DNA from: Limisalsivibrio acetivorans
GTDB lineage: Bacteria; Chrysiogenota; Deferribacteres; Deferribacterales; Geovibrionaceae
NCBI RefSeq assembly: GCF_000421105.1
Contig: NZ_ATWF01000001.1
Coordinates: 2,119,407 to 2,183,406 of the forward strand
DNA: 64,000 nt
Reading direction: 5' to 3'
In this document: positions 1-64,000 of the stretch, in pieces
How the letters are laid out: each line of letters begins with the position of its first letter
Position numbering within the stretch: position 1 is the stretch's first letter
Made by a program: the position numbers and the translations under genes
The notes under the pieces: generated by a model
Database searches by the model: none
Told to the model about the DNA's origin: nothing
The model's input: only the letters and a program-made list of their open reading frames with translations

Positions 1-342
1 CTCGCTCCCCATGCAGAAGAATGCGTTTGTGCCAGTACGTATGAACCTTATGCCGGCCTTTGAGGCGTGGTTTATGTGGCCTATGAGTTCATCTGTATGG
101 AGAAAGGGCTCTCCGCCTGTGAAGGAGAGAGCGGTTACGCTGTTTTGGGCGGCACGGTCGATGATCCTGCGTACCTTATCCTGCTCCAGCTTGCTCCGCT
201 GGAACTTCTCTTGAACACGCATGCCGCACTGGGGGCATTTTGCGTTGCAGTAGTCTGTCATCTGTATAATGACTTGACCGGGCATCCTTCCCCTCAGGAA
301 GGTTCCTGCCTGATTCATGAAATCCTTTGCATTTATGGACAT
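1..342 (-). CDS. Radical SAM domain protein (3' end beyond window)
   Basis: The open frame runs from an ATG at 342 off the left edge with no stop, giving 114 visible codons. An AAGGTGA ribosome site lies 4 bases before the ATG. Residues 27-34 read CNAKCPQC, the CX3CX2C motif that binds the radical-SAM [4Fe-4S] cluster, and TGGEPF follows about 40 residues later, the glycine-rich SAM-contacting motif. The protein is therefore a radical SAM enzyme; the substrate-specific C-terminal part is missing, so the reaction cannot be named. It starts 20 bases after the PHP-glycosyltransferase gene on the same strand, so the two are probably co-transcribed and may act in the same glycoconjugate or lipid pathway (inference). 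Confidence 0.85.
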   Translation of the reverse strand, partial: MSINAKDFMNQAGTFLRGRMPGQVIIQMTDYCNAKCPQCGMRVQEKFQRSKLEQDKVRRIIDRAAQNSVTALSFTGGEPFLHTDELIGHINHASKAGIRFIRTGTNAFFCMGSE

Positions 343-362
343 TAATTCACCTTGGTTATTAT

Positions 363-2798
363 TTATGCCACCGAGAACCTGCGTCCCGGTTCTTCTCCGT
401 TTTCTCCGGAGTTTTCCTGGCTAAGCTCCGGCTTCTTTTTAAGGAAGATATCCTGCAGTACCTTATCCCAGTTGAAGACCTCCATAACCCTTGCTCTGGC
501 AGCTATGGAGTATTTTTCATATTCCGCAGGACTGGTTCTGGCCATCTCTATGAGAGAGCTGATGCGCTCCTCCCACTCCTCAACATTATTAGCTGTGCAG
601 ACGAATCCGGTTTCGCCATCCTTGATGATCTCCTTCGGTCCACCTTCATCGGAAACGACGGCTGGAACTCCGCAAGCCTGAGCCTCCAGAACAACCATGC
701 CGAAGGTATCCGTGTTGCTGGGGAATACAAACAGATCCGAAGAGGCGTACATCTCGGGCATCCTGTCGTGCTCAATCTCGTTAAGGATCTCCATATTGCC
801 CAGTTCCTTGGCTGCAGATTTCGTTTCATCGATGAACGGGCCGTCACCCGCCATGACAAAGCGGATATTGTCGAAGCGTGCGTTTATCCTTTTGCAGAGG
901 TCAAAGTAGAACTCGAGGTTCTTATCCTTTGATATACGCCCTGCATAGGCGATAACAAAAGGGTCATCCGCAGTTTTTTCGCGCTTGACAGGGCGGAAGA
1001 GGCGTGTGTCGATCCCTCTGTTAAAGACGCTCATCTTCTCGCGGCTTATCCCCCTGCGCTCCATATAGAGCATGTATTCCCTTGAGGTTGTCTTAAGCTC
1101 AACTACGGCATCGAAGAACCAGCGAGTGTATGATTCCACAAGGGTTTTGAGGGAGTCGTTACCAGTGATCTCGTAGCACTCTTTGGTGAAGTCGGTGTGG
1201 TATATGCCGTAGCTCTTAACGCTCAACAGCTTCGATGCGAGAAGCCCGAGCAGGCCCACAGGGCCGGGTGTTGATATGTAGACCTCATCAGGATCGAAGT
1301 TGTAGATGTCCTCCAATGACTTAAGCACAGAGGGGATCTTAACCAGAAGCTTTTCGTAGTACGGCAGTTTAAAGGCGTGGACGGGTTTGAGATTCACAAA
1401 GTTTTCAGGAAGGCGGTGATCTACTTCATCATCGGTAAGTGAGCCGATGAGCTTAAGGTCGTATCCCTGCTCGGCGGCGAGTCTTCCTACGGTTCTTAAT
1501 GTTACCGATACGCCGTTTAGGTCATTAATAGTGTCTGTGAACCAGAGGATACGTTTTTTGTTGTTTACGCTTCTGATGGAGAATCGTCTCTCGAGTTCGT
1601 CCAGAATGCCCCTGTCTTTGTACATATGAGTGAAGGATGTGAAGAAAGGAACGCTCAGGAAGATCCCGGGAAGAACGGAGTTTATGCTCTTAAGTAGTTC
1701 ATCCAGTTTGAAATTGTTCTTATCAAGGTTAACACCGGATATCGCCATCTTAAGGTATTCATCGGCAATGTTAGCCGCTTTGTCGTAAACTACTTCAAGC
1801 TTCTTGTTCGTATTTGTATCGGATATGCCTCGAACTTCTTCCACAAGCTCAATAAGCTCAGCCCTCACACGGCTGGCATCTCTGGATCTGTTCCTGTTCT
1901 TTATCTTGAAACCCTTCATGCGGAGTCTTTCCATGAATGTGGGCTTGCGGTCGGTGAATATCTGGTTTGTTATATTGTTGAACAGGCTCTCAGCACCAGC
2001 CGCCTTGTTCTTGTTGTGCTGGGTGAAATCGTAGGCGATCTTGTACACTGTGAAAGCGAGTGTATGGAAGTTGCTGTAGTTCCCTGCGTGTCTCGTCTGT
2101 CTGGTTCTGAGTTTGTTGATAAACTCTTCGGGGGTGGACGCCTTTGTTATAGTGTATGTGTTGCCGAGAAAAAGCCCTGCGTGGTCATCGGAACCTCCGG
2201 TGAAGCCCTTTATCCATGAACTGGTGCTGAAAGGCTCGATGCGGTATTTGTCGTACAGCTCGTCTATCTTTTCCGGGGTTAACCCTTCTAGTACGTTGAC
2301 CCACGTCTGGTTGTGCAGTTTCCCCCTGCCGCCGTTTATCCCCTCAAAGACATCGAACAGGAGGACAAGCTTCTCAAGGTGTTCGATCTTCAGCCTGTTG
2401 TTGACGGAGTAGGTTCCGTGGGCGAGGGAATATGCCAGGTTCTGCTCGCGTATATAGTCACGGAAATCGTAGATATTGCGGCGGATTTTCTGTATCTCTG
2501 AGAACTGTGACTCGTTGAGGCCGTACACAAGGCAATGTATCTTGCATCCATCCTCGGGGAAATAAACCGTTGACTCAACCCCTGTGAAAGTATCCTCGGG
2601 GTGCTTCTCGTGAAGATACATAGATGCGTCTATTTTATTGTGGTCGGTTACGGTAACGAAATCCATTCCCCTTTCCTTCATAGTGTTATAGATGAAGTCG
2701 GGTTCTGTGTAGGACTCTGCTGAACCAAGTCTCTGCAGGAACCACTCAGTGGGGTGGTTTGAGAACTTGGAGTGACAGTGCAGGTCAGCCTTAGCCAT
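363..2798 (-). CDS. PHP-domain / GT4 glycosyltransferase fusion protein
   Basis: This 811-residue protein joins two domains. Residues about 1-260 are a PHP metal-dependent hydrolase: DLHCHS, TVTDHN, the AHG histidine and GSDDHAG supply the usual metal ligands. Residues about 430-790 are a GT-B family-4 glycosyltransferase with AYAGRISKDKN, VMAGDGP and the DTFG..EAQACG (EX7E) donor-sugar motif. An upstream in-frame ATG at 2864 exists, but the ATG at 2798 has a GGAGG 9 bases before it and starts directly on the PHP strand, so I chose it. It may transfer a sugar and hydrolyse or deacylate a related substrate (inference). No signal peptide or membrane span is evident, so it is probably cytoplasmic. 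It is the first gene of a two-gene minus-strand unit with the radical SAM gene. Confidence 0.85.
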   Translation of the reverse strand: MAKADLHCHSKFSNHPTEWFLQRLGSAESYTEPDFIYNTMKERGMDFVTVTDHNKIDASMYLHEKHPEDTFTGVESTVYFPEDGCKIHCLVYGLNESQFSEIQKIRRNIYDFRDYIREQNLAYSLAHGTYSVNNRLKIEHLEKLVLLFDVFEGINGGRGKLHNQTWVNVLEGLTPEKIDELYDKYRIEPFSTSSWIKGFTGGSDDHAGLFLGNTYTITKASTPEEFINKLRTRQTRHAGNYSNFHTLAFTVYKIAYDFTQHNKNKAAGAESLFNNITNQIFTDRKPTFMERLRMKGFKIKNRNRSRDASRVRAELIELVEEVRGISDTNTNKKLEVVYDKAANIADEYLKMAISGVNLDKNNFKLDELLKSINSVLPGIFLSVPFFTSFTHMYKDRGILDELERRFSIRSVNNKKRILWFTDTINDLNGVSVTLRTVGRLAAEQGYDLKLIGSLTDDEVDHRLPENFVNLKPVHAFKLPYYEKLLVKIPSVLKSLEDIYNFDPDEVYISTPGPVGLLGLLASKLLSVKSYGIYHTDFTKECYEITGNDSLKTLVESYTRWFFDAVVELKTTSREYMLYMERRGISREKMSVFNRGIDTRLFRPVKREKTADDPFVIAYAGRISKDKNLEFYFDLCKRINARFDNIRFVMAGDGPFIDETKSAAKELGNMEILNEIEHDRMPEMYASSDLFVFPSNTDTFGMVVLEAQACGVPAVVSDEGGPKEIIKDGETGFVCTANNVEEWEERISSLIEMARTSPAEYEKYSIAARARVMEVFNWDKVLQDIFLKKKPELSQENSGENGEEPGRRFSVA

Positions 2799-3034
2799 TG
2801 TATCTAGCCTCCGGTGGGTGTTTGGGGTTTTTCTGTCCGGATTTGTCCATCCGATCTGTATCATATATTATGTTGCATGTATTAATACAACCGGGCTGTT
2901 AATTTGTTGTGCCGTACTTGCAAAATAAATGTAAAGCCTAGTGATTTGATATTTTTTTTACAGTAACAACAAGAAAACCTGACAGGTGGGAAATATAGTT
3001 TTCTGTTAAGAACAGTTTTATTCATGGAGGCATG

Positions 3035-3892
3035 ATGAACACCTTAAGAGGGCCCAGAGTTAGAAAAGCTGTCGGAGTTATAGGAAGTCTTTCAAAGAAC
3101 TTCCGTTTTCGTCTTCGTACCTACAGACCCCACGTTAAAATCAATATCGATTCCCGGAAGTATACCGTTAAAACGATCGAGAACGGGCAGGAGCTCAGCG
3201 GGGTACTCAAGCTCCGTCACGAGGTTTTCTATCGTGAACTCCTTTCCAAGCGACGCCTTCGTGGGAAGGATATAGATAAATACGACTTCCAGTTTGATCA
3301 CCTGGCTGTTATCGAGAAATCAAGCGGAAACGTTATCGGCACATACAGACTCAACTGTTCACTTTTTAATGATAAGTTCTATTCCGCCAAAGAGTTCGAC
3401 ATGGACGGCATTATCGCAAAGCCCGGCACAAAGATCGAGCTAGGCAGGGCATGCATACACCCTGACTATAGAAGCGGCTCAACCATAGCGGCACTCTGGA
3501 AAGGGCTTGGTAAATATATGGCGGAAACTGGTTCATCAGCACTTTTCGGGTGTTCCTCTGTTAAAACAACGGATAACTTCACCATAGCACTCATACATAA
3601 CTACCTGATGGAGAACAATCTTGCGGATGAATCCCTCATAGCTATTCCCAGAGGGAAGTTCTATACCGAAAGATACTTCAAGATGCTCAGCATGATACAG
3701 GAGAAACGCTTCGCACCTTTCCGTGCGGCGGCGGAAAACCTTGTACCACCGCTTCTCCTCTCCTATCTCAAGGCAGGCGGTGTGGTATGCGGCGAGCCCG
3801 CTTTCGACAAGGCTTTCAGGTGCTACGACTACCTCACATTCCTCGAACTGGACAGCATGGAAGAAGGCTTCAGGAGAAAGTTTACAGAGTGA
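3035..3892 (+). CDS. olsB: Ornithine-lipid N-acyltransferase OlsB-like (GNAT fold)
   Basis: A 285-residue GNAT-type acyltransferase of the OlsB/autoinducer-synthase-like family. Residues around 45-70 (LKLRHEVFYRELL) and 100-140 (GTYRLNC ... ELGRACIHPDYR) carry the family's signature of LRxxVF, xGTYRL and ELxRxCVHPxYR. OlsB moves a 3-hydroxyacyl group from acyl-ACP to ornithine to give lyso-ornithine lipid. GGAGG lies 4 bases before the ATG at 3035; the ATG at 3032 is too close to the ribosome site. The next gene overlaps the stop codon and encodes an OlsA-like O-acyltransferase, which strongly supports the ornithine-lipid assignment. Other GNAT N-acyltransferase lipids, such as glycine lipids, cannot be excluded. 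Confidence 0.82.
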   Translation: MNTLRGPRVRKAVGVIGSLSKNFRFRLRTYRPHVKINIDSRKYTVKTIENGQELSGVLKLRHEVFYRELLSKRRLRGKDIDKYDFQFDHLAVIEKSSGNVIGTYRLNCSLFNDKFYSAKEFDMDGIIAKPGTKIELGRACIHPDYRSGSTIAALWKGLGKYMAETGSSALFGCSSVKTTDNFTIALIHNYLMENNLADESLIAIPRGKFYTERYFKMLSMIQEKRFAPFRAAAENLVPPLLLSYLKAGGVVCGEPAFDKAFRCYDYLTFLELDSMEEGFRRKFTE

Positions 3893-4641
3893 GGGGAGTG
3901 ATTGTTAAGTTTCTCATCCTGATATACATGTACACCCAGAGGCTGCTAAGGAGCCTCGTGCGGGATGAAGATGCAAAAAGAAGATTATCCATAGGTTTTA
4001 CAAGCATAATGTGCCGTCTTGGTCTGAATGCACTCAAGGTTCGTACAGAGGTTGATAACCGTGAGGGGCTCCACTCAGAAGGCGGCTGCTTGATCGTCTC
4101 CAACCATATGTCTTACATAGATATCCTGCTTATATCCTCACAGCGGCCGGCTGTGTTTGTCTCTACTAAAGAGGTGGAAGAGGACCCGTATACCGGTACA
4201 CTCGCCGCACTAGGCGGAACAGTCTTCATTGAGAGAAGGAGCGCCTCACGTATACGTGAGGAGATTGAGATGCTGGCAGAGCTAATGCGAAAAGGCTTTG
4301 CCGTTGTCATCTTTCCCGAAGGAACCACTACCAATGGAGAGAATATACTCCCATTCCGTGCACCCTTCATTGAAGCAGCAAAAAAAGCGGGCGTGCCTGT
4401 AATACCTGTGTGCATAAACTATAAAACAGTGAATGGAGAAAGGTTTTCGCCAAAAAATCGCGACCTCGTATGCTGGTACGGAGATATGGAGTTTGAACCC
4501 CACTTCAATGACCTTGTTAAACAAAAGGAGATCACTGCCCAAATCAATGTCCTGAATCCAGTGAGCTCAGAAGGGATGCGTAGAAAAGAACTCGGTGAAC
4601 TGCTACATCGAAATATTTCTGAAATCTTTGTATGTAATTAA
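3889..4641 (+). CDS. olsA: 1-acylglycerol-3-phosphate / lyso-ornithine lipid O-acyltransferase OlsA-like
   Basis: PlsC-family O-acyltransferase, about 250 residues. NHMSYID gives the HX4D catalytic motif, FIERRSASR the second substrate block, and FPEGTTT the phosphate-binding block. In the OlsBA pathway it adds the second acyl chain to lyso-ornithine lipid; general phosphatidic-acid synthesis is the alternative. I placed the start at GTG 3889, which overlaps the olsB stop as GTGA and has AGGAG 11 bases upstream; an ATG at 3787 would run deep into olsB in another frame and is unlikely. The N-terminal hydrophobic stretch (FLILIYMYTQ) suggests membrane association. The gene is followed directly by a repeat element in the same orientation. 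Confidence 0.83.
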   Translation: MRGVIVKFLILIYMYTQRLLRSLVRDEDAKRRLSIGFTSIMCRLGLNALKVRTEVDNREGLHSEGGCLIVSNHMSYIDILLISSQRPAVFVSTKEVEEDPYTGTLAALGGTVFIERRSASRIREEIEMLAELMRKGFAVVIFPEGTTTNGENILPFRAPFIEAAKKAGVPVIPVCINYKTVNGERFSPKNRDLVCWYGDMEFEPHFNDLVKQKEITAQINVLNPVSSEGMRRKELGELLHRNISEIFVCN

Positions 4642-4650
4642 AGCACTAAG

Positions 4651-4824
4651 GGGAAATTTTAATGATGACGAATTTCCCAGATTGGATTAGTCTGGCTTCC
4701 ATGGATGGAAGCCCTGAAGGCGAAACTAAATTGAATTGTATTCAATTTATGTAGCCGGAAGTGCGAGAGGGCAGGGTTTCCCTGCCCGAACAACAATGGA
4801 ATTTCCATGGATGGTAAATTCCAT
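4651..4824 (+). repeat. Hairpin repeat element, copy 1 (CsrA-motif-like loops)
   Basis: Between convergent olsA and the response-regulator gene lies a string of five hairpins: 4651-4678 (GGGAAATT stem), 4694-4713 (GGCTTCC / hexaloop ATGGAT / GGAAGCC), 4728-4748 (AAATTGAAT stem, TGT loop), 4769-4787 (GGGCAGGG stem, TTT loop) and 4796-4824 (TGGAATTTCC / ATGGAT / GG-T-AAATTCCA). The same modules recur at 12.3-13.95 kb and 23.7-24.4 kb in the opposite orientation. There is no credible reading frame. Two of the five loops expose GGA as C-ANGGAN-G on the olsA strand, so any read-through olsA transcript would carry them. Confidence 0.8.
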
Positions 4825-4849
4825 AGATTAAATCAGATAAGAAAGCCCA

Positions 4850-5206
4850 CTACTCAGTGTATTCCTTCACCTTCTTAAGTATTAACTCCGGCTTGCGTTC
4901 CTTTGTTAAATACTCATCTGCATAAAGTGATGAAAAGTTGCGCTTATACTGCTCGTAGGCTGTGAGAAGGAAAACAGGGAGCTGCTCGTTCTTAATCTTT
5001 ATCTCCTTGAGTATATCAAGGCCGCTCTTACCGGGCATATTCACATCAAGAAGAACAAGATCCGGCAGCTCTTTGCTCAGCTCCTCCAGTGCCTGCTCGC
5101 CATCCATAGCTACACTAACCTCATAGTCGTTAGAGGTTAATAACTCGCTGTAGAACTGGATAATCCCTCTGTCATCATCCACAAGCAGAACCTTTGCTTT
5201 ACTCAT
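4850..5206 (-). CDS. Single-domain response regulator (CheY-like receiver)
   Basis: A 118-residue protein that is only a receiver domain. The acidic pocket is VDDD at residues 9-12, the phospho-acceptor is Asp54 (LVLLDVNMPG), the switch threonine is T82 (FLLTAY) and the conserved lysine is K102 (YLTKE). There is no output domain, so it must act by protein contact or in a phosphorelay. Its start overlaps the 3' end of the histidine-kinase gene upstream by 8 bases, so the kinase is the obvious partner. Target unknown. Confidence 0.9.
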   Translation of the reverse strand: MSKAKVLLVDDDRGIIQFYSELLTSNDYEVSVAMDGEQALEELSKELPDLVLLDVNMPGKSGLDILKEIKIKNEQLPVFLLTAYEQYKRNFSSLYADEYLTKERKPELILKKVKEYTE

Positions 5207-6662
5207 CTATTCCTCCATGCCTCGGAAGTATCAGGGCAAAAACCGCACCACTCTCATCGTTGCTGACAACAATATCGCCGCCATGTGCAGTCATTATCTT
5301 CTTTGACAGTGGAAGACCCAGCCCAGTTCCGTCTTTCTTCGTTGTATGAAAGGGCTCGAATATCTTCTCGATATCATCAAGGGCTACCCCCCCTCCGCTG
5401 TCTTTTATATACAATATAGTTTTTTCTTCATTATGTTCAGCAGAAATCTTTAAATCACCGCCGTCAGGCATAGCTTGAATACCATTGATGATAATATTAA
5501 TCAACACCTGTTTAAACCTGTCGGGGTCAACAAGAACCTTCAAACCGGGCTCAACATCCGTCGATACATGTACCATGTTCACGCTGAATTTTTCCCTGAG
5601 AAGGTTTGTTATCTCGTCTGTTACATCCTTAAGATTCATCAGAGTGAACTTGAGATCCACATTCTTTGAGTAATCGAGGATTTCAGAGACGAGGTTTTCA
5701 AGCCTGCCAACCTCAGACTGGATCATGCGAACGTAGTTCTCTGTTCTCGGATCGTTGCAGAAGCTGGCAAGCCTCTTTGCAAAGCCGCCTATGGCGACAA
5801 GCGGATTCTTAAGCTCGTGGGCAACTGTGGCGGCAAGTTTACCCATCTTCACAAGATCCTTAGAGATATAATCGATACTTGCAGGTTCCCTTGCAGAGCT
5901 ACGATATCTTTCAAGCTCAGAGCGGATGTTTGTGAACTCCATCGAGAGTGAAATGATGCTGGCATACAACGAGACAAAATCTAGATCACAGGGGCTGAAA
6001 ACATCCTTTTTAACCATGAGCACCCCTGTGGGTCTTGTCCCAATACCCAATGAGGAGGCTGTGACTTCACCATCGATAAACTCCTCAACGGGTCCCCAGT
6101 TATCAAGTTTGGAAAGATCAATGGTATCCGAACGTTTAAAGAACATTATGTCGGAAAGAATATTCTTCTTGTTTAGCTTTATTTTCTTTGAGCGGAACTC
6201 AAGGCTTGTGGTGTCTACCTCAAACCCTCTTTGTCCGAAAACAACCCCTCTCAGCTCCATAAGAGCCTCGTTGAGGAAGAATATAGCAGCCCTTTCGTAA
6301 TTTCCGGGTTTTATAAGATTAGAGATTACCTCACCAAGAACAATGTCTATGCTATGATTACCGATCGCCTCGAGAAGCGTTGCGCCTTTTAGGTAATGGT
6401 TGTATAGATAGGTTTTGTTTGCCTCAAAGTAAACACTGGCGAGCTCGCAGAATACCTCATGCTTAGCGTCCTTGAGCTCTTCTTCGGCATCGTACCTTAT
6501 CTCAACACGATATAAATCGGTTTCAGCAATGCTTACGAACCTCTCAGGGGCTCCTTTGAATTCTTTTTCATGGAGAGCACCATCCACGTGAACACGGATC
6601 CTTGTTACACTGATATTCAATATCTTATCTAGGAGGCTTATAAACCGTAATTCAGAATACAT
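5199..6662 (-). CDS. Soluble sensor histidine kinase
   Basis: A 487-residue kinase without membrane spans, hence cytoplasmic. Residues about 60-250 form a GAF-like sensory region, followed by a short coiled linker. The H-box is AHELKNPL with His282; the ATPase domain has the N-box NIIINGIQAM, G1 DSGGGV and G2 GTGLGLPLSKK. It phosphorylates itself and presumably the overlapping downstream receiver protein. The start at 6662 lies just after the ppdK terminator and has no strong ribosome site, so the exact N-terminus is less sure. The input signal cannot be read from the sequence. Confidence 0.88.
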   Translation of the reverse strand: MYSELRFISLLDKILNISVTRIRVHVDGALHEKEFKGAPERFVSIAETDLYRVEIRYDAEEELKDAKHEVFCELASVYFEANKTYLYNHYLKGATLLEAIGNHSIDIVLGEVISNLIKPGNYERAAIFFLNEALMELRGVVFGQRGFEVDTTSLEFRSKKIKLNKKNILSDIMFFKRSDTIDLSKLDNWGPVEEFIDGEVTASSLGIGTRPTGVLMVKKDVFSPCDLDFVSLYASIISLSMEFTNIRSELERYRSSAREPASIDYISKDLVKMGKLAATVAHELKNPLVAIGGFAKRLASFCNDPRTENYVRMIQSEVGRLENLVSEILDYSKNVDLKFTLMNLKDVTDEITNLLREKFSVNMVHVSTDVEPGLKVLVDPDRFKQVLINIIINGIQAMPDGGDLKISAEHNEEKTILYIKDSGGGVALDDIEKIFEPFHTTKKDGTGLGLPLSKKIMTAHGGDIVVSNDESGAVFALILPRHGGIDE

Positions 6663-6679
6663 TGCATGTTCCCGTGCTT

Positions 6680-6703
6680 AAAAAAGGGGGCCGAAGCCCC
6701 CTT
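6680..6703 (-). terminator. Rho-independent terminator after ppdK
   Basis: GGGGGC (6686-6691), loop CGAA, GCCCCC (6696-6701) forms a perfect 6-bp stem. Read on the minus strand it is followed by a run of six T. It separates ppdK from the histidine-kinase gene. Confidence 0.9.
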
Positions 6704-6732
6704 GGATGAGCCTATTATGTTTGTTGGTTATA

Positions 6733-9360
6733 CTATTTGTTCTTCAATGCCGCATGGGCAGCGGACAGCCTTGCAACAGGTACTCTGAAAGGTGAGCAGC
6801 TGACATAGTCTAGCCCTGTTTTCTGGCAGAAGTTTATTGATTCAGGGTCACCGCCGTGTTCACCGCAGATTCCCGTCTTAAGATCTTTCTTAACGGAGCG
6901 CCCCTTCTGAACTCCCATCTCAACGAGCTGGCCAACGCCGCTCTGGTCTATGGATACAAAGGGGTCATCGCTGTAGATCCCCTTGTCCACATAGAGGGGG
7001 AGGAACCTGCCGGAATCATCCCTGCTGACTCCAAGGGTTGTCTGCGTGAGATCGTTTGTGCCGAAGGAGAAGAAGTCCGCATGGGCCGCAACTTCGTCTG
7101 CTGTAAGGGCGGCTCTGGGGAGCTCGATCATCGTTCCCACGAGGTACTCAACCTTTCTTCCAGCCTTCTCGAAGGACTCTTCTGCAACTCTTTCAACCAT
7201 TTCACGAAGTTCGCTCAGCTCCTTCTCATGCCCCACAAGGGGGATCATGATCTCGGGAACAACGGTCTGCCCCTCTGCGCCGAGTTCGCAGGCTGCCTCG
7301 AATATAGCCTCGCACTGCATCTCGTATATCTCGGGATAGGTTATACCGAGGCGGCAGCCTCTATGACCGAGCATAGGGTTAAACTCATGGAGTTCGCTCG
7401 CCTTCCTCTTAAGCTCCTCGAACTGAAGGCCGGAGGCATCTGCCACACGCTGAATATCCTCATCTGTGTGGGGGATAAACTCGTGGAGCGGGGGGTCAAG
7501 GAGTCTGATTGTGACGGGTAGTCCGGCCATAGCCTTGAATATGCCGAGGAAGTCCTCCTTCTGGAAGGGCTTCACCTTGGCAAGTGCTCTTCTGCGACCC
7601 TCTTCACAACTGGCGAGGATCATCTCGCGAACTGCGTCGATACGCTCCGCCTCGAAGAACATGTGCTCCGTACGGCAGAGGCCGATACCTTGGGCTCCGA
7701 AATCCCTAGCAGTGGCTGAATCCTTCGGTGTGTCCGCGTTGGTGCGAACGCCAAGTGTTCTGAACTCATCCGACCATGCGAGGATCTTGGCGAACTCTCC
7801 CGAAAGTGTAGGCTCCACAAGGGGAACCTTGTCGATTATCACTTCGCCTGTCGTTCCGTTTATAGTGATCCAGTCACCCTCTTTAACGGTATGGCCGGCT
7901 ACGCTGAACTGCTTAGCCTTTTCGTCGATATCAAGAGAGCCGCATCCGGCAACACAGCACTTACCCATTCCTCTGGCAACAACTGCGGCGTGGCTTGTCA
8001 TACCGCCTGTGGCTGTAAGAATGCCCTTGGAGGCGTGCATGCCGCCAATGTCTTCGGGGCTTGTCTCGTTACGGACAAGGATAACATCCTCACCCTTTTC
8101 CCTCATGCTCTCGGCAATCTCCGCATTGAACACAGCCTTGCCCACAGCAGCGCCGGGTGATGCGGGGAGCCCTTTTGCAACAGCCTCATAGGAGGTGCTT
8201 TCATCGATCATGGGATGCAGAAGTTGATCCACCTGATCGGGAGCAACACGAAGTACGGCTGTCTCCTTATCGATAAAGCCTTCCTCAACCATATCAACGG
8301 CTATCTTAACAGCGGCGGCCGCTGTTCGTTTTCCCGTTCTGGTCTGGAGCATGAAGAGCTTATTTCTCTCTATGGTAAACTCTATATCCTGAACATCCTT
8401 GTAGTGGTTCTCCAGCTTGCGGTAAACCTCTTCAAGCTGTTGAAAGGCTTCGGGCATTCTGTCCTGCAGGTCCTTTATCGGTTCGGGGGTACGGATACCA
8501 GCAACGACATCCTCACCCTGGGCGTTTATGAGGAATTCACCGAAGAATTCCTTCTCGCCTGTGGAGGGGTTTCTTGTGAAGGCAACGCCTGTTCCGCAGT
8601 CATCCCCCATGTTTCCGAAAACCATAGCCTGAACGTTAACACCCGTTCCCCACTCGTGGGGTATCTTGTGGATCTTCCTGTAGGTCTTGGCACGCTGGTT
8701 ATTCCATGAGTCGAATACGGCATTAACAGCAAGCTTCAGCTGCTCCTTCGGCTCCTGGGGAAAAGGATTCCCCGTTTCCATGGAGACAACTTTCTTGAAC
8801 TCCTCAACAAGCTTGGCGAGGTCCTCCGCATCCAGCTGGGTATCTATCTCCACATTCTTATCCTGCTTCATCTGGCGGAGGATCTTCTCAAATTTATTAT
8901 GGCTGATGCCCAGCACAACATCACCGAACATCTGTATGAATCTTCTGTAGGAATCGTATGCAAAACGTTTGTTGTTTGAGGACTTTGCAAGCCCATCAAC
9001 GGATACATCGTTAAGCCCGAGGTTAAGGACAGTGTCCATCATACCGGGCATGGAAACCCTTGCTCCGGAGCGGACAGAGACAAGGAGGGGAAACTCATCG
9101 TCACCGAACTTTTTCCCGGTGCTTTTCTCAAGATCCTCCATCGCCTTTTCCATCTGGCCCTCAAGGCCGTCTGGATAGTTTCTGTCGTTGTTGTAATATT
9201 CAACGCAGGCTCCGGTGGTAATAGTGAAACCGGGAGGGACGGGGATTCCGATGTTGGTCATCTCGGCGAGACCCGCACCTTTTCCGCCTAACAGCTCCTT
9301 ATCGGAGCCCTCCCCTTCGGCCTTGCCGTCGCCGAAGAAGTATACCCATTTTTGTGACAT
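6733..9360 (-). CDS. ppdK: Pyruvate, phosphate dikinase
   Basis: An 875-residue enzyme of the usual PPDK length. It interconverts pyruvate + ATP + Pi with phosphoenolpyruvate + AMP + PPi. The N-terminal ATP-grasp domain opens with VYFFGDGKAEG and LLGGKGAGLAEM. The swivelling phosphohistidine domain has GGMTSHAAVVARGMGK, whose His carries the phosphate. The C-terminal PEP/pyruvate TIM barrel has GLCRTEHMF and the catalytic-loop GICGEHGGDP. It lies 20 bases after glyS on the same strand and is closed by a strong terminator. In an anaerobe it would serve gluconeogenesis from acetate or pyruvate, or a PPi-linked glycolysis. Confidence 0.97.
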   Translation of the reverse strand: MSQKWVYFFGDGKAEGEGSDKELLGGKGAGLAEMTNIGIPVPPGFTITTGACVEYYNNDRNYPDGLEGQMEKAMEDLEKSTGKKFGDDEFPLLVSVRSGARVSMPGMMDTVLNLGLNDVSVDGLAKSSNNKRFAYDSYRRFIQMFGDVVLGISHNKFEKILRQMKQDKNVEIDTQLDAEDLAKLVEEFKKVVSMETGNPFPQEPKEQLKLAVNAVFDSWNNQRAKTYRKIHKIPHEWGTGVNVQAMVFGNMGDDCGTGVAFTRNPSTGEKEFFGEFLINAQGEDVVAGIRTPEPIKDLQDRMPEAFQQLEEVYRKLENHYKDVQDIEFTIERNKLFMLQTRTGKRTAAAAVKIAVDMVEEGFIDKETAVLRVAPDQVDQLLHPMIDESTSYEAVAKGLPASPGAAVGKAVFNAEIAESMREKGEDVILVRNETSPEDIGGMHASKGILTATGGMTSHAAVVARGMGKCCVAGCGSLDIDEKAKQFSVAGHTVKEGDWITINGTTGEVIIDKVPLVEPTLSGEFAKILAWSDEFRTLGVRTNADTPKDSATARDFGAQGIGLCRTEHMFFEAERIDAVREMILASCEEGRRRALAKVKPFQKEDFLGIFKAMAGLPVTIRLLDPPLHEFIPHTDEDIQRVADASGLQFEELKRKASELHEFNPMLGHRGCRLGITYPEIYEMQCEAIFEAACELGAEGQTVVPEIMIPLVGHEKELSELREMVERVAEESFEKAGRKVEYLVGTMIELPRAALTADEVAAHADFFSFGTNDLTQTTLGVSRDDSGRFLPLYVDKGIYSDDPFVSIDQSGVGQLVEMGVQKGRSVKKDLKTGICGEHGGDPESINFCQKTGLDYVSCSPFRVPVARLSAAHAALKNK

Positions 9361-9380
9361 TACATGACCCCCAAAATTTA

Positions 9381-11444
9381 TTAAGCCAGCCTTGAGAGAT
9401 CGCCTGCAAGACCAAAAACATCCCTTAGTCCTGCTAGCATTCCGAGTCGGTTTTTCTTAACGGACTCATCCTCTGCCATAACCATAACGCCGTCGAAGAA
9501 GGCGTTTACGGGTTTGCTGAACCCAAGAAGCTCTCTCAAAGCCTCATCAAAGTCCTCTTGCTCTATCTTTGCCCTGATACTCTTCTCCTTCTCCTCGAAG
9601 GTATCGGCCAAAGCTTTCTCCTCATCCTGCTCAAAGAGATCCCTGCTGAACTTCGGCTCGACCTCTCCCGTTTTCTTCAGGATGTTATTAATTCTCTTAT
9701 ATCCTTGGGATATAACGGCAAACTCTTCAGTCCCCTTTATTTCTCCAAGGGCTTTTGCCGCCTTCTCTATGAGGATTATATCATCGAAATTCTCCTGAAC
9801 AGCATCAAAAGCCTCTGCAGGAATACCCTCATTAAGAAGAAGCTGGCGGAGACGGAGAACGATAAACTCACGAACCTGTCCCTTTACCTCGATCTTATCA
9901 AAGCTTTGATCCTTTTCAAGGAGACCAAGGCTCATGTCAAGAAGACTGCTCAGCCTGAGCCTGTATCCGCCTGACCTGATGATCTGGATTATACCGATGG
10001 CGTTCCTGCGCAGTGCGTAGGGGTCGTTGTTTCCGCTGGGAATGAGACCTATGCAGAAGCAACCGCATATGGTGTCCAGCTTGTCGGCGAGGGAAACAAA
10101 GGCTCCTTCATTGTCGGCGGGCAGATCATCACCTGCAAACCTGGGAAGATAGTGCTCGTAGATAGCTCTGCAGACAGCCTCCGGCTCTTTCTGTAGTCCG
10201 GCATACTCTCTACCCATTATACCCTGAAGCTCGGGGAATTCATAAACCATCTCACTAAGGAGATCAGCCTTACAAAGATACGCAGCTCTGTCCGCATTCT
10301 CTTTAACATCTTTATCGAGTGTGTCGGTAAGGTAGCCTGTTATCTCACGGAAACGCTCCATCTTCTGGTAGGATGTGCCAAGTTTCTCCTGATACACAAC
10401 CTTGCGCAGTTCCTCTGTCCTCTGCTCAAGGGGGACTTTTATGTCGTTCTCATAAAAGAACATTGCATCGCTGAGTCTGGCTCTTAGGACCCGCTCGTAC
10501 CCTGTACGGATCAGGCTCATGTCCTCTGCTCCGGTGTTTGAAACACCCACAAAGCAGTTCATGAGTTTTCCGTTGTTGTCTTCAACGTAAAAATACTTTT
10601 GGTGGTTCTTCATGGAGGTTATGAGGACCTCCGGCGGGAGCTTGAGGAAGTCCTCATTAAAGTAGCCGAGAACAGCTACCGGGGTTTCCACAAGATTAAC
10701 AACCGTATCCAGAAGCTCTTCATCGGTGATTACATTGAGTTCCCCCTGGGAGGATATTGCCTCAATCTGCTCTAAAACGGCTCTTTTACGCTCTGCTGTA
10801 TCAACAATAACCTTCGCCCTTGCCATGGTTTCACGGTAAGAGTCGTAGTCCTTAATCTCGAACTGCTCAGGACACATGATCCTGTGGCCGTATGTGTATT
10901 TGTCTGCTTCGATACCGTCAATCTCGAAGGGGAGCAGCTCGCCGTCGAATATCGACAGAAACCAGTGCACCGGCCTTGCAAAGCGGAAATCGTTATCACC
11001 CCATCTCATGGACTTCTGGAAGGGTATGGCTTTTATTATTGACGGAACAAGCTCACGGAAAAGATCCCTAGTCGGAACACCGATATATTTCTTAACGCCG
11101 GCGAGGTATTCACCTTTGTCCGAGCTGACCTTTTTAAGATCGGCAGTTTCCAGACCTTTAGACTTGGCAAAGCCCAGTCCTGCCTTAGTAAGCCCTCCAT
11201 CAGCATCAAAGGCGATGGACGCCGGTGGGCCCATTATGGTTTCCTCGGAGTCCTTCTGGCGTTCGGCCAGACCATCTACGTATACGTAAAGCCTTCTCGG
11301 CGTACCATCTACAGTAACACCGGAGTAGCTGACATTTGAGCTTTTAAGCTGTTTTTGGAATTCGTTTTTAAGAAAGTCGCAAGCCCTGCCGATAAATCCG
11401 GCAGGAATCTCTTCACTGCCTATCTCAAGAAGATAAAAAGACAT
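9381..11444 (-). CDS. glyS: Glycine--tRNA ligase, beta subunit
   Basis: A 687-residue beta subunit of the bacterial alpha2beta2 glycyl-tRNA synthetase; it begins with the typical LLEIGSEEIPAGFI block and ends with the DALR-type anticodon-binding region (NAFFDGVMVMAED). The ATG at 11444 is preferred over the adjacent one at 11447 because GGGTGA sits right against the latter. The alpha subunit gene glyQ, normally just upstream, is absent: the upstream neighbour is a divergent MarR gene. The alpha subunit must be encoded elsewhere. Confidence 0.96.
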   Translation of the reverse strand: MSFYLLEIGSEEIPAGFIGRACDFLKNEFQKQLKSSNVSYSGVTVDGTPRRLYVYVDGLAERQKDSEETIMGPPASIAFDADGGLTKAGLGFAKSKGLETADLKKVSSDKGEYLAGVKKYIGVPTRDLFRELVPSIIKAIPFQKSMRWGDNDFRFARPVHWFLSIFDGELLPFEIDGIEADKYTYGHRIMCPEQFEIKDYDSYRETMARAKVIVDTAERKRAVLEQIEAISSQGELNVITDEELLDTVVNLVETPVAVLGYFNEDFLKLPPEVLITSMKNHQKYFYVEDNNGKLMNCFVGVSNTGAEDMSLIRTGYERVLRARLSDAMFFYENDIKVPLEQRTEELRKVVYQEKLGTSYQKMERFREITGYLTDTLDKDVKENADRAAYLCKADLLSEMVYEFPELQGIMGREYAGLQKEPEAVCRAIYEHYLPRFAGDDLPADNEGAFVSLADKLDTICGCFCIGLIPSGNNDPYALRRNAIGIIQIIRSGGYRLRLSSLLDMSLGLLEKDQSFDKIEVKGQVREFIVLRLRQLLLNEGIPAEAFDAVQENFDDIILIEKAAKALGEIKGTEEFAVISQGYKRINNILKKTGEVEPKFSRDLFEQDEEKALADTFEEKEKSIRAKIEQEDFDEALRELLGFSKPVNAFFDGVMVMAEDESVKKNRLGMLAGLRDVFGLAGDLSRLA

Positions 11445-11740
11445 CATTCACCCTTTTTAAAGTTAGTCCTAAAGTTATATATTCTAGGGGACCTCTTTTC
11501 AAGAGAAATTCCCTGAAACGGGCTTATTTCAAAGATTTCAGGATATTTTAATGGCATTTCCCGAATTGTTTTATCTCATGAGCCCCCAAAGGATATTATT
11601 TATTCTGCCAAACTTCACATATTAAATAGATGCAGATTCTTTTCAGAGTGTCTGGTTGAATTTCCTTTGATTTAAGAATAGGAAAAAGATGCGTATTTTA
11701 TGTGTGTAATATTTACATCTAAAAATTTACACGCTTTATA

Positions 11741-11792
11741 TTGACATTTCTGATGATTGGATTTATGAATTATCAAATTTAGATAGGATAAT
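11741..11792 (+). promoter_or_regulatory. Sigma-70-type promoter and candidate operator of the MarR gene
   Basis: TTGACA (11741-11746), a 17-base spacer and TATGAA (11764-11769) match the sigma-70 consensus well. Immediately downstream ATTATC (11769-11774) and GATAAT (11787-11792) form an inverted repeat spaced by 12 bases that ends 4 bases before the start codon. The placement suits MarR autorepression (inference). Confidence 0.6.
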
Positions 11793-11796
11793 TAGG

Positions 11797-12249
11797 ATGA
11801 GTGCATACACTTCAATACAGATTATAAGCGGGATCAGGAAGCTTTCCAGGTTCCTTGACAAATACTCAAAGTATCTGAACAACAAGTATCAAATAACCCT
11901 CCCCCAGCTTCTCTGCCTCCATGAGATTCAGAAGGAGGACGGCATTAACCTCACAGAGCTCACGAAGCGGATCAACATAAATAACAGTGCCATTACAGGT
12001 ATTGTGGACCGCCTTGAGGCAAAGGGGTATGTTCAGCGTGCTAAAACGGGTAAGGATCGCAGAACGATCAATATCCTGCTCACCGAAGCGGGCAGGGAGT
12101 TTACAAACCGCTCCTTTGCCATCCTCGAAGAGGACAGTTTCTACGACGACGGAAAGATCAATGACGAGGACGCAGTTAGCCTGATGGAGAGCCTGAATAC
12201 GATAATCGGTTCCCTCGATCCAGAGGTAAAGAAAATCGACCTTGTGTAG
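11797..12249 (+). CDS. MarR-family transcriptional regulator
   Basis: A 150-residue winged-helix protein. Residues about 35-100 give the MarR fold: QLLCLHEI, NLTELTKRININNSAITGIVDRLE (recognition helix) and GYVQRAKTGKDRRTINILLTEAG (wing, with the conserved D-R-R). Proteins of this family are dimeric repressors released by small phenolic or redox signals. It is divergent from glyS and is followed by a convergent repeat cluster, so no target operon is visible other than its own promoter. Ligand unknown. Confidence 0.9.
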   Translation: MSAYTSIQIISGIRKLSRFLDKYSKYLNNKYQITLPQLLCLHEIQKEDGINLTELTKRININNSAITGIVDRLEAKGYVQRAKTGKDRRTINILLTEAGREFTNRSFAILEEDSFYDDGKINDEDAVSLMESLNTIIGSLDPEVKKIDLV

Positions 12250-12304
12250 GTTGGGTGTCGACCTTTCTAAAATTATTTTTTGGAATTTACCATCCATATA
12301 ATCT

Positions 12305-13945
12305 GGGAAATTCATCATCCTGAGAATTTCCCTGGTCTGATTTTATCTATGGAATTTACCATTCATGGAAATTCCATTGTTGTTCGGGCAAGGATACCTT
12401 GCCCTCTCGCACTTCCGGCTACATAAATTGAATACAATTCAATTTAGTTTCGCCTGCAGAGCTCCCATCCATGGGAGCCTTTTATATATATCAACCTTAA
12501 ATGTTTGATTAGCAAAAGCTTTCATGGATGAAAGTGCGCTTGCGTAATTGAGAAGGAAGCCCTTTTCTTTGAATGTCAGAATAATTCCATGGACGGTAAA
12601 TTATTCAAATAGATAAAAGATTTTTTGAGGGTTTGTTAAGGGGTGGTGTGTTCCTGAAAATTTACCTTAGTCTTTAATTATATGTATGGAATTTACCATC
12701 CATGGAAATTCCATTGTTGTTCGGGCAAGGAGACCTTGCCCTCTCGCACTTCCGGCTTCGATATATCTGGGAAATTCATCATCCTGAGAATTTCCCTGCC
12801 GCTACTCTCGGCAAAGCCTTCGCTCCGCTTACTTCCGTTACAGAATATGAAGCATAGCTCCATATTCTTCACTTCAGGGCTTCCATCCATGGAAGCCTGT
12901 TGAGTAGCAACCTCAAACGTGTAATTAGCATAAGCTTTCATGGATGAAAGTGCGCTTGCGTAATTGAGAAGGAAGCCCTTTTCTTTGAATGTCAGAATAA
13001 TTCCATGGACGGTAAATTATTCAAATAGATAAAAGATTTTTTGAGGGGTTGTTAAGGGGTGGTGTGTTCCTGAAAATTTACCTTAGTCTTTAATTATATG
13101 TATGGAATTTACCATCCATGGAAATTCCATTGTTGTTCGGGCAAGGAGACCTTGCCCTCTCGCACTTCCGGCTTCGATATATCTGGGAAATTCATCATCC
13201 TGAGAATTTCCCTGCCGCTACTCTCGGCAAAGCCTTCGCTCCGCTTACTTCCGCTACAGAATATGAAGCATAGCTCCATATTCTTCACTTCAGGGCTTCC
13301 ATCCATGGAAGCCTGTTGAGTAGCAACCTCAAACGTGTAATTAGCATAAGCTTTCATGGATGAAAGTGCGCTTGCGTAATTGAGAAGGAAGCCCTTTTCT
13401 TTGAATGTCAGAATAATTCCATGGACGGTAAATTATTCAAATAGATAAAAGATTTTTTGAGGGGTTGTTAAGGGGTGGTGTGTTCCTGAAAATTTACCTT
13501 AGTCTTTAATTATATGTATGGAATTTACCATCCATGGAAATTCCGTTGTTGTTCGGGCAAGGAGACCTTGCCCTCTCGCACTTCCGGCTTCGATATATCT
13601 GGGAAATTCATCATCCTGAGAATTTCCCTGCCGCTACTCTCGGCAAAGCCTTCGCTCCGCTTACTTCCGTTACAGAATATGAAGCATAGCTCCATATTCT
13701 TCACTTCAGGGCTTCCATCCATGGAAGCCTGTTGAGTAGCAACCTCAAACGTGTAATTAGCATAAGCTTTCATGGATGAAAGTGCGCTTGCGTAATTGAG
13801 AAGGAAGCCTTTTTCTTCGAATGTAAGAATAATTCCATGGATGGGAAATGATTCAGATAGATTAAGATGGGTTTTTGAGGGGTGCGGGGAACTTTGTTCC
13901 CTAAAAAGTTCCCTGCGATCTTAGTTCTACTAATCTATGGAATTT
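12305..13945 (-). repeat. Large hairpin-repeat cluster (copy 2) between convergent marR and yraN
   Basis: This gene-free stretch is a chain of palindromes of the same family as 4651-4824, in the opposite orientation. It opens with a diverged partial unit: hairpins at 12305-12332, 12349-12377, 12461-12479, 12519-12534 and 12579-12606. Three nearly identical 416-bp units follow, then a diverged tail with a GGGGAACTTTGTTCCC hairpin near 13890 and a final CATCCATGG hairpin near 13940. On the minus strand (the yraN strand) many loops read C-AUGGAU-G or CAGGAUG. The short minus-strand frames of 82 codons in each unit simply read through the hairpins and are not convincing genes. The stem at 12461-12479 differs from the stems at 12878-12897 by a T-A to C-G pair swap, which points to selection on structure. 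Confidence 0.85.
12511..13758. repeat. Tandem array, three units of 416 bp
   Basis: Units begin at 12511, 12927 and 13343; the spacing is exactly 416 bases. The units differ at only a few positions: for example TTCCGTTACAG / TTCCGCTACAG / TTCCGTTACAG, and a CCATTG to CCGTTG change in the third. A fourth, diverged start lies at 13759. Near-identity means the expansion is recent or kept uniform by recombination. Confidence 0.93.
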
Positions 13946-13977
13946 TCCATCCATGGAAGACTGTTAGTTATCGGCAT

Positions 13978-14310
13978 TTAGAATGCGTTTTCGATATGTG
14001 TTATTTCATCTTTATCGATGGATATGACATCGAACCGGCAGGGTATTTCCTGTTCTTGTTTAACGATATAGAGTTCCGCAGTTTTTCGCAGTCTGCGCAT
14101 TTTTTCATGGGTAATAGCATCGAGTCCTGTCCCGTATGAGTTATCTGTTCTTGTTTTAACTTCGACGAAGGCGGTTACACCGTCCTTTTCTGCGATGATG
14201 TCTATCTCACCGAAGCGTGACCGGAAATTGCGCTCGCATATCGTATACCCCTTCTTTTTTAGGTATTTAACGGCTTTTGCCTCGCCTTTTTGTCCTCTTA
14301 GGATCTTCAT
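13978..14310 (-). CDS. YraN / UPF0102 family protein
   Basis: A 110-residue protein of the YraN family, a restriction-endonuclease-like fold. The fold's motif is visible as GEIDIIAEKDGVTAFVEVKTR, containing the E...D...ExK catalytic set. The family has been linked to Holliday-junction or DNA processing, but its role is not settled. Its ATG overlaps the rnhB stop codon (ATGA), a pairing seen in many bacteria. It is the last gene of the minus-strand unit and is followed by the repeat cluster with no evident terminator in between. Confidence 0.92.
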   Translation of the reverse strand: MKILRGQKGEAKAVKYLKKKGYTICERNFRSRFGEIDIIAEKDGVTAFVEVKTRTDNSYGTGLDAITHEKMRRLRKTAELYIVKQEQEIPCRFDVISIDKDEITHIENAF

Positions 14311-14834
14311 TTCAGGAAGCTCATCCGGTGCAGGGGGGTCGGACCGTATTTTGCGATTGCCTCCATATGGATCTTTGCGCCGTATCCTTTGTTGGAGTAC
14401 CAGCCGTATTCGGGGTAGTGGATATGCATTCTTTTCATGAGGCGGTCACGGTAGACCTTGGCGAGGATTGATGCGGCGGCGACGCATGGGTGGCTGTCCT
14501 CCGCCTTGAAGGGGTGTTCCATAGGAACATCTATATTGCGGAGTTTGACCGCATCGATGATAACTCTGTCGAAGGGTATAGCCAGTCTTGAAAGGGCTTT
14601 GTGCATCGCCTGCTTTGTGGCTCGCAGGATATTCACCTGGTCGATGAGACCGGAGCAGACGGAGCCGTATGCGTAGGCGGCAGAATTTTCCATAATGAGC
14701 CTGGCCATCGACTCCCGCCGTTTTTCGGTCAGCTTCTTTGAATCGATAAGTCTTTCATGGGAGAAGCCCTCTTTGAGTATGACCGCACAGGCCACAACCG
14801 GCCCTGCAAGGCATCCCCTGCCGACTTCATCCAT
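14307..14834 (-). CDS. rnhB: Ribonuclease HII (start codon uncertain)
   Basis: RNase HII cuts RNA in RNA-DNA hybrids and removes single ribonucleotides. DEVGRGCLAGPVVACA carries the catalytic Asp-Glu pair, and DSHPCVAAASILAKVYRD carries the later aspartate and the AASI-AK motif. The ATG at 14834 directly precedes the catalytic Asp and would delete the first beta strand. Upstream in-frame codons read R-I-I-A-T-A-G before this Met, the normal family N-terminus, and AGAGG lies just before two ATA codons, so translation may begin at a non-AUG codon about 18-21 bases upstream, next to the hypB stop. The frame closes upstream with TGA. Confidence 0.9.
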   Translation of the reverse strand: MDEVGRGCLAGPVVACAVILKEGFSHERLIDSKKLTEKRRESMARLIMENSAAYAYGSVCSGLIDQVNILRATKQAMHKALSRLAIPFDRVIIDAVKLRNIDVPMEHPFKAEDSHPCVAAASILAKVYRDRLMKRMHIHYPEYGWYSNKGYGAKIHMEAIAKYGPTPLHRMSFLK

Positions 14835-14848
14835 TCCGGCGGTAGCTA

Positions 14849-15508
14849 TTATACGCCTCTTTTCTCGTTTACCTTTGTTTCGATCCAGTCAGCGATCTCT
14901 GTGAGTCCTTCCCCTGTTTTGCAGGATGCCTCGAAGATATCAAGCCCCGGGTTAACCCCTATGGCGTACTCACGGCATTTCGCCACATCGAAATCCACAT
15001 GGGGGAGGAGGTCTATCTTATTGATGATGAATGCTGATGATACATGAAACATGGAGGGATACTTAGCAGGCTTGTCCTCACCCTCGGTTACGCTCAGTAC
15101 ACACACCTTCATATCCTCGCCAAGTTCAAATGCGGAGGGGCATACGAGGTTGCCAACGTTCTCTATAACAAGGAGATCGATGTGTCCTTCAAATGATGTC
15201 ATCGCCTTTTGGATATCGTTTGCATCGAGATGGCAGGCACGACCTGTGTTCACCTGAACAGCCTCAACTCCGGCGGCTCTTATCCGCTCTGCATCGTTCT
15301 CTGTCTGAAGATCGCCCTCGATAACCGCAATGCGGAACTTATCGTTAAGCCTTGCAAGCACATCTGCAAGGATGCTTGTTTTTCCGCTTCCTGGGGAGGA
15401 TACGAAGTTGAGCACGAGCGTTTTATCTTTGTCGAATCCCTCTTTCAGGGCAGCTGCGAGGGTTTCGTTCTTTGAAAGTATCTTCTTCTTAACATCTACT
15501 TTTGGCAT
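14849..15508 (-). CDS. hypB: Hydrogenase nickel incorporation GTPase HypB
   Basis: A 219-residue SIMIBI-class GTPase. SSPGSGKTS at about residues 37-45 is the P-loop, EGDLQTENDAERI and NTGRACHLDA hold the metal-binding Cys-His of the G domain, IENVGNLVCPS follows, and NKIDLLPHVDFD is the guanine-specificity loop. It delivers nickel to [NiFe]-hydrogenase large subunits together with HypA. There is no N-terminal CXXCGC or His-rich nickel store. It follows hypA by 9 bases. The hydrogenase it would serve is encoded 18 kb away in this window. Confidence 0.95.
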   Translation of the reverse strand: MPKVDVKKKILSKNETLAAALKEGFDKDKTLVLNFVSSPGSGKTSILADVLARLNDKFRIAVIEGDLQTENDAERIRAAGVEAVQVNTGRACHLDANDIQKAMTSFEGHIDLLVIENVGNLVCPSAFELGEDMKVCVLSVTEGEDKPAKYPSMFHVSSAFIINKIDLLPHVDFDVAKCREYAIGVNPGLDIFEASCKTGEGLTEIADWIETKVNEKRGV

Positions 15509-15517
15509 AACATACTC

Positions 15518-15859
15518 CTAATCGATCTCTATTTCGGTGATGGCGAGCTCTTCACCTGTGAGAAGTTCAACTGCATAGGATGCGCAATGGGGGCAATGAA
15601 GCATTATCGCCTCGAATTCCGAAACCTTGCCGCAATCCTTGCATTTACCCGTGATACCGACATCCTCAATGATCATCTCAGCATCTTCTGCCATCGTTTC
15701 CTCTTTAAGGGCATCGAAGGCGAAGAGGAGCGCATCATTTTCCACAGCCTGGAGCCGACCTATCCGTACGAAAACCTTTGTTATCTTCCCGGCATTGTTG
15801 GCTCTGGCTGTATCAAAAACTATTTCCATCAAACTCTGGGCTATACTGGCTTCATGCAT
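15518..15859 (-). CDS. hypA: Hydrogenase maturation nickel metallochaperone HypA
   Basis: A 113-residue HypA. It starts MHEASIAQ, in which the N-terminal amine and His2 bind nickel, and it carries the zinc site C-K-D-C / C-P-H-C at about residues 72-91. It works with HypB to insert Ni into [NiFe] hydrogenases, and also into urease in some bacteria. The gene has no clear ribosome site and lies 32 bases after the formyltransferase-like gene, so translational coupling is likely. hypCDEF are not in the window. Confidence 0.95.
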   Translation of the reverse strand: MHEASIAQSLMEIVFDTARANNAGKITKVFVRIGRLQAVENDALLFAFDALKEETMAEDAEMIIEDVGITGKCKDCGKVSEFEAIMLHCPHCASYAVELLTGEELAITEIEID

Positions 15860-15891
15860 GGGAGGTAGGATAATACCGGGGTGTTATTACG

Positions 15892-16761
15892 TCAACTGAA
15901 TTCAAGCTCGTCGGGGCGGATGGAAAGACCGTCGCATTCCACCTCCTCCAACATTATTGCACCGGAGCCGCAGGCTATCTCGATCCCCGCACTGTCTCTT
16001 GAGAGAACGGTTCCCGGCTCGCCGTATTCACCCTGCCATTTCTCTGTGGAGGCCTTCCATACGGTGTATTCCTTGCATCCTGAGCGGAAATATGCTCCGA
16101 AGAAGGGTCGGGAGAAGGCTCTTATATGATTGTAGAGGCTGAATGCGTCACGATTGAAGTCGATAACTGCCTCTTTCTTCCGCTTCCTTGCCAGGTAGAA
16201 TGCCTTTGTTTCATCCTGTGGTTCTGGGGTGAACTGCTCCAGCCCGTTGTCCGCAAGGTCGAGGATAAAGCTTGCGGCGCACTCGGCGTATTTCTCTAAA
16301 AAGTCGATGGGGTAATCCTTGAAATCTATACTGATATTTTCCCTGCGGAGTATGTCGCCGCCGTCTATCTTCTCCCCTGCTTTATAGAAGCTCGCTCCCG
16401 AGCGGACAACACCCCTTGCGAACTGCTCTGTAATTGCGCTGTAGCCCCTGTACATAGGCAGGAGTGAGGGGTGAGAATATATGATATAACCGGGGAAATC
16501 ATGGAAAAAGTCCTTTGTCCAGTCGATACATACGGCAACGGTGTCAGCATCCGCCTTGATCCTCCCCTCCTCTTCGGAATAGCGGTTACGGCTTATCTGG
16601 ATGAGCGGGAATTTCATGGCGAAGGGTGAGAAGTCCCTGGAGAGTGCAGTCCGTCTGGCACCGGGTGTATATGTAACAGTATCCGGATAAAAGCTGTATG
16701 AGTCGAGCTTCTCAAGGAGCAGCTCGCCAGTGATGTTGGATGTGAACAGGAGTAGTCTCAC
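15892..16761 (-). CDS. Formyltransferase-family protein, catalytic Asn replaced
   Basis: A 289-residue protein of the methionyl-tRNA/sugar formyltransferase superfamily. The core motif SHPSLLPMYRG and the downstream KIDGGDIL supply the catalytic His and Asp. The conserved Asn two residues before the His is a Tyr here (IIYSHPS), so ordinary 10-formyl-THF chemistry is doubtful. The C-terminal part resembles the FMT-C beta barrel. It starts at a GTG overlapping the DUF2207 stop (GTGA) and is followed by hypA, so it sits in the hydrogenase-maturation unit. HypX is another formyltransferase-like maturation protein, but it is a fusion with a hydratase domain that is absent here. Its function is unassigned. 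Confidence 0.75.
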   Translation of the reverse strand: MRLLLFTSNITGELLLEKLDSYSFYPDTVTYTPGARRTALSRDFSPFAMKFPLIQISRNRYSEEEGRIKADADTVAVCIDWTKDFFHDFPGYIIYSHPSLLPMYRGYSAITEQFARGVVRSGASFYKAGEKIDGGDILRRENISIDFKDYPIDFLEKYAECAASFILDLADNGLEQFTPEPQDETKAFYLARKRKKEAVIDFNRDAFSLYNHIRAFSRPFFGAYFRSGCKEYTVWKASTEKWQGEYGEPGTVLSRDSAGIEIACGSGAIMLEEVECDGLSIRPDELEFS

Positions 16762-18476
16762 CAGCTGCCGCCCCCTCCGCCGCCGAAGCCGCCGCCTGAG
16801 AAACCGCCTCCACCGGAAAAGCCGCTGGAGCCGCTGCCTGCACTGGTCTGGGCAGGCTGGGAGGCCATGGTTGAGCCCATGCTGGATACGCCTCTGCTGA
16901 GGGAGTCTGCGAGGTAAACCGCTGAAAAGGTTGAGCCGTGGCGCATGGTATACCAGTCCGGCGGTTCCTTGAGGAGACCGTCAAACTTTTTGGCCCACTT
17001 ATCCGCCATGCCAAACGCTACGGCATAGGGGAGTGTTGTATTGAAATACTCAGGGTACTTGTCCATGAGCCTTTTTATCCGCGGCTTTTCGGCTCTTTCA
17101 AGAAACTCCTTAAAGCCGAGAAGGTAGCGGTATTTTATATTTCCGTCTGCTGTTTTCTTGGGCATTATCTTCCCGAAAAGTATCCCTGCAATGAGCATAA
17201 CTGCACCGGAAACGATCCATTTGAACTCGCCGGTGGTTATCGCTGTGAAGGCTGAAAGGATGAAGGCTGCAAAGCCGAGGAATATTATCCCCTTTCCTGC
17301 GAGCCTGGTGAATGGTGCGTAGAATTCATTCATACGGATATACCTGTTCAGCTCCTCTTTTGCATCCTGCATCGTGGTGTAGTAGTTGTTTTTAAGCTCA
17401 CTCAGGACTCTGTGTTTCATGCTGCCGGGGAACATTCCTCTAAACAGGATCTTCTCGAACTCCGGTGCCGTGTCCGGTATATCATTCTTTCGTGAAAAGA
17501 GAAAGTCGCTCTTTCCGAGTATGGAGTTATAGTCCTCACGCTCCTCAATGGTTATGTACCCCTCTGTTCCCCACTTGAAGAAGACGGATACGAGATCACG
17601 GTTGTCCAGCTTATCGTCAATAAGCAGACCCGCCTCGGCGGGACTCATGCCTTCGGGAGGTTTATAGCGAACAACGGTGGAGAGAGCGGTATCCCTTCCC
17701 ATGAACCACCAGATGGAGAAAAGTATAAGAATAAAGAGCAGCGGTATCACCATAAACTTATTATTCGCCAGAAACAGCCTTGTTCTCAGCCATGTGTTGC
17801 CCTTGTCCAAAACGTGCTTTGGGAGCATAACCCCTATGGTCAAGGCTTCGTTTGGGCTTAGTCTCCTTGTGGTGTGCCCTTTTATGAGGGTATCTTCTAT
17901 TGTATACTCAGCATTTGTGCCCACAGAGCCTACCCTGCCTGTGTACACAAAGGTTTCGTCCCGGTTGATGAAGGTTCCTTCGGGGAATTTTACGGTGAAT
18001 TCAGCTCTGTTTATTGTGGTCTGCCAGTGCGGGCCTATGAGATTCCAGTATACCTCAAGGGTTGTGTCGAAGAAGTTGACTGCGCCGAATACCTTGTACG
18101 ATATCTCGTAGTTCTCAACTCCGCTTACAAAAACACCCGGCGTACCTATGCGGATCCGGTAGTTACCGTTCTCTTTTGTTATCTTCTGTTCGTGCCCCCT
18201 TACGGAAATGTCGTCCACCAGGGTGATGTACTTGCCTCCGAAGGTGTTGGGTCTTTCGGCGCTACCCTTCTTTTTACCCTGTATGTATGCATAGGGGATG
18301 TCGCGGTAGATCCCCTGCCTCGGCTGGGTGAAGCGGACCCTGAGCTTTTCAGTCACGTGGATAACCGAGTTCTTTTTAACCTCAAGGGCTATATCATAGT
18401 GTTCTATGACAAAATATTCGGCATGGGCGATGGAGGAAAAGAGTAATACGATCAGAGCTGTAATCAGCCTTTTCAT
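16758..18476 (-). CDS. DUF2207 membrane protein with Gly-rich tail
   Basis: A 572-residue predicted membrane protein. A signal peptide (residues 1-19, ending SIAHA) precedes an extracytoplasmic DUF2207 beta domain to about residue 240. A membrane span follows at about 252-270 (VIPLLFILILFSIWWFMG), then a cytosolic helical region, then a pair of spans at about 400-440. The last 30 residues are almost pure Gly, Ser and Phe. LemA next door is the common partner of this family. Function is unknown; a role in envelope stress or membrane protein quality control is speculative. Confidence 0.85.
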   Translation of the reverse strand: MKRLITALIVLLFSSIAHAEYFVIEHYDIALEVKKNSVIHVTEKLRVRFTQPRQGIYRDIPYAYIQGKKKGSAERPNTFGGKYITLVDDISVRGHEQKITKENGNYRIRIGTPGVFVSGVENYEISYKVFGAVNFFDTTLEVYWNLIGPHWQTTINRAEFTVKFPEGTFINRDETFVYTGRVGSVGTNAEYTIEDTLIKGHTTRRLSPNEALTIGVMLPKHVLDKGNTWLRTRLFLANNKFMVIPLLFILILFSIWWFMGRDTALSTVVRYKPPEGMSPAEAGLLIDDKLDNRDLVSVFFKWGTEGYITIEEREDYNSILGKSDFLFSRKNDIPDTAPEFEKILFRGMFPGSMKHRVLSELKNNYYTTMQDAKEELNRYIRMNEFYAPFTRLAGKGIIFLGFAAFILSAFTAITTGEFKWIVSGAVMLIAGILFGKIMPKKTADGNIKYRYLLGFKEFLERAEKPRIKRLMDKYPEYFNTTLPYAVAFGMADKWAKKFDGLLKEPPDWYTMRHGSTFSAVYLADSLSRGVSSMGSTMASQPAQTSAGSGSSGFSGGGGFSGGGFGGGGGGSW

Positions 18477-18487
18477 CGTTCTGCTCC

Positions 18488-19036
18488 CTAGAATTTCACC
18501 TGTACGTTCTCACGTTGAGTATCCTCTATTTCGAAGTACTCCAGCTTTGTGAAGCTGAACATGTTTGCGATTATTACGGATGGGAACGTATCTGTGAGAG
18601 TGTTGAAGTCACGCACTACTGCGTTGTAATACCGCCTGGCGAGCTGGATGCTGTCCTCGGTCTCCTGCAGAGTTCTCTGGAGCTCGAGGAAGTTTGTATT
18701 CGCCTTAAGCTCCGGGTAGTTCTCGGATAATGCGAAGAGCGACTTCAGCGCTCCAGTAAGCATATTCTCTGCCTCGGCCTGCCTTTCAACACCCTGAGCA
18801 TTCATCGCCTCCGCCCGTGCCCTTGTGACCTCTTCGAAGGTATCCTTTTCATGGGAAGCGTATCCTTTAACGGTCTCCACAATGTTCGGGATAAGATCGT
18901 ATCTCCGCTTAAGCTGAACATCGATATCGCTCCAAGCGGCCTCACTCTGGTTACGGAGTGAAACGAATTTATTGTAATAGAATATAAAAAGAGCAACCAG
19001 CAGAACAACGATTACCAGAAATATAAGCCCAGCCAT
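18488..19036 (-). CDS. lemA: LemA family protein
   Basis: A 182-residue LemA protein. One N-terminal membrane helix (MAGLIFLVIVVLLVALFIFYY) leads into a helical domain with the family signatures YNxxVxLRNQSEAAWSDIDVQLKRRYDLIPNIV and LQETEDSIQLARRYYNA. The ATG at 19036 has GGAGG 7 bases upstream; the longer frame to 19168 has no such support. It lies 11 bases before the DUF2207 gene and is the first gene of the minus-strand unit that also includes hypAB. Biochemical role unknown. Confidence 0.93.
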   Translation of the reverse strand: MAGLIFLVIVVLLVALFIFYYNKFVSLRNQSEAAWSDIDVQLKRRYDLIPNIVETVKGYASHEKDTFEEVTRARAEAMNAQGVERQAEAENMLTGALKSLFALSENYPELKANTNFLELQRTLQETEDSIQLARRYYNAVVRDFNTLTDTFPSVIIANMFSFTKLEYFEIEDTQRENVQVKF

Positions 19037-19279
19037 CTTCCAGCCTCCGGTTTTGATTTGTAATATATAATAGTACAGCAACGGGTGAGGAGCGAGGCAA
19101 TTTTTAGCAAAAATTAATGTTAAATAAACAACGATAAAAACACGCCGGATGGAGGTACTAGTTCTCAATAGTCAGCGCATATAAGTGGTTTGAGGATGTA
19201 GTTAATTTAATGTATATTTTCATTGCATTAATTACTCAAACATAGCATCATTGCATGAACTCAGAAAATGGAGATGTAA

Positions 19280-19402
19280 ATATCTTGTAGCTCATGTTTT
19301 AAAAGTGGGAAAACGGACGTGCTCTCCGTTTCCAAAGGGGATGCTGAACTGGTTCAGAACACCCTTTCAAATTTCAATAAAGTTATAGACAGGATATTAT
19401 AA
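19280..19402 (+). pseudogene. Possible 3' remnant of a lost gene
   Basis: In the 415-base gap between lemA and sfrB, one frame ends with a coherent 30-residue amphipathic tail (GKTDVLSVSKGDAELVQN then TLSNFNKVIDRIL, stop 19400-19402) but is closed upstream by a TAA at 19277 and has no start. It looks like the degraded end of a coding sequence. It could equally be chance; the family is not recognised. The rest of the gap (19037-19279) is AT-rich and shows nothing else. Confidence 0.25.
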
Positions 19403-19440
19403 TTGTGTTATACGCAATTGTATACAGTATACGATTGCGT
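19398..19440 (+). promoter_or_regulatory. Promoter -10 and 29-bp palindromic operator upstream of sfrBA
   Basis: TATAAT (19398-19403) is a good -10 element; the -35 region is weak. From 19412 to 19440 a 29-base palindrome with one mismatched pair (halves ACGCAATTGTATAC and GTATACGATTGCGT around a central A) covers the expected transcription start. GTATAC half-sites of this kind are typical of GntR/FadR-type repressors. Binding there would block sfrBA transcription (inference). Confidence 0.65.
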
Positions 19441-19463
19441 GAGTTAATACCGTGGAGTGTGTG

Positions 19464-21476
19464 ATGTCGCAAGTTTGCTACGGATTTTGGAAAGACAAGG
19501 TAATTGACAACAGGGGCAAACCGAAGGAAGAGTGGAGCGAATCCCCTTTTAAGACTTCGGAGAAGTACGGCGACAAGCCTTTGAAAGCCCTCGTTGACTG
19601 GGACGGATTCCTGGTTTTCGATGAAAAGACGGACATTCTGGCTATTTTGGCTAAATATATGTTCGAGATAAGCAGCGATGGATGCTGCGGAAGGTGCTTC
19701 CCCGGACGGGTCGGAACAAGGTTGCTTGCCGAGCAGCTTATGAAGATACGTTCCGGTGCCGTTGAGGAGAAGGATCTGGACAAGGCCTATGAAATGGCTG
19801 AATCCATTAACCTTTCCGCAAAATGTACCGTTGCACCCACAGCGGCTATACCCGTTATGGGCTTTCTCAAAAACTTCCGGGATCAGGTTGAGAAGGATGT
19901 TGTCCCCTTTGAGTATGACTACCATACCCATGTTACAGCACCCTGCACTGCCGGATGCCCCGCTAATGTGCCCATCCCTGAATTTATCGAAGAGATAAAG
20001 GACCATCGCTACCTTGACGCAATCGCCACCATACGCCGCACCATGCCCCTAGCGGGTGTATGCGGACGTGTCTGTCCCCACCCCTGCGAAGATAACTGCC
20101 GCAGAGGGCTTGTGGATGAGGACCCTGTAAGCATCATGGTTCTCAAGCGTGCACCATGGGATTACGAATACTATCAGGATAAAGCCCCCAAACTCCCCGA
20201 AAAGGCGGAGCCGAAGGATAAGAAGGTCGGCATTGTCGGCGCAGGGCCTGCAGGGCTTACAGCAGCATACTACCTCACCCTTATGGGCTATGAGTGTAAG
20301 ATATACGAATGGATGCAGGAACCCGGAGGCATGGTTGCCCTCGGTATCCCTGACTACCGTGAACCTAGACACCTTCTCCGCCGTGAGGTTGATATTATAC
20401 AGTCCCTCGGCGTTGAGATAGAATACGGGCGCAAGCTCGGTGATGATGTCTCCCTTGAATACCTTAAGAAAACCTACGACGCAGTCCTCGTTACCATAGG
20501 CGCATGGAAAAGCCGTGATATGGGTATCGAAGGCGAGAAAGAGGGCTACGAGGGCGTTCTTGCCAGCGGTATCCTTTTCCTCCGCCAGCAGGCGATGGGG
20601 ATGGAAACCAACATGGAAGGCAAGAAGGTCGTTGTTGTCGGAGGTGGTAACACCGCCATCGACTGTGTTCGTGTGGCTCTGCGGGAAGGTGCAACGGATG
20701 TTAACCTTATCTACCGCCGCTCACGTAAAGAGATGCCCGCTGAGGACTACGAGATTGCCGATGCCATTGAAGAGGGCATCAACTTCCACTTCCTCTGCAA
20801 CCCCACTAAGGTTCTGACAGAGAACAACAAGGTTGTGGGTGTTGAGGCTGTGCGCATGGAGCTTGGCGAGCCGGACGAATCAGGACGAAGAAGACCCCAG
20901 CCCGTTGAGGGCTCCGAATTTATAATCGACTGTGACATTGTTATCCCCGCCATCGGTCAGTTCTCAGACCTCACCTTCCTCAAAGAGGAGGACGGTATCG
21001 AGGTTACAAAGTGGAACACCTTCAAGGTTGTGGATGATCTCTACGTCTCAAGCGATCCGCAGATATTCTCCGCAGGGGACTGCGAATGGGGACCGATGAC
21101 CGTTGTTAAGGCCATTGGCGCCGCACGCTGGTCCGCAATAATGATCGATCGCTACCTGCAGGAGGGCAAGCCCTACCTCACAGAACAGGAAACACTCCAG
21201 CTTGACCTCCAGAAGAACAACGTCTTCGATAAGAACGAGGACGTTAAAGGGCAGGAATGCCCAACTATTCCCAGGGTGCATCAGCATAAGCTCACCGGCG
21301 AAGAGAGAAGGGATAACTACGAAGAGGTCGAAAAGCCCTATACCGATAAGCAGGCCTATGACGAAGCCACAAGGTGCCTCCGCTGTGTAAGAATGGCGAT
21401 GGTTGCCCTTGAGAATGTGCGTGAACCGAAGGATGGCGATGGTGCCACCAAAAACGAAGACAGTGTAGAGGTGTAA
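19464..21476 (+). CDS. sfrB: SfrB-like FAD/NADPH oxidoreductase subunit (GltD/NuoF-tail fusion)
   Basis: A 670-residue subunit. The N-terminal part (to about 110) resembles the 4Fe-4S C-terminus of NuoF (DGCCGRCFPGRVGTRLL). Residues about 150-250 are the GltD-type N-terminal Fe-S domain with CTAGCPANVPIPEF and CGRVCPHPCEDNCRRG. Two Rossmann folds follow: GAGPAGLTAAYYL for FAD and VVGGGNTAIDCVRVA for NAD(P)H. The closest characterised system is Geobacter SfrAB, a soluble NADPH oxidoreductase first described as a Fe(III) reductase. The ATG at 19464 has GGAG 6 bases upstream, better than the GTG at 19452. It ends 3 bases before sfrA, so the two are co-translated. Confidence 0.85.
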   Translation: MSQVCYGFWKDKVIDNRGKPKEEWSESPFKTSEKYGDKPLKALVDWDGFLVFDEKTDILAILAKYMFEISSDGCCGRCFPGRVGTRLLAEQLMKIRSGAVEEKDLDKAYEMAESINLSAKCTVAPTAAIPVMGFLKNFRDQVEKDVVPFEYDYHTHVTAPCTAGCPANVPIPEFIEEIKDHRYLDAIATIRRTMPLAGVCGRVCPHPCEDNCRRGLVDEDPVSIMVLKRAPWDYEYYQDKAPKLPEKAEPKDKKVGIVGAGPAGLTAAYYLTLMGYECKIYEWMQEPGGMVALGIPDYREPRHLLRREVDIIQSLGVEIEYGRKLGDDVSLEYLKKTYDAVLVTIGAWKSRDMGIEGEKEGYEGVLASGILFLRQQAMGMETNMEGKKVVVVGGGNTAIDCVRVALREGATDVNLIYRRSRKEMPAEDYEIADAIEEGINFHFLCNPTKVLTENNKVVGVEAVRMELGEPDESGRRRPQPVEGSEFIIDCDIVIPAIGQFSDLTFLKEEDGIEVTKWNTFKVVDDLYVSSDPQIFSAGDCEWGPMTVVKAIGAARWSAIMIDRYLQEGKPYLTEQETLQLDLQKNNVFDKNEDVKGQECPTIPRVHQHKLTGEERRDNYEEVEKPYTDKQAYDEATRCLRCVRMAMVALENVREPKDGDGATKNEDSVEV

Positions 21477-21479
21477 CCG

Positions 21480-23681
21480 ATGGCTGAAATCATCATAAAC
21501 GGAAAGGAATGCACCTTTGAGAAAGGGGAGACCGTTCTGGATGTTGCTGAAAGAAACGGAATCCATATCCCCACCCTCTGCTACCTTAAAGAGGTTACAC
21601 CCATCGGAGCATGCCGTCTTTGCCTTGTGCAGGTGGACGGAGCGGAGAGGCTTCAATCAGCCTGTACCCTCTATGCTCTTGATGGAATGAAGATAGAGAC
21701 CGATAACGAGTATATCTGGAAGCACAGGAAACAGATGCTCGATTTCATACTTATCAAGCACCCCCTAGACTGCCCCATCTGCGACAAGGCTGGGGAGTGT
21801 ATGCTCCAGGATACTGCCTACGAGTTCGGTATGATGGAGGAGACCATCTCCTCTGAGAAGCCGAACGAACCCAAGGCATACTGGAACAAGATTGTATACA
21901 ACTCAAACCTCTGCGTCCTTTGCGAAAGGTGCATGAAATCCTGCCGTGAGATGACAGGATGCGCCGCTCTCGATATGGAGGACAGAGGGTTCAATAACCA
22001 TGTTGTACCCTCCAAGGGTGAAACCCTCGACTGCGATTTCTGCGGAACCTGTATCGACCGCTGCCCAGTAGGGGCTCTGCTCGACAATCAGTTCCACCAC
22101 AGCGCAAGGGTGTGGGATCTCAACGAGACAAGTACAGCCTCACCATTCTCCGCTTCGGAGGGGGATGTGGTTTACGGTGTGCGTGACGGCAAGATCGAAA
22201 GGGGCCGTTCCGTTGAGGATTCTCAGATATCATCCCAGGGCAGGTTCGCCTATAGCTATATCTACAACAAAACCAGGGTTTCAGCACCTCTGCTCAAGTC
22301 CGGTGATGAGTTCTCTGCAAAAAGCTGGGAAGAGATAGAGGAATGCCTCAAGGATAAAAACGCTGGTGAAAAGACAGCCCTCGTCATGGGCTCACGCCTC
22401 ACAAACGAAGCGATGGCCGCCTATACTGAACTCATGAAGAAACTCGGTTCTGACAAGATAATCACCGAGGCGGACTTCAACAAAGCGGTCTACATGAAGA
22501 AGTACAAGGAGAAGTTCGCCACATACAGCAACATCGGCACTTTAGAGGATCTCAAAGGCTCCGAGCTTACCTTTGTAATCGGCTCCGATCTCCGCAGGGA
22601 GGCGATAGGCCTTAAGTGGAAGGTGATGAACGCTGTGGTGCACAACGAATGCAAGCTCGTTACCGTTGGTCTTAGAAAGTATGAGTACGATGTTTTCACC
22701 GATAAGTCCCTCATGGCGGATCAGGGTAATTTTGCCCGTGTCCTTGAGGAGATAAAGAAAGGTGAGGGTAAGAAATACGAAGAGATCAGGGAGTATATCG
22801 CCGGCGCATCTAAGATATCCTTCATAGTCGGGAGTGAGTATACCCAGGCCGAGGATCAGCTCGAGGCTGTTTTTGCCTTCGCAGATTTCGTCGGTAAGGA
22901 CAAGCTCCATTGCTTCTTTAATGCAAACGATAAAACCAATACAGACGCACTCTACAGAATGGGTCTCTTCGGCGGTGGTTACACACCCGCCAAGCTTGCT
23001 GAGGATATCGAGTCCAAAAAGGCTGAGACAGTTATCCTTGCAGGATTCAACAATACTTATTCCGATGAATCGGCAGACAGGCTGGAGGATGCCCTCAAGC
23101 ATGCAGAGAACGTTATCGCAGTTGACCTCTTCAAGGATGGTTCGTCATCAGCTGCCAGCGTGATACTCCCCGCCAAAGCTGCCCTTGAAACTGAGGGTAC
23201 ATTCACCAAGATAGACGGACGTGTTGCAAAGGTGAACAAGGTCACCGAATCTGTCGGCGAGGAAAAGGCAGATGTAGAGATTGCCTCCATAATCGCCAAG
23301 GCATTCGGCGTTGAGCTCCCTTGCACCGCAGAGGATGCTTTCAATAGCCTTGTATCCGGTAAAAACGGATACCCCGCAGTTTCTTATAACGAGGTAGACG
23401 GTTGCCTCTACGCAGAAACAGCCAGCAGCTATAACGAAACACCCTACACCTTCGATGAGAAACCAAGAAAAGCTAAGGAAATAAGGGTTAAGCCGAAGTA
23501 CCACAGCGGCACTATTACCGTTAAGGCAAACTTCGATTATGAGGATGAACAGGTATCCAGGGAGTTTCACTTCAAACCGGAGAAGGATGTTATTGCAAGT
23601 GCCAACTCGTCTTTCAGCGGAAAATTCACCGAAAGCGAGGATGTTGCGAAGGGCATTGCGCTGATACCCGAGAAATACTAG
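21480..23681 (+). CDS. sfrA: SfrA-like NuoG-type iron-sulfur subunit
   Basis: A 733-residue NuoG/formate-dehydrogenase-like subunit. Residues 1-80 are a [2Fe-2S] ferredoxin (IPTLCYLKE, GACRLCLVQ, SACTLY). They are followed by the His-Cys 4Fe-4S motif HPLDCPICDKAGEC and two further clusters (CVLCERCMKSC, CDFCGTCIDRCPVGA). The remainder is a molybdopterin-oxidoreductase-like fold without recognised catalytic ligands, as in NuoG and SfrA. With SfrB it should oxidise NADPH and pass electrons to ferredoxin, quinone-linked or metal acceptors; in Geobacter this pair balances NADPH during acetate oxidation. A strong terminator follows. Confidence 0.85.
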   Translation: MAEIIINGKECTFEKGETVLDVAERNGIHIPTLCYLKEVTPIGACRLCLVQVDGAERLQSACTLYALDGMKIETDNEYIWKHRKQMLDFILIKHPLDCPICDKAGECMLQDTAYEFGMMEETISSEKPNEPKAYWNKIVYNSNLCVLCERCMKSCREMTGCAALDMEDRGFNNHVVPSKGETLDCDFCGTCIDRCPVGALLDNQFHHSARVWDLNETSTASPFSASEGDVVYGVRDGKIERGRSVEDSQISSQGRFAYSYIYNKTRVSAPLLKSGDEFSAKSWEEIEECLKDKNAGEKTALVMGSRLTNEAMAAYTELMKKLGSDKIITEADFNKAVYMKKYKEKFATYSNIGTLEDLKGSELTFVIGSDLRREAIGLKWKVMNAVVHNECKLVTVGLRKYEYDVFTDKSLMADQGNFARVLEEIKKGEGKKYEEIREYIAGASKISFIVGSEYTQAEDQLEAVFAFADFVGKDKLHCFFNANDKTNTDALYRMGLFGGGYTPAKLAEDIESKKAETVILAGFNNTYSDESADRLEDALKHAENVIAVDLFKDGSSSAASVILPAKAALETEGTFTKIDGRVAKVNKVTESVGEEKADVEIASIIAKAFGVELPCTAEDAFNSLVSGKNGYPAVSYNEVDGCLYAETASSYNETPYTFDEKPRKAKEIRVKPKYHSGTITVKANFDYEDEQVSREFHFKPEKDVIASANSSFSGKFTESEDVAKGIALIPEKY

Positions 23682-23707
23682 TAGATTAAGTTCTTATAAA
23701 TAGTAGG

Positions 23708-23733
23708 GCCCGCACAGTGTGCGGGCTTTTTTT
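23708..23733 (+). terminator. Rho-independent terminator after sfrA
   Basis: GCCCGCAC (23708-23715), loop AGT, GTGCGGGC (23719-23726) is a perfect 8-bp stem followed by seven T. Confidence 0.95.
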
Positions 23734-23739
23734 AATATA

Positions 23740-24375
23740 ATCTGGGAAATTCATCATCCTGAGAATTTCCCTGGCTGATTTAATTTATGGAATTTACCAT
23801 CCATGGAAATTCCATTGTTGTTCGAGCAAGGAGACCTTGCCCTCTCGTACTTCCGGCTACGTGAATTGAGCAGAGCCCAATTCAGCTACGCCTTCAGAGC
23901 CAACATCCAGGTTGGCTTTATTCGCCTCAACCTTAAATGCTTGATTAGCATAAGCTTTCATGGATGAAAGCGTACTACACATCAATCATTATATTTATCT
24001 TCAAAATGGGTTTTTGAGGGGTGCGGGGAACTTTGTTCCCTAAAAAGTTCCCTGCGATCTTTTGATTTACAAATCTATGGAATTTATCATCCATGGAAAT
24101 TCCATCGCCGCTACGCTTGGCAAAGCCTTCGCTCCGCTTACTTCCGGCTACGTCAGACCAGCAAAGCTGTTCTTCCTTTCGCCTTCAGAGCCAACATCCA
24201 GGTTGGCTTTATTCGCCTCAACCTTAAATGCTTGATTAGCATGAGCTTTCATGGATGAAAGCTCGCTTGCGTAAGTGAGAAGGAAGTCTCTTTCTTCGAA
24301 CGGCAGAATAATATCCATGGATGGAAAATTATTCATATAGATATAGCGGGGTGGTTTGTTCCTAAAACCACCCAT
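23740..24375 (-). repeat. Hairpin-repeat cluster (copy 3) between sfrA and the 24451 gene
   Basis: Two diverged units of the same repeat family lie between convergent genes. Hairpins: 23744-23771, 23787-23815, 23898-23917 (AGCCAAC / GTTGGCT), 23954-23971, 24026-24052, 24077-24105, 24189-24208, 24243-24264, 24306-24334 and 24349-24373 (GGGTGGTTT / AAACCACCC). On the minus strand the loops at 23787, 23898, 24077 and 24189 contain AUGGAU or CUGGAU closed by C-G (the copy at 24077 reads AUGGAU-GA), the 24349 loop is UAGGAAC, and 23744 reads CAGGAUG. The loops at 23954, 24243 and 24306 show AUGGAU on the plus strand instead. The 83-codon minus-strand frame at 24148-24399 is read-through of these hairpins, not a convincing gene. 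Confidence 0.85.
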
Positions 24376-24450
24376 TAAGTCTTTTCTATACATAATCACA
24401 TTCGAAATTATTCAGAGAGAATTAGATTTTGTGCTAGGGCACGCTATTCA

Positions 24451-24849
24451 TTAATGCGTATGCAGTCCCCCGAGGATACTTTGGAGTTCATTAAATGTAA
24501 GTATGCCTTTCTCCGCAACAGGGAGGTTACCGTCTGTATCGAAGATGAAGTAGGCGGGGGCGTCAAGTTTGGTTCTGTTGAGGAATTTCTGCTCTTCCTC
24601 TTTTTTGAAGACCATGTAGGCAGTTCTCTCGCCGTATTTCTCCACAGTGGCGCTCTTTTCCTCGATGGCTTTCTGGTATTCGGATTGGTTGGATGTGTAT
24701 TGGGCTATGCCGATACCGCCGGATTGCCTGGCCATTGCTTTAAGCACATTAATAGGTTCCTGGCTTTTCTTGAAATCGGGTATAACAGAGATTCCCATCA
24801 GTACAGCTACTACTATTACAAAAATCGGGATAAATATCTTTTTGTTCAT
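24451..24849 (-). CDS. Membrane-anchored thioredoxin-fold-like protein, no CXXC
   Basis: A 132-residue protein. Residues 1-20 (NKKIFIPIFVIVVAVLMGIS) form a signal anchor or uncleaved signal peptide, so the rest is probably periplasmic. The C-terminal DAPAYFIFDTDGNLPVAEKG resembles the last beta hairpin of thioredoxin-like proteins, but no CXXC is present. I chose the ATG at 24849 with GGAGG just upstream; the frame extends to 24945 without support. It stands alone, facing sfrA across the repeat cluster. Function unknown. Confidence 0.7.
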   Translation of the reverse strand: MNKKIFIPIFVIVVAVLMGISVIPDFKKSQEPINVLKAMARQSGGIGIAQYTSNQSEYQKAIEEKSATVEKYGERTAYMVFKKEEEQKFLNRTKLDAPAYFIFDTDGNLPVAEKGILTFNELQSILGGLHTH

Positions 24850-25144
24850 ACATGCCTCCGCACAACTATAAGAATAAATTAAAACATTAGTATCCGCTTG
24901 TAGTGAATATAGCTTCGATATTCTGCCTGCACAATGGAAAATCATACTGTAATGCTATGTTATGAGCGCATGTTAGAGTTTGATTGAACAAAAACAAGGT
25001 AAAATATACATAGGTAATGAGTATTGCACATAACTCTACCTGTCCCATACGAAGTTTTGGGGCTGATAATACGGTGAATATTGCTATTCAAACGGCATTT
25101 TGATAACCTAGGTTTAAAATAAAAACCGGTGGAGGTTTAGATAT

Positions 25145-26575
25145 ATGGATGCTAAGAAGCTCTTTATAGGCGGAGAATGGTTAGATACAGGGGACTATCT
25201 CGATGTTGCGAGCCCCTTTGACGGAAAGCCGGCGGGCAGGGTTTCCAAGGCTGATGCAGAGACGACCCAAAGGGCGATCAAGTGTGCCTTTGATGCCAAA
25301 GGTATCATGAAATCACTCACTGCCAAGCAGAGAGGTGACATACTGGACAGGCTTGGTTCACTCATAGAGCGTGATAAGGAAGAGATTGCAGGCATCATTA
25401 CAGCTGAGGCTGGCAAAGGTATCATGTTTTCCCGCGGAGAGGCGGGGCGCACTGCTGAAAACTTTCATTTCGCCGCCGATGAGGCAAGAAGACTTGGCGG
25501 GGAGCTTATCCCCTTTGATGCTTCGGGGTCAGGTTCCGGTAGATTCGGCTACTATAAGCGCTACCCTATCGGTGTTGTTGGAGCGATAACTCCTTTTAAC
25601 TTCCCTCTGAACCTTGTGGCGCATAAGGTCGGTCCAGCGATAGCTGCAGGATGCCCCATAGTTCTTAAGCCAGCTTCCAGCACACCTCTTACAGCAGTGA
25701 AGCTGGTGGAGCTCATGCTCGAGGCCGGTATGCCGAAGGAGGGTATAAACCTTGTGGTCGGTTCCGGCTCCGTTGTGGGTAACGCAATGGTGGAATCTGA
25801 ACTGATAAATATGCTTACCTTCACAGGTTCTCCCGAGGTAGGTCTGGACATAAAGTCGAAGGCTGGGATCAAGAAAGTCACCTTGGAGCTTGGCTCTAAT
25901 TCAGCCGCTGTTATCCACGGGGATGCTGATATAAAGTACGCCGTGCCAAAATGTGTTACGGGTGGTTTCGCAAACTCCGGGCAGGTCTGCATAAGTATAC
26001 AGCGTATATACATTCACGAGAGCAGGTACGATGAGTTCCGTGACATGTTCGTTGATAGTGTTAAGGCGAGCGGTTTTGGTGATCCTGCCGATGAGAAAAC
26101 GCTTGTGGGACCGATGATAGATGACGGCGAAGCGAAGCGTGTTGAGGGGTGGATAAAGGAGGCTGTGGAGCAGGGTGCAACACTGCTTACCGGTGGTGGC
26201 AGAAAAGGGGCTATGCTTGAGCCCACTGTTCTTGAAGGCACCACGGAGAAGATGAAGGTTGTTTCCGATGAAGCTTTTGCGCCCCTTGTGTGCATAATGA
26301 AATACAAGACCCTGGAAGAGGTTGTGGAGCGAGTGAACGATTCCCAGTTCGGCCTGCAGGCTGGTTTCTTCACCAACGACATAAAGAACGCATTCTACGC
26401 CATTGACAACATAGACGTAGGCGGTGTTATGATAAACGATATGCCCACCTTCCGGGTGGACCAGATGCCCTATGGCGGTGTGAAGCTCTCCGGTACAGGA
26501 AGAGAGGGCCCCAAGTTTGCCGTGGAGGAGATGACAGAGATTAAGACTGTCATGATAAATCTAAACGAGGCCTGA
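25145..26575 (+). CDS. NAD(P)-dependent aldehyde dehydrogenase family protein
   Basis: A 476-residue aldehyde dehydrogenase of standard length. It oxidises an aldehyde to an acid with NAD(P)+. TPFNFPLNLVAHKVGPA and VLKPASSTP bind the cofactor, TFTGSPEVG follows, LELGSNSA holds the general-base Glu, and GQVCISIQRIY holds the nucleophilic Cys. The overall pattern resembles the lactaldehyde/glyceraldehyde/succinate-semialdehyde dehydrogenase group; the substrate cannot be fixed. GGAGG lies 9 bases before the ATG. It is the first gene of a run of four closely spaced genes ending in kdsA. Confidence 0.93.
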   Translation: MDAKKLFIGGEWLDTGDYLDVASPFDGKPAGRVSKADAETTQRAIKCAFDAKGIMKSLTAKQRGDILDRLGSLIERDKEEIAGIITAEAGKGIMFSRGEAGRTAENFHFAADEARRLGGELIPFDASGSGSGRFGYYKRYPIGVVGAITPFNFPLNLVAHKVGPAIAAGCPIVLKPASSTPLTAVKLVELMLEAGMPKEGINLVVGSGSVVGNAMVESELINMLTFTGSPEVGLDIKSKAGIKKVTLELGSNSAAVIHGDADIKYAVPKCVTGGFANSGQVCISIQRIYIHESRYDEFRDMFVDSVKASGFGDPADEKTLVGPMIDDGEAKRVEGWIKEAVEQGATLLTGGGRKGAMLEPTVLEGTTEKMKVVSDEAFAPLVCIMKYKTLEEVVERVNDSQFGLQAGFFTNDIKNAFYAIDNIDVGGVMINDMPTFRVDQMPYGGVKLSGTGREGPKFAVEEMTEIKTVMINLNEA

Positions 26576-26583
26576 TAATAAGA

Positions 26584-28650
26584 ATGCTCAAAAGAATAAT
26601 TGTGATGCTTGCGGCCGCACTGCTTCTTAACGGTGCGGCCTTTGCTGTTAAGATTGATGATATTTCCCGCTCCTTCTTCCCCGATGTGAAGAGGCTGAAC
26701 GGAGGCGAGGAACTGTGGCTTAATACCGGCATAACCCAGAAGGATTTCCGAACCGGAGTGAAATACTCCACCCACTATTCCCACTATTCTCCAAGGGCTG
26801 AGACGCTCATGGATATACGCCGTAAGAAGACCTTCGATGTATATGCCGATGTGTACGCCTTTAACAATTTCGTTAAGGCGCACAACCTCTATAAGGAGCT
26901 GACCTCTAAACTGGATAACAAGAAGACCCAGGAGATCTCCTTCGGCGACCGGGGCGTGTTTACCTATGTTCCAAAATCAAGCTACATAAACGATGCGGAT
27001 TTCACCATTGTATTCATGAACAAGATCTTTGTAGCGGAAATAAAGGCGGATGACGGCTTTGCACTGATGGATGTTGCCGCCCATGTGAACATGAATATGC
27101 AGAACTTTATCCTTGCAAATCTGAAGATGTTTCTGGTGAAGAACCTTACTTTGGCAGTCTCTGCGGATGGCTACGAGGAGATTATCCACAATTTCACTTT
27201 CACCGATGACAGTCCGGCGGAGGTAACGGTCTCCGGACAGGTTTTTGGTGAGGGTACTGAACCTGTGGCCGGAACGGAGATAACTATCCTGGAAACAGGG
27301 GATTCCGTGCTTACGGATATTGCAGGCAAATACAGCTACACCGTTGAGATCGAAGGCGGAGAGAAAAATCTCAGCTTTTCAAAGAATTTTTATATGGAAA
27401 AACTCCCCGGCGTGGAGTCCGCTGCACCGGTATTTAGCGGTGGAGTTTTTGATACCCGTACATCCTATTCTAAGGACAACAAGACCATCGATGCTGTCTG
27501 GAGGCTGGACCGTTACGGTGATAATCTTTTCGGCGAGGCTCTCATAGATATCTCAGGCAAGAAACGCAAGTATCCACTGAACGGAAAGGTGGAAAAGGGG
27601 CAGGTTAATATATCTCTCGACTGTCAAAGACCCGGCTCATCATTCAAATGCGAACAGACCTTTGAGGGCTTTCTGACCGATGAGTTTGTCAGTGGGACAT
27701 GGCACGGAACCGGCGGCGGGGGAACATGGCGCATGGAGCTGGATTCCTACGGAACCGAGACGGAGTACGTGTACCTTGATGAGGCGGTCTCTTCCATAGA
27801 GCGTGTCGGCCTCAGCGCAGAGGAATACAACCTTCGGCCGGGTATGCCCTATGTTGCGGCATCCGATGAGGTGCGAAACGGCTTCTTTGTAAGGCTCAAC
27901 AGGGATAAGCTGGGGCTCGGCGGCATGTTTGTTAAGGGAGCCTCCCTTGTTCTCTCCCATCTTCCGAACAGGCAGTCCGGCATGATGAGGATATACAGCT
28001 ACGACAGCATGAAGAGCCCTGCAGAGAAGGGGTATGCCCCGGGAACGATGACATACATAACACAGCTTTTCGAGAAGGATGAGCCATACAGCGTTGAAGT
28101 GGATATGACCAACTACATCCATACCCCCGGCATGGAGGGTGTTCTCATTGCGCCATTACTGCAGGGAGATGGAACGGGGTATCACCTTTTCGGCGGTTAT
28201 TCTGTGAGGCCCGAGGCGTACAGGCCCAAGCTCAAGATAGAGAGATATGTCCAAGCAGGAGGCGCCAGCCCCATAGAGCTCTTTCTGCAGAGTGGTATGG
28301 GTAAGGACGTTGTCAGCGAGAGAAATGTCATACGCAGCGATGGAAGGGCGGATATAACCATAGAGGCTGTTATAAGAAGGCCCGGCGAACGGCTTGAGAG
28401 TGTGGAGATAATCTCCGGCGGTGAACTGAAAAAGGTATGGAACACCGACCCGCTTGACATTTACCCTGCTATCGGCTTAATTAGAGGGAAGGAGCTGCTT
28501 AATAAAGCGGATGGAAGTATAGCTTGGCTCATTGAGAAGCCGGAGGAACGCCTTAGCCTTCATATCAGCTCAGATCCCGGCAAAGGAGCAAGATTCCGCA
28601 TAAAGATAGGCGGTGAATGGTATGAGGGTGATATAAAAAGGAAGGAATAG
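26584..28650 (+). CDS. Secreted protein of unknown function with a carboxypeptidase-regulatory-like domain
   Basis: A 688-residue exported protein. Residues 1-21 (LKRIIVMLAAALLLNGAAFA) are a classical signal peptide. Residues about 210-260 (VSGQVFGEGTEPVAG ... SVLTDIAGKYSYTV) form a carboxypeptidase-regulatory-like beta sandwich. The region after 410 (YLDEAVSSIERVGLS ...) resembles beta-rich surface or DNRLRE-type folds. No catalytic motif is recognised. It starts 8 bases after the aldehyde dehydrogenase stop and ends 1 base before the small selenoprotein start. Confidence 0.8.
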   Translation: MLKRIIVMLAAALLLNGAAFAVKIDDISRSFFPDVKRLNGGEELWLNTGITQKDFRTGVKYSTHYSHYSPRAETLMDIRRKKTFDVYADVYAFNNFVKAHNLYKELTSKLDNKKTQEISFGDRGVFTYVPKSSYINDADFTIVFMNKIFVAEIKADDGFALMDVAAHVNMNMQNFILANLKMFLVKNLTLAVSADGYEEIIHNFTFTDDSPAEVTVSGQVFGEGTEPVAGTEITILETGDSVLTDIAGKYSYTVEIEGGEKNLSFSKNFYMEKLPGVESAAPVFSGGVFDTRTSYSKDNKTIDAVWRLDRYGDNLFGEALIDISGKKRKYPLNGKVEKGQVNISLDCQRPGSSFKCEQTFEGFLTDEFVSGTWHGTGGGGTWRMELDSYGTETEYVYLDEAVSSIERVGLSAEEYNLRPGMPYVAASDEVRNGFFVRLNRDKLGLGGMFVKGASLVLSHLPNRQSGMMRIYSYDSMKSPAEKGYAPGTMTYITQLFEKDEPYSVEVDMTNYIHTPGMEGVLIAPLLQGDGTGYHLFGGYSVRPEAYRPKLKIERYVQAGGASPIELFLQSGMGKDVVSERNVIRSDGRADITIEAVIRRPGERLESVEIISGGELKKVWNTDPLDIYPAIGLIRGKELLNKADGSIAWLIEKPEERLSLHISSDPGKGARFRIKIGGEWYEGDIKRKE

Positions 28651-28651
28651 T

Positions 28652-28795
28652 ATGGAAGAATACATTGGACTGGTTGTCTTTATCGTATTCGTAATCCTCG
28701 TCTCCCGTATTAAGCCGGGTGCTGGCTGAGGCCCTAACAGCACAAGCTGCAGTATCGAGGATCGATACAAAAAAGATAAGAAAAAAAAGAAATAG
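28652..28795 (+). CDS. Candidate small membrane selenoprotein (in-frame UGA = Sec26)
   Basis: ATG at 28652 with GAAGGA upstream opens a frame whose first 25 residues are one membrane helix (EEYIGLVVFIVFVILVSR) ending IKPGAG. The next codon is TGA (28727-28729). Reading it as selenocysteine, the frame continues for 21 codons with a Cys six residues later (UGPNSTSC) and a Lys-rich tail, and stops at TAG 28793-28795, two bases before the kdsA ATG. A perfect 7-bp hairpin with a GGA loop lies 22 bases after the UGA, in the range of bacterial SECIS elements. Without read-through a 25-residue peptide and an unexplained 68-base gap remain. Topology suggests an inner-membrane anchor with a cytoplasmic or periplasmic redox tip. 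I do not recognise the family. Confidence 0.68.
28752..28768 (+). promoter_or_regulatory. Predicted bacterial SECIS hairpin
   Basis: GTATCGA (28752-28758), loop GGA, TCGATAC (28762-28768): a perfect stem inside the coding frame. The loop starts 30 bases after the UGA and begins with G, both matching the general rules for bacterial SECIS elements (apical loop roughly 16-37 bases downstream, G near the start of the loop). No T-run follows at once, so it is not a terminator. Confidence 0.62.
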
Positions 28796-28797
28796 AT

Positions 28798-29598
28798 ATG
28801 AATGAATTATACAGAAAGCTTACTCAGGCTCCCTTCGTTATAGCGGGACCCTGTGTTTTAGAGGATGCGGATACCGCCATGCGTATCTGCGCAGATATGA
28901 AAGAAGCGTGCGAAAAGGCTGGCTTTAGCTATGTTTTCAAAGCCAGCTTCGACAAGGCCAACCGTACATCTCTGTCATCATACAGAGGCCCCGGCATGGA
29001 AGAGGGGCTTAGGATGCTGGAAGAGATAGGCCGTGTGCAGGGTGTGCCCCTGCTTACAGATATCCACGAGCCAAGCCAGGCCGGACCCGCAGGCGAAGTT
29101 GCGGATATACTTCAGATACCTGCATTTCTTTGCAGGCAGACGGATCTGCTAACCTCTGCCGCAAAAACAGACAGGATAATCAACATAAAGAAGGCGCAGT
29201 TTCTCTCCGGCGGCGATATGGTTCACCCCCTCACAAAGGTACGGGAGTCTGGTAACCATAAGGTAATGCTCACCGAAAGAGGAACGATGTTCGGCTATAA
29301 CAACCTCGTCGTGGATTACAGGAACGTCATTGATATGATGGAGATGGATGTGCCTGTCATTATGGACGCTACCCACTCCGTACAGCGACCAGGCGGGCTT
29401 GGCGGAAAGAGCGGGGGCGACGGCAGGCTTGCACCAAGGATGGCTTACGCAGCTGCGGCGGTGGGTGTAAAAGCGTTCTTTATCGAGACCCACCCGGACC
29501 CCGATTCTGCAAAATCGGACGGACCGAATATGATCCCCCTTGGCGACATGCCGGATTTCCTTAAAAAACTTATGCAGTTCATCGCTGTAACAAAATAG
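28798..29598 (+). CDS. kdsA: 3-deoxy-8-phosphooctulonate (KDO-8-P) synthase
   Basis: A 266-residue KDO-8-phosphate synthase. It condenses phosphoenolpyruvate with arabinose-5-phosphate for the LPS inner core, in the cytoplasm. VIAGPCVLED, the KASFDKANRTS substrate loop, TDIHEP, IPAFLCRQTDLL, KKAQFLSGGDM and DATHSVQRPGG are all canonical. The start is tightly placed, 2 bases after the TAG of the selenoprotein frame. It shows this organism makes LPS. The rest of the KDO pathway is outside the window. Confidence 0.97.
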   Translation: MNELYRKLTQAPFVIAGPCVLEDADTAMRICADMKEACEKAGFSYVFKASFDKANRTSLSSYRGPGMEEGLRMLEEIGRVQGVPLLTDIHEPSQAGPAGEVADILQIPAFLCRQTDLLTSAAKTDRIINIKKAQFLSGGDMVHPLTKVRESGNHKVMLTERGTMFGYNNLVVDYRNVIDMMEMDVPVIMDATHSVQRPGGLGGKSGGDGRLAPRMAYAAAAVGVKAFFIETHPDPDSAKSDGPNMIPLGDMPDFLKKLMQFIAVTK

Positions 29599-29933
29599 AA
29601 CACCTATATTTTTAAATTACGATAAATGTAGTTTTATTTGCGTGAACTCTTAACCTTGAATATCACTTTAGCCAATATGCATGGGTCTGATAATAGTTGG
29701 CACATTCAACTGTATTATGTTTGTCAGTCATTTCCGCTATCGATATAAGCCTTGCCTGTAAAGCCTTGGGAGCTTGTCCCGTTTCATTGTCTTAACCGAG
29801 GGAACAAACAACGTACCCGTAAAACATGACAAAATTATCACAAAAAAATAATATTGAATTTTAATTTCTGGTAACTATTGTAACACCTCATGCAATAGTT
29901 GACAAAATATACCCAATTTTTTTGGAGGCTTTA
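29599..29933. other. Intergenic region between kdsA and the chemoreceptor
   Basis: About 335 AT-rich bases without a convincing frame. It contains TTGACA near 29900 without a matching -10, and a modest GGGAGCTTGTCCC hairpin near 29769. TTGGCAC near 29697 resembles half of a sigma-54 site, but the -12 half is missing. I see no clear riboswitch. Confidence 0.5.
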
Positions 29934-32033
29934 ATGAAGCTGAACTCAATTAAGTTCAAACTTTTTCTTATGTCCGTGTTTCCCTTGATTGTGCTCACTT
30001 TGTGCCTGGACGTTTTTGTGGGCATGCATATGAAGAACAAGGGTGAGGAAGATATCCATAGATTTGAGGCCGAAGAGATCCAGACCACAAAGGATGGTAT
30101 CAGGAACAGCACCGATATCGCTTTTCATGCCGTTGAAAGCCTGTATGAAGAGAGCAGGCCGGAAAATGTGGGTAAGGTTCTTAAGAGGCAGGCGGAGACC
30201 TTCCACCAATATATGCTTAAATATCACAGGAATCTTACTGAGGGTAACGCCTATATCTCTGAGTTTGAGGCTGCATCGGCATTGAAGAAGCTTGTAAAGG
30301 CGTATAGGTACAATAATGGAGTTGGCTACTACTGGATTAATGATTTCGATAACAAAATGGTTATGCACCCCATCAAGCCCTCCCTGGATGGGGAGACTTT
30401 TGTGAATTCCGAAAAGGTTCCCTTTGTTGAGCTTGCCACAGAGGCTCTTAAGGGCGGGAAGAAAGAGGCCTATATAACCTATGAGTTTTTGAATCCCAAG
30501 TCCGGTGAATACGAGAAGAAGATCTCCTATGTATTTGTGTTTGAACCCTTCAACTGGATAGTCGGTACAGGAGACTACATAAGCAACATTAACGGCAAAC
30601 TTCAGGAGCAGGCGAAGGACATACTCTCCGGTCTACGTTATGGCGACGACGGCAGGTTCTTCATTGTTGATTATTCAGGTGTTCCTATCCTTTATCCTGA
30701 AAACGAAAGTTTCGAAGGGAAGGATATGAGATCCCACAGAGCCGAGGACGGAACAATGCTCTTCCAGCAGATCCTGGATACGGCAAAGTCCGGACGTGGG
30801 GCTATAAAGTATACACCGGATACGGACCGCCCGCACCTTCACAGGGTAGTCCATGTGAAGGGTATGGATGAATGGGGATGGGCCGTGGGAACGTATACAG
30901 TATTCGACATGCAGAAGCTAAAGGCGGAGGAAGCCGCTCTCATGAAGGATGTGTGGAAGACGATTACCACCGTAAGTATTCTTTCCCTGGTGCTTATTAT
31001 AGCCATTGGACTATTCAGCCAGTTTATGGCGGCTAGGATGGCGAAGAATATCATCATGGTAAATGAGCTGCTTCGAGAGATGTCCGAGGGTGAAGGTGAT
31101 CTCACAAAGGAGATGCCGGTAAGCGGAAGCGATGAGATAGGCATGCTGTGCAGTCATTTCAATACATTCATAGCGAAGCTAAGGGACATTATCGAGAATG
31201 TGAAGCAGTCCGCCGAATCGGTCGCCTCGGGGAGTACCGAGCTTGCCAGTACGACTGAACAGCTCTCCTCAACCTTCAATGAGCAGGCGGGGCAGATATC
31301 CGAAGTTGCAACGGCCACCGAGGAGATGAGTACAACCTCCACTGAGATCGTTACTTCGCTGGAGGACGTGAACGAGAAGACATCCTCCGCAAAGGAATCA
31401 ACGGATGCGGGTGTTGAGAACCTGCAGAGAATTATCAATGAGATGAATCTGATAAACGAAAGCGTAAACACACTGGGAGAAACGGTAAACAGCCTTTCCG
31501 GCTCATCGGAGGATATCGGCAATATCCTTAATGTGATCGATGATATTGCTGAGCAGACAAACCTCCTTGCCCTTAATGCGGCTATTGAAGCGGCAAGGGC
31601 TGGTGAACACGGCAGAGGCTTTGCTGTGGTTGCCGATGAGGTGCGAAAGCTGGCGGAGAGAACCCAGCGTGCCACTGGTGAAATCTCCGAGATTATCAAC
31701 GGGCTCCGTGCGGAGACAAAGACAGCCACCCAGAATATGGAGAGTGCTAGGGAGCGTGTGGATAACGGTATGAAGGCGATTAATACCACAGAGCGCTCCT
31801 TCGGGGAGATTGTGGAATCCGTCACCATGATACACGATTCGAATGCCGCGGTGGGGACTGCAATAACCCAGCAGGCTCAGGCGGTTAATGAGATAAATGA
31901 TAGCGCACAGTTTATATCATCCGGCGTGGAGCAGAGCTCGGCAGCTGTTAAGGAGGTAACCGCTACTGTGGGAGATCTTCAGAAGCAGGCCGACGAGCTG
32001 CGTTACCTAGTGGGAAGATTTAAGACTATGTAA
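29934..32033 (+). CDS. Methyl-accepting chemotaxis protein with Cache sensor
   Basis: A 699-residue chemoreceptor. One N-terminal span (about residues 9-28) leads into a periplasmic double Cache-type domain (about 40-330), with two characteristic blocks, [21 protein letters not shown] and [17 protein letters not shown]. The second span (about 340-362) is followed by a HAMP region and a long cytoplasmic coiled coil. The hairpin tip ([37 protein letters not shown]) is canonical for CheA/CheW binding. There is no C-terminal CheR pentapeptide. I took the ATG at 29934, which has GGAGG upstream, over the one at 29922. The ligand is probably a small carboxylate, as for many Cache_2 receptors (inference). 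Confidence 0.95.
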
Positions 32034-32075
32034 CTCTGGGTTCTTGCTCTGATAGAGGGTGTTTCTTTTTTTGAG

Positions 32076-32100
32076 AAGGGGGCTTATGCCCCCTTTTTTT
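32076..32100 (+). terminator. Rho-independent terminator after the chemoreceptor
   Basis: GGGGGC (32078-32083), loop TTAT, GCCCCC (32088-32093), then a run of T. It ends at the stop of the convergent radical SAM gene. Confidence 0.93.
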
Positions 32101-33037
32101 ATTTGCCGAAATAAAACCTTTCTTCCTTGAAGATGCTTTCTTCCACAAGGTCTTTATGTAGCAGACCGTTAACACAGCTCTCAGCAACGCTTTCCTCTAT
32201 GCCGAAAACGGACGCTATATCACCGGTAGTGCATGGACGCATACGTAACAGGTTCATGATCTTCTCCGAGGGGCTGTCTGAAACGGAGCCACCAAGGCGT
32301 CTTATGAAGTTACCCACAGGCTCTATACGTATCCCCTGTTCCTTGAACATGAGCATAGCCTCTACGAGCTCCTTTTCGCCGAGTCCCTCGGTTTCGGAGT
32401 ATGATGGAGGGCGGAATACGGTATTTAGCTGGACCATATCGTAGCGGCAACGGCTGATAACAGATGCAATCCGCTTGAGCTCATCCTCCGAATCGTTCAC
32501 TCCCTTAACCAGAAGAACCTCCAGAAGTATTCTGCCGCTGAAGCTGTTTGTGAATGCTATGAGGGCTTCGTTAATCTCATGAATATCGAGATCCGGGTGG
32601 GGTCTGTTCACTCTTTCGAAAACATCCTGTGATGCTGCATCTATACTCGGCACGATAATGTCGAAGTTTTTAAGATCACTCCTTACATCGCAACGGGTTA
32701 TGAGTGTGCTGTTTGTGAGTATGGCTAAGGGATGATCGGATACAGATTTTATCTTTGAGGCGAGAGTGCCCAGATCCGAGTTCATTGTGGGTTCGCCGGA
32801 GCCTGTTATGGTGACTACATCGAGATGTTCCTTGAGAGCGGGGTATTCCGATGCAAATTCGTCTATGACCCCTTCGGGGGGGTAAAAGCTTTCCCGCTCA
32901 ATCCCCAGCCTGTTTGTGCGTCCCACCTCGCAGTATACGCAGTCGAGTGTGCATGTTTTTGAGGGCACGATGTCGATCCCCAGTGAACTTCCCAGGCGCC
33001 TCGACGGCACAGGCCCAAAAATGTGTTTTAGATTCAT
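32099..33037 (-). CDS. Radical SAM protein
   Basis: A 312-residue radical SAM enzyme. CTLDCVYCEVG is the CX3CX2C cluster motif and TITGSGEPTMN is the SAM-binding glycine motif. After about residue 240 a small winged-helix-like region (LLRMRPCTTGDIASVFGI) follows. The family is widespread in anaerobes, often annotated as Fe-S oxidoreductase, and its reaction is not known. The ATG at 33037 has a purine-rich site upstream; the 21 extra codons to 33100 are not conserved-looking. It is a single gene, convergent with the chemoreceptor and divergent from the hydrogenase operon. Confidence 0.85.
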   Translation of the reverse strand: MNLKHIFGPVPSRRLGSSLGIDIVPSKTCTLDCVYCEVGRTNRLGIERESFYPPEGVIDEFASEYPALKEHLDVVTITGSGEPTMNSDLGTLASKIKSVSDHPLAILTNSTLITRCDVRSDLKNFDIIVPSIDAASQDVFERVNRPHPDLDIHEINEALIAFTNSFSGRILLEVLLVKGVNDSEDELKRIASVISRCRYDMVQLNTVFRPPSYSETEGLGEKELVEAMLMFKEQGIRIEPVGNFIRRLGGSVSDSPSEKIMNLLRMRPCTTGDIASVFGIEESVAESCVNGLLHKDLVEESIFKEERFYFGK

Positions 33038-33287
33038 AGACAAAGCCCCCTTCAGATAGGAATCTATACCCCATGGAATAAAAAAACAAGTGTTATACAA
33101 ATAGTTTAATGAATAGGTGTAAAATGAACTAATGCTCTGTACGAATCCTATAATATTAGTAGTTTCAGCACCTTACGTATACAGTTATTTTTGAGAATAG
33201 TTTCAAATTGCTTGATCAACACTGATAATACATGGTAATCTTAAATATAAAAATACGGTTTTATATTTGCTCACGGAGGTATGAGTC

Positions 33288-34382
33288 ATGGGACTGCGTG
33301 AAAAACTAGATTTATACGGTATCAGCAGGAGAGATTTCCTAAAGTTTTGTTCGGCAGTCAGTGCCACGCTGGCTCTTCCTCCTGCGATGGCTCCCAAGGT
33401 GGCCGAGGCCCTTGAAAGCGATAACAGGCCCCCCGTAATATGGCTTGAGTTTCAAAGCTGTTCGGGTGATTCCGAATCCCTTCTGCGTTCCGGCCGCCCG
33501 GAGGTTGGCGAACTTGTCCTTGATATAATCTCCCTCGATTATGCCGAGGTGCTTATGGCGGCAGCCGGGCATCAGGCGGAAGAGGCGAAGAATAAATCCA
33601 TGGAGGAGAACAAGGGTAAGTATATCCTTGTTGTTGAAGGCGCCATACCGCAGGATGAGGACGGTGTGTACTGCTGTATTGCGGGCGATTCCGCCCTTAA
33701 CCATCTTGAAAAAGCAGCCGAAGGGGCTGCTATGATTATCGCCGTTGGAAACTGCGCATGTTACGGCGGTATCCCTGCGGGTTATCCCAACCCCACAGGT
33801 GCGGTTGGCGTTGCGGACCTTGTGAAGGGCGTTCCTGTGGTAAACGTGCCCGGATGTCCCATGAACTGCGACAACCTCACAGGGCTTATCGTACATTATC
33901 TCCTCTTCGGCAAACTCCCCGCACTCGATGCAAACCTCCGCCCCCATTTTGCCTTTGGAAAGCGCATCCACGACAACTGTGAAAGAAGAGCGCATTTCGA
34001 TGCCGGCCAGTTTGTAGAGCAGTGGGGTGACGAGGGGCACAGGGATGGATGGTGCCTCTATAAGATGGGATGTAAAGGTCCCCAGTCGTGGCATAACTGC
34101 CCCACCCTCCGCTGGAACGACGGCCTCAGCTGGCCTGTTATGGCGGGGCACGGATGTGTGGGCTGTTCAGAGCCCGGTTTCCTTGACACCATGGCTCCCT
34201 TCTATGGAAGACTCCCCAACGTACCCGGTTTCGGTGTTGAATCCACAGCCACCAGCGTCGGCCTCAAGATTATGGGTGCAGCCGCTGTTATCTTCGGTGC
34301 TCACGGTATCGTAAGTATTATCCGCAACAGGGGTACTGTGAAGAAGGTCGAAGAAGGGCTTTATGAAAGTGAAGATAAATAA
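33288..34382 (+). CDS. [NiFe] hydrogenase small subunit, Tat-exported
   Basis: A 364-residue small subunit. SRRDFLKF at 13-20 is the twin-arginine signal, so the enzyme is folded and exported to the periplasm. The subunit carries the electron-transfer Fe-S clusters. The proximal cluster ligands expected at CXXC read C58-S-G-D61; the others are C156 and C190 (PGC). Medial and distal ligands follow (IHDNCERR, CLYKMGCKGP, CPTLRW, CVGCSEPGF). A hydrophobic helix at about 325-345 probably anchors it in the membrane. GGAGG lies upstream of the ATG. It is followed 11 bases later by the large subunit. No cytochrome b subunit gene follows. Confidence 0.95.
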   Translation: MGLREKLDLYGISRRDFLKFCSAVSATLALPPAMAPKVAEALESDNRPPVIWLEFQSCSGDSESLLRSGRPEVGELVLDIISLDYAEVLMAAAGHQAEEAKNKSMEENKGKYILVVEGAIPQDEDGVYCCIAGDSALNHLEKAAEGAAMIIAVGNCACYGGIPAGYPNPTGAVGVADLVKGVPVVNVPGCPMNCDNLTGLIVHYLLFGKLPALDANLRPHFAFGKRIHDNCERRAHFDAGQFVEQWGDEGHRDGWCLYKMGCKGPQSWHNCPTLRWNDGLSWPVMAGHGCVGCSEPGFLDTMAPFYGRLPNVPGFGVESTATSVGLKIMGAAAVIFGAHGIVSIIRNRGTVKKVEEGLYESEDK

Positions 34383-34393
34383 GAGGTGCATAG

Positions 34394-36094
34394 ATGGCTG
34401 AAAGGATAGTTGTTGACCCCATTACCAGAATCGAGGGGCACTTGAGAATTGAGGCCAAGGTGGAAGACGGCAAGATTGTCGATGCCTGGTCGAGTAGTAC
34501 AATGTTCAGAGGGATCGAGAAGATCCTTCAGGGAAGGGACCCCAGGGATGCCTGGTACATAACCCAGCGCTTCTGCGGTGTCTGTACCACGGTTCACGCC
34601 ATCGCCTCCATCCGTTCGGTGGAGAACGCCGTCGGCATGAAGGTTCCCTACAATGCAGAGATGATACGTAACCTGATCATGGGAATGCAGTATGTTCAGG
34701 ACCACGTGATACACTTCTATCACCTCCACGCCCTTGACTGGGTGGATATCGTCTCCGCACTCTCCGCAGACCCCAAGAAGACAGCCCAGCTCCAGCAGTC
34801 CGTTTCCGACTGGAAATACTCCAGCGAAGACTACTTTAAATCCGTTAAGGACAAGCTCACAGCTTTTGCAAAAACAGGAAGGCTCGGACCCTTCGGAAAC
34901 GCATACTGGGGGCACTCAGCATACAAGCTCCCCCCCGAAGCAAACCTTATGGCAGCAGCACACTATCTTCAGGCACTTGAGGTACAGAAGGAGATCATCA
35001 AGGTTCATGCCGTTCTCGGCTCCAAGAACCCCCATCCCCAGACCTTCCTTGTGGGCGGGATGTCGATCCCCTGCGATCCCAACAGCCAGAACGCAATAAA
35101 CGCTGATAAGATCGCAATGATCCAGCAGTACATCCAGACCGCAAAGGAATTTGTGGAGAAGGTCTATATCCCCGATATCATCGCCGTTGCACCCTTCTAT
35201 CTCGACTGGGGTGGGATCGGTGCATGCAACGGAAACTATCTCTCCTATGGTGAGTTCCCCGAAGGCAGAGACGGCTTCCCGAATAACCTCTGGCTCCCCG
35301 CTGGTATCATCAAAGGTGGAGATCTCAGCAAGGTTCACCCCGTTGATCAGGAGAAGATCACAGAGGATGTTGTCCACTCATGGTTTGAGGATACAGGACC
35401 AAGACATCCCTATAAAGGGGAGACCGACAAGAAGTATACCGGTCCCAAGCCCCCCTATGAGTACCTTGATGTTGAGGATAAATACTCCTTCGTTAAGTCG
35501 CCCCGCTACGACGGCGAGGCTATGGAGGTTGGTCCCCTTTCAAGGATGCTTGTGGCTTATGCTTCAGGGCACAAAGAGGTTGTGGATACGGTTAACTATG
35601 TACTCAACACCCTCAATGTCGGCCCCGAGGCGCTCTTCTCAACCCTCGGACGTACGGCAGCAAGGGCGATTGAAACACTGCTCACCGTTAACAAGCTCGA
35701 TGGCTGGCTTATGGACCTTGCCAACAACATCAATTCCGGTGATTACGCCATACAGGACACATCGAAATGGAGTCCCGATGACTGGCCGAAGACCGCACAG
35801 GGATACGGCTGGCACGAAGCCCCCAGAGGTGCCCTTGGCCACTGGATCGTCATTGAGGATAAGGCTATTAAGAACTATCAGGCCGTTGTTCCCTCAACGT
35901 GGAATGCAGGCCCCAGAGACGCCGACGGGAAGTCAGGCCCCTACGAGCTCAGTCTCATAGGAACACCTGTGGCGGATCCGGAGCAACCCCTTGAGATACT
36001 CAGGACGATACACTCCTTTGACCCGTGTCTTGCATGCGCTGTGCATGTGTATGACGAGAAGGATAAGCTCCGCTCAAAGGTTAAGGTACTTTAA
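34394..36094 (+). CDS. [NiFe] hydrogenase large subunit
   Basis: A 566-residue catalytic subunit that holds the Ni-Fe(CN)2CO site. RFCGVCTTVH near residue 57 and DPCLACAVH near 548 provide the four cysteine ligands. NPHPQTFLVGGM is another family block. The 15 residues after the final His are the C-terminal extension cut off by the maturation protease encoded 115 bases downstream. It is co-transcribed with the small subunit and travels with it through the Tat pathway. Sequence features suggest a group 1 uptake hydrogenase; the direction of catalysis is inferred. Confidence 0.97.
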   Translation: MAERIVVDPITRIEGHLRIEAKVEDGKIVDAWSSSTMFRGIEKILQGRDPRDAWYITQRFCGVCTTVHAIASIRSVENAVGMKVPYNAEMIRNLIMGMQYVQDHVIHFYHLHALDWVDIVSALSADPKKTAQLQQSVSDWKYSSEDYFKSVKDKLTAFAKTGRLGPFGNAYWGHSAYKLPPEANLMAAAHYLQALEVQKEIIKVHAVLGSKNPHPQTFLVGGMSIPCDPNSQNAINADKIAMIQQYIQTAKEFVEKVYIPDIIAVAPFYLDWGGIGACNGNYLSYGEFPEGRDGFPNNLWLPAGIIKGGDLSKVHPVDQEKITEDVVHSWFEDTGPRHPYKGETDKKYTGPKPPYEYLDVEDKYSFVKSPRYDGEAMEVGPLSRMLVAYASGHKEVVDTVNYVLNTLNVGPEALFSTLGRTAARAIETLLTVNKLDGWLMDLANNINSGDYAIQDTSKWSPDDWPKTAQGYGWHEAPRGALGHWIVIEDKAIKNYQAVVPSTWNAGPRDADGKSGPYELSLIGTPVADPEQPLEILRTIHSFDPCLACAVHVYDEKDKLRSKVKVL

Positions 36095-36120
36095 AAGAAT
36101 AAAACTCCTCGTATAGATGA

Positions 36121-36157
36121 AAAAAGGCTTCCGTCTGGTGCGGGAGCCTTTTTTTTA
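36121..36157 (+). terminator. Terminator after the hydrogenase large subunit
   Basis: AGGCTTCCG (36125-36133) pairs with CGGGAGCCT (36141-36149) with one G-U pair; eight further T follow. The protease gene starts 60 bases later, so it may have its own promoter or depend on read-through. Confidence 0.88.
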
Positions 36158-36209
36158 TGTATTTCCCGTAACTTTGGACTATTATTAAAAAAATGATTTT
36201 GGTGAATAA

Positions 36210-36677
36210 ATGAAACTTCTTGTGCTGGGTATAGGGAATATCCTTATGAATGACGATGCCGCTGGAGCCCTTGCTGCTCAGAGGCTTGCGGAACGATACG
36301 AAGAAACTGACGAGCTGCGCATTGTGGAGGGTGGAACCCTTGGACTGGATCTCCTCCCCATGGTGGAATGGGCGGATAAGCTTATCCTTATAGATGCAGT
36401 GGATGTGGACCACCCTTGCGGGACCGTTGTGCGCATCGAGGGTGAGGATGTGGAGCCGGTCTTTGAGACGAAGCTTTCCCCTCACCAGATGGGGATGAAG
36501 GATCTGCTCCTCACAGCGGAATTGGCCGGCTACAGACCGGAAGAGGTTACCCTCTTCGGAATCCAGTCCGGAAATGTTAACATGGATATGACCCTCTCCC
36601 CCGAGGTTGAAGCGAATATGGATAAGCTTGTAAACCTTGTGGGGCGGGAGATTGAGCTATTTCTAGAAGAAAGATAG
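36210..36677 (+). CDS. Hydrogenase maturation endopeptidase (HyaD/HybD family)
   Basis: A 155-residue nickel-dependent protease that removes the C-terminal peptide of the large subunit after nickel insertion. It begins with LVLGIGNILMNDDAAG, whose Asn-Asp/Glu region and the later EGGTLGLDLL and DAVDVDH contain the Ni-sensing acidic residue and Asp. HQMGMKDLL supplies the third ligand, a His. Length and motifs are normal. It lies directly after the structural genes, behind their terminator. Confidence 0.95.
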   Translation: MKLLVLGIGNILMNDDAAGALAAQRLAERYEETDELRIVEGGTLGLDLLPMVEWADKLILIDAVDVDHPCGTVVRIEGEDVEPVFETKLSPHQMGMKDLLLTAELAGYRPEEVTLFGIQSGNVNMDMTLSPEVEANMDKLVNLVGREIELFLEER

Positions 36678-36689
36678 AGTTTGACAAAA

Positions 36690-36787
36690 CTAACTTTAGA
36701 TGTTAGCCTGTTTTGCTTTTGTTTAAGAAAGTATGTACACATCCGGTGTTTTCCGGTTATGACAAGCCCTTATTGCACCGGCCGGTG
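36690..36787 (+). promoter_or_regulatory. Palindromes upstream of lysA
   Basis: In the 154-base gap before lysA there is an inverted repeat CTAAC-N7-GTTAG (36690-36706) and a perfect 12-base palindrome CACCGGCCGGTG (36776-36787). A TTGACA lies at 36681. They could be operators or hairpins controlling the lysine operon, but I recognise no known lysine riboswitch. Confidence 0.3.
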
Positions 36788-36831
36788 TGCTTTAAAGATA
36801 TCAACAAAATTTACGAGGAGATGATTTACCT

Positions 36832-38091
36832 ATGGAATACTTTCCCTATGAAAATGGCGCACTCCAGTGCGAAGGCGTTTCTTTAGAAAAGATTGCCGAA
36901 GAGGTCGGCACACCCTTTTATGTATACAGTGCAGGCTATCTCCGTGAGAGATACCGTGAGTTCTACGACAGCTTCGAAGGATGCGAGAGGATAGTGTGCT
37001 TCGCCGTTAAGGCAAACAGCAACCTCGGCGTTCTCGGCATGCTGGCTTCCGAAGGATGCGGTGCGGATATCGTATCCGGCGGTGAGCTCCACAGAGCCCT
37101 TGAGGCTGGCATCGACCCCAAGAAGATCGCCTATGCGGGTGTCGGTAAAACAGAGGATGAGATGGAATTCGCCATAAACAGCGGAATCCTCATGTTCAAC
37201 ATCGAATCACGTCAGGAGCTTGATGTTCTCAACAAGGTAGCCGGAAGGCTGGGCAAAAAGGCCCCCATCGCTATCCGTGTGAACCCAAACGTTGACCCGA
37301 AGACCCATCCCTATATCTCCACAGGGCTTAAGAAGAATAAGTTCGGCCTTCCCGTTGAGGGCGTTATGGACGACTACCGCTATGCAGCAAAACTTGAGAA
37401 TATCGAGGTCGTGGGAGCCCACTGCCACATCGGTTCCCAGCTCACCCAGGTGGATCCCTTCGTTGATGCCACAAGGATCATGGTTAAGCTTATACGTGAC
37501 CTCAGAAAAGAGGACATAAACATAAAGTATCTCGACTTCGGCGGCGGGCTCGGCATCACCTATGATGATGAGGTTCCCCCCAGCATGAAGGATTACGCAG
37601 AGGCCCTTAAGAAAGAGATCGAAGGTGAGGGGCTTACCCTTGTTTTCGAACCCGGCAGAAGCATCGCCGGAAACTCCGGAGCCCTTGTTACCAAGGTTCT
37701 CTACACCAAGCAGACGGAGATGAAGCACTTCAAGATCGTGGACGCTGCTATGAACGATCTCAGCCGTCCCACCCTTTACGATGCTTACCATAAGATAGTC
37801 TCCGTTAAGGAGAAGGTTGAGGGTAAGGTTACCGCCGATGTTGTGGGAACTATATGCGAAACTGGCGACTTCCTCGCCAAGGACAGGGAGCTCCCCGATG
37901 TTCAACCCGGCGGCTACTATGCGGTTCTCTCCGCAGGTGCCTACGGCATGACCATGGCCTCTAACTACAACTCCCGCCCCAGAGCGGCTGAGGTGCTTGT
38001 GGATGGCGACAGCTACTTCATCGTACGCAGAAGGGAAACATACGAGGACCTTACAGGTCCCGAATCGATCCCTGCAAAGTATACTAAATAA
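36832..38091 (+). CDS. lysA: Diaminopimelate decarboxylase
   Basis: A 419-residue PLP enzyme of the alanine-racemase fold-III group, catalysing the last step of lysine synthesis: meso-diaminopimelate to lysine and CO2. FAVKANSN contains the PLP lysine; HCHIGSQL, DFGGGLGI and EPGRSIAG bind the cofactor phosphate; CETGDFLA gives the active-site Cys from the second subunit. GAGGAG lies upstream. It opens the lysA-dapF-dapA-dapB operon, with gaps of 14, 19 and 4 bases. Confidence 0.97.
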   Translation: MEYFPYENGALQCEGVSLEKIAEEVGTPFYVYSAGYLRERYREFYDSFEGCERIVCFAVKANSNLGVLGMLASEGCGADIVSGGELHRALEAGIDPKKIAYAGVGKTEDEMEFAINSGILMFNIESRQELDVLNKVAGRLGKKAPIAIRVNPNVDPKTHPYISTGLKKNKFGLPVEGVMDDYRYAAKLENIEVVGAHCHIGSQLTQVDPFVDATRIMVKLIRDLRKEDINIKYLDFGGGLGITYDDEVPPSMKDYAEALKKEIEGEGLTLVFEPGRSIAGNSGALVTKVLYTKQTEMKHFKIVDAAMNDLSRPTLYDAYHKIVSVKEKVEGKVTADVVGTICETGDFLAKDRELPDVQPGGYYAVLSAGAYGMTMASNYNSRPRAAEVLVDGDSYFIVRRRETYEDLTGPESIPAKYTK

Positions 38092-38105
38092 CAGAGGTGT
38101 CTATT

Positions 38106-38924
38106 ATGAAACCTCAATTCTATAAAATGAGCGGAAGCGGCAACGACTTTGTTATAATAGATAACCGTGACGGAAGTATGAACGGCTTTGATCTGCCGGA
38201 ATTCATACCGGCGGTTTGCTCACGCAGTGTTTCTGTGGGTGCGGACGGCCTTATCCTCATCGAGGACAGCGATACAGGCAAGGCGGACTTTAAATGGAGA
38301 TTCTACAACTCCGACGCATCCGAAGCAGAGATGTGCGGAAACGGCTCCAGATGCGCAGCCAGATTCGCATACCTCAACGGCATAGCCGGAGAAAGGATGA
38401 AATTCGAAACCGTTGCGGGGATTATAGAGGCCGAGATCAAGGATGAGCCGGATGTTAAGGTTCAGCTCACGGACCCCTTCGATCTTCGGGAAAACTTCGA
38501 GCTCCAGCTCGAGGAAGAAAAGGTTACGGTCTCGCATATCAATACCGGCGTGCCCCATGTCGGTATGCAGGTTGAGGATATCGATAAGGTAGATCTAATG
38601 AAATACGGCAGCGCAATCCGGTATCACTCCGAATTCGCTCCCAAAGGGGCAAACGTGAACCTCTATGAGAAAACCGCCGAGGATACTATCCGGGTTAGAA
38701 CCTATGAAAGGGGTGTCGAGGGCGAGACGCAGGCGTGCGGAACGGGTTCCGTTGCCTGCTCCATCTTTGCCGTTAATGCAGGGCTTGTGAAAAGCCCCGT
38801 TACAGTGGTTACCACCAGCGGCATCGAGCTCAAGGTCTATTTAGAGGACGACAAGGTCTATCTCGAAGGTGAGGCAAGGGTTGTCTACACCGGGGAACTT
38901 TGGAGCGAGGCCTACAAGTATTGA
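38106..38924 (+). CDS. dapF: Diaminopimelate epimerase
   Basis: A 272-residue cofactor-independent epimerase that interconverts LL- and meso-diaminopimelate. The two catalytic cysteines are in AEMCGNGSRC and ETQACGTGSVAC; MSGSGNDFV opens the fold. I used the ATG at 38106 with GAGGTG 6 bases before it, rather than the GTG at 38097. It supplies the lysA substrate and peptidoglycan precursor. Confidence 0.97.
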   Translation: MKPQFYKMSGSGNDFVIIDNRDGSMNGFDLPEFIPAVCSRSVSVGADGLILIEDSDTGKADFKWRFYNSDASEAEMCGNGSRCAARFAYLNGIAGERMKFETVAGIIEAEIKDEPDVKVQLTDPFDLRENFELQLEEEKVTVSHINTGVPHVGMQVEDIDKVDLMKYGSAIRYHSEFAPKGANVNLYEKTAEDTIRVRTYERGVEGETQACGTGSVACSIFAVNAGLVKSPVTVVTTSGIELKVYLEDDKVYLEGEARVVYTGELWSEAYKY

Positions 38925-38943
38925 GAAACAGGAGGGATTACCC

Positions 38944-39825
38944 ATGTTTACAGGCAGTATAGTTGCCATAGCCACACCACTTAAGGATGGAAAGGTAGAC
39001 GAGCAGAAGCTTAGAGAGCTCGTTGACTTCCAGATAGAAAACGGAACGGACGGCGTTGTTCCCTGTGGAACCACAGGTGAATCAGCCACCCTTACCTATG
39101 AGGAACACTGCAAGGTTATCGATATTGTTATCGACCAGGTAAACAACCGTGTTCCCGTTATCGCCGGCTCCGGTTCAAACAGTACGCACGAGTCTGTATT
39201 CCTTACCCAGCATGCCCAGAAAGCGGGTGCGGATGGTGCTCTCGTTATAACCCCCTACTACAACAAGCCTACACAGGAAGGTCTTTACAGGCACTTTAAG
39301 GAAATATCCGATGCCGTAAAGATCCCCATTGTGCTTTATAACGTACCCGGAAGAACAGCCTGCAATATCCTTCCCGAGACTGTTATCCGCCTCTCCAAGT
39401 GCGATAATATTGTCGGCATCAAGGAGGCGAGCGGATCCCTTGAGCAGGCGGCAGCTGTTATTGAGGGCACCGATGACAACTTTTCCGTCATGAGCGGTGA
39501 GGATGCCCTTACGTATCTTCTTTTTGCAATTGGTGCCAAGGGTGTTATCAGTGCATCCACAAACGTTGTGCCCGCCGATATGGCCAAGATGTGGGATGCA
39601 TGGGAGGCTGGCGATGTTGAAACGGCAAGAGCCCAGCACTATAAGCTCCTCCCTGTTTTTAGCGCACTCTTCCTCGAGACAAACCCCATACCTGTGAAGA
39701 AGGCTCTTTACCTTATGGGGCTGGCAGAGGATGAGATACGTCTCCCCCTTGTTTCCATGACCGATGCAGCCACAGAAAAGATGCGCGAGGCCCTTGTTGA
39801 GGCCGGCGTGAAGCTTGTGAGGTAA
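38944..39825 (+). CDS. dapA: 4-hydroxy-tetrahydrodipicolinate synthase
   Basis: A 293-residue class-I aldolase-type enzyme that condenses pyruvate with aspartate semialdehyde. GTTGESATL, ITPYYNKPTQEG, the catalytic-triad YNVPGRT and the Schiff-base Lys in VGIKEASG are present. The ATG at 38944 is set by AGGAGGG 8 bases upstream; the longer frame into dapF has no such site. It is the third gene of the lysine operon. Confidence 0.97.
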   Translation: MFTGSIVAIATPLKDGKVDEQKLRELVDFQIENGTDGVVPCGTTGESATLTYEEHCKVIDIVIDQVNNRVPVIAGSGSNSTHESVFLTQHAQKAGADGALVITPYYNKPTQEGLYRHFKEISDAVKIPIVLYNVPGRTACNILPETVIRLSKCDNIVGIKEASGSLEQAAAVIEGTDDNFSVMSGEDALTYLLFAIGAKGVISASTNVVPADMAKMWDAWEAGDVETARAQHYKLLPVFSALFLETNPIPVKKALYLMGLAEDEIRLPLVSMTDAATEKMREALVEAGVKLVR

Positions 39826-39829
39826 CGAT

Positions 39830-40636
39830 ATGTCCAAGACAAAGGTCTGCATGGTCGGTGCCGCAGGCAAAATGGGTAGAAAGATAATAAACCTGCTGAG
39901 CGAAAGCCCTAAGGCTGAGCTCGGCGGAGCCTTGGAGTATTCCGAATCACCCTTCCTCGGCATGGACGCAGGCGAGGTTGCCGGTTGCGGCAAGAACAGC
40001 GTAATCATAACTGCTGATATCCATGAGGCGGTGAAGGATAGTGATGTGCTCATAGACTTCACAGGCTCCGGCCCCACAATGGCTAACCTTGATAGATACG
40101 TGGATGCGGGTAAGCCCCTTGTAGTGGGTAGCACAGGCTTCACCCCCGAGGAGACGGCAAAGCTTAAGAATCTGGAGGATAAGATACCGGTACTCTTCTC
40201 ACCCAACATGAGCCTTGGTGTAAACCTTACCTTCAAGGTCCTTGAGATGGTTACAAAGGCCATCGGCGAGGACTACGACATAGAGATCATTGAGTCCCAC
40301 CACAGGATGAAAAAGGATGCACCGAGCGGAACCGCCATGAGAATGGGAGAGGTTATCGCAGAGGTCCTCGGCAGGGATATAGAGAAGGACGGGAAATACT
40401 GCAGACGAGGACTGATTGGCGAAAGAAGCGATCGTGAGATCGGTATGCAGACGATAAGGGCAGGTGACATAGTTGGTGAGCATACCGCCATGTTCTGCGG
40501 CGAGGGGGAGCGTATAGAGATCACCCACCGTGCCCATACCAGAGATACCTTTGCTAAGGGAGCTATCTCCGGCGGTGCATGGCTTGCAGGTAAAGAACCC
40601 GGTTTTTACAGCATGTATGATGTTCTTGGACTCTAG
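39830..40636 (+). CDS. dapB: 4-hydroxy-tetrahydrodipicolinate reductase
   Basis: A 268-residue reductase that makes tetrahydrodipicolinate with NAD(P)H. GAAGKMGRKI is the dinucleotide-binding loop, GSTGF follows, and ESHHRMKKDAPSGTA is the signature with the catalytic His-His and Lys. GAGGTAA lies just before the ATG, 4 bases after dapA. It is the last gene of the operon and is followed by a terminator. Confidence 0.97.
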   Translation: MSKTKVCMVGAAGKMGRKIINLLSESPKAELGGALEYSESPFLGMDAGEVAGCGKNSVIITADIHEAVKDSDVLIDFTGSGPTMANLDRYVDAGKPLVVGSTGFTPEETAKLKNLEDKIPVLFSPNMSLGVNLTFKVLEMVTKAIGEDYDIEIIESHHRMKKDAPSGTAMRMGEVIAEVLGRDIEKDGKYCRRGLIGERSDREIGMQTIRAGDIVGEHTAMFCGEGERIEITHRAHTRDTFAKGAISGGAWLAGKEPGFYSMYDVLGL

Positions 40637-40709
40637 AAGCCTGTAAAGATACCGTGGTTTAAATAAAAAGTTTTGTGATGGCGTAAGCCTCTGCAGTAAA
40701 TTGATATAT

Positions 40710-40734
40710 GGGCTCCTTGGGGAGCCCTTTTTTT
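40710..40734 (+). terminator. Rho-independent terminator after dapB
   Basis: GGGCTCC (40710-40716), loop TTGG, GGAGCCC (40721-40727), then seven T. Perfect 7-bp stem. Confidence 0.95.
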
Positions 40735-40813
40735 GTGTAATTATACTGTTTAGTATAATGCAATGAGCGATAATGACGAATATACCTATAAGATAATCTG
40801 GGAGTGATAAGGT

Positions 40814-41830
40814 ATGGCTTCGTCATTGCAAACAACAGGTGCAGTTACTGGTAGTTCTTTTTGTGGAAGGGTTTCCGAGCTTAACGAACTTTCCTCAAGG
40901 GTCGGTGAGGGTCTTAACACCGTTGTTTGCGTAAACGAGGGTGAGGGTGGTTCATCCTTTCTGGCAGAATCCACCGGCAGGGTGAAAGCGTTGTATGTTG
41001 AAGCTCCGTACTCTGCTGATCTGTGGACTGCTACCTGCGCAGTTTTCGACAGCTTCATGCGCTCATTGGAAACATCCGGACTAGAGGATGCACTCATCGA
41101 ATACCGCTTTGCCTGGCCATATAAGGCTTTCAAATACAGGGGCCGAGTGCGCTATTTCCCGGAAGGTTCGGCCAGAAGTGCCGGCAGGATTCTCCGTTCC
41201 GTAAGTGAATCCGCAGAAAAAGGTGGCTTTAGGGCAATTTATATCGATACTGCGCCGGAAGATAAAGGTGTTGAAGCACTTTTTGGTGAGTCGATACTGC
41301 CCGTTGCCCTCCTAAGCAGAAGCGGTGGTGATATAAGGCTGGGCTACATCAACATGTGGGACTGGGTCCCGTTTATTACGAAAACCTTTGAGGCCCGTGA
41401 TCTCTCATGCAGCGGTGATGAGGCCAGAGCCATTGCCGAACTTAGCTCTGGTCACCCCAGACATACCATCGGAATATGTTCTGAGATACTTTCATCCGGT
41501 AACAAAGTCTTTGGAAAGGACACGAGAGAGAAGGCCTTCCGAAGGTATATTCGCAAGATGCACAGCGAATTCCGCAGGGCATTCTCCATTGAAAGCGGTG
41601 GACGCAGGAAGGTTCTTTCCGCACTTGCAGGAGGGCATAAGGCGATATACTCATCATCTGTACTCGAACTGTTTGGAACATCTGCTGCGGTTATGCAGAA
41701 AGGGGCATCGAATCTTCGAGAAAGGGGGGTTATAATAGAGGAGAAGGGTGATCTCAGGATAAAGGATCCTGTTTATGGGGAATGGGTGCGAGCTCAGACC
41801 AGCTTTTTCCCCGCTTTAAGGGATTTATAG
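40814..41830 (+). CDS. Degenerate STAND/AAA-type ATPase-like protein
   Basis: A 338-residue protein with the plan of an archaeal-ATPase/STAND NTPase. FCGRVSELNELSSRV is the usual entry block, and FRAIYIDTA resembles Walker B. SGHPRHTIGICSEIL is the sensor-2 region. A C-terminal winged helix follows (KVLSALAGGHKAIYS ... LRERGVIIEEKGDLRIKDPVYGEWV). The P-loop reads NEGEGGSSF, lacking the essential Lys, so ATP hydrolysis is unlikely. It could be a DNA-binding or scaffold protein derived from such an ATPase. It stands alone after the lysine operon; its 3' end overlaps the convergent CWC gene by 37 bases. Confidence 0.7.
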   Translation: MASSLQTTGAVTGSSFCGRVSELNELSSRVGEGLNTVVCVNEGEGGSSFLAESTGRVKALYVEAPYSADLWTATCAVFDSFMRSLETSGLEDALIEYRFAWPYKAFKYRGRVRYFPEGSARSAGRILRSVSESAEKGGFRAIYIDTAPEDKGVEALFGESILPVALLSRSGGDIRLGYINMWDWVPFITKTFEARDLSCSGDEARAIAELSSGHPRHTIGICSEILSSGNKVFGKDTREKAFRRYIRKMHSEFRRAFSIESGGRRKVLSALAGGHKAIYSSSVLELFGTSAAVMQKGASNLRERGVIIEEKGDLRIKDPVYGEWVRAQTSFFPALRDL

Positions 41831-42003
41831 CAACTCTCGCAGAAGCACGGCTTGTTCTGGTATTCCTCTAGAACCTCATCGGAGAGAGGGGTGTACTTAA
41901 TGCACCAACAGGTTTCGGGGCGCTCAAGGTTCGCCACTGCGCAAAGGTTTTCACCACCGCATATCGGGCATTCCTTCATATTCATGTCTGCGTAATTGCT
42001 CAT
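41794..42003 (-). CDS. Cysteine-rich CWC family protein
   Basis: A protein of up to 69 residues with eight cysteines: CPICGGENLCAV, then ETCWCIKY, then CFCESCYKSLK. The CPxCG...C...CWC pattern is that of the small CWC family, presumably a zinc-binding module of unknown role. ATGs at codons 1, 7 and 9 are all possible starts, none with a strong ribosome site. It overlaps the 3' end of the convergent ATPase-like gene and is divergent from the J-domain gene. Confidence 0.75.
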   Translation of the reverse strand: MSNYADMNMKECPICGGENLCAVANLERPETCWCIKYTPLSDEVLEEYQNKPCFCESCYKSLKAGKKLV

Positions 42004-42067
42004 GTATTAATTATGTCATGAAGATGTGGAAGCGACAAGACGCATTGGCACAATTGTTGCAATTTAT

Positions 42068-42808
42068 ATGGGAAGTATGACAAATAAGGAATTAATTACC
42101 TCACTGAGGCAGATATTTAATGATGACACCCGTTTTACGGGGGAGTTCGTCCGCTCACTGGATAAGGATACACTGAAAAAGGTTTTCCGCAGCAGGGTTC
42201 GTGAGGTGCATCCGGATCTGTATAGAGGAGGGGACAGCTCGGAGCTCAGGCGCAGGCACGAGGAATTCATACGCCTGAAATCCTCCTTTGAGACCGTCAG
42301 CGCATTCATCAGCATGAACGAAAAGCGCAAGCTTGCCGAGAACGCCAAAAGAGCCTCCACAGAGCAGGTTAGAAGGGATTATTACCAATCGCAGCAGAGG
42401 CGTAAGCACGCCCAATATTACAGGGGTGCGCTCCCGAAACGGAGGCTCCGCCTTGGTGAATATCTCTATTACAGCGGAATAGTCTCCTACAGGGATCTGA
42501 GCGGTGCTGTGGTATGGCAGAGATCGGAGCGCGACAGGATCGGGGACATTGCGAAGATGTGGGGGTGGTTCAATGAATCGGATATTGTTCCGCTTATTAT
42601 GAATAAGAGGCCTGGCGAGCTTATCGGTACAATACTCACTAAAAACGATGTTATTTCGGGCTTCAACCTGCGTGTATTGCTGACAGCCCAACGAAAGGCA
42701 CAGCCGCTGATAGGAAGGTACTTTCTTGATAATGATGTGCTTGATGTAAGGACACTCGCCTCAGCGATAACAAGGGTCAGGTACCATAACCTTTACTATA
42801 AGAAATAA
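42068..42808 (+). CDS. J-domain protein with two MshEN-like (c-di-GMP-type) domains
   Basis: Counted from a possible GTG start at 42026 (260 residues), residues 20-100 form a J domain with the HPD motif at 62-64 (VREVHPDLY), so it should stimulate a DnaK. Residues 142-165 read RLGEYLYYSG ... Q, 24 residues that fit the MshEN motif. A 5-residue spacer (RSERD) and a second motif from R171 (RIGDIAKMWG) follow. Residues 199-222 (LIGTIL ... Q), spacer RKAQP and LIGRYF repeat the plan. MshEN pairs in GspE/MshE ATPases bind c-di-GMP. Starts at GTG 42026, ATG 42068 or ATG 42077 are all weak; I list 42068. Confidence 0.72.
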   Translation: MGSMTNKELITSLRQIFNDDTRFTGEFVRSLDKDTLKKVFRSRVREVHPDLYRGGDSSELRRRHEEFIRLKSSFETVSAFISMNEKRKLAENAKRASTEQVRRDYYQSQQRRKHAQYYRGALPKRRLRLGEYLYYSGIVSYRDLSGAVVWQRSERDRIGDIAKMWGWFNESDIVPLIMNKRPGELIGTILTKNDVISGFNLRVLLTAQRKAQPLIGRYFLDNDVLDVRTLASAITRVRYHNLYYKK

Positions 42809-42812
42809 AGAT

Positions 42813-42833
42813 GGCGGACCGGGACGGTCCGCC
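42813..42833 (+). terminator. Hairpin after the J-domain gene
   Basis: GGCGGACC (42813-42820), loop GGGAC, GGTCCGCC (42826-42833) is a perfect 8-bp stem but has no T-run on either side. It may stabilise the 3' end or end transcription weakly. Confidence 0.45.
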
Positions 42834-42926
42834 GAAAAGTTGACTCCCCCCGAACCTTTATTGTAGCACAATATCAAAAGCTGGGAAGGGGAAGTTTATA
42901 TTTATCTGTAATTACGGGCATATTCG

Positions 42927-43919
42927 TTAAAAAAACTCTAAGTCATCATCCGAGCTGACACCCACATTCTCCGTTGACTTGAGCCTGTCCACAATCAGCA
43001 TAATTGAGCTCACAAGTGACTGATCGAGGAAATGTATATCCTGGGCAGTCTGCTCATCGAAGACGATCTTCTTCCACTCCTGCATGTCATCGAGAACCGA
43101 ATAGAGCATCTGGCAGATAAATTCCAGGTCTTCATCTGAGAAGTCTGCAAAAGGCCTTTCTGCAAGGAAATCCGCCAGAGAGCGCATCGCATACTCAAGC
43201 CCGGCGAAGTCAATAAGGCTGTAAAGTGTATTCGAATATGACTCGAGGATGTGCAGGATCTCTTCGAAGATATGGTAGGATTTGTTCTTTTCGAAGGCCA
43301 TAACCGTGGAATATAGCTCATCGTTATGTTCGTTTAGTGCATCGGTGAGTTCGTAGTATGAATCGCCGATCCTTTGCAGGTATTCCGATGCCGGTATTTT
43401 GTCAACGTGTGTGTGATCAAGAAACGCAGAGTCCGTTTCGTTAATATTGCTTGTAGAACCATCCTCCAGGTCGAAGTCAAAGATTGAATCAAGGTCATCA
43501 AACTCCTCTTCTGCAATCTCCTCCTCGGTGGTCATTCTTGCGGATATGATATTGTTGTAGATATCCATGATTATAAGACGCTTATCCGCATTGAGAGGTT
43601 TCTTGATAACCTCCGATGCACCTGCCTCAGCGAATTTCTCATCAAGCCCGCTTTCGCTGACCCCAGTAAAGGCGATAACCTCTGCTGCAGGATAAACCTT
43701 CTTTACGATCCTTGTGGCCTCGATGCCGTCCAGACCGGGCATTCGGTAGTCCATAAGCACCATATCAGGCTTACATTCTCTGCACGCATTAACGCAGTCC
43801 AAACCGTTTTCAAACTCGTGAATAACTGTTCCTTCAATCTCGTTGCGCATGGTGGCAGAGAGGAGTTTCCTGGTAGGGAGGTTATCGTCAACAATGAAAA
43901 CCGTAAAATTATTCTCCAC
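42927..43919 (-). CDS. Response regulator with unknown helical output domain
   Basis: A 330-residue protein. The N-terminal 120 residues are a receiver domain (IVDDN, phospho-acceptor Asp57 in LMDYRMPG, FTG switch, KKPL lysine). A very acidic linker (about 130-170, EEEIAEEEFDDLDSIFDFDLED) leads to a helical C-terminal domain (about 185-320) that I do not recognise. It has no DNA-binding or GGDEF motif. The gene stands alone; its kinase and target are unknown. Confidence 0.85.
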   Translation of the reverse strand: MENNFTVFIVDDNLPTRKLLSATMRNEIEGTVIHEFENGLDCVNACRECKPDMVLMDYRMPGLDGIEATRIVKKVYPAAEVIAFTGVSESGLDEKFAEAGASEVIKKPLNADKRLIIMDIYNNIISARMTTEEEIAEEEFDDLDSIFDFDLEDGSTSNINETDSAFLDHTHVDKIPASEYLQRIGDSYYELTDALNEHNDELYSTVMAFEKNKSYHIFEEILHILESYSNTLYSLIDFAGLEYAMRSLADFLAERPFADFSDEDLEFICQMLYSVLDDMQEWKKIVFDEQTAQDIHFLDQSLVSSIMLIVDRLKSTENVGVSSDDDLEFF

Positions 43920-44215
43920 TGTCCACTCTCCAAAAACTATTGTGTATATCGAATTATAGATACCTAAGATAAATATTTACAAGTAAATTTAAACCCATTT
44001 TTACGCAAAATTCAGTAAATATGCGAAAAAGTTGCACAAATAATAAAAATTATCATGTGGTCTAGTATGATCTGGTGAGCTTTTATGCACATATGGAAAT
44101 AGAACGCTGTCTGAGGGATATCTTAAATGCCTTGTTAACTACGTCAAATTCATTTAAAATATGTAATGAATTGTGCGTAATTTCTATGAATCCAGGTGGT
44201 TTACGGAGGCCGGTT

Positions 44216-45841
44216 TTGAGCGTTCTTATTGTTATCCCCGCCAGAGGGGGGTCTAAGGGTATTCCCCGTAAAAATCTGCGAAGCTTGTGCGGTAAGCCAC
44301 TGCTTTACTACTCTATTAATACGGCCCTGGGTTGTTGTCGTGAGGCTGATGTTGTTGTGGACAGCGACGACGAAGAGATCCTGATGATGGCCTCAAAGCT
44401 TGGAGCTGAGGTTAATAGAAGACCGGAAAGGCTTTCCGGTGATGCTGTGACACTGGATCCCGTTATATACAATGCCTACGTTGAGATGAAGGAGCGGACC
44501 GGCAGGGATTACGACATAATCGTCACCATGCAGCCGACCTCCCCCTTGCTGAAAGCGTCGTCCCTTGAAATGGGGATTAGGATGCTCAAAGAGAGCCCGG
44601 ATCTGGAGACTGTGCTCTCTGTAACCGAAGAACGCAAGCTCTCCTGGCGCAAGGAGGGGGATAAGTTTCTGCCGAACTACGAAAAGAGGGTTAATAGACA
44701 GCAGCTCCCCAGTGAGTTCAAGGAGACGGGGGGATTTTTCATAACCAAATCCTCTGTTATCACAGAAAAAAGCAGAATCGGAAAGAATGTGAGCGTCGTG
44801 CCCCTTGAGGGTAAAGAGGCCATCGATATAGATACCTATGAGGACTGGGCGCTATGCGAGTATTATCTGCGGCATAAAACAGTTCTCATCGTTGTTTCCG
44901 GCTACAGAGAGATTGGCCTCGGTCATGTGTACCGCCAACTGCAGATTGCATCAAACATTCTCGACCACCGCCTTGTATTCCTTGTGGATAAGAAGAGTGC
45001 CCTTGGCATGGAGGTTATCGCCTCCTACAACTATGACGTTCGGATGCAGAGCTGCGAGGATATAGCAGAGGATATAGCAAAGCTTTCCCCCGACGCGGTA
45101 ATAAGCGATATCCTCGACACAACAGAAGACTACATGGGCAAGCTTGCCCGCATGGGCGTTTCCACCATAAACTTCGAGGATCTGGGTAGCGGTGCTGAGA
45201 TGGCGAATGCTGTTATTAATGCGCTGTATCCTGAGAGGAAGGTTCTGAAGAACCACTACTTCGGGCATGAGTATTTCTGTCCCAGGGATGAGTTCCTGTT
45301 CACTCCGGACAAGATGATTGAGGAGGATGTTAAAAGGGTTCTTCTCTCCTTTGGTGGTGTTGATCCCAGTAATCTCACCGAGAAGGTACTGGATTCCATT
45401 TACGATTTCTGTGTGGACAACCGCATCGCAGTTGATGTTGTGCTCGGACTCGGCTACGAGGTCGGGCATGACCTGAGCAGATTTGAAAAGGCTAACATCT
45501 ACCGTAATATAAAGAATATGAGCGAGTTCATGTTTAATGCGGATATTGTGTTTACATCCGCAGGAAGAACCGTTTATGAGATAGCCTGTATAGGAACACC
45601 AGCTATTATTATGGCTCAGAACGAGAGGGAGATGACCCACTTCTTTGCAAATGCCCAAAACGGCTTTATTAATATGGGGCTCGGTGTTAATGTGACGAGC
45701 GAGCACATATTAGAAACCTTCGCAGAGCTTGTTGATGACTTTGACGAACGGAAATATATGAATGAACTCATGCTCTCCCGAGATATAAGGAAAGGGAGAG
45801 AACGGGTTATTTCAATCATACGAGAGGTTATAACCGGATGA
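44216..45841 (+). CDS. CMP-nonulosonate cytidylyltransferase / PseG-like fusion
   Basis: A bifunctional protein of about 542 residues. The N-terminal 230 residues are a CMP-sugar synthetase (NeuA/PseF type: PARGGSKGIPRKNL, TMQPTSPLL). The C-terminal 300 are a GT-B-like hydrolase of the PseG type (GLGHVYRQLQIA, SFGGVDPSNLT, SAGRTVYEIACIGTPAI), which removes UDP from a trideoxyhexose precursor. TTG at 44216, with GGAGG upstream, starts just before the first beta strand; the longer frame to 44075 is AT-rich and unlikely. With the NeuB-like gene it should make a CMP-activated pseudaminic, legionaminic or related acid. It overlaps that gene by 4 bases. Confidence 0.85.
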   Translation: MSVLIVIPARGGSKGIPRKNLRSLCGKPLLYYSINTALGCCREADVVVDSDDEEILMMASKLGAEVNRRPERLSGDAVTLDPVIYNAYVEMKERTGRDYDIIVTMQPTSPLLKASSLEMGIRMLKESPDLETVLSVTEERKLSWRKEGDKFLPNYEKRVNRQQLPSEFKETGGFFITKSSVITEKSRIGKNVSVVPLEGKEAIDIDTYEDWALCEYYLRHKTVLIVVSGYREIGLGHVYRQLQIASNILDHRLVFLVDKKSALGMEVIASYNYDVRMQSCEDIAEDIAKLSPDAVISDILDTTEDYMGKLARMGVSTINFEDLGSGAEMANAVINALYPERKVLKNHYFGHEYFCPRDEFLFTPDKMIEEDVKRVLLSFGGVDPSNLTEKVLDSIYDFCVDNRIAVDVVLGLGYEVGHDLSRFEKANIYRNIKNMSEFMFNADIVFTSAGRTVYEIACIGTPAIIMAQNEREMTHFFANAQNGFINMGLGVNVTSEHILETFAELVDDFDERKYMNELMLSRDIRKGRERVISIIREVITG

Positions 45842-46896
45842 AAATTCTGGATGTTTTTGCCGAACACGACCCCTTTGGCCCCGTATTTAAAAGGCCATAC
45901 CTAATTGCCGAGGCGGGTGTGAACCACGAGGGGAGTATGGAAACAGCTAAGAGACTGATAGATCAGGCGGGTGAGGCTGGTGCCGATGGGATAAAGTTCC
46001 AGACATACAAGGCGGCTACCATCGCCTCGAAGGATTCGCCGTACTACTGGGATATCACCAAGGAGCCCACAAAGTCCCAATACGAACTCTTCCAGAAGTA
46101 CGACAGGTTCTGGAAGGAGGAGTATGAGCAGCTCAAGCTCCACTGTGACAGGGCGGGGATAGAGTTCATGTCCACCCCCTTCGACAGGGAATCCGCCTTC
46201 TTCCTCAACGAACTTATGGACGTTTTTAAGATATCCTCATCGGATATTACGAATAAGCCGTTTATCCAGCTCATCGCCGGATTCGGCAAGCCTGTTATCC
46301 TCTCCACCGGTGCGGCGTATCTCCATGAAATAGAGGAGGCCGTAAGCTGGATTACGGAGAAAGGTGTCCCCCTCTCCCTCCTCCACTGTGTTCTCAACTA
46401 CCCCACCGATGACGAGAACGCCCACCTTGCCATGATAAGCTGTCTGCGCAGGAAGTACCCTGAGCACGTTACAGGGTATTCGGATCACACATTGCCGAAA
46501 GATATGAAGGTTCTTGAGGCAGCCGCACTCCTCGGTGCGCATATCATAGAGAAGCACTTTACCCACGATAAAACACTCCCTGGCAACGATCATTACCACG
46601 CCATGGATAAAGAGGATATAAAGGTATATAAAAACCTCATAAACAGGCTTGAAACTCTGGCCGGGAACTACGATAAGAAACCTTTGGAAAGTGAGGATAC
46701 CTCCCGCAGGAACGCAAGGCGTAGCCTTGTTGCGGCGAAGAAAATAGCCGCCGGACGGAAGATAACCGCTGGTGATCTCACATGGAAGCGTCCTGCCCAC
46801 GGTATAAGCCCCAGATATATGGACGATGTGGTGGGTATGACTGCGGCGGAAGACATAGATGAAGATACTGTAATGCAATGGAAGATGTTTAAGTGA
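45838..46896 (+). CDS. NeuB-family nonulosonate synthase
   Basis: A 352-residue PEP-dependent synthase of the NeuB/PseI/LegI family. It condenses phosphoenolpyruvate with a hexosamine-derived sugar. LIAEAGVNHEG, DGIKFQTYKA, STPFD, KISSSDITN, LHCVLNYPT, GYSDHT and HIIEKHFT line the barrel. A C-terminal SAF (antifreeze-like) domain starts at about 285 (RRSLVAAKKIAAG). ATGA overlap with the upstream fusion gene shows coupling. Which nonulosonic acid it makes is not decidable here. Confidence 0.92.
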   Translation: MKILDVFAEHDPFGPVFKRPYLIAEAGVNHEGSMETAKRLIDQAGEAGADGIKFQTYKAATIASKDSPYYWDITKEPTKSQYELFQKYDRFWKEEYEQLKLHCDRAGIEFMSTPFDRESAFFLNELMDVFKISSSDITNKPFIQLIAGFGKPVILSTGAAYLHEIEEAVSWITEKGVPLSLLHCVLNYPTDDENAHLAMISCLRRKYPEHVTGYSDHTLPKDMKVLEAAALLGAHIIEKHFTHDKTLPGNDHYHAMDKEDIKVYKNLINRLETLAGNYDKKPLESEDTSRRNARRSLVAAKKIAAGRKITAGDLTWKRPAHGISPRYMDDVVGMTAAEDIDEDTVMQWKMFK

Positions 46897-47927
46897 CAGA
46901 AAAAAAATACGTAAAGATACACGGTGCGGTTAAGAATGTGGGGGATTACCTCATTGCAGACCGTGCCGAGAGGCTCATAAGAAACCACGTTACAGACTAT
47001 CTGGCAGAGTACGGCAGATGGCAGTACCTCGATGCAGCAATGAACCAGATTAACGACACAAGCGGCCTTATAATCTGCGGTGGACCCGGATACGCCGAGG
47101 ATATGCGCCCCGATGTATACGCCATAAGTCGTGATCTGGATACCCTCGAGGTCCCCGTAATACCCCTTGGCGTCGGGTGGAGCGGGAAGCCTGCGGATAA
47201 TCCTGCCGGATTCTCCTTTAATGCTGAATCCAGAAAGCTTATGGACAGGATCCATGAACACGGCCTCTACAGCTGCCGGGACGAAATAACTGCTGAGGTT
47301 CTCCATGGGCAGGGTTACGACAAGGTCGTTATGACAGGATGCCCGGTTTGGCACGATGAAAGGTTTATCGGAGCAGAATACGATCTCCCATCAGAGGTGA
47401 GGCGGATCGTCTTTACCACTCCCGCAAACCCCAGGCTTTTTAAGCAGGTTCTTGCTAATATCCGCCTGCTTGAGGAGAAGTTCCCGGATGCGGAGATAAT
47501 TGTATCCTTCCACAGAGGTATTTGGCCCGATGAGCACACCTCATGGCGAAGTGCCGGGATCTATTCTCTCATGGCCGGATACGCTACCGTTAAGGGGCAC
47601 AAGGTTGAGGATGTATCCTATGACCTTGAAAGGATAAACTTTTACGGGGACTGTGATCTACATGTTGGCTACCGTGTCCACGCCCATCTGCATTTTCTTA
47701 GCAGAAGAAAACCCACCATCCTGTTCTGTGAGGATGGCAGAGGTGCAGGGATGCAGAAGACCCTCGGCCTCCCCGTTGTGCGCACAACGGATGGAGAGCT
47801 TGTGGAAAAATGCTCAAGGATGATAGACGAAGGGCTGGAATCCGGCTGGGAAACCGTTACCCCCGCTTTCAGAAAGATTGAGGATACCTATCCTGTAATG
47901 AAAGAATTTCTGGAGAAGCTTAAGTGA
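46893..47927 (+). CDS. Polysaccharide pyruvyl transferase family protein
   Basis: A 344-residue protein of the CsaB/WcaK-type pyruvyl transferase fold: [16 protein letters not shown] at the start, [22 protein letters not shown] and [12 protein letters not shown] near the end are family blocks. Such enzymes add pyruvate ketals to sugars, but the family also includes members with other roles. It starts at a GTG overlapping the neuB-like stop, so it is part of the same operon. Confidence 0.83.
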
Positions 47928-48556
47928 AATCCCTCCTGCGTAAAGCGTTGCGATACTACAGAGTGAAGTATAAGGACGGCGTTCACATATCCCGTAATGC
48001 CTCTTCGAGCGGCTCGAGCTTCGGCGAATGGGCCCATGTTGCGGCTGGAGCTAATGTTGTGAACTCAAATGTCGGCCGATTTACATCCGTGGGACGGGGA
48101 ACAAATATATATAACTCCGTGGTCGGGGGATTCTGCTCCATATCATGGAACGTTACCATCGGTGCCACAGGGCACCCTACCGACCACATCTCTACCCACG
48201 CCTTCCCCTACATCGCCCAGTTCGGCATATCGGAAAAAACCGAGCGTATCAACGTGAGAACAACCGTTGGGCACGATGTATGGATGGGGTGCAACGTTGT
48301 TATCATGCCGGGGGTTAATGTGGGCACCGGGGCTGTTATCGGTGCTGGAAGTATTGTCACAAAGGATGTTGAACCCTATGCTGTAATTGCCGGAAACCCC
48401 GCTAGAAAGATCAAAGACCGCTTTGATGATGAAACAAAGCAGGCGCTCCTTGATTCCGCTTGGTGGGAATGGAGTAAAGAGGAGCTTAAAGAGCGGATAG
48501 AGCTTTTCCGCAGGGGCGTTGACGAAGAGGTTCTTAAAGAAATACAGGGTGGCTGA
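47924..48556 (+). CDS. Hexapeptide-repeat acyltransferase (CatB/NeuD-like)
   Basis: A 210-residue left-handed beta-helix acetyltransferase. Repeats run from about 40 to 160 ([57 protein letters not shown]). The catalytic His is in [25 protein letters not shown] closes the fold. It probably acetylates a sugar in the glycan assembled by this cluster. GTG start overlaps the previous stop (GTGA). Confidence 0.87.
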
Positions 48557-48558
48557 TT

Positions 48559-49791
48559 TTGGGTATTATCTCCAAACTAAAGGGAAAATCAGGGGTTTAC
48601 TACCTCTTCTTTGAAGGGGTTGTGAAGCTGGTTCCCTTCTTTGCTATTCCCGTTTTTACAAATAACTGGACAAAGGAGGAGTTTGGTAAGTTCTCCCTTT
48701 ATATGTCCATAATTCCAGTTTTATCCCTCACTCTTTCACTTGGCCAGAACGTATCCGTTAAGCGTTTTTATATCGACTATCCCAGGCAGATGCGGGGCTT
48801 TCTATTCAACCTTTATGCCGTGGGGTTCATAGTTTTTGCGGCGGTGATCCTGCTAGAACTCGCCCTCCCCTTTGATATAGTTGCACCGGAATATACCAGG
48901 GTGCTTCTCTATGTAGGATGCCTCTTTGCGCTCATCGAGATGTATCTCAGCTACCTGCAGATAAGTAAGCAGGTGCTTCTGTACAACATATTCTATTTTG
49001 CAAGGAACTCGCTCCCGTACATATCAACGGTGATTATAATCTTTACCCTGTCTGACAGATCCGTATGGTTTGCTTACGGTCATCTTAGTGTGGGGGTTGT
49101 AATAGTTCTTTTTGCCATGAAGGATGTTATCAGGGGTGCTGGTGCCGGGTTCCGGAAGAAGTATCTAAAGTTCTCCCTCGGTATAGCTCTTCCAGTTATC
49201 CCTGCGGTGGTTTCCGCCTTTCTCCTGAGCATGTCGGACAGGTATATGATCGCATACTTCTACACAAAAACCGAGGTGGCGGAATACTCCTTCGCATACA
49301 CTGTGGCATCTATTCTATCCATGACTTTCTTGGCCACAAACAAGGCGTGGCAGCCCTTTATCCTGGAGAATCTTAAGCGGAAAAACCTCCCCAGAATACG
49401 CAAATACGCCCGTTATTACACCCTCTTTGTGCTGGCGGCGATGCTCTTCATGATACTTACCCGTAAGCTGTGGGTTCTTATTCTATCAAATGAGTCTTAC
49501 CTCGTTATTACGGATATAATACCCGTCATTCTCGTTGGTCTGTTCTTCTACTTTCTCTATACGGTGCTTTCCAATGTCGCTTTTTATCATAAGAAGATGT
49601 TTCTTTTCTCTCTCCCCGCAATAATCGGCGCAGTTGTGAATATTGCCCTTAACTACTTCATGCTGCCGTTATACGGTTACAAGGCAGCGGCATGGACAAC
49701 AGCCGCCTCATACTTTACGGAGTTTGCCGTTATCTTCGGGATAACCTACTTCATCTTCAAGGAGGATATATTCTTTGGCAGAAGCAGTTAA
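48559..49791 (+). CDS. Wzx-type polysaccharide flippase
   Basis: A 410-residue protein with about 12 predicted membrane helices (for example VVKLVPFFAIPVF, FIVFAAVILLELALPF, LGIALPVIPAVVSAFLLSM, VILVGLFFYFLYTVLSNVAF) and few charged loops, as in the MATE/Wzx O-antigen transporters. It should move lipid-linked repeat units across the inner membrane. It starts at a TTG 2 bases after the upstream stop and overlaps the next gene by 17 bases. Confidence 0.85.
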   Translation: MGIISKLKGKSGVYYLFFEGVVKLVPFFAIPVFTNNWTKEEFGKFSLYMSIIPVLSLTLSLGQNVSVKRFYIDYPRQMRGFLFNLYAVGFIVFAAVILLELALPFDIVAPEYTRVLLYVGCLFALIEMYLSYLQISKQVLLYNIFYFARNSLPYISTVIIIFTLSDRSVWFAYGHLSVGVVIVLFAMKDVIRGAGAGFRKKYLKFSLGIALPVIPAVVSAFLLSMSDRYMIAYFYTKTEVAEYSFAYTVASILSMTFLATNKAWQPFILENLKRKNLPRIRKYARYYTLFVLAAMLFMILTRKLWVLILSNESYLVITDIIPVILVGLFFYFLYTVLSNVAFYHKKMFLFSLPAIIGAVVNIALNYFMLPLYGYKAAAWTTAASYFTEFAVIFGITYFIFKEDIFFGRSS

Positions 49792-50977
49792 GGAAATCCT
49801 GCTATTTCCCCAGAACGAGGTGCAGGTTCAGAATATGCTCCCCGTTGCAGAGGTATTAAGGAATGAGTACGAAGTAAATCCAGTGTTCCTTGATATGTCA
49901 GGTATTTACCATCAGGAGCTCCTCGGCGGATGCCCCTTTGAGAGGCTTGAGCCCGGCATAAGGATGGAGAGGGCGTTTTATCTCTCATCTCCTCTGGAAA
50001 AGGTGAGATCTGTCAGGAGTTTTATCCATTATGCGGAATACCTTGCAGAGCGCTTCGGGCTCTTTGTCATGGGTAATGACGGTGCGCTCCAGCGCGTCTT
50101 GATGGACAAAGGGGGGCTTAGGGGTATCCTCCTTCTGGACGGTATTCTCTCCAATAAAGAGTATAGCTTTTTAGATATGATAAGGAACGGCGGTCTGAAC
50201 AGCTATGACATAAAGCAGAGCATCAGGAGCTTAGTGGCAAGAACTGCGTCCGGCCTACCTTTCAGCTACTACCTTCCGAGCGAGGTTGGCTCATCTAAAA
50301 GCCTTGAGAGGATCTTTGTGGCGAGCCGCTATATAAAGGAGCTTTTAACGGCAAAGGGTGTTGACGGCGGAAGGATAGAGATAACCGGAGTGCCGAGGTT
50401 CGGTGATCTGGTGCGTTTCGGTGAGAATCTTCCCGTTCGTTCCGGTGGTGAAGCAAAGGAGCTTATGCTCGTTACCCAGGGGTATCTGTGGCACAACGAA
50501 AATATCTACGATGAGCTCCAGCAGAAGGAGATCGCCTCTTTCATTGATGTTGTTGGAAGGTTTAAGGATAGAGGGTTCCGGGTAAATATCCGTGTGCATC
50601 CCAGGGATGACAGAAACCGGTATGAGCAGTATACAGAGAAGGACTTTGTGAGCATAAGCACTATGGATTTGGCGGAGGATATCGCCCGTTCCGATGGGGT
50701 TTTCGGCTTTAATTCAACGGTTCTCATACAGGCGCTCATGCTTAGAAAGCCGGCGTTCTCTCTTATGAGAAATGGACAGTTCTGGAGGTTCCAAAAGGAG
50801 TTCACCGCCTGCGATGAGTTTATAAAGATCTATAGTGATGAAGAACTTTTCCAGAATCTAGATCTGTTGAAAAGGGACGGAATAGTTGTTGCGGAAGGTG
50901 CCTACACACGTTTTGTGTCTGAGGAAAACCTGCGGGGAGCAGAGAACATAGCCCGCCGTTTGAATGAATATCTCTAA
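49775..50977 (+). CDS. Putative surface-polysaccharide glycosyltransferase (GT-B, CDP-glycerol/polysialyltransferase-like)
   Basis: A 400-residue GT-B-like protein. ILLFPQNEVQVQNMLPVAEVL starts an N-terminal Rossmann half, and the C-terminal half has ITGVPRFGDLV, VNIRVHPRDD and FGFNSTVLIQALMLRKPAF, similar to capsule and CDP-glycerol-type transferases. It has no signal peptide or span. The start is a TTG overlapping the flippase. Donor sugar unknown; a nonulosonate transferase is possible given the neighbours. Confidence 0.7.
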   Translation: MAEAVKEILLFPQNEVQVQNMLPVAEVLRNEYEVNPVFLDMSGIYHQELLGGCPFERLEPGIRMERAFYLSSPLEKVRSVRSFIHYAEYLAERFGLFVMGNDGALQRVLMDKGGLRGILLLDGILSNKEYSFLDMIRNGGLNSYDIKQSIRSLVARTASGLPFSYYLPSEVGSSKSLERIFVASRYIKELLTAKGVDGGRIEITGVPRFGDLVRFGENLPVRSGGEAKELMLVTQGYLWHNENIYDELQQKEIASFIDVVGRFKDRGFRVNIRVHPRDDRNRYEQYTEKDFVSISTMDLAEDIARSDGVFGFNSTVLIQALMLRKPAFSLMRNGQFWRFQKEFTACDEFIKIYSDEELFQNLDLLKRDGIVVAEGAYTRFVSEENLRGAENIARRLNEYL

Positions 50978-51076
50978 GACCCCTGTTTTTAAAGGGATAG
51001 GCCCTGAACTTGCTGTTGAATATGCTGTCTTAGCTGTGGTATCTTTAGCTCTAATTATTTTGTACAGGTGAAAACA

Positions 51077-52612
51077 ATGACCCCCGAAAACAACAGAAAC
51101 GATGAAATCGATATCCTGCAGGTGTTCAGCGCACTTGGGAAATATATTAAGCCTATCATAGCCTCAGTCGGAGCGGCTATCCTGCTCTGTCTTGCGGCTT
51201 TCTCATATATCTATCTTACCAAGACAGTTACAAGCTCCTATACGGATTTCAGGCTTGAGTCAGAGAAATTTAATCAGAATCTTTATCCCGATGGCGTGAC
51301 CAAGTTTGATACAACTGACATTACCTCCGCCGATATTCTCAGGGAAGTCTACACACTGAACAGTCTGGATGAGTATATCACCTTCGAAACCTTCAGGAGT
51401 GCTGTGTATGTCGAACCACGTATGCCTATAGAGAAAAAGCGCAGACTTATAGAGCTTCAGCAGGTGCTTGTGGACAGGAAGGCCACCTTTGAGCAGAAGG
51501 AGGAGGCCCAGAAGACGATGCAGTTCCTCGTGGATAATTCGGGTATCCTCGATCTGAGGCTCCTGTACATGAACCCGAAAAACCCCATGAAGGCTATGCC
51601 TGATGAGCTTAAGGACAAGTTTCTCCACGACATACTTGACCGCTGGGCTCAGAAGGCGAAGGAGAACGGGTACCTTGAGTATCCCGTCAATATTTTCAGC
51701 GATGATATCGTTATTGAGAAGGATCTCATAGATAAGGAGGAGTATGTTATCGCAGTTGATATGCTCCGTTCTACCTATAACGTTGTGCTCGAGAATATTA
51801 AGGAGATAATCGATCTCCCGAGCGGTAAGAAGATATCATCCCCCGAAAGTGGTTTGACCCTGCCGGAGATACGGATCAAGCTCGAGAATGCGCTTAATTT
51901 CAGACTTAATCCGCTTCTGAAATATATCACCTCACTCGGTCTGAACAAGAATCCCGAGTTTATCAGGCTCTATCTTGAGGAGCAGGCGTTCCAGGCAAAG
52001 ATAGAGTACGAGGCTGTTATGGACAGAGCCGAGTCCTATGAGAAGGCTGTGGAGAGATACGAGAATGAGCAGAGGGGTGGAGTTCAGCCCCAGGCGGGTG
52101 CTGGTGAAAACGGCTTTCCTGCAATGATCCCCCAGCTGGACCAGAGCTTTATCGATAATATAATAAACCTCGCCACAACGGATAAAAAACTTCAATACAA
52201 GAAGGAGCTTCTTGATAAGGCCGTTGAGGAGAGGCTTGATTCAATATCATACGAAAAGAGTATCAAGATATATGAGAATATTCTCGAAGGCCTGGAGGAA
52301 GATAACAGGGGGGGCGAGGACATCGACCTCATGATAAGAGAACGTTTCGATGAGATGCGTGTTCTTCTCATGGAATCCATCAGTGAGATTAGAGTCCTCT
52401 ACAATGAGATAGTTAACAAGAATGTGAATGCAAGCAAGGAGCTTTATTTCATCGAAACGGATATGCGCAACGACACCGCCCACGGTGTTAACCCTAAAAA
52501 GTTTGTTGTGTTCAGCGGTGTTTTCGTGATTCTCGTTGCAGCGGCGGCGTTCCTCATAGCCATTGTTATGCACTATCTTTCCAAAAGAAATAACGGCTCG
52601 AAAGGGTCATAA
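51077..52612 (+). CDS. Wzz-type polysaccharide chain-length / co-polymerase protein
   Basis: A 511-residue protein with the plan of a polysaccharide co-polymerase: a short cytoplasmic N-terminus, a span at about 30-50 (PIIASVGAAILLCLAAFSYIYL), a long helical periplasmic domain, and a second span near 480-503 (VVFSGVFVILVAAAAFLIAIV). The Wzz signature near the second helix is weak, and there is no tyrosine-kinase domain. The ATG at 51077 has AGGTG upstream; a GTG at 51068 is less likely. Confidence 0.72.
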   Translation: MTPENNRNDEIDILQVFSALGKYIKPIIASVGAAILLCLAAFSYIYLTKTVTSSYTDFRLESEKFNQNLYPDGVTKFDTTDITSADILREVYTLNSLDEYITFETFRSAVYVEPRMPIEKKRRLIELQQVLVDRKATFEQKEEAQKTMQFLVDNSGILDLRLLYMNPKNPMKAMPDELKDKFLHDILDRWAQKAKENGYLEYPVNIFSDDIVIEKDLIDKEEYVIAVDMLRSTYNVVLENIKEIIDLPSGKKISSPESGLTLPEIRIKLENALNFRLNPLLKYITSLGLNKNPEFIRLYLEEQAFQAKIEYEAVMDRAESYEKAVERYENEQRGGVQPQAGAGENGFPAMIPQLDQSFIDNIINLATTDKKLQYKKELLDKAVEERLDSISYEKSIKIYENILEGLEEDNRGGEDIDLMIRERFDEMRVLLMESISEIRVLYNEIVNKNVNASKELYFIETDMRNDTAHGVNPKKFVVFSGVFVILVAAAAFLIAIVMHYLSKRNNGSKGS

Positions 52613-52638
52613 ATACTATTACCATTGGAGGAAAATGA

Positions 52639-53175
52639 ATGGTACAGACTGTGTCCGTGTTATTAGCAATCCTTTGTTCGGGGGGGCTTTTCTGCGTGGA
52701 CTATATCAAGGAAGGCTCCAGGGCAATGGCAGAGGACCGTTACGATGTTGCCTATATGATGTATGAAAAGGCCGCAAAGCAGGGGAATCCCGATGCTTAC
52801 TACAACATCGGTGGAATGTTCTTTAACGGTCAGGGCTTTAAGAAGGATTATGATGTCGCCCTTAAATGGTTCCTTAAGGGTTCTAAGGCTGGGCATGCGA
52901 GAAGCTCTTTCATGGCGGCGAACATGTATGAGAACGCCACAGGCGGAGTTGAGCAGAGCTATGATAAAGCTCTCGGGCTTTATGAACTCTCGGCGGAGCA
53001 AGGCCTGAAGCGCTCCTATTGCAATCTGGGTAGGATGTATGCCGAGGGCTGGGGTGTTGAAAAGGACCTTGAGAAGGCTGCAGATCTTCTTTTGATGGCG
53101 GCTAAAGAGAAAGAGAAGAACAAATACTGTCAGGCTGTTTGGCATAAGTTTAAGCTTGACATGTATATGAACTAA
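52639..53175 (+). CDS. Exported Sel1-repeat protein
   Basis: A 178-residue protein with a short hydrophobic N-terminus (VQTVSVLLAILCSGGLFC) and about four Sel1/TPR-like repeats (YDVAYMMYEKAAKQGNPDAYYNIG, YDVALKWFLKGSKAGHARSSF, YDKALGLYELSAEQGLKRSYCNLG, LEKAADLLLMAAK). Such repeats mediate protein contacts; it may scaffold the polysaccharide machinery. GGAGG lies 7 bases before the ATG. Confidence 0.85.
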   Translation: MVQTVSVLLAILCSGGLFCVDYIKEGSRAMAEDRYDVAYMMYEKAAKQGNPDAYYNIGGMFFNGQGFKKDYDVALKWFLKGSKAGHARSSFMAANMYENATGGVEQSYDKALGLYELSAEQGLKRSYCNLGRMYAEGWGVEKDLEKAADLLLMAAKEKEKNKYCQAVWHKFKLDMYMN

Positions 53176-53225
53176 ATAACCGGGGCCTGGCCCCCTTTCT
53201 AAATACAATGTGTGTGGTTGGTTAA

Positions 53226-54197
53226 ATGAAGGTATTTGTTTCAGGGGGGGCTGGGTACATCGGCTCCCATGTTGTTAAACAGCTCGGTGAGGCCGGGCAC
53301 GATATTCTTGTATATGACAATCTATCCACCGGTCACAGGAGCTCCGTTCTTTATGGTGAGCTTGTTGAAGGGGATTTGGCAGACATGGATAAGCTTAACC
53401 GTGTTATGGGGGATTTTACCCCCGATGCGGTTATGCATTTCGCCGCATCTATCCGGGTGGATGAATCGGTTCGTGATCCTCTCAAATATTTCACAAACAA
53501 CACACGCAACAGCATAAACCTCCTTGGTGCCATGAAGGAGTGCGGTGTGGACAAATTCATATTCTCATCCACAGCCGCAGTCTACGGCCAGCCGGAGAAT
53601 AATCCGATAACGGAGGATGAGCCCTTAGCACCGATTAACCCCTACGGGACATCCAAGATGCTTGTGGAGAAGGTTCTGGAGGAGAGTACAGAGGCATCGG
53701 GTATACGCTTTGTCTCCCTTCGCTATTTCAACGTGGCTGGCGCTGACCCCGACGGAAAACTGGGACTGCGCACAGAGAATGCCAGCCATCTTATCGTCAG
53801 GCTGGTTAAGGCGGCCAAGGGTGAGATCGAGCGGATGAGTATCTTCGGTACGGACTATCCCACGGAGGACGGTACATGCGTTCGGGATTATATCCATGTG
53901 GCAGATCTGGCCTCGGCTCATCTTGATGCCATGGCATACCTAGATGACGGCGGCTCCAGCGATGTATTCAATCTGGGCTACGGGAAAGGGTATTCCGTTC
54001 GTCAGGTTATCGACAGCGGCTACAGTGTCCTTGGCGACTGTTTCGAAACCGTTGAGGGGGAACGCCGGGAGGGTGACCCCGCAGCATTGGTGGCGGACAG
54101 CTCAAAGGCTCGTAAGGTGCTTGGGTGGGTTCCTAAGCATGACAGCCTGGACAAGATAATCAGCACAGCCTGGGAGTGGGAGAAATCGCTTCCTTAA
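53226..54197 (+). CDS. galE: UDP-glucose 4-epimerase
   Basis: A 323-residue extended short-chain dehydrogenase. GGAGYIGSH binds NAD; SSTAAVYGQ and NPYGTSK provide the Ser, Tyr and Lys of the catalytic triad; RYFNVAGADPDGKLG is a GalE hallmark. It interconverts UDP-glucose/UDP-galactose (or the N-acetyl forms) for glycan synthesis. It overlaps the next gene by 22 bases. Confidence 0.95.
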   Translation: MKVFVSGGAGYIGSHVVKQLGEAGHDILVYDNLSTGHRSSVLYGELVEGDLADMDKLNRVMGDFTPDAVMHFAASIRVDESVRDPLKYFTNNTRNSINLLGAMKECGVDKFIFSSTAAVYGQPENNPITEDEPLAPINPYGTSKMLVEKVLEESTEASGIRFVSLRYFNVAGADPDGKLGLRTENASHLIVRLVKAAKGEIERMSIFGTDYPTEDGTCVRDYIHVADLASAHLDAMAYLDDGGSSDVFNLGYGKGYSVRQVIDSGYSVLGDCFETVEGERREGDPAALVADSSKARKVLGWVPKHDSLDKIISTAWEWEKSLP

Positions 54198-55462
54198 ACC
54201 ATAAACCGATGATCGGGGAGGGGCTCTACTACGGCTCCATGGCCTTCCTCCTCGTAATTTCATCCTTTAGCTATATCCTTTCAAACCTCTCCGGGGTGGA
54301 TGAGCGTATAGTAAACATGGGCTTTATCGCCCTCATCTTCTATTTCAATATACTAGTTGCCGGAGTGAACGGTCTGCACATCCCGGGGCGTTTCGTTCCG
54401 GTATATATACTATTCTTTATCCTATTCTGGATGACTGCTGTCTCCATTGCAAAAAACTCACTTTCAGAGTGGGCGCCCAGTTTCCTAAGATTTTTCGGCT
54501 ATCTCCTTGTTCTATATAATTCGTGGTATCTGGCAAAGCGGGGGCGAAGCTCCTTTCGGGTGGTGGACCTCGCAGTTATGCTGATGCTAATTGTGGCAGT
54601 TCTGGGGGGACTCTGGGAAATAGCCACGGGGAGTGTGCAGTTCAAGAACGGTGCTTACCGTGTGGCAGGGCATTTCAACCATCACCAGCTCGGCTACGCT
54701 CTTTTGCTATTCGTTCTGTGCGGGTACATGCTTAATGTGACATTGAAAAGGCCTTTGGACCCCCTATTCAGGCTATTTGCAAGGTTCCTGTTTTTGTCCG
54801 GTCTCGTCTTTATGCTTCTGGCGAGATCAAGGATGCTGACCATTGCGTTTTTTGCATCCCTGTACGCTGCCCACCTCCTTGCGGGAAGGTCCTTCCTTAA
54901 GAAGCTAAGGGTCATAATCGCCGGCGGAGCGGTGCTTTCAGGGCTGGTGTATACTATTCTGAACACCGACCTCTTTCCGAGGCTGAAGGAGCTATTCAGC
55001 ATGGAGGAGCTTGACCCGTCCACCAACTATCGCCTTACGATCATTCAGGACAGCTTTCAGGGGCTGAGTTCATCAGAATTCTGGACGGGGATAGGCATGG
55101 GAGGGTTCAACGAGTTCTTCTATGAAATATCCGGAGTTTTGGGTGTTGCCGCCCACAACGACTATCTGCTTATGTTCGTGGAAGGGGGTGTTTTTGCCCT
55201 GTTCTTCTATGTCGTTTACCAGATATGGACCGTTTTCTTCCTTAGAAAGCGTGTTATGTATGTACGTTACGATGTTGATGACAGGCTTGTCTTTGGTATA
55301 GGGCTTGCAACACTCATGAACTTTACCGGAGTTGAGATCATGGGGTTTCTTCTGAACGCCCACTACTTCTTCCATTCAGAGTTTCTTATCATGCTTATCG
55401 CCGGAATCTTCCTCGGCAAGCAGGCCGGATTAAAAGGGGGGTACGATAGGCAGGCAGGTTAG
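54176..55462 (+). CDS. O-antigen ligase/polymerase family membrane protein
   Basis: A 428-residue polytopic membrane protein with about 10-12 helices. The large periplasmic loop near 265-320 (STNYRLTIIQDSFQG ... GIGMGGFNEFFYEISG, then AAHNDYLLMFVEGG) carries the Wzy_C signature, HN-x-Y-L, of O-antigen ligases and polymerases. Whether it is Wzy or WaaL cannot be told. The GTG at 54176 lies inside galE; an ATG at 54209 is an alternative, and neither has a good ribosome site. It ends 4 bases into the convergent epimerase gene. Confidence 0.85.
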   Translation: MGEIASLNHKPMIGEGLYYGSMAFLLVISSFSYILSNLSGVDERIVNMGFIALIFYFNILVAGVNGLHIPGRFVPVYILFFILFWMTAVSIAKNSLSEWAPSFLRFFGYLLVLYNSWYLAKRGRSSFRVVDLAVMLMLIVAVLGGLWEIATGSVQFKNGAYRVAGHFNHHQLGYALLLFVLCGYMLNVTLKRPLDPLFRLFARFLFLSGLVFMLLARSRMLTIAFFASLYAAHLLAGRSFLKKLRVIIAGGAVLSGLVYTILNTDLFPRLKELFSMEELDPSTNYRLTIIQDSFQGLSSSEFWTGIGMGGFNEFFYEISGVLGVAAHNDYLLMFVEGGVFALFFYVVYQIWTVFFLRKRVMYVRYDVDDRLVFGIGLATLMNFTGVEIMGFLLNAHYFFHSEFLIMLIAGIFLGKQAGLKGGYDRQAG

Positions 55463-56514
55463 ATAGACTGGATTAGCTCCGCTATATGCTCTCCGGCCTT
55501 TCCGTCTCCGTATAGCCCCTCCCTGAAGGTTTGTTTTGACGAAGCGAAGTTATGGTACGCCTCCAGAATCGCTTCTCTCTCGGCTCCGGCCACAACGTTT
55601 GCTCCACCGTCCACAAGCTCGGTCCATTCCGTTTCATCCCTTACTGTTATGCAGGGCTTATTGAAGAAATAGGCCTCCTTCTGCAGTCCGCCGCTGTCTG
55701 TAAGCACCATGGAGGAGTTCTCAAGGAGCCAAAGCATCTGGAAGTACCCCACCGGCTCGATGATGCTAAGCCCCTCCATAAGTTCATCGTCCACCTTCCC
55801 TCTGGTTCTGGGGTGCATGGGCAAAATAACGGGACGTTCGGTTGCGATCTCCCTGAGAGCCTTGAAGATGGAGTTCAGCCTTTCCGGATGGTCTGTGTTT
55901 TCCTGGCGGTGTATAGTGCACAGGAGAAAGTCTTCTGTGCCAACATTGTCAGGCTTTACCATCCTTGGTTTATAGTGGAGAACAGCATCGTACATGACAT
56001 CACCAGTCTGGAAAACAGTACAGTCCATGTCAAGATAACCTTCGGAGGCGAGGTTCATAACGGCGGTTTCTGTGGGTGCATAGAGGTGCGTGCTTATACG
56101 GTCGGTGAGGATGCGGTTTATCTCCTCGGGCATAGCTGTGTTGAAGCTTCTGAGGCCGGCCTCTACATGTGCCACCGGAATATGGAGCTTCGAGGCGGCG
56201 AGTGCTCCGGCCAGCGTTGAGTTTGTGTCCCCATATACAAGCACAGCATCGGGCTTAAGGCGGATAAGCTCCTGTTCCAGCCCTTCAAGCATCCTGCCGG
56301 TCATGGCCCCCTGGGCAAGCCCGTGGATATCTAGATTAACTGTGGGCTTGGGAATCTCCATCTCATGGAAGAATATGTCGGACATGTTCTTATCGAAATG
56401 CTGTCCGGTATGGATAATATCCTCATGCACAAGCCCCGCTTCCTTTAGAGCTCGGCTTACAACTGCTACCTTAACAAACTGGGGTCTTGCCCCCACCACC
56501 GTTACGATCTTCAT
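55459..56514 (-). CDS. wecB: UDP-N-acetylglucosamine 2-epimerase (non-hydrolysing)
   Basis: A 351-residue epimerase that interconverts UDP-GlcNAc and UDP-ManNAc. VVGARPQFVKVAVVS opens the GT-B fold, HTGQHFDKNMSD and VYGDTNSTLAGALAAS follow, and HVEAGLRSFNTAMPEEINR contains the catalytic Glu and His. LTDSGGLQKEAYF and RDETEW bind UDP. It is the only minus-strand gene of the glycan cluster, tail to tail with the ligase. Confidence 0.95.
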   Translation of the reverse strand: MKIVTVVGARPQFVKVAVVSRALKEAGLVHEDIIHTGQHFDKNMSDIFFHEMEIPKPTVNLDIHGLAQGAMTGRMLEGLEQELIRLKPDAVLVYGDTNSTLAGALAASKLHIPVAHVEAGLRSFNTAMPEEINRILTDRISTHLYAPTETAVMNLASEGYLDMDCTVFQTGDVMYDAVLHYKPRMVKPDNVGTEDFLLCTIHRQENTDHPERLNSIFKALREIATERPVILPMHPRTRGKVDDELMEGLSIIEPVGYFQMLWLLENSSMVLTDSGGLQKEAYFFNKPCITVRDETEWTELVDGGANVVAGAEREAILEAYHNFASSKQTFREGLYGDGKAGEHIAELIQSI

Positions 56515-56676
56515 GGAGTTTATATAGCTTAAAAGCGGGATAAAGATAAGTGCTTTTTGTGAAAAAAAACCTGTGAGTATACGTTGCGACGCAATATATA
56601 TGAGTATAGAGGCTTATATTGGCAACACCGATATGTTATGATAGATTTTTGCTAAACCTTATAAGGAAGGTATATT

Positions 56677-57540
56677 ATGAAGATATGGATTCTGCTCCCC
56701 GCGTTCAACGAAGAGGATTCCATCCCCCTTATGTTTCCAAAGATAGATAAGTATATGAAACAGGAGGGCTTTGACTACAGTATAGTCGCCCTTGATGACG
56801 GCAGCAGTGACGATACATTCTGTGTCCTTGAGGGTGTTAAAGGGGACTACCCCCTTGTTATCCTTCGCCATGAGATTAACAGAGGACTGGGCGAGACAGA
56901 GCGGGATCTGTTTGAGTACGTTTCAGAGCATGGGAGTGATGATGATATTGCCATCCGTATGGACTGCGATGACACCCATGAACCCCATTATATCCTCAGC
57001 ATGATAAAGAAAGTTCAGGAGGGGTACGATGTTGTAAATACCTCACGCTTCCGTAAAGGTGGCGGTCAGATGGGGGTAAACAGCTATCGATCCTTCATCA
57101 GCTACATGGCAAACCTGTTCATGGCTGTTATGTTTAACATCAAGGGTGTGCGGGATTACTCATGCGGATTCCGGGCTTATCGTGTCAAAGCATTGAAATA
57201 TGCAGTGGGCATATTCGGAAACAGCTTCATTCAGCTGAAAGGGCTTGGTTTCACCTCCACCCTTGAGATAATCGTTAAGCTCAAGCTTATGGGGTGCTCC
57301 TTCGCAGAGGTGCCCTTCGTGCTCCGGTATGATCAAAAAGCAAGCCCCAGCAAGATGATAAGCAGTATCACCACCCTCGGCTACTTCTCTATGGCTATCC
57401 TGTATCACTGGCCCTTCGGAGGCTGGCGCCCATTCTATAAGCACCTTGCCGAGATATACAGAAAGGACCCCGAAGAGGCGGTTAACGTCTACAACAAATA
57501 CGCAAAACGCCGTACAACCATTTGCCAGATAGGGGGCTGA
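56677..57540 (+). CDS. Family-2 glycosyltransferase (dolichyl-phosphate mannosyltransferase-like)
   Basis: A 287-residue GT-A enzyme. ILLPAFNEEDSIPLM is the start block, ALDDGSSDDTF the DxD-like nucleotide site, and RMDCDDTHEP the metal site. It may contain a C-terminal amphipathic region but no clear span, as in DPM1-like enzymes. It is the first gene of a plus-strand run; 162 bases of AT-rich DNA before it would hold the promoter. Acceptor unknown. Confidence 0.87.
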   Translation: MKIWILLPAFNEEDSIPLMFPKIDKYMKQEGFDYSIVALDDGSSDDTFCVLEGVKGDYPLVILRHEINRGLGETERDLFEYVSEHGSDDDIAIRMDCDDTHEPHYILSMIKKVQEGYDVVNTSRFRKGGGQMGVNSYRSFISYMANLFMAVMFNIKGVRDYSCGFRAYRVKALKYAVGIFGNSFIQLKGLGFTSTLEIIVKLKLMGCSFAEVPFVLRYDQKASPSKMISSITTLGYFSMAILYHWPFGGWRPFYKHLAEIYRKDPEEAVNVYNKYAKRRTTICQIGG

Positions 57541-57541
57541 T

Positions 57542-59416
57542 GTGTGCGGGATAACCGGTTTTTATAGCGAAAGGGGTTATTCTGAGGAGGTTCTCTATCC
57601 GATGATGGAGAGGATACGCCACAGGGGGCCCGACGATTCCGGCACCTTCTTCCACAATAACCACGCCCTTGGCCACCAGCGTCTTGCCATCATCGATATT
57701 GCCAATGCAAAACAGCCGATGCAGACCCCCGACGGACGTTACACGATTATATTCAACGGCGAGATATACAACTATCTGGAACTGAGGCAGAAGCTGGTTC
57801 AGGATGGCGAAAGCTTCTCCACCCATTCGGACACAGAGGTCCTGCTCAAACTTTACGCCAACTACGGCAAGGAGTGTCTCGCTTATCTGAACGGGATGTT
57901 CGCCTTTGCTGTGCTCGATAGACAGACGGATACGATGTTTCTGGCAAGGGATCATTTCGGTATTAAGCCGCTGTATTATTACGAAGGTTCCGAGTCTTTT
58001 GTCTTTGCCTCAGAGATCAAGAGTATTCTGGCACACCCCGAGGTCGAGGCAGAGGCAAACGAAAGCGCAGTATCCCAGTATCTCACCTATCAGCTTATGA
58101 TGAACGGGGATACCCTTTTCAAGGATATTCAGGCTCTGGAGCCTGCGTCCTATATGATTGTGGAGAAAGGGAAAGTTAAAGAGAAGAAGGAGTTCTGGCG
58201 GCTGGACTTCGTTGTTGATTATGACAAGAGCGAGGATGAGTTCGCCTCGGAGCTGCTTGTTCTGCTGGAAAACTCACTCTCGATCCAGATGCGCTCGGAT
58301 GTTCCTGTGGGTTCATACCTCAGCGGAGGTCTCGATTCAAGTACGGTGGCAGTACTTGCCGCTAAAAGCTTTCCGGGAAGTATCTCCACCTTCAGCGGGG
58401 GGTTCCACGAATCCCCGTTATACGACGAAACGCACTACGCCCGTATAGTTAGCGACAAGATACAGAGCCGGCATTTCGAGATATGGCCTGAGCATACAGA
58501 CTTCGAGCGTGATTTTGAGAAGCTCGTATATCATATGGACTTCCCCGTGGCAGGGCCTGGTGTTTTCCCCCAGTATATGGTTTCGAAGCTGGCTTCGGAG
58601 AACGTCAAGGTTGTTCTCGGCGGTCAGGGGGGTGATGAGCTTTTCGGCGGCTATGCCAGGTATATCGTTGCATACCTTGAACAGTGCCTGAAGGGTGCCA
58701 TAAACGGGACCCAGGACGGCTATTATGTCGTAACGCTCAAAACCATTGTAGACAGCCTGCCGATGCTTAAGCAGTATATGCCGATGATAAAGCAGCAGTT
58801 CGGAAGCGGGCTTTTTGAGGAGATGGACAGGCGTTACTATGCCCTTGTGAACCGTTCCCCCAATCTCCATAAGGTTTACGATGAGGGTTTTCTTGAAGGT
58901 GTGGACAGTGAGGCTATGTTCGGTCTTTTCAGCGATATTTTCAACCGTGAGGGTCTTGGTTCCTACTTCAACCGGATGACCTATTTCGATACAAAGACCC
59001 TTCTACCGGGGCTTCTACAGGTTGAGGACAGGATGAGCATGGCGGTTTCCCTTGAATCGAGGGTTCCTCTGCTCGATTACCGTATTGCGGAGATGGCCGC
59101 TAAGATGCCGCCGCTCTTCAAATTCAACAACGGTAAGGCGAAGTCCATCCTCCTGAAGGCTGTCAAGAACCTGCTCCCCAATGAGATTGTGGAGAGGAAG
59201 GATAAAATGGGATTCCCGACGCCGATCTCCGAATGGTTTACAGGGCCTTTGAGGGAGTATGTTATGGATATCCTTACGGGTGAAACTGCAAAGCGGAGGG
59301 GTATCATAAACACCGAAGCGGTGGAGGAGCAGCTCAACGCATCAAACCGTTTCTCAAGGGATCTGTGGGGGGCTCTTAATCTGGAATTATGGTACAGGAC
59401 ATTCATAGATGGATGA
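57542..59416 (+). CDS. asnB: Glutamine-hydrolysing asparagine synthetase family protein
   Basis: A 624-residue enzyme. GTG start gives M-C-G-I, in which Cys2 becomes the N-terminal nucleophile of the glutaminase domain (RHRGPDDSGTF, NGEIYNY). The synthetase domain has SGGLDSS, the ATP PP-loop, and ESRVPLLDYR. True AsnB makes asparagine, but paralogues within glycan clusters often amidate sugar acids (WbpS-like); the location favours that role, though it cannot be proven. The start overlaps the previous stop. Confidence 0.9.
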   Translation: MCGITGFYSERGYSEEVLYPMMERIRHRGPDDSGTFFHNNHALGHQRLAIIDIANAKQPMQTPDGRYTIIFNGEIYNYLELRQKLVQDGESFSTHSDTEVLLKLYANYGKECLAYLNGMFAFAVLDRQTDTMFLARDHFGIKPLYYYEGSESFVFASEIKSILAHPEVEAEANESAVSQYLTYQLMMNGDTLFKDIQALEPASYMIVEKGKVKEKKEFWRLDFVVDYDKSEDEFASELLVLLENSLSIQMRSDVPVGSYLSGGLDSSTVAVLAAKSFPGSISTFSGGFHESPLYDETHYARIVSDKIQSRHFEIWPEHTDFERDFEKLVYHMDFPVAGPGVFPQYMVSKLASENVKVVLGGQGGDELFGGYARYIVAYLEQCLKGAINGTQDGYYVVTLKTIVDSLPMLKQYMPMIKQQFGSGLFEEMDRRYYALVNRSPNLHKVYDEGFLEGVDSEAMFGLFSDIFNREGLGSYFNRMTYFDTKTLLPGLLQVEDRMSMAVSLESRVPLLDYRIAEMAAKMPPLFKFNNGKAKSILLKAVKNLLPNEIVERKDKMGFPTPISEWFTGPLREYVMDILTGETAKRRGIINTEAVEEQLNASNRFSRDLWGALNLELWYRTFIDG

Positions 59417-60929
59417 TTCATTAAAGTTGATAAAAGACACCTACCCTTATCTGATGAGTAATATAGACCGAGACCCCCTCTCCAAAACTGTTGGCTGCTG
59501 TGATAGACTCCACTGGGCTTGGAAAATTAAAGACTTTCCGGATGCAACACTCCAGAGGTTTATATACCCTTTAGCGTATATCATGAAAAATACGGAATCT
59601 TTGAGTCTTGACGAAAAGGGGATTATTTTATCTATTCTGAGATTTACCCGCTCAATATTGAACGATAACGGTTCTGTAAATCAGGCATACCCCTATGAAA
59701 GCAGTCATGCAGGTACAGGGTTTCTTCTTCTTGATATTATCCTTGCGTATAGAACAATATCTGTCCATTTGGATGAAGAGGAGAGAAGGGAGTTCTATTT
59801 GTGCTGTAAGCCTATGGCAGATTATTTGATGAGGAACGATGAAACGCATGGCATTATATCAAACCATCTACTTGGTACAGCAGCTTCGCTTTATTATTTC
59901 CATAAAACCTTTGATGAAGGTCCAGAATATGAAGATAGAGGTGACTACTATACCGGTGTAGTAAAAAAGGCTTCAAATTCAGAAGGGTGGCTTGAAGAGT
60001 ACGGAGGAGCAGATCCCGGGTATCAGTCTCTGGCTCTTTATTATACAGCCAGAATCCTTGAGCTCAGACAGGATGAAGAGCTGATACAAATAGCACTGAA
60101 GTGTATCGAGTTTTGCTCACATTTCTTCCATCCTGATGGGAGTTACGGTGGAGAGTACGGCTCAAGAAATACTGAGATACCCTATCCCGGTGGTTTCTCT
60201 TTTTTTTCAAGTCACTCTTCGACAGCTACTTCAATAACTGCTGAAATTAAAAAACGATACCTTGGTTATTTGTACCCTCTTAACTATGACGCTGGAAACA
60301 TTGCTCCTTTGCTTTCAAACTTAATTATGTTTACTGAATATGGAGCAGTGCAGGAGTGTATTGAAAATCTTCCGTATAAGAAAGAGTTTACCAAGTTCTA
60401 TCAAGATGCAGGTATATTTGTCGCCTCCACAGACATGCTCTATACGGTTATTGGGGTTTCAAAGGGTGGAGTTGTAAAAATTTTTGATAAACAAGCTGGC
60501 TCTCTTATTGTCGATGATTGCGGTTCCTATTATTTTGATTCGGGGGAACTGTACTCGTCACAGTTTCTTCAGAACTCTAGTTGTGTCCTTGAAGGTGAAT
60601 CTGTTACCGTAGTTGCAGGCTTCGCAAAGGTGAACAGACAGGTGGTGGACCCTTTCAGAATGGCTGTTTTAAGGCTTGTTTTGCCAGCTATATCAAGATT
60701 CGGCTTTATGAGGGAATTAGTTAAAAAGCTGATTGTAAAGGTTTTGATAAGCCCCAATAAACCAGTTAGGGGAATGACTGTTCATAAGCGTATTAGTATT
60801 AGGACTGGTGAGATAGAGAGGGAAATGGATAATAAACCGGAGACGGGTAATGTTGTCCATGGCGGAAAATTCAGTACAATTCATATGGCAACATCACGTT
60901 ACTTTCATAACAAGAAATCTTTGGATTAA
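59409..60929 (+). CDS. Uncharacterised protein, possible alpha/alpha-toroid carbohydrate-active enzyme
   Basis: A 506-residue protein with no signal peptide. Residues about 20-240 look like successive helix pairs (DATLQRFIYPLAYIM, ILSILRFTRSILND, GFLLLDIILAYRTI, GYQSLALYYTARILE) with a GSYGGEYGSRNTE loop. The C-terminal part (VIGVSKGGVVKIFD ... SLIVDDCGSYYF) is beta-rich, similar in plan to heparinase II/III or other polysaccharide-acting toroids. I do not recognise a catalytic motif. It overlaps asnB by 8 bases and its DNA is clearly more AT-rich than its neighbours, suggesting later acquisition. Confidence 0.6.
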   Translation: MDDSLKLIKDTYPYLMSNIDRDPLSKTVGCCDRLHWAWKIKDFPDATLQRFIYPLAYIMKNTESLSLDEKGIILSILRFTRSILNDNGSVNQAYPYESSHAGTGFLLLDIILAYRTISVHLDEEERREFYLCCKPMADYLMRNDETHGIISNHLLGTAASLYYFHKTFDEGPEYEDRGDYYTGVVKKASNSEGWLEEYGGADPGYQSLALYYTARILELRQDEELIQIALKCIEFCSHFFHPDGSYGGEYGSRNTEIPYPGGFSFFSSHSSTATSITAEIKKRYLGYLYPLNYDAGNIAPLLSNLIMFTEYGAVQECIENLPYKKEFTKFYQDAGIFVASTDMLYTVIGVSKGGVVKIFDKQAGSLIVDDCGSYYFDSGELYSSQFLQNSSCVLEGESVTVVAGFAKVNRQVVDPFRMAVLRLVLPAISRFGFMRELVKKLIVKVLISPNKPVRGMTVHKRISIRTGEIEREMDNKPETGNVVHGGKFSTIHMATSRYFHNKKSLD

Positions 60930-60945
60930 TCAAACAGGTTTAATA

Positions 60946-61665
60946 ATGGAAACCAAGAAACGTTCACTCATAAAAGCCTTTTCATGGCGGATTACAGCAA
61001 CGCTTGTTACTGCCACCATCGTGTATATTATCTTCGGGCGCTTTGAGCTTGCCCTTTTGGCCGGAGGGCTTGAGTCTGTTTCCAAGATATTTCTCTATTT
61101 CTTCCACGAAAGGATATGGTCTCGCATAGGTTTCGGAATAAAGAAGGTTCAGCCCTTTGTTGTGCTGTTAACAGGGCTCCCCTGTGCAGGCAAAACGGTA
61201 ATAGGCGATCGTGTGGCCGAGCTGATGGCCGAGCGTGGTGTAACCGTTAAAAGGTTCGACAGCAAGGATGTCCGCTCCCTCTTTCCCCAGGAGGGCTTCA
61301 GTCGTGAGGAACGTCTTCGCTATCTTAAGCGTGTAGGTCTTCTCTTAAGCATGTTCGAGCGGGACGGAAGGGGCGTTGTGGCCTCCTTTGTCTCACCCTA
61401 TAAGGAGGGGCGTGCTGAGATAGAGAGGCTGTGCGGGAGCTATGAGGAGGTGTTCATCAAGGCTGGCGTGGACGCATGTGAGGCGAGGGATGCCGCCGGC
61501 AAATATGCAAAAGCCCGGCGTGGTGAGATAGAGAACTTCACAGGAGTAAGCGATGCCTATGAAGAGCCTGAAAATCCCGCCCTGATTATTGACACAGAGA
61601 AAAACAGCATAGATGAATCCGCCGGGGTGATCGCAGATTACCTATGCTCAAAGTATGTAAAGTAA
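60946..61665 (+). CDS. DUF2061 membrane domain fused to adenylylsulfate-kinase-like domain
   Basis: A 239-residue fusion. Residues 1-70 are a DUF2061 domain with two membrane helices (KRSLIKAFSWRITATLVTA, LALLAGGLESVSKIFLYFFHE). Residues about 78-239 are an APS-kinase fold with the P-loop GLPCAGKTVIG, RFDSKDVRSLFP (normally LDGDNVR) and VVASFVSPYKEGR. It would place PAPS synthesis at the membrane. The altered substrate loop leaves some doubt about activity. The ATG at 60946 is preferred; the longer frame lies within the previous gene. Confidence 0.82.
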   Translation: METKKRSLIKAFSWRITATLVTATIVYIIFGRFELALLAGGLESVSKIFLYFFHERIWSRIGFGIKKVQPFVVLLTGLPCAGKTVIGDRVAELMAERGVTVKRFDSKDVRSLFPQEGFSREERLRYLKRVGLLLSMFERDGRGVVASFVSPYKEGRAEIERLCGSYEEVFIKAGVDACEARDAAGKYAKARRGEIENFTGVSDAYEEPENPALIIDTEKNSIDESAGVIADYLCSKYVK

Positions 61666-61678
61666 TGGAACGCTTATT

Positions 61679-62464
61679 ATGAAAATTGCCGTTTTTTGTA
61701 GTGATGAAAGAAATTTCGCACTCCCAGCCTGGCGAAGGGTTGTTGAGCAGCTTCCCCCCGGGTATGAAATTACTGGCATATATATGTTCCCAGACAGGAT
61801 GGGCAAAAGAACCGGACTTCAGATTCCTCTATGGTACTTAAAAACATTCGGTATTATCGATTTTTTCCTTCTTGGTCTCTACTCCTTGACTGAGGGTTTC
61901 AGGGGGAGTTTCGACAGCTGGGAGAGACTTGCAAATGACAGCTCGATCCCTGTTCATAAGGGGGGAAACCCGAATAACCATGATGTTGTTGAGTGGGTTA
62001 AGGATAATGATGTTGATGTAATATTCATCATGGTTGGCAATATCCTAAAGCATCCAATCATACATGCTCCAAAGTTAGGCGTTATAAACAACCACGCTGC
62101 GCTTCTTCCCTCATCCAAGGGCGTTCTTCCCTACATTTGGAATATTGTTCAATCCGAACCCCACGGTCTTACTTTTCACAAAGTCGATGAGGGGATCGAT
62201 ACCGGCGAAATACTCGCTCAAAAACACCTTGGAAGAAGCTATGGTTCCCTTATAGAGTTCTATCGTACAGTATTTTCAGAGTATCCCTCAATGGCTTTGG
62301 AGGCTATAGAAAGGCTAAAAAATGAGGAATATGTTCCAAAGGACAGCTCGCTTCCGGACACCTACTACAGCTTCCCGGAAAGAAAGGATTTGTCTGTTTT
62401 TAGAAAAAAGGGGGGTAAGATTGTACGTCTTAGTGATATTTTGGGAGGGTGGAAGGTTAGATGA
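61679..62464 (+). CDS. Formyltransferase-family protein
   Basis: A 261-residue formyltransferase. VINNHAALLPSSKG gives the catalytic Asn and His with the usual spacing, and EGIDTGEILAQ gives the Asp. It probably N-formylates an amino sugar using 10-formyl-THF, a known surface-glycan decoration. It has no FMT-C barrel of tRNA-formylating enzymes. It overlaps the deacetylase gene by 4 bases (ATGA), which suggests sequential action on the same residue. Confidence 0.8.
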   Translation: MKIAVFCSDERNFALPAWRRVVEQLPPGYEITGIYMFPDRMGKRTGLQIPLWYLKTFGIIDFFLLGLYSLTEGFRGSFDSWERLANDSSIPVHKGGNPNNHDVVEWVKDNDVDVIFIMVGNILKHPIIHAPKLGVINNHAALLPSSKGVLPYIWNIVQSEPHGLTFHKVDEGIDTGEILAQKHLGRSYGSLIEFYRTVFSEYPSMALEAIERLKNEEYVPKDSSLPDTYYSFPERKDLSVFRKKGGKIVRLSDILGGWKVR

Positions 62465-63351
62465 GCTTTGCTGCAATCAATATCAACTACGATTCTCTAG
62501 CCGAAGTCTACGGCTTCCCTGAAAACTATGAAGATCCTTCATATGGAGTGGTTCAGGAAAGGTTCCTTAGGTTTGCACAGGATTATGGTTTTAAGTACAG
62601 CACATACCTGATCGATAAGGACGGGGAGTATAATTTCTCAAGAAAAGGTATGAAGCTATATGCTGAGGAAGGGCATGAGATAGGGAATCACACCTGGTCA
62701 CACCCCCTTAGTCTTGGTTCATTATCCTACGATAGAGTTAAAGACGAGATAGAGAAGTCGCATAAGGCATTATTTGAGATAACCGGTGTTGAGCCAAAGG
62801 GGTTTATTGCGCCGGGATGGTCTAATTCAAGCCGTGTTCAGAGCGTTCTCAAAGAGATGAGCTATAGTTATGACACATCCTCATTTCCCACACTCCTTCT
62901 ATATCCCAGTATCGCAAAAATGCTATTGAATCATTTTGGGAGCCCAACCTTTAAGAATATTCTTATGAGAAAGGATTGGTTCAATCCGCTGTTAGGCAGG
63001 AGAGCCCCCTTTGTTAAGGATGGCTTGGTTACTATGCCCCTGCCCACTGCAAAGTTCCGGATGGCCTGCTGGCACACAACTGCTTTTGTTTTTGGGTGGA
63101 AAAGGCATGAAGCCCTCCTGAGAGATTGCCTTAAGAGGTACAAGTATTTCTACTATCTTGTTCATCCTGCTGACCTCCTCGCCCCTCAGGATTTGGACAG
63201 AACGAGAGGATGCAGTTTAGAAAGATCTCAGATCAGTATCGAGACCAAGCTCGATTATTTCAGACGTGCACTTGATGTAATATGCGAGTCGGGGAAAAGG
63301 CTGATCAGGATGGATGAAATGGCAGACCTAATCAGGAACGAAACAGTTTAA
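62461..63351 (+). CDS. Polysaccharide deacetylase-family (NodB-homology) protein
   Basis: A 296-residue protein of the NodB-homology fold. NINYDS occupies the place of the first metal-Asp motif; GNHTWSHPLS is the zinc-binding His motif; APGWSNSS the later loop; and HPADL the last His. It has no signal peptide, so it probably acts on a cytoplasmic lipid-linked or nucleotide sugar. With the formyltransferase it could deacetylate then formylate an amino sugar (inference). Confidence 0.82.
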   Translation: MSFAAININYDSLAEVYGFPENYEDPSYGVVQERFLRFAQDYGFKYSTYLIDKDGEYNFSRKGMKLYAEEGHEIGNHTWSHPLSLGSLSYDRVKDEIEKSHKALFEITGVEPKGFIAPGWSNSSRVQSVLKEMSYSYDTSSFPTLLLYPSIAKMLLNHFGSPTFKNILMRKDWFNPLLGRRAPFVKDGLVTMPLPTAKFRMACWHTTAFVFGWKRHEALLRDCLKRYKYFYYLVHPADLLAPQDLDRTRGCSLERSQISIETKLDYFRRALDVICESGKRLIRMDEMADLIRNETV

Positions 63352-63417
63352 TACACACTTCCATTTTTGCCTTACCCTGTGCTAGATTATTTCCTAAAAC
63401 TTCTTTCGGAGCAGGAT

Positions 63418-64000
63418 TTGGAAAGGAATCTAACCACAGAAACACATAAGGTGAGCGATCTGGAGCGAAGCTCCATAAAGGGGCACTCCCCTGCTGTAAT
63501 CTGGCTTACAGGGCTTTCCGGAAGCGGTAAGTCGACCATAGCCAGAGAACTGGATCATGCCCTTTTCAGGGATTATAAGGCCCATACCTTCGTTCTCGAT
63601 GGTGATAATATTCGTCAGGGGCTGAACAGCGATCTCGGTTTTTCCGATACGGACAGGAGTGAGAATATCCGCCGTATTGCAGAGGTGGCAAACCTGATGG
63701 CCAGTGCGGGACTTATCGTCATTACAGCCTTCATATCCCCCTTTGGGCGGGACAGGGATGTGGCGAGACGGGCCGCATCGGATAAAAACTTCTTCGAAAT
63801 CCACGTTAACTGCCCCCTTGAGGAGTGCGAAAAGCGTGACCCCAAGGGTCTCTACAAGAAGGCCAGAGCGGGCGAAATAAGGGAGTTTACAGGTATCGAC
63901 TCCCCATATGAGACCCCGTCAAAACCAGAGATAGTTCTTGATACAGATAAACTTTCCCCGGCGGAGTGTGTCCGGGTTATTATAGATGAACTTAAAAAGA
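63418..64000 (+). CDS. cysC: Adenylyl-sulfate kinase CysC (3' end beyond window)
   Basis: The open frame starts at TTG 63418 with GGAGCAGG just upstream and runs off the right edge after 194 codons. It gives a standard APS kinase: GLSGSGKST is the P-loop, LDGDNIRQGLN the APS-binding loop, FISPFGRDRDVAR and DPKGLYKKARAGEIREFTGIDSPYE the later motifs. It phosphorylates APS to PAPS, the sulfate donor for sulfotransferases. Here it is the second APS kinase within 3 kb, within the glycan cluster. Confidence 0.92.
   Translation, partial: MERNLTTETHKVSDLERSSIKGHSPAVIWLTGLSGSGKSTIARELDHALFRDYKAHTFVLDGDNIRQGLNSDLGFSDTDRSENIRRIAEVANLMASAGLIVITAFISPFGRDRDVARRAASDKNFFEIHVNCPLEECEKRDPKGLYKKARAGEIREFTGIDSPYETPSKPEIVLDTDKLSPAECVRVIIDELKK

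Follow-up and report, generated by a model that had tools for sequence, protein, structure and literature searches.

SelK and SelS of eukaryotes are small single-span membrane proteins that carry selenocysteine (Sec) near the C-terminus, on the cytosolic side. Bacterial selenoproteins that rely on SelB and a bacterial SECIS are recognised by an in-frame UGA, Sec machinery in the genome, a redox-type Sec/Cys motif and a hairpin with a G at the start of the loop, located 16-37 nt downstream. A further point of comparison is provided by small Cys-rich single-span proteins of the FeoB-associated type, which are short and consist of one transmembrane helix followed by Lys/Gly and thiols. A catalogue of prokaryotic selenoproteins published in 2026 comprises 119 families or subfamilies (PMC13188914), and according to a 2025 paper on a selenoprotein predictor, all known selenoproteins seem to have Cys homologues, and selenoproteins without such homologues may be lost by this predictor (PMC12013277).

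The locus described here lies in a window of 64,000 nucleotides (the whole stretch of DNA that was analysed) from Limisalsivibrio acetivorans. Its predicted product is a small single-span protein with Sec near the C-terminus and, in the Deferribacterota branch of the family, Sec is flanked by Gly, features that it shares with SelK/SelS. Unlike SelK/SelS, it has a bacterial SECIS inside the coding sequence and a Lys-rich tail past Sec, and the Sec context in most of the family is PKLGVxTU. A likeness to SelK/SelS had been suggested in a preliminary description of this DNA; it stands as a similarity of plan and architecture, but homology is not shown and the selenoprotein has no Pfam match. The locus shares all the features of bacterial SelB-dependent selenoproteins listed above, whereas the absence of Cys homologues among those found for the present family contrasts with the published generalisation (PMC12013277). 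No significant match was obtained with Pfam or NCBIfam models, and none of the 119 catalogued families has such a size, single-span layout or U-x4-C motif (PMC13188914). The family is apparently undescribed, with the proviso that only open-access literature was consulted and an earlier report is possible.

The 47-residue gene, which is almost certainly real, occupies the interval between a gene for a secreted protein and kdsA, as the preliminary description had placed it. The features of the locus are as follows.

26584-28650, plus strand: upstream gene for a secreted protein of 688 amino acids, function unknown; its stop lies 1 nt before the selenoprotein ATG.
28640-28646, plus strand: Shine-Dalgarno-like GGAAGGA, by inspection.
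28652-28795, plus strand: putative selenoprotein coding sequence, 47 amino acids with TGA read as Sec and a TAG stop at 28793-28795; 20 Deferribacterota homologues, with purifying selection on both sides of the TGA.
28661-28711, plus strand: predicted single transmembrane helix, residues 4-20, from hydropathy and AlphaFold.
28727-28729, plus strand: predicted Sec codon TGA (U26), an invariant column in 21/21 Deferribacterota and 100/100 second-phylum loci.
28748-28750, plus strand: conserved Cys33, invariant in the Deferribacterota alignment; U-x4-C in 88/100 second-phylum loci.
28752-28768, plus strand: putative bacterial SECIS hairpin with a 7-bp stem and a GGA loop, the loop 29 nt past the TGA.
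28798-29598, plus strand: kdsA (NF003543, 9e-114; TIGR01362), starting 2 nt past the selenoprotein stop.

Reading from the ATG at 28652, which is preceded by the ribosome site, through the in-frame TGA at 28727-28729 to the TAG gives the translation MEEYIGLVVFIVFVILVSRIKPGAG-U-GPNSTSCSIEDRYKKDKKKKK. These elements were found as originally claimed, as were the single membrane helix and the stop 2 nt before kdsA. The distance from Sec to Cys had been misjudged, however: the Cys lies seven residues past U (U-x6-C) rather than six, and most relatives have U-x4-C. The flanking genes in the window provide no functional clue. Neither encodes a thioredoxin or CcdA, and the upstream protein (26584-28650) has only weak similarity to CarboxypepD_reg. 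This protein of about 690 residues is kept across the Deferribacterota, directly 5' of the selenoprotein gene or of kdsA.

A search with the read-through protein identified homologues in a further 20 genomes that belong to the same order, with E-values down to 2.5e-20 and with Denitrovibrio, Seleniivibrio and Calditerrivibrio (Deferribacterota) amongst the named genera. Each of the 20 has exactly one in-frame TGA at the same place, and none ends at the TGA with conservation lost beyond it, an outcome that would have refuted the proposal; the tail is constrained at both the protein and the RNA level. Invariant residues in the Deferribacterota alignment are G6, F10, U26, C33, S34, E36, D37, R38 and Y39. 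Three loci outside the Deferribacterota (L058-L060) have a different membrane stretch, the same U-x4-CSIEDRYK and the same hairpin, with one change in L060 (CGA to CGG), after which the stem still pairs by wobble. With a profile built from these loci, members of the family were detected in 159 of the 395 genomes from the phylum concerned, which we tentatively infer to be Desulfobacterota. All 100 loci read from this second phylum have TGA at the same column; the proteins are 40-68 amino acids long, with U-x4-C in 88 and U-x5-C in 10, and follow the consensus W..LN(R/K)W.LP(K/R)LGVxTUMSxSC, in which Pro -7 and Gly -4 are invariant. A wider profile matched 39 of 385 genomes across the domain, nearly all with TGA, although some of these are probably genomes already counted. 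When compared with each other, the profiles of the Deferribacterota and the second phylum can be aligned from end to end (hhalign probability 97.4, E 9e-12). The family spans at least two phyla. The sequence FPKFGIHLGUGANADSC of L239 looks intermediate between the two Sec contexts. In one lineage of the family (L099, L139, L159, L160, L168, L171 and L181), the gene is located directly 3' of gltX, encoding glutamyl-tRNA synthetase, and either overlaps it by up to 2 nt or is separated from it by up to 18 nt.

The source genome encodes the Sec machinery: selA (C1:1049079, 548.9 bits), the adjoining selB (C1:1050416, 274.9 bits) and, not beside selAB but elsewhere in the genome, selC for tRNA-Sec with anticodon TCA (C1:1945410, 63.6 bits), all above curated cut-offs. 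Its absence, which would have refuted the proposal, is thus ruled out. Amongst relatives that are at least 90% complete, the gene is present in 18 of 19 selA-positive genomes and in none of 19 without selA (Fisher p 1e-9, a value that overstates independence because the genomes are related). The exception, G015, has selA together with selB and lacks the gene, which counts against the proposal. In three selA-negative genomes of the source's own family (G001, G004, G007), the gene for the 690-aa protein and kdsA are about 24-27 nt apart, with neither the selenoprotein gene nor a Cys version between them. The same adjacency without the selenoprotein gene is seen in two selA-negative genomes of other families (G023, G014), and in G016, which has a selB-like match and no selA, kdsA also follows directly after a short gap. 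No other single observation argues as strongly for Sec dependence as this loss of the gene with intact flanks in selA-negative relatives.

The hairpin had been described as a perfect 7-bp stem with a GGA loop beginning 22 bases past the TGA, and exactly this is present at 28752-28768, with arms GTATCGA and TCGATAC. It is present when the stretch downstream of the TGA is folded to minimum energy (z -3.4), with an energy of -12 for the stretch and about -5.9 kcal/mol for the hairpin alone (the same sequence occurs in L175). The latter is weaker than the -7.5 of the published bacterial model that we used for scoring (PMC13188914), which counts against the Deferribacterota element; -7.5 is reached in 52 of the 100 second-phylum loci. 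Both TGA and hairpin are kept in 21/21 Deferribacterota homologues, a conservation far beyond chance. The hairpin codons (AGT ATC GAG GAT CGA TAC) are invariant there except in L028, where ATC has become GTC and the stem is preserved as a G-U pair, while codons outside the hairpin vary freely. A repeat element was ruled out because the 17-mer occurs as a single exact copy in the genome. An Rfam scan of the locus gave no match and a search of plasmids gave none; the only match in viral contigs (L061, 1305-1321) falls within an unrelated phage ORF (NPVSIEDRYSRE) and was taken as chance.

In the second phylum, a hairpin of at least this stability, -4 kcal/mol, follows the UGA at a distance of 16-24 nt in 86% of the 100 loci, compared with 6.1% of codon-shuffled controls and 7.4% of other TGAs of those loci, and the stems differ amongst lineages and compensate. 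In 38 aligned stems that share a register, 97.4% of cells pair and 64 cells are double-changed, against a shuffle mean of 17.4; when the partner is shifted by 1 to 3 columns, pairing falls to 20-43%. Since these 38 sequences were picked for a stem in that register, the 97.4% is inflated. An unselected test found a 6-bp triloop stem at the register in 33 of the 100 loci, versus 0-5 at any of 18 shifted registers. At the DNA level, the hairpin GTATCGAGGATCGATAC hardly varies between two phyla (window 28752-28768; L058-L060, L175, L176), unlike the stems of other family lineages, which change freely; horizontal transfer or a sequence preference of SelB could explain this near-invariance.

Selection at the protein level extends across the UGA. 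In the second phylum, 80% of single-nucleotide codon differences before the UGA are synonymous (neutral expectation 27%), and for the five codons that follow it the figure is 76% (expectation 18%), corresponding to dN/dS-like values of 0.09 and 0.07, respectively. The conserved Cys codon is TGC in 45 cases and TGT in 43. The Deferribacterota show the same pattern save for the hairpin codons, which are unchanged in aligned pairs. Because pairs of related sequences are not independent, these figures are descriptive ratios only.

The default reading of the codon is that TGA is an ordinary stop and the product a 25-residue membrane peptide. This is scarcely credible here, given that the tail is conserved as protein with only synonymous variation at its Cys codon, that the hairpin covaries, that no homologue read has TAA or TAG at the TGA column and that the gene is tied to selA. 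Alternatively, the RNA rather than the protein could be the functional element: a short ORF with its UGA and SECIS would respond to selenium or to the status of SelB and control the gene that lies downstream. The near-invariance of the 17-nt hairpin in the DNA of the Deferribacterota and one other clade, and the proximity of the kdsA start to the stop in the window, speak for such a role. Yet the downstream gene varies by lineage (kdsA, hemN-like, lnt-like or DsbD-like), purifying selection acts on the protein on either side of the UGA while synonymous sites are free, and Pro, Gly, Trp and the transmembrane pattern are conserved in the protein, making this reading highly improbable. The proposal of a bacterial selenoprotein is therefore supported by the Sec machinery, the invariant TGA, the constrained tail and the hairpin, and we consider it very likely, on comparative grounds and without experimental evidence of selenium incorporation, that the TGA at 28727 is decoded as Sec.

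No Cys homologue was found among the homologue matches read, which are a sample and not exhaustive. Several candidates were rejected: in L218, L220, L237 and L238 the TGA-free match runs straight on into a TGA, as it does in L239 with a shifted context, and L210 has the Arg codon CGA instead of the Sec codon and a shortened ORF. L210 (about 1560-1605), with its shortened tail, looks like a decaying copy. L240 and L241 (in G024 and G030) are a different protein, small, single-span, Cys-rich and ending KKGSCGCGASCSC; they belong to one Deferribacterota genus and resemble the FeoB-associated type. Proteins of that type differ from the present family in having CxC-rich clusters rather than one U and one C, and the similarity of L240 and L241 to the selenoprotein reaches only E ~0.02. 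They may represent an analogue that relies on Cys, alongside the selenoprotein encoded by the same genomes. Four members (L219, L223, L237, L238) retain Sec and have no Cys at the usual place (TUAVP, TUIPKS), which suggests a Sec-only subgroup. The Sec-Cys pair is not universal, since the Cys is missing in some distant members (L219, L223), a point against the mechanism proposed below.

Hydropathy is 3.0 over residues 4-18, and AlphaFold predicts a helix at residues 5-20 (pLDDT about 84) with a low-confidence tail, a model that is not informative on function. The short acidic N-terminus and the Lys-rich C-terminal tail (10 K/R) imply an N-out/C-in topology by the positive-inside rule, and Sec and Cys are therefore probably located just inside the cytoplasm, with Cys33 the probable partner of Sec in a selenenylsulfide. 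In the mechanism that we propose, the hairpin at 28752-28768 would direct SelB and tRNA-Sec to decode the UGA at 28727 as Sec. Members of the family are predicted to begin with a short N-terminus that leads into a single transmembrane helix; Sec lies a few residues beyond the membrane on the cytoplasmic side, followed by Cys 4-7 residues further on and the Lys-rich tail. On the inner side of the membrane, Sec and Cys would act as a selenenylsulfide/selenol pair, which may carry electrons between thioredoxin in the cytosol and a CcdA/DsbD-type thiol-redox partner in the membrane; both steps are inferred. Strict use of Sec would fit a need for very fast or low-potential exchange.

Clustering of neighbours at the 100 loci revealed thioredoxin, ArsR, CcdA/DsbD, FmdB and gltX as close recurrent genes. 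Thioredoxin, TlpA or CcdA genes (identified by Pfam PF00085 and PF02683) lie within 1.3 kb in 18 loci, or in 23 if ArsR (PF01022) is included, and none is found at 2-3.3 kb. CcdA/DsbD-type genes adjoin the selenoprotein gene in L059 and L060 and, within the Deferribacterota, in Calditerrivibrio (L055). However, about three-quarters of the loci have no redox-type neighbour within 1.3 kb, and in the window the gene is flanked by neither thioredoxin nor CcdA; both observations count against a redox role. The same selenoprotein might instead be a membrane-tethered binder or sensor of soft metals or metalloids (Hg, As, Se, Te) with selenolate and thiolate ligands, since ArsR-family regulators are near the gene in 9-10 of the 100 loci (at times with 5 nt between them), a small Cys-rich single-span protein of the same layout (GSCGCGASCSC, L240/L241) occurs in the same order and the Cys is absent in some members. 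Against this, thioredoxin and CcdA neighbours together are commoner than ArsR (18 versus 9-10 loci), a single Sec with a single Cys would chelate poorly and there is no CXXC or His motif, and we regard metal(loid) handling as unlikely. A redox role in the thioredoxin-CcdA system is favoured over it because of the Sec and Cys at U-x4-C spacing and the thioredoxin/CcdA neighbours; in the absence of interaction data, the inference that the protein is a membrane-anchored selenol/thiol redox partner of this system is for us about evenly balanced. That the gene encodes a selenoprotein and has some redox-type role, taken jointly, seems likely.

About 40% of the genomes sampled from one phylum, and most Deferribacterota that use Sec, carry the family, yet no model exists for it. 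Gene finders and selenoprotein predictors would miss it because it uses Sec and no Cys version has been found, which would explain why it was overlooked, and predictors that filter on Cys homologues can miss common genes. Our overall proposal of a widespread, Sec-only family of membrane selenoproteins, about 45-65 residues long, that is lost whole rather than converted to Cys, and that acts as an electron relay of the thioredoxin/CcdA system, remains tentative, with a little less than an even chance of being correct in full. If true, a selenoprotein family of wide distribution would for the first time clearly be seen to lack Cys counterparts, and predictors that need Cys homologues would miss a whole class. 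The family bears on the question of whether Sec can be irreplaceable by Cys across a whole family, a question that such a very short protein makes testable.
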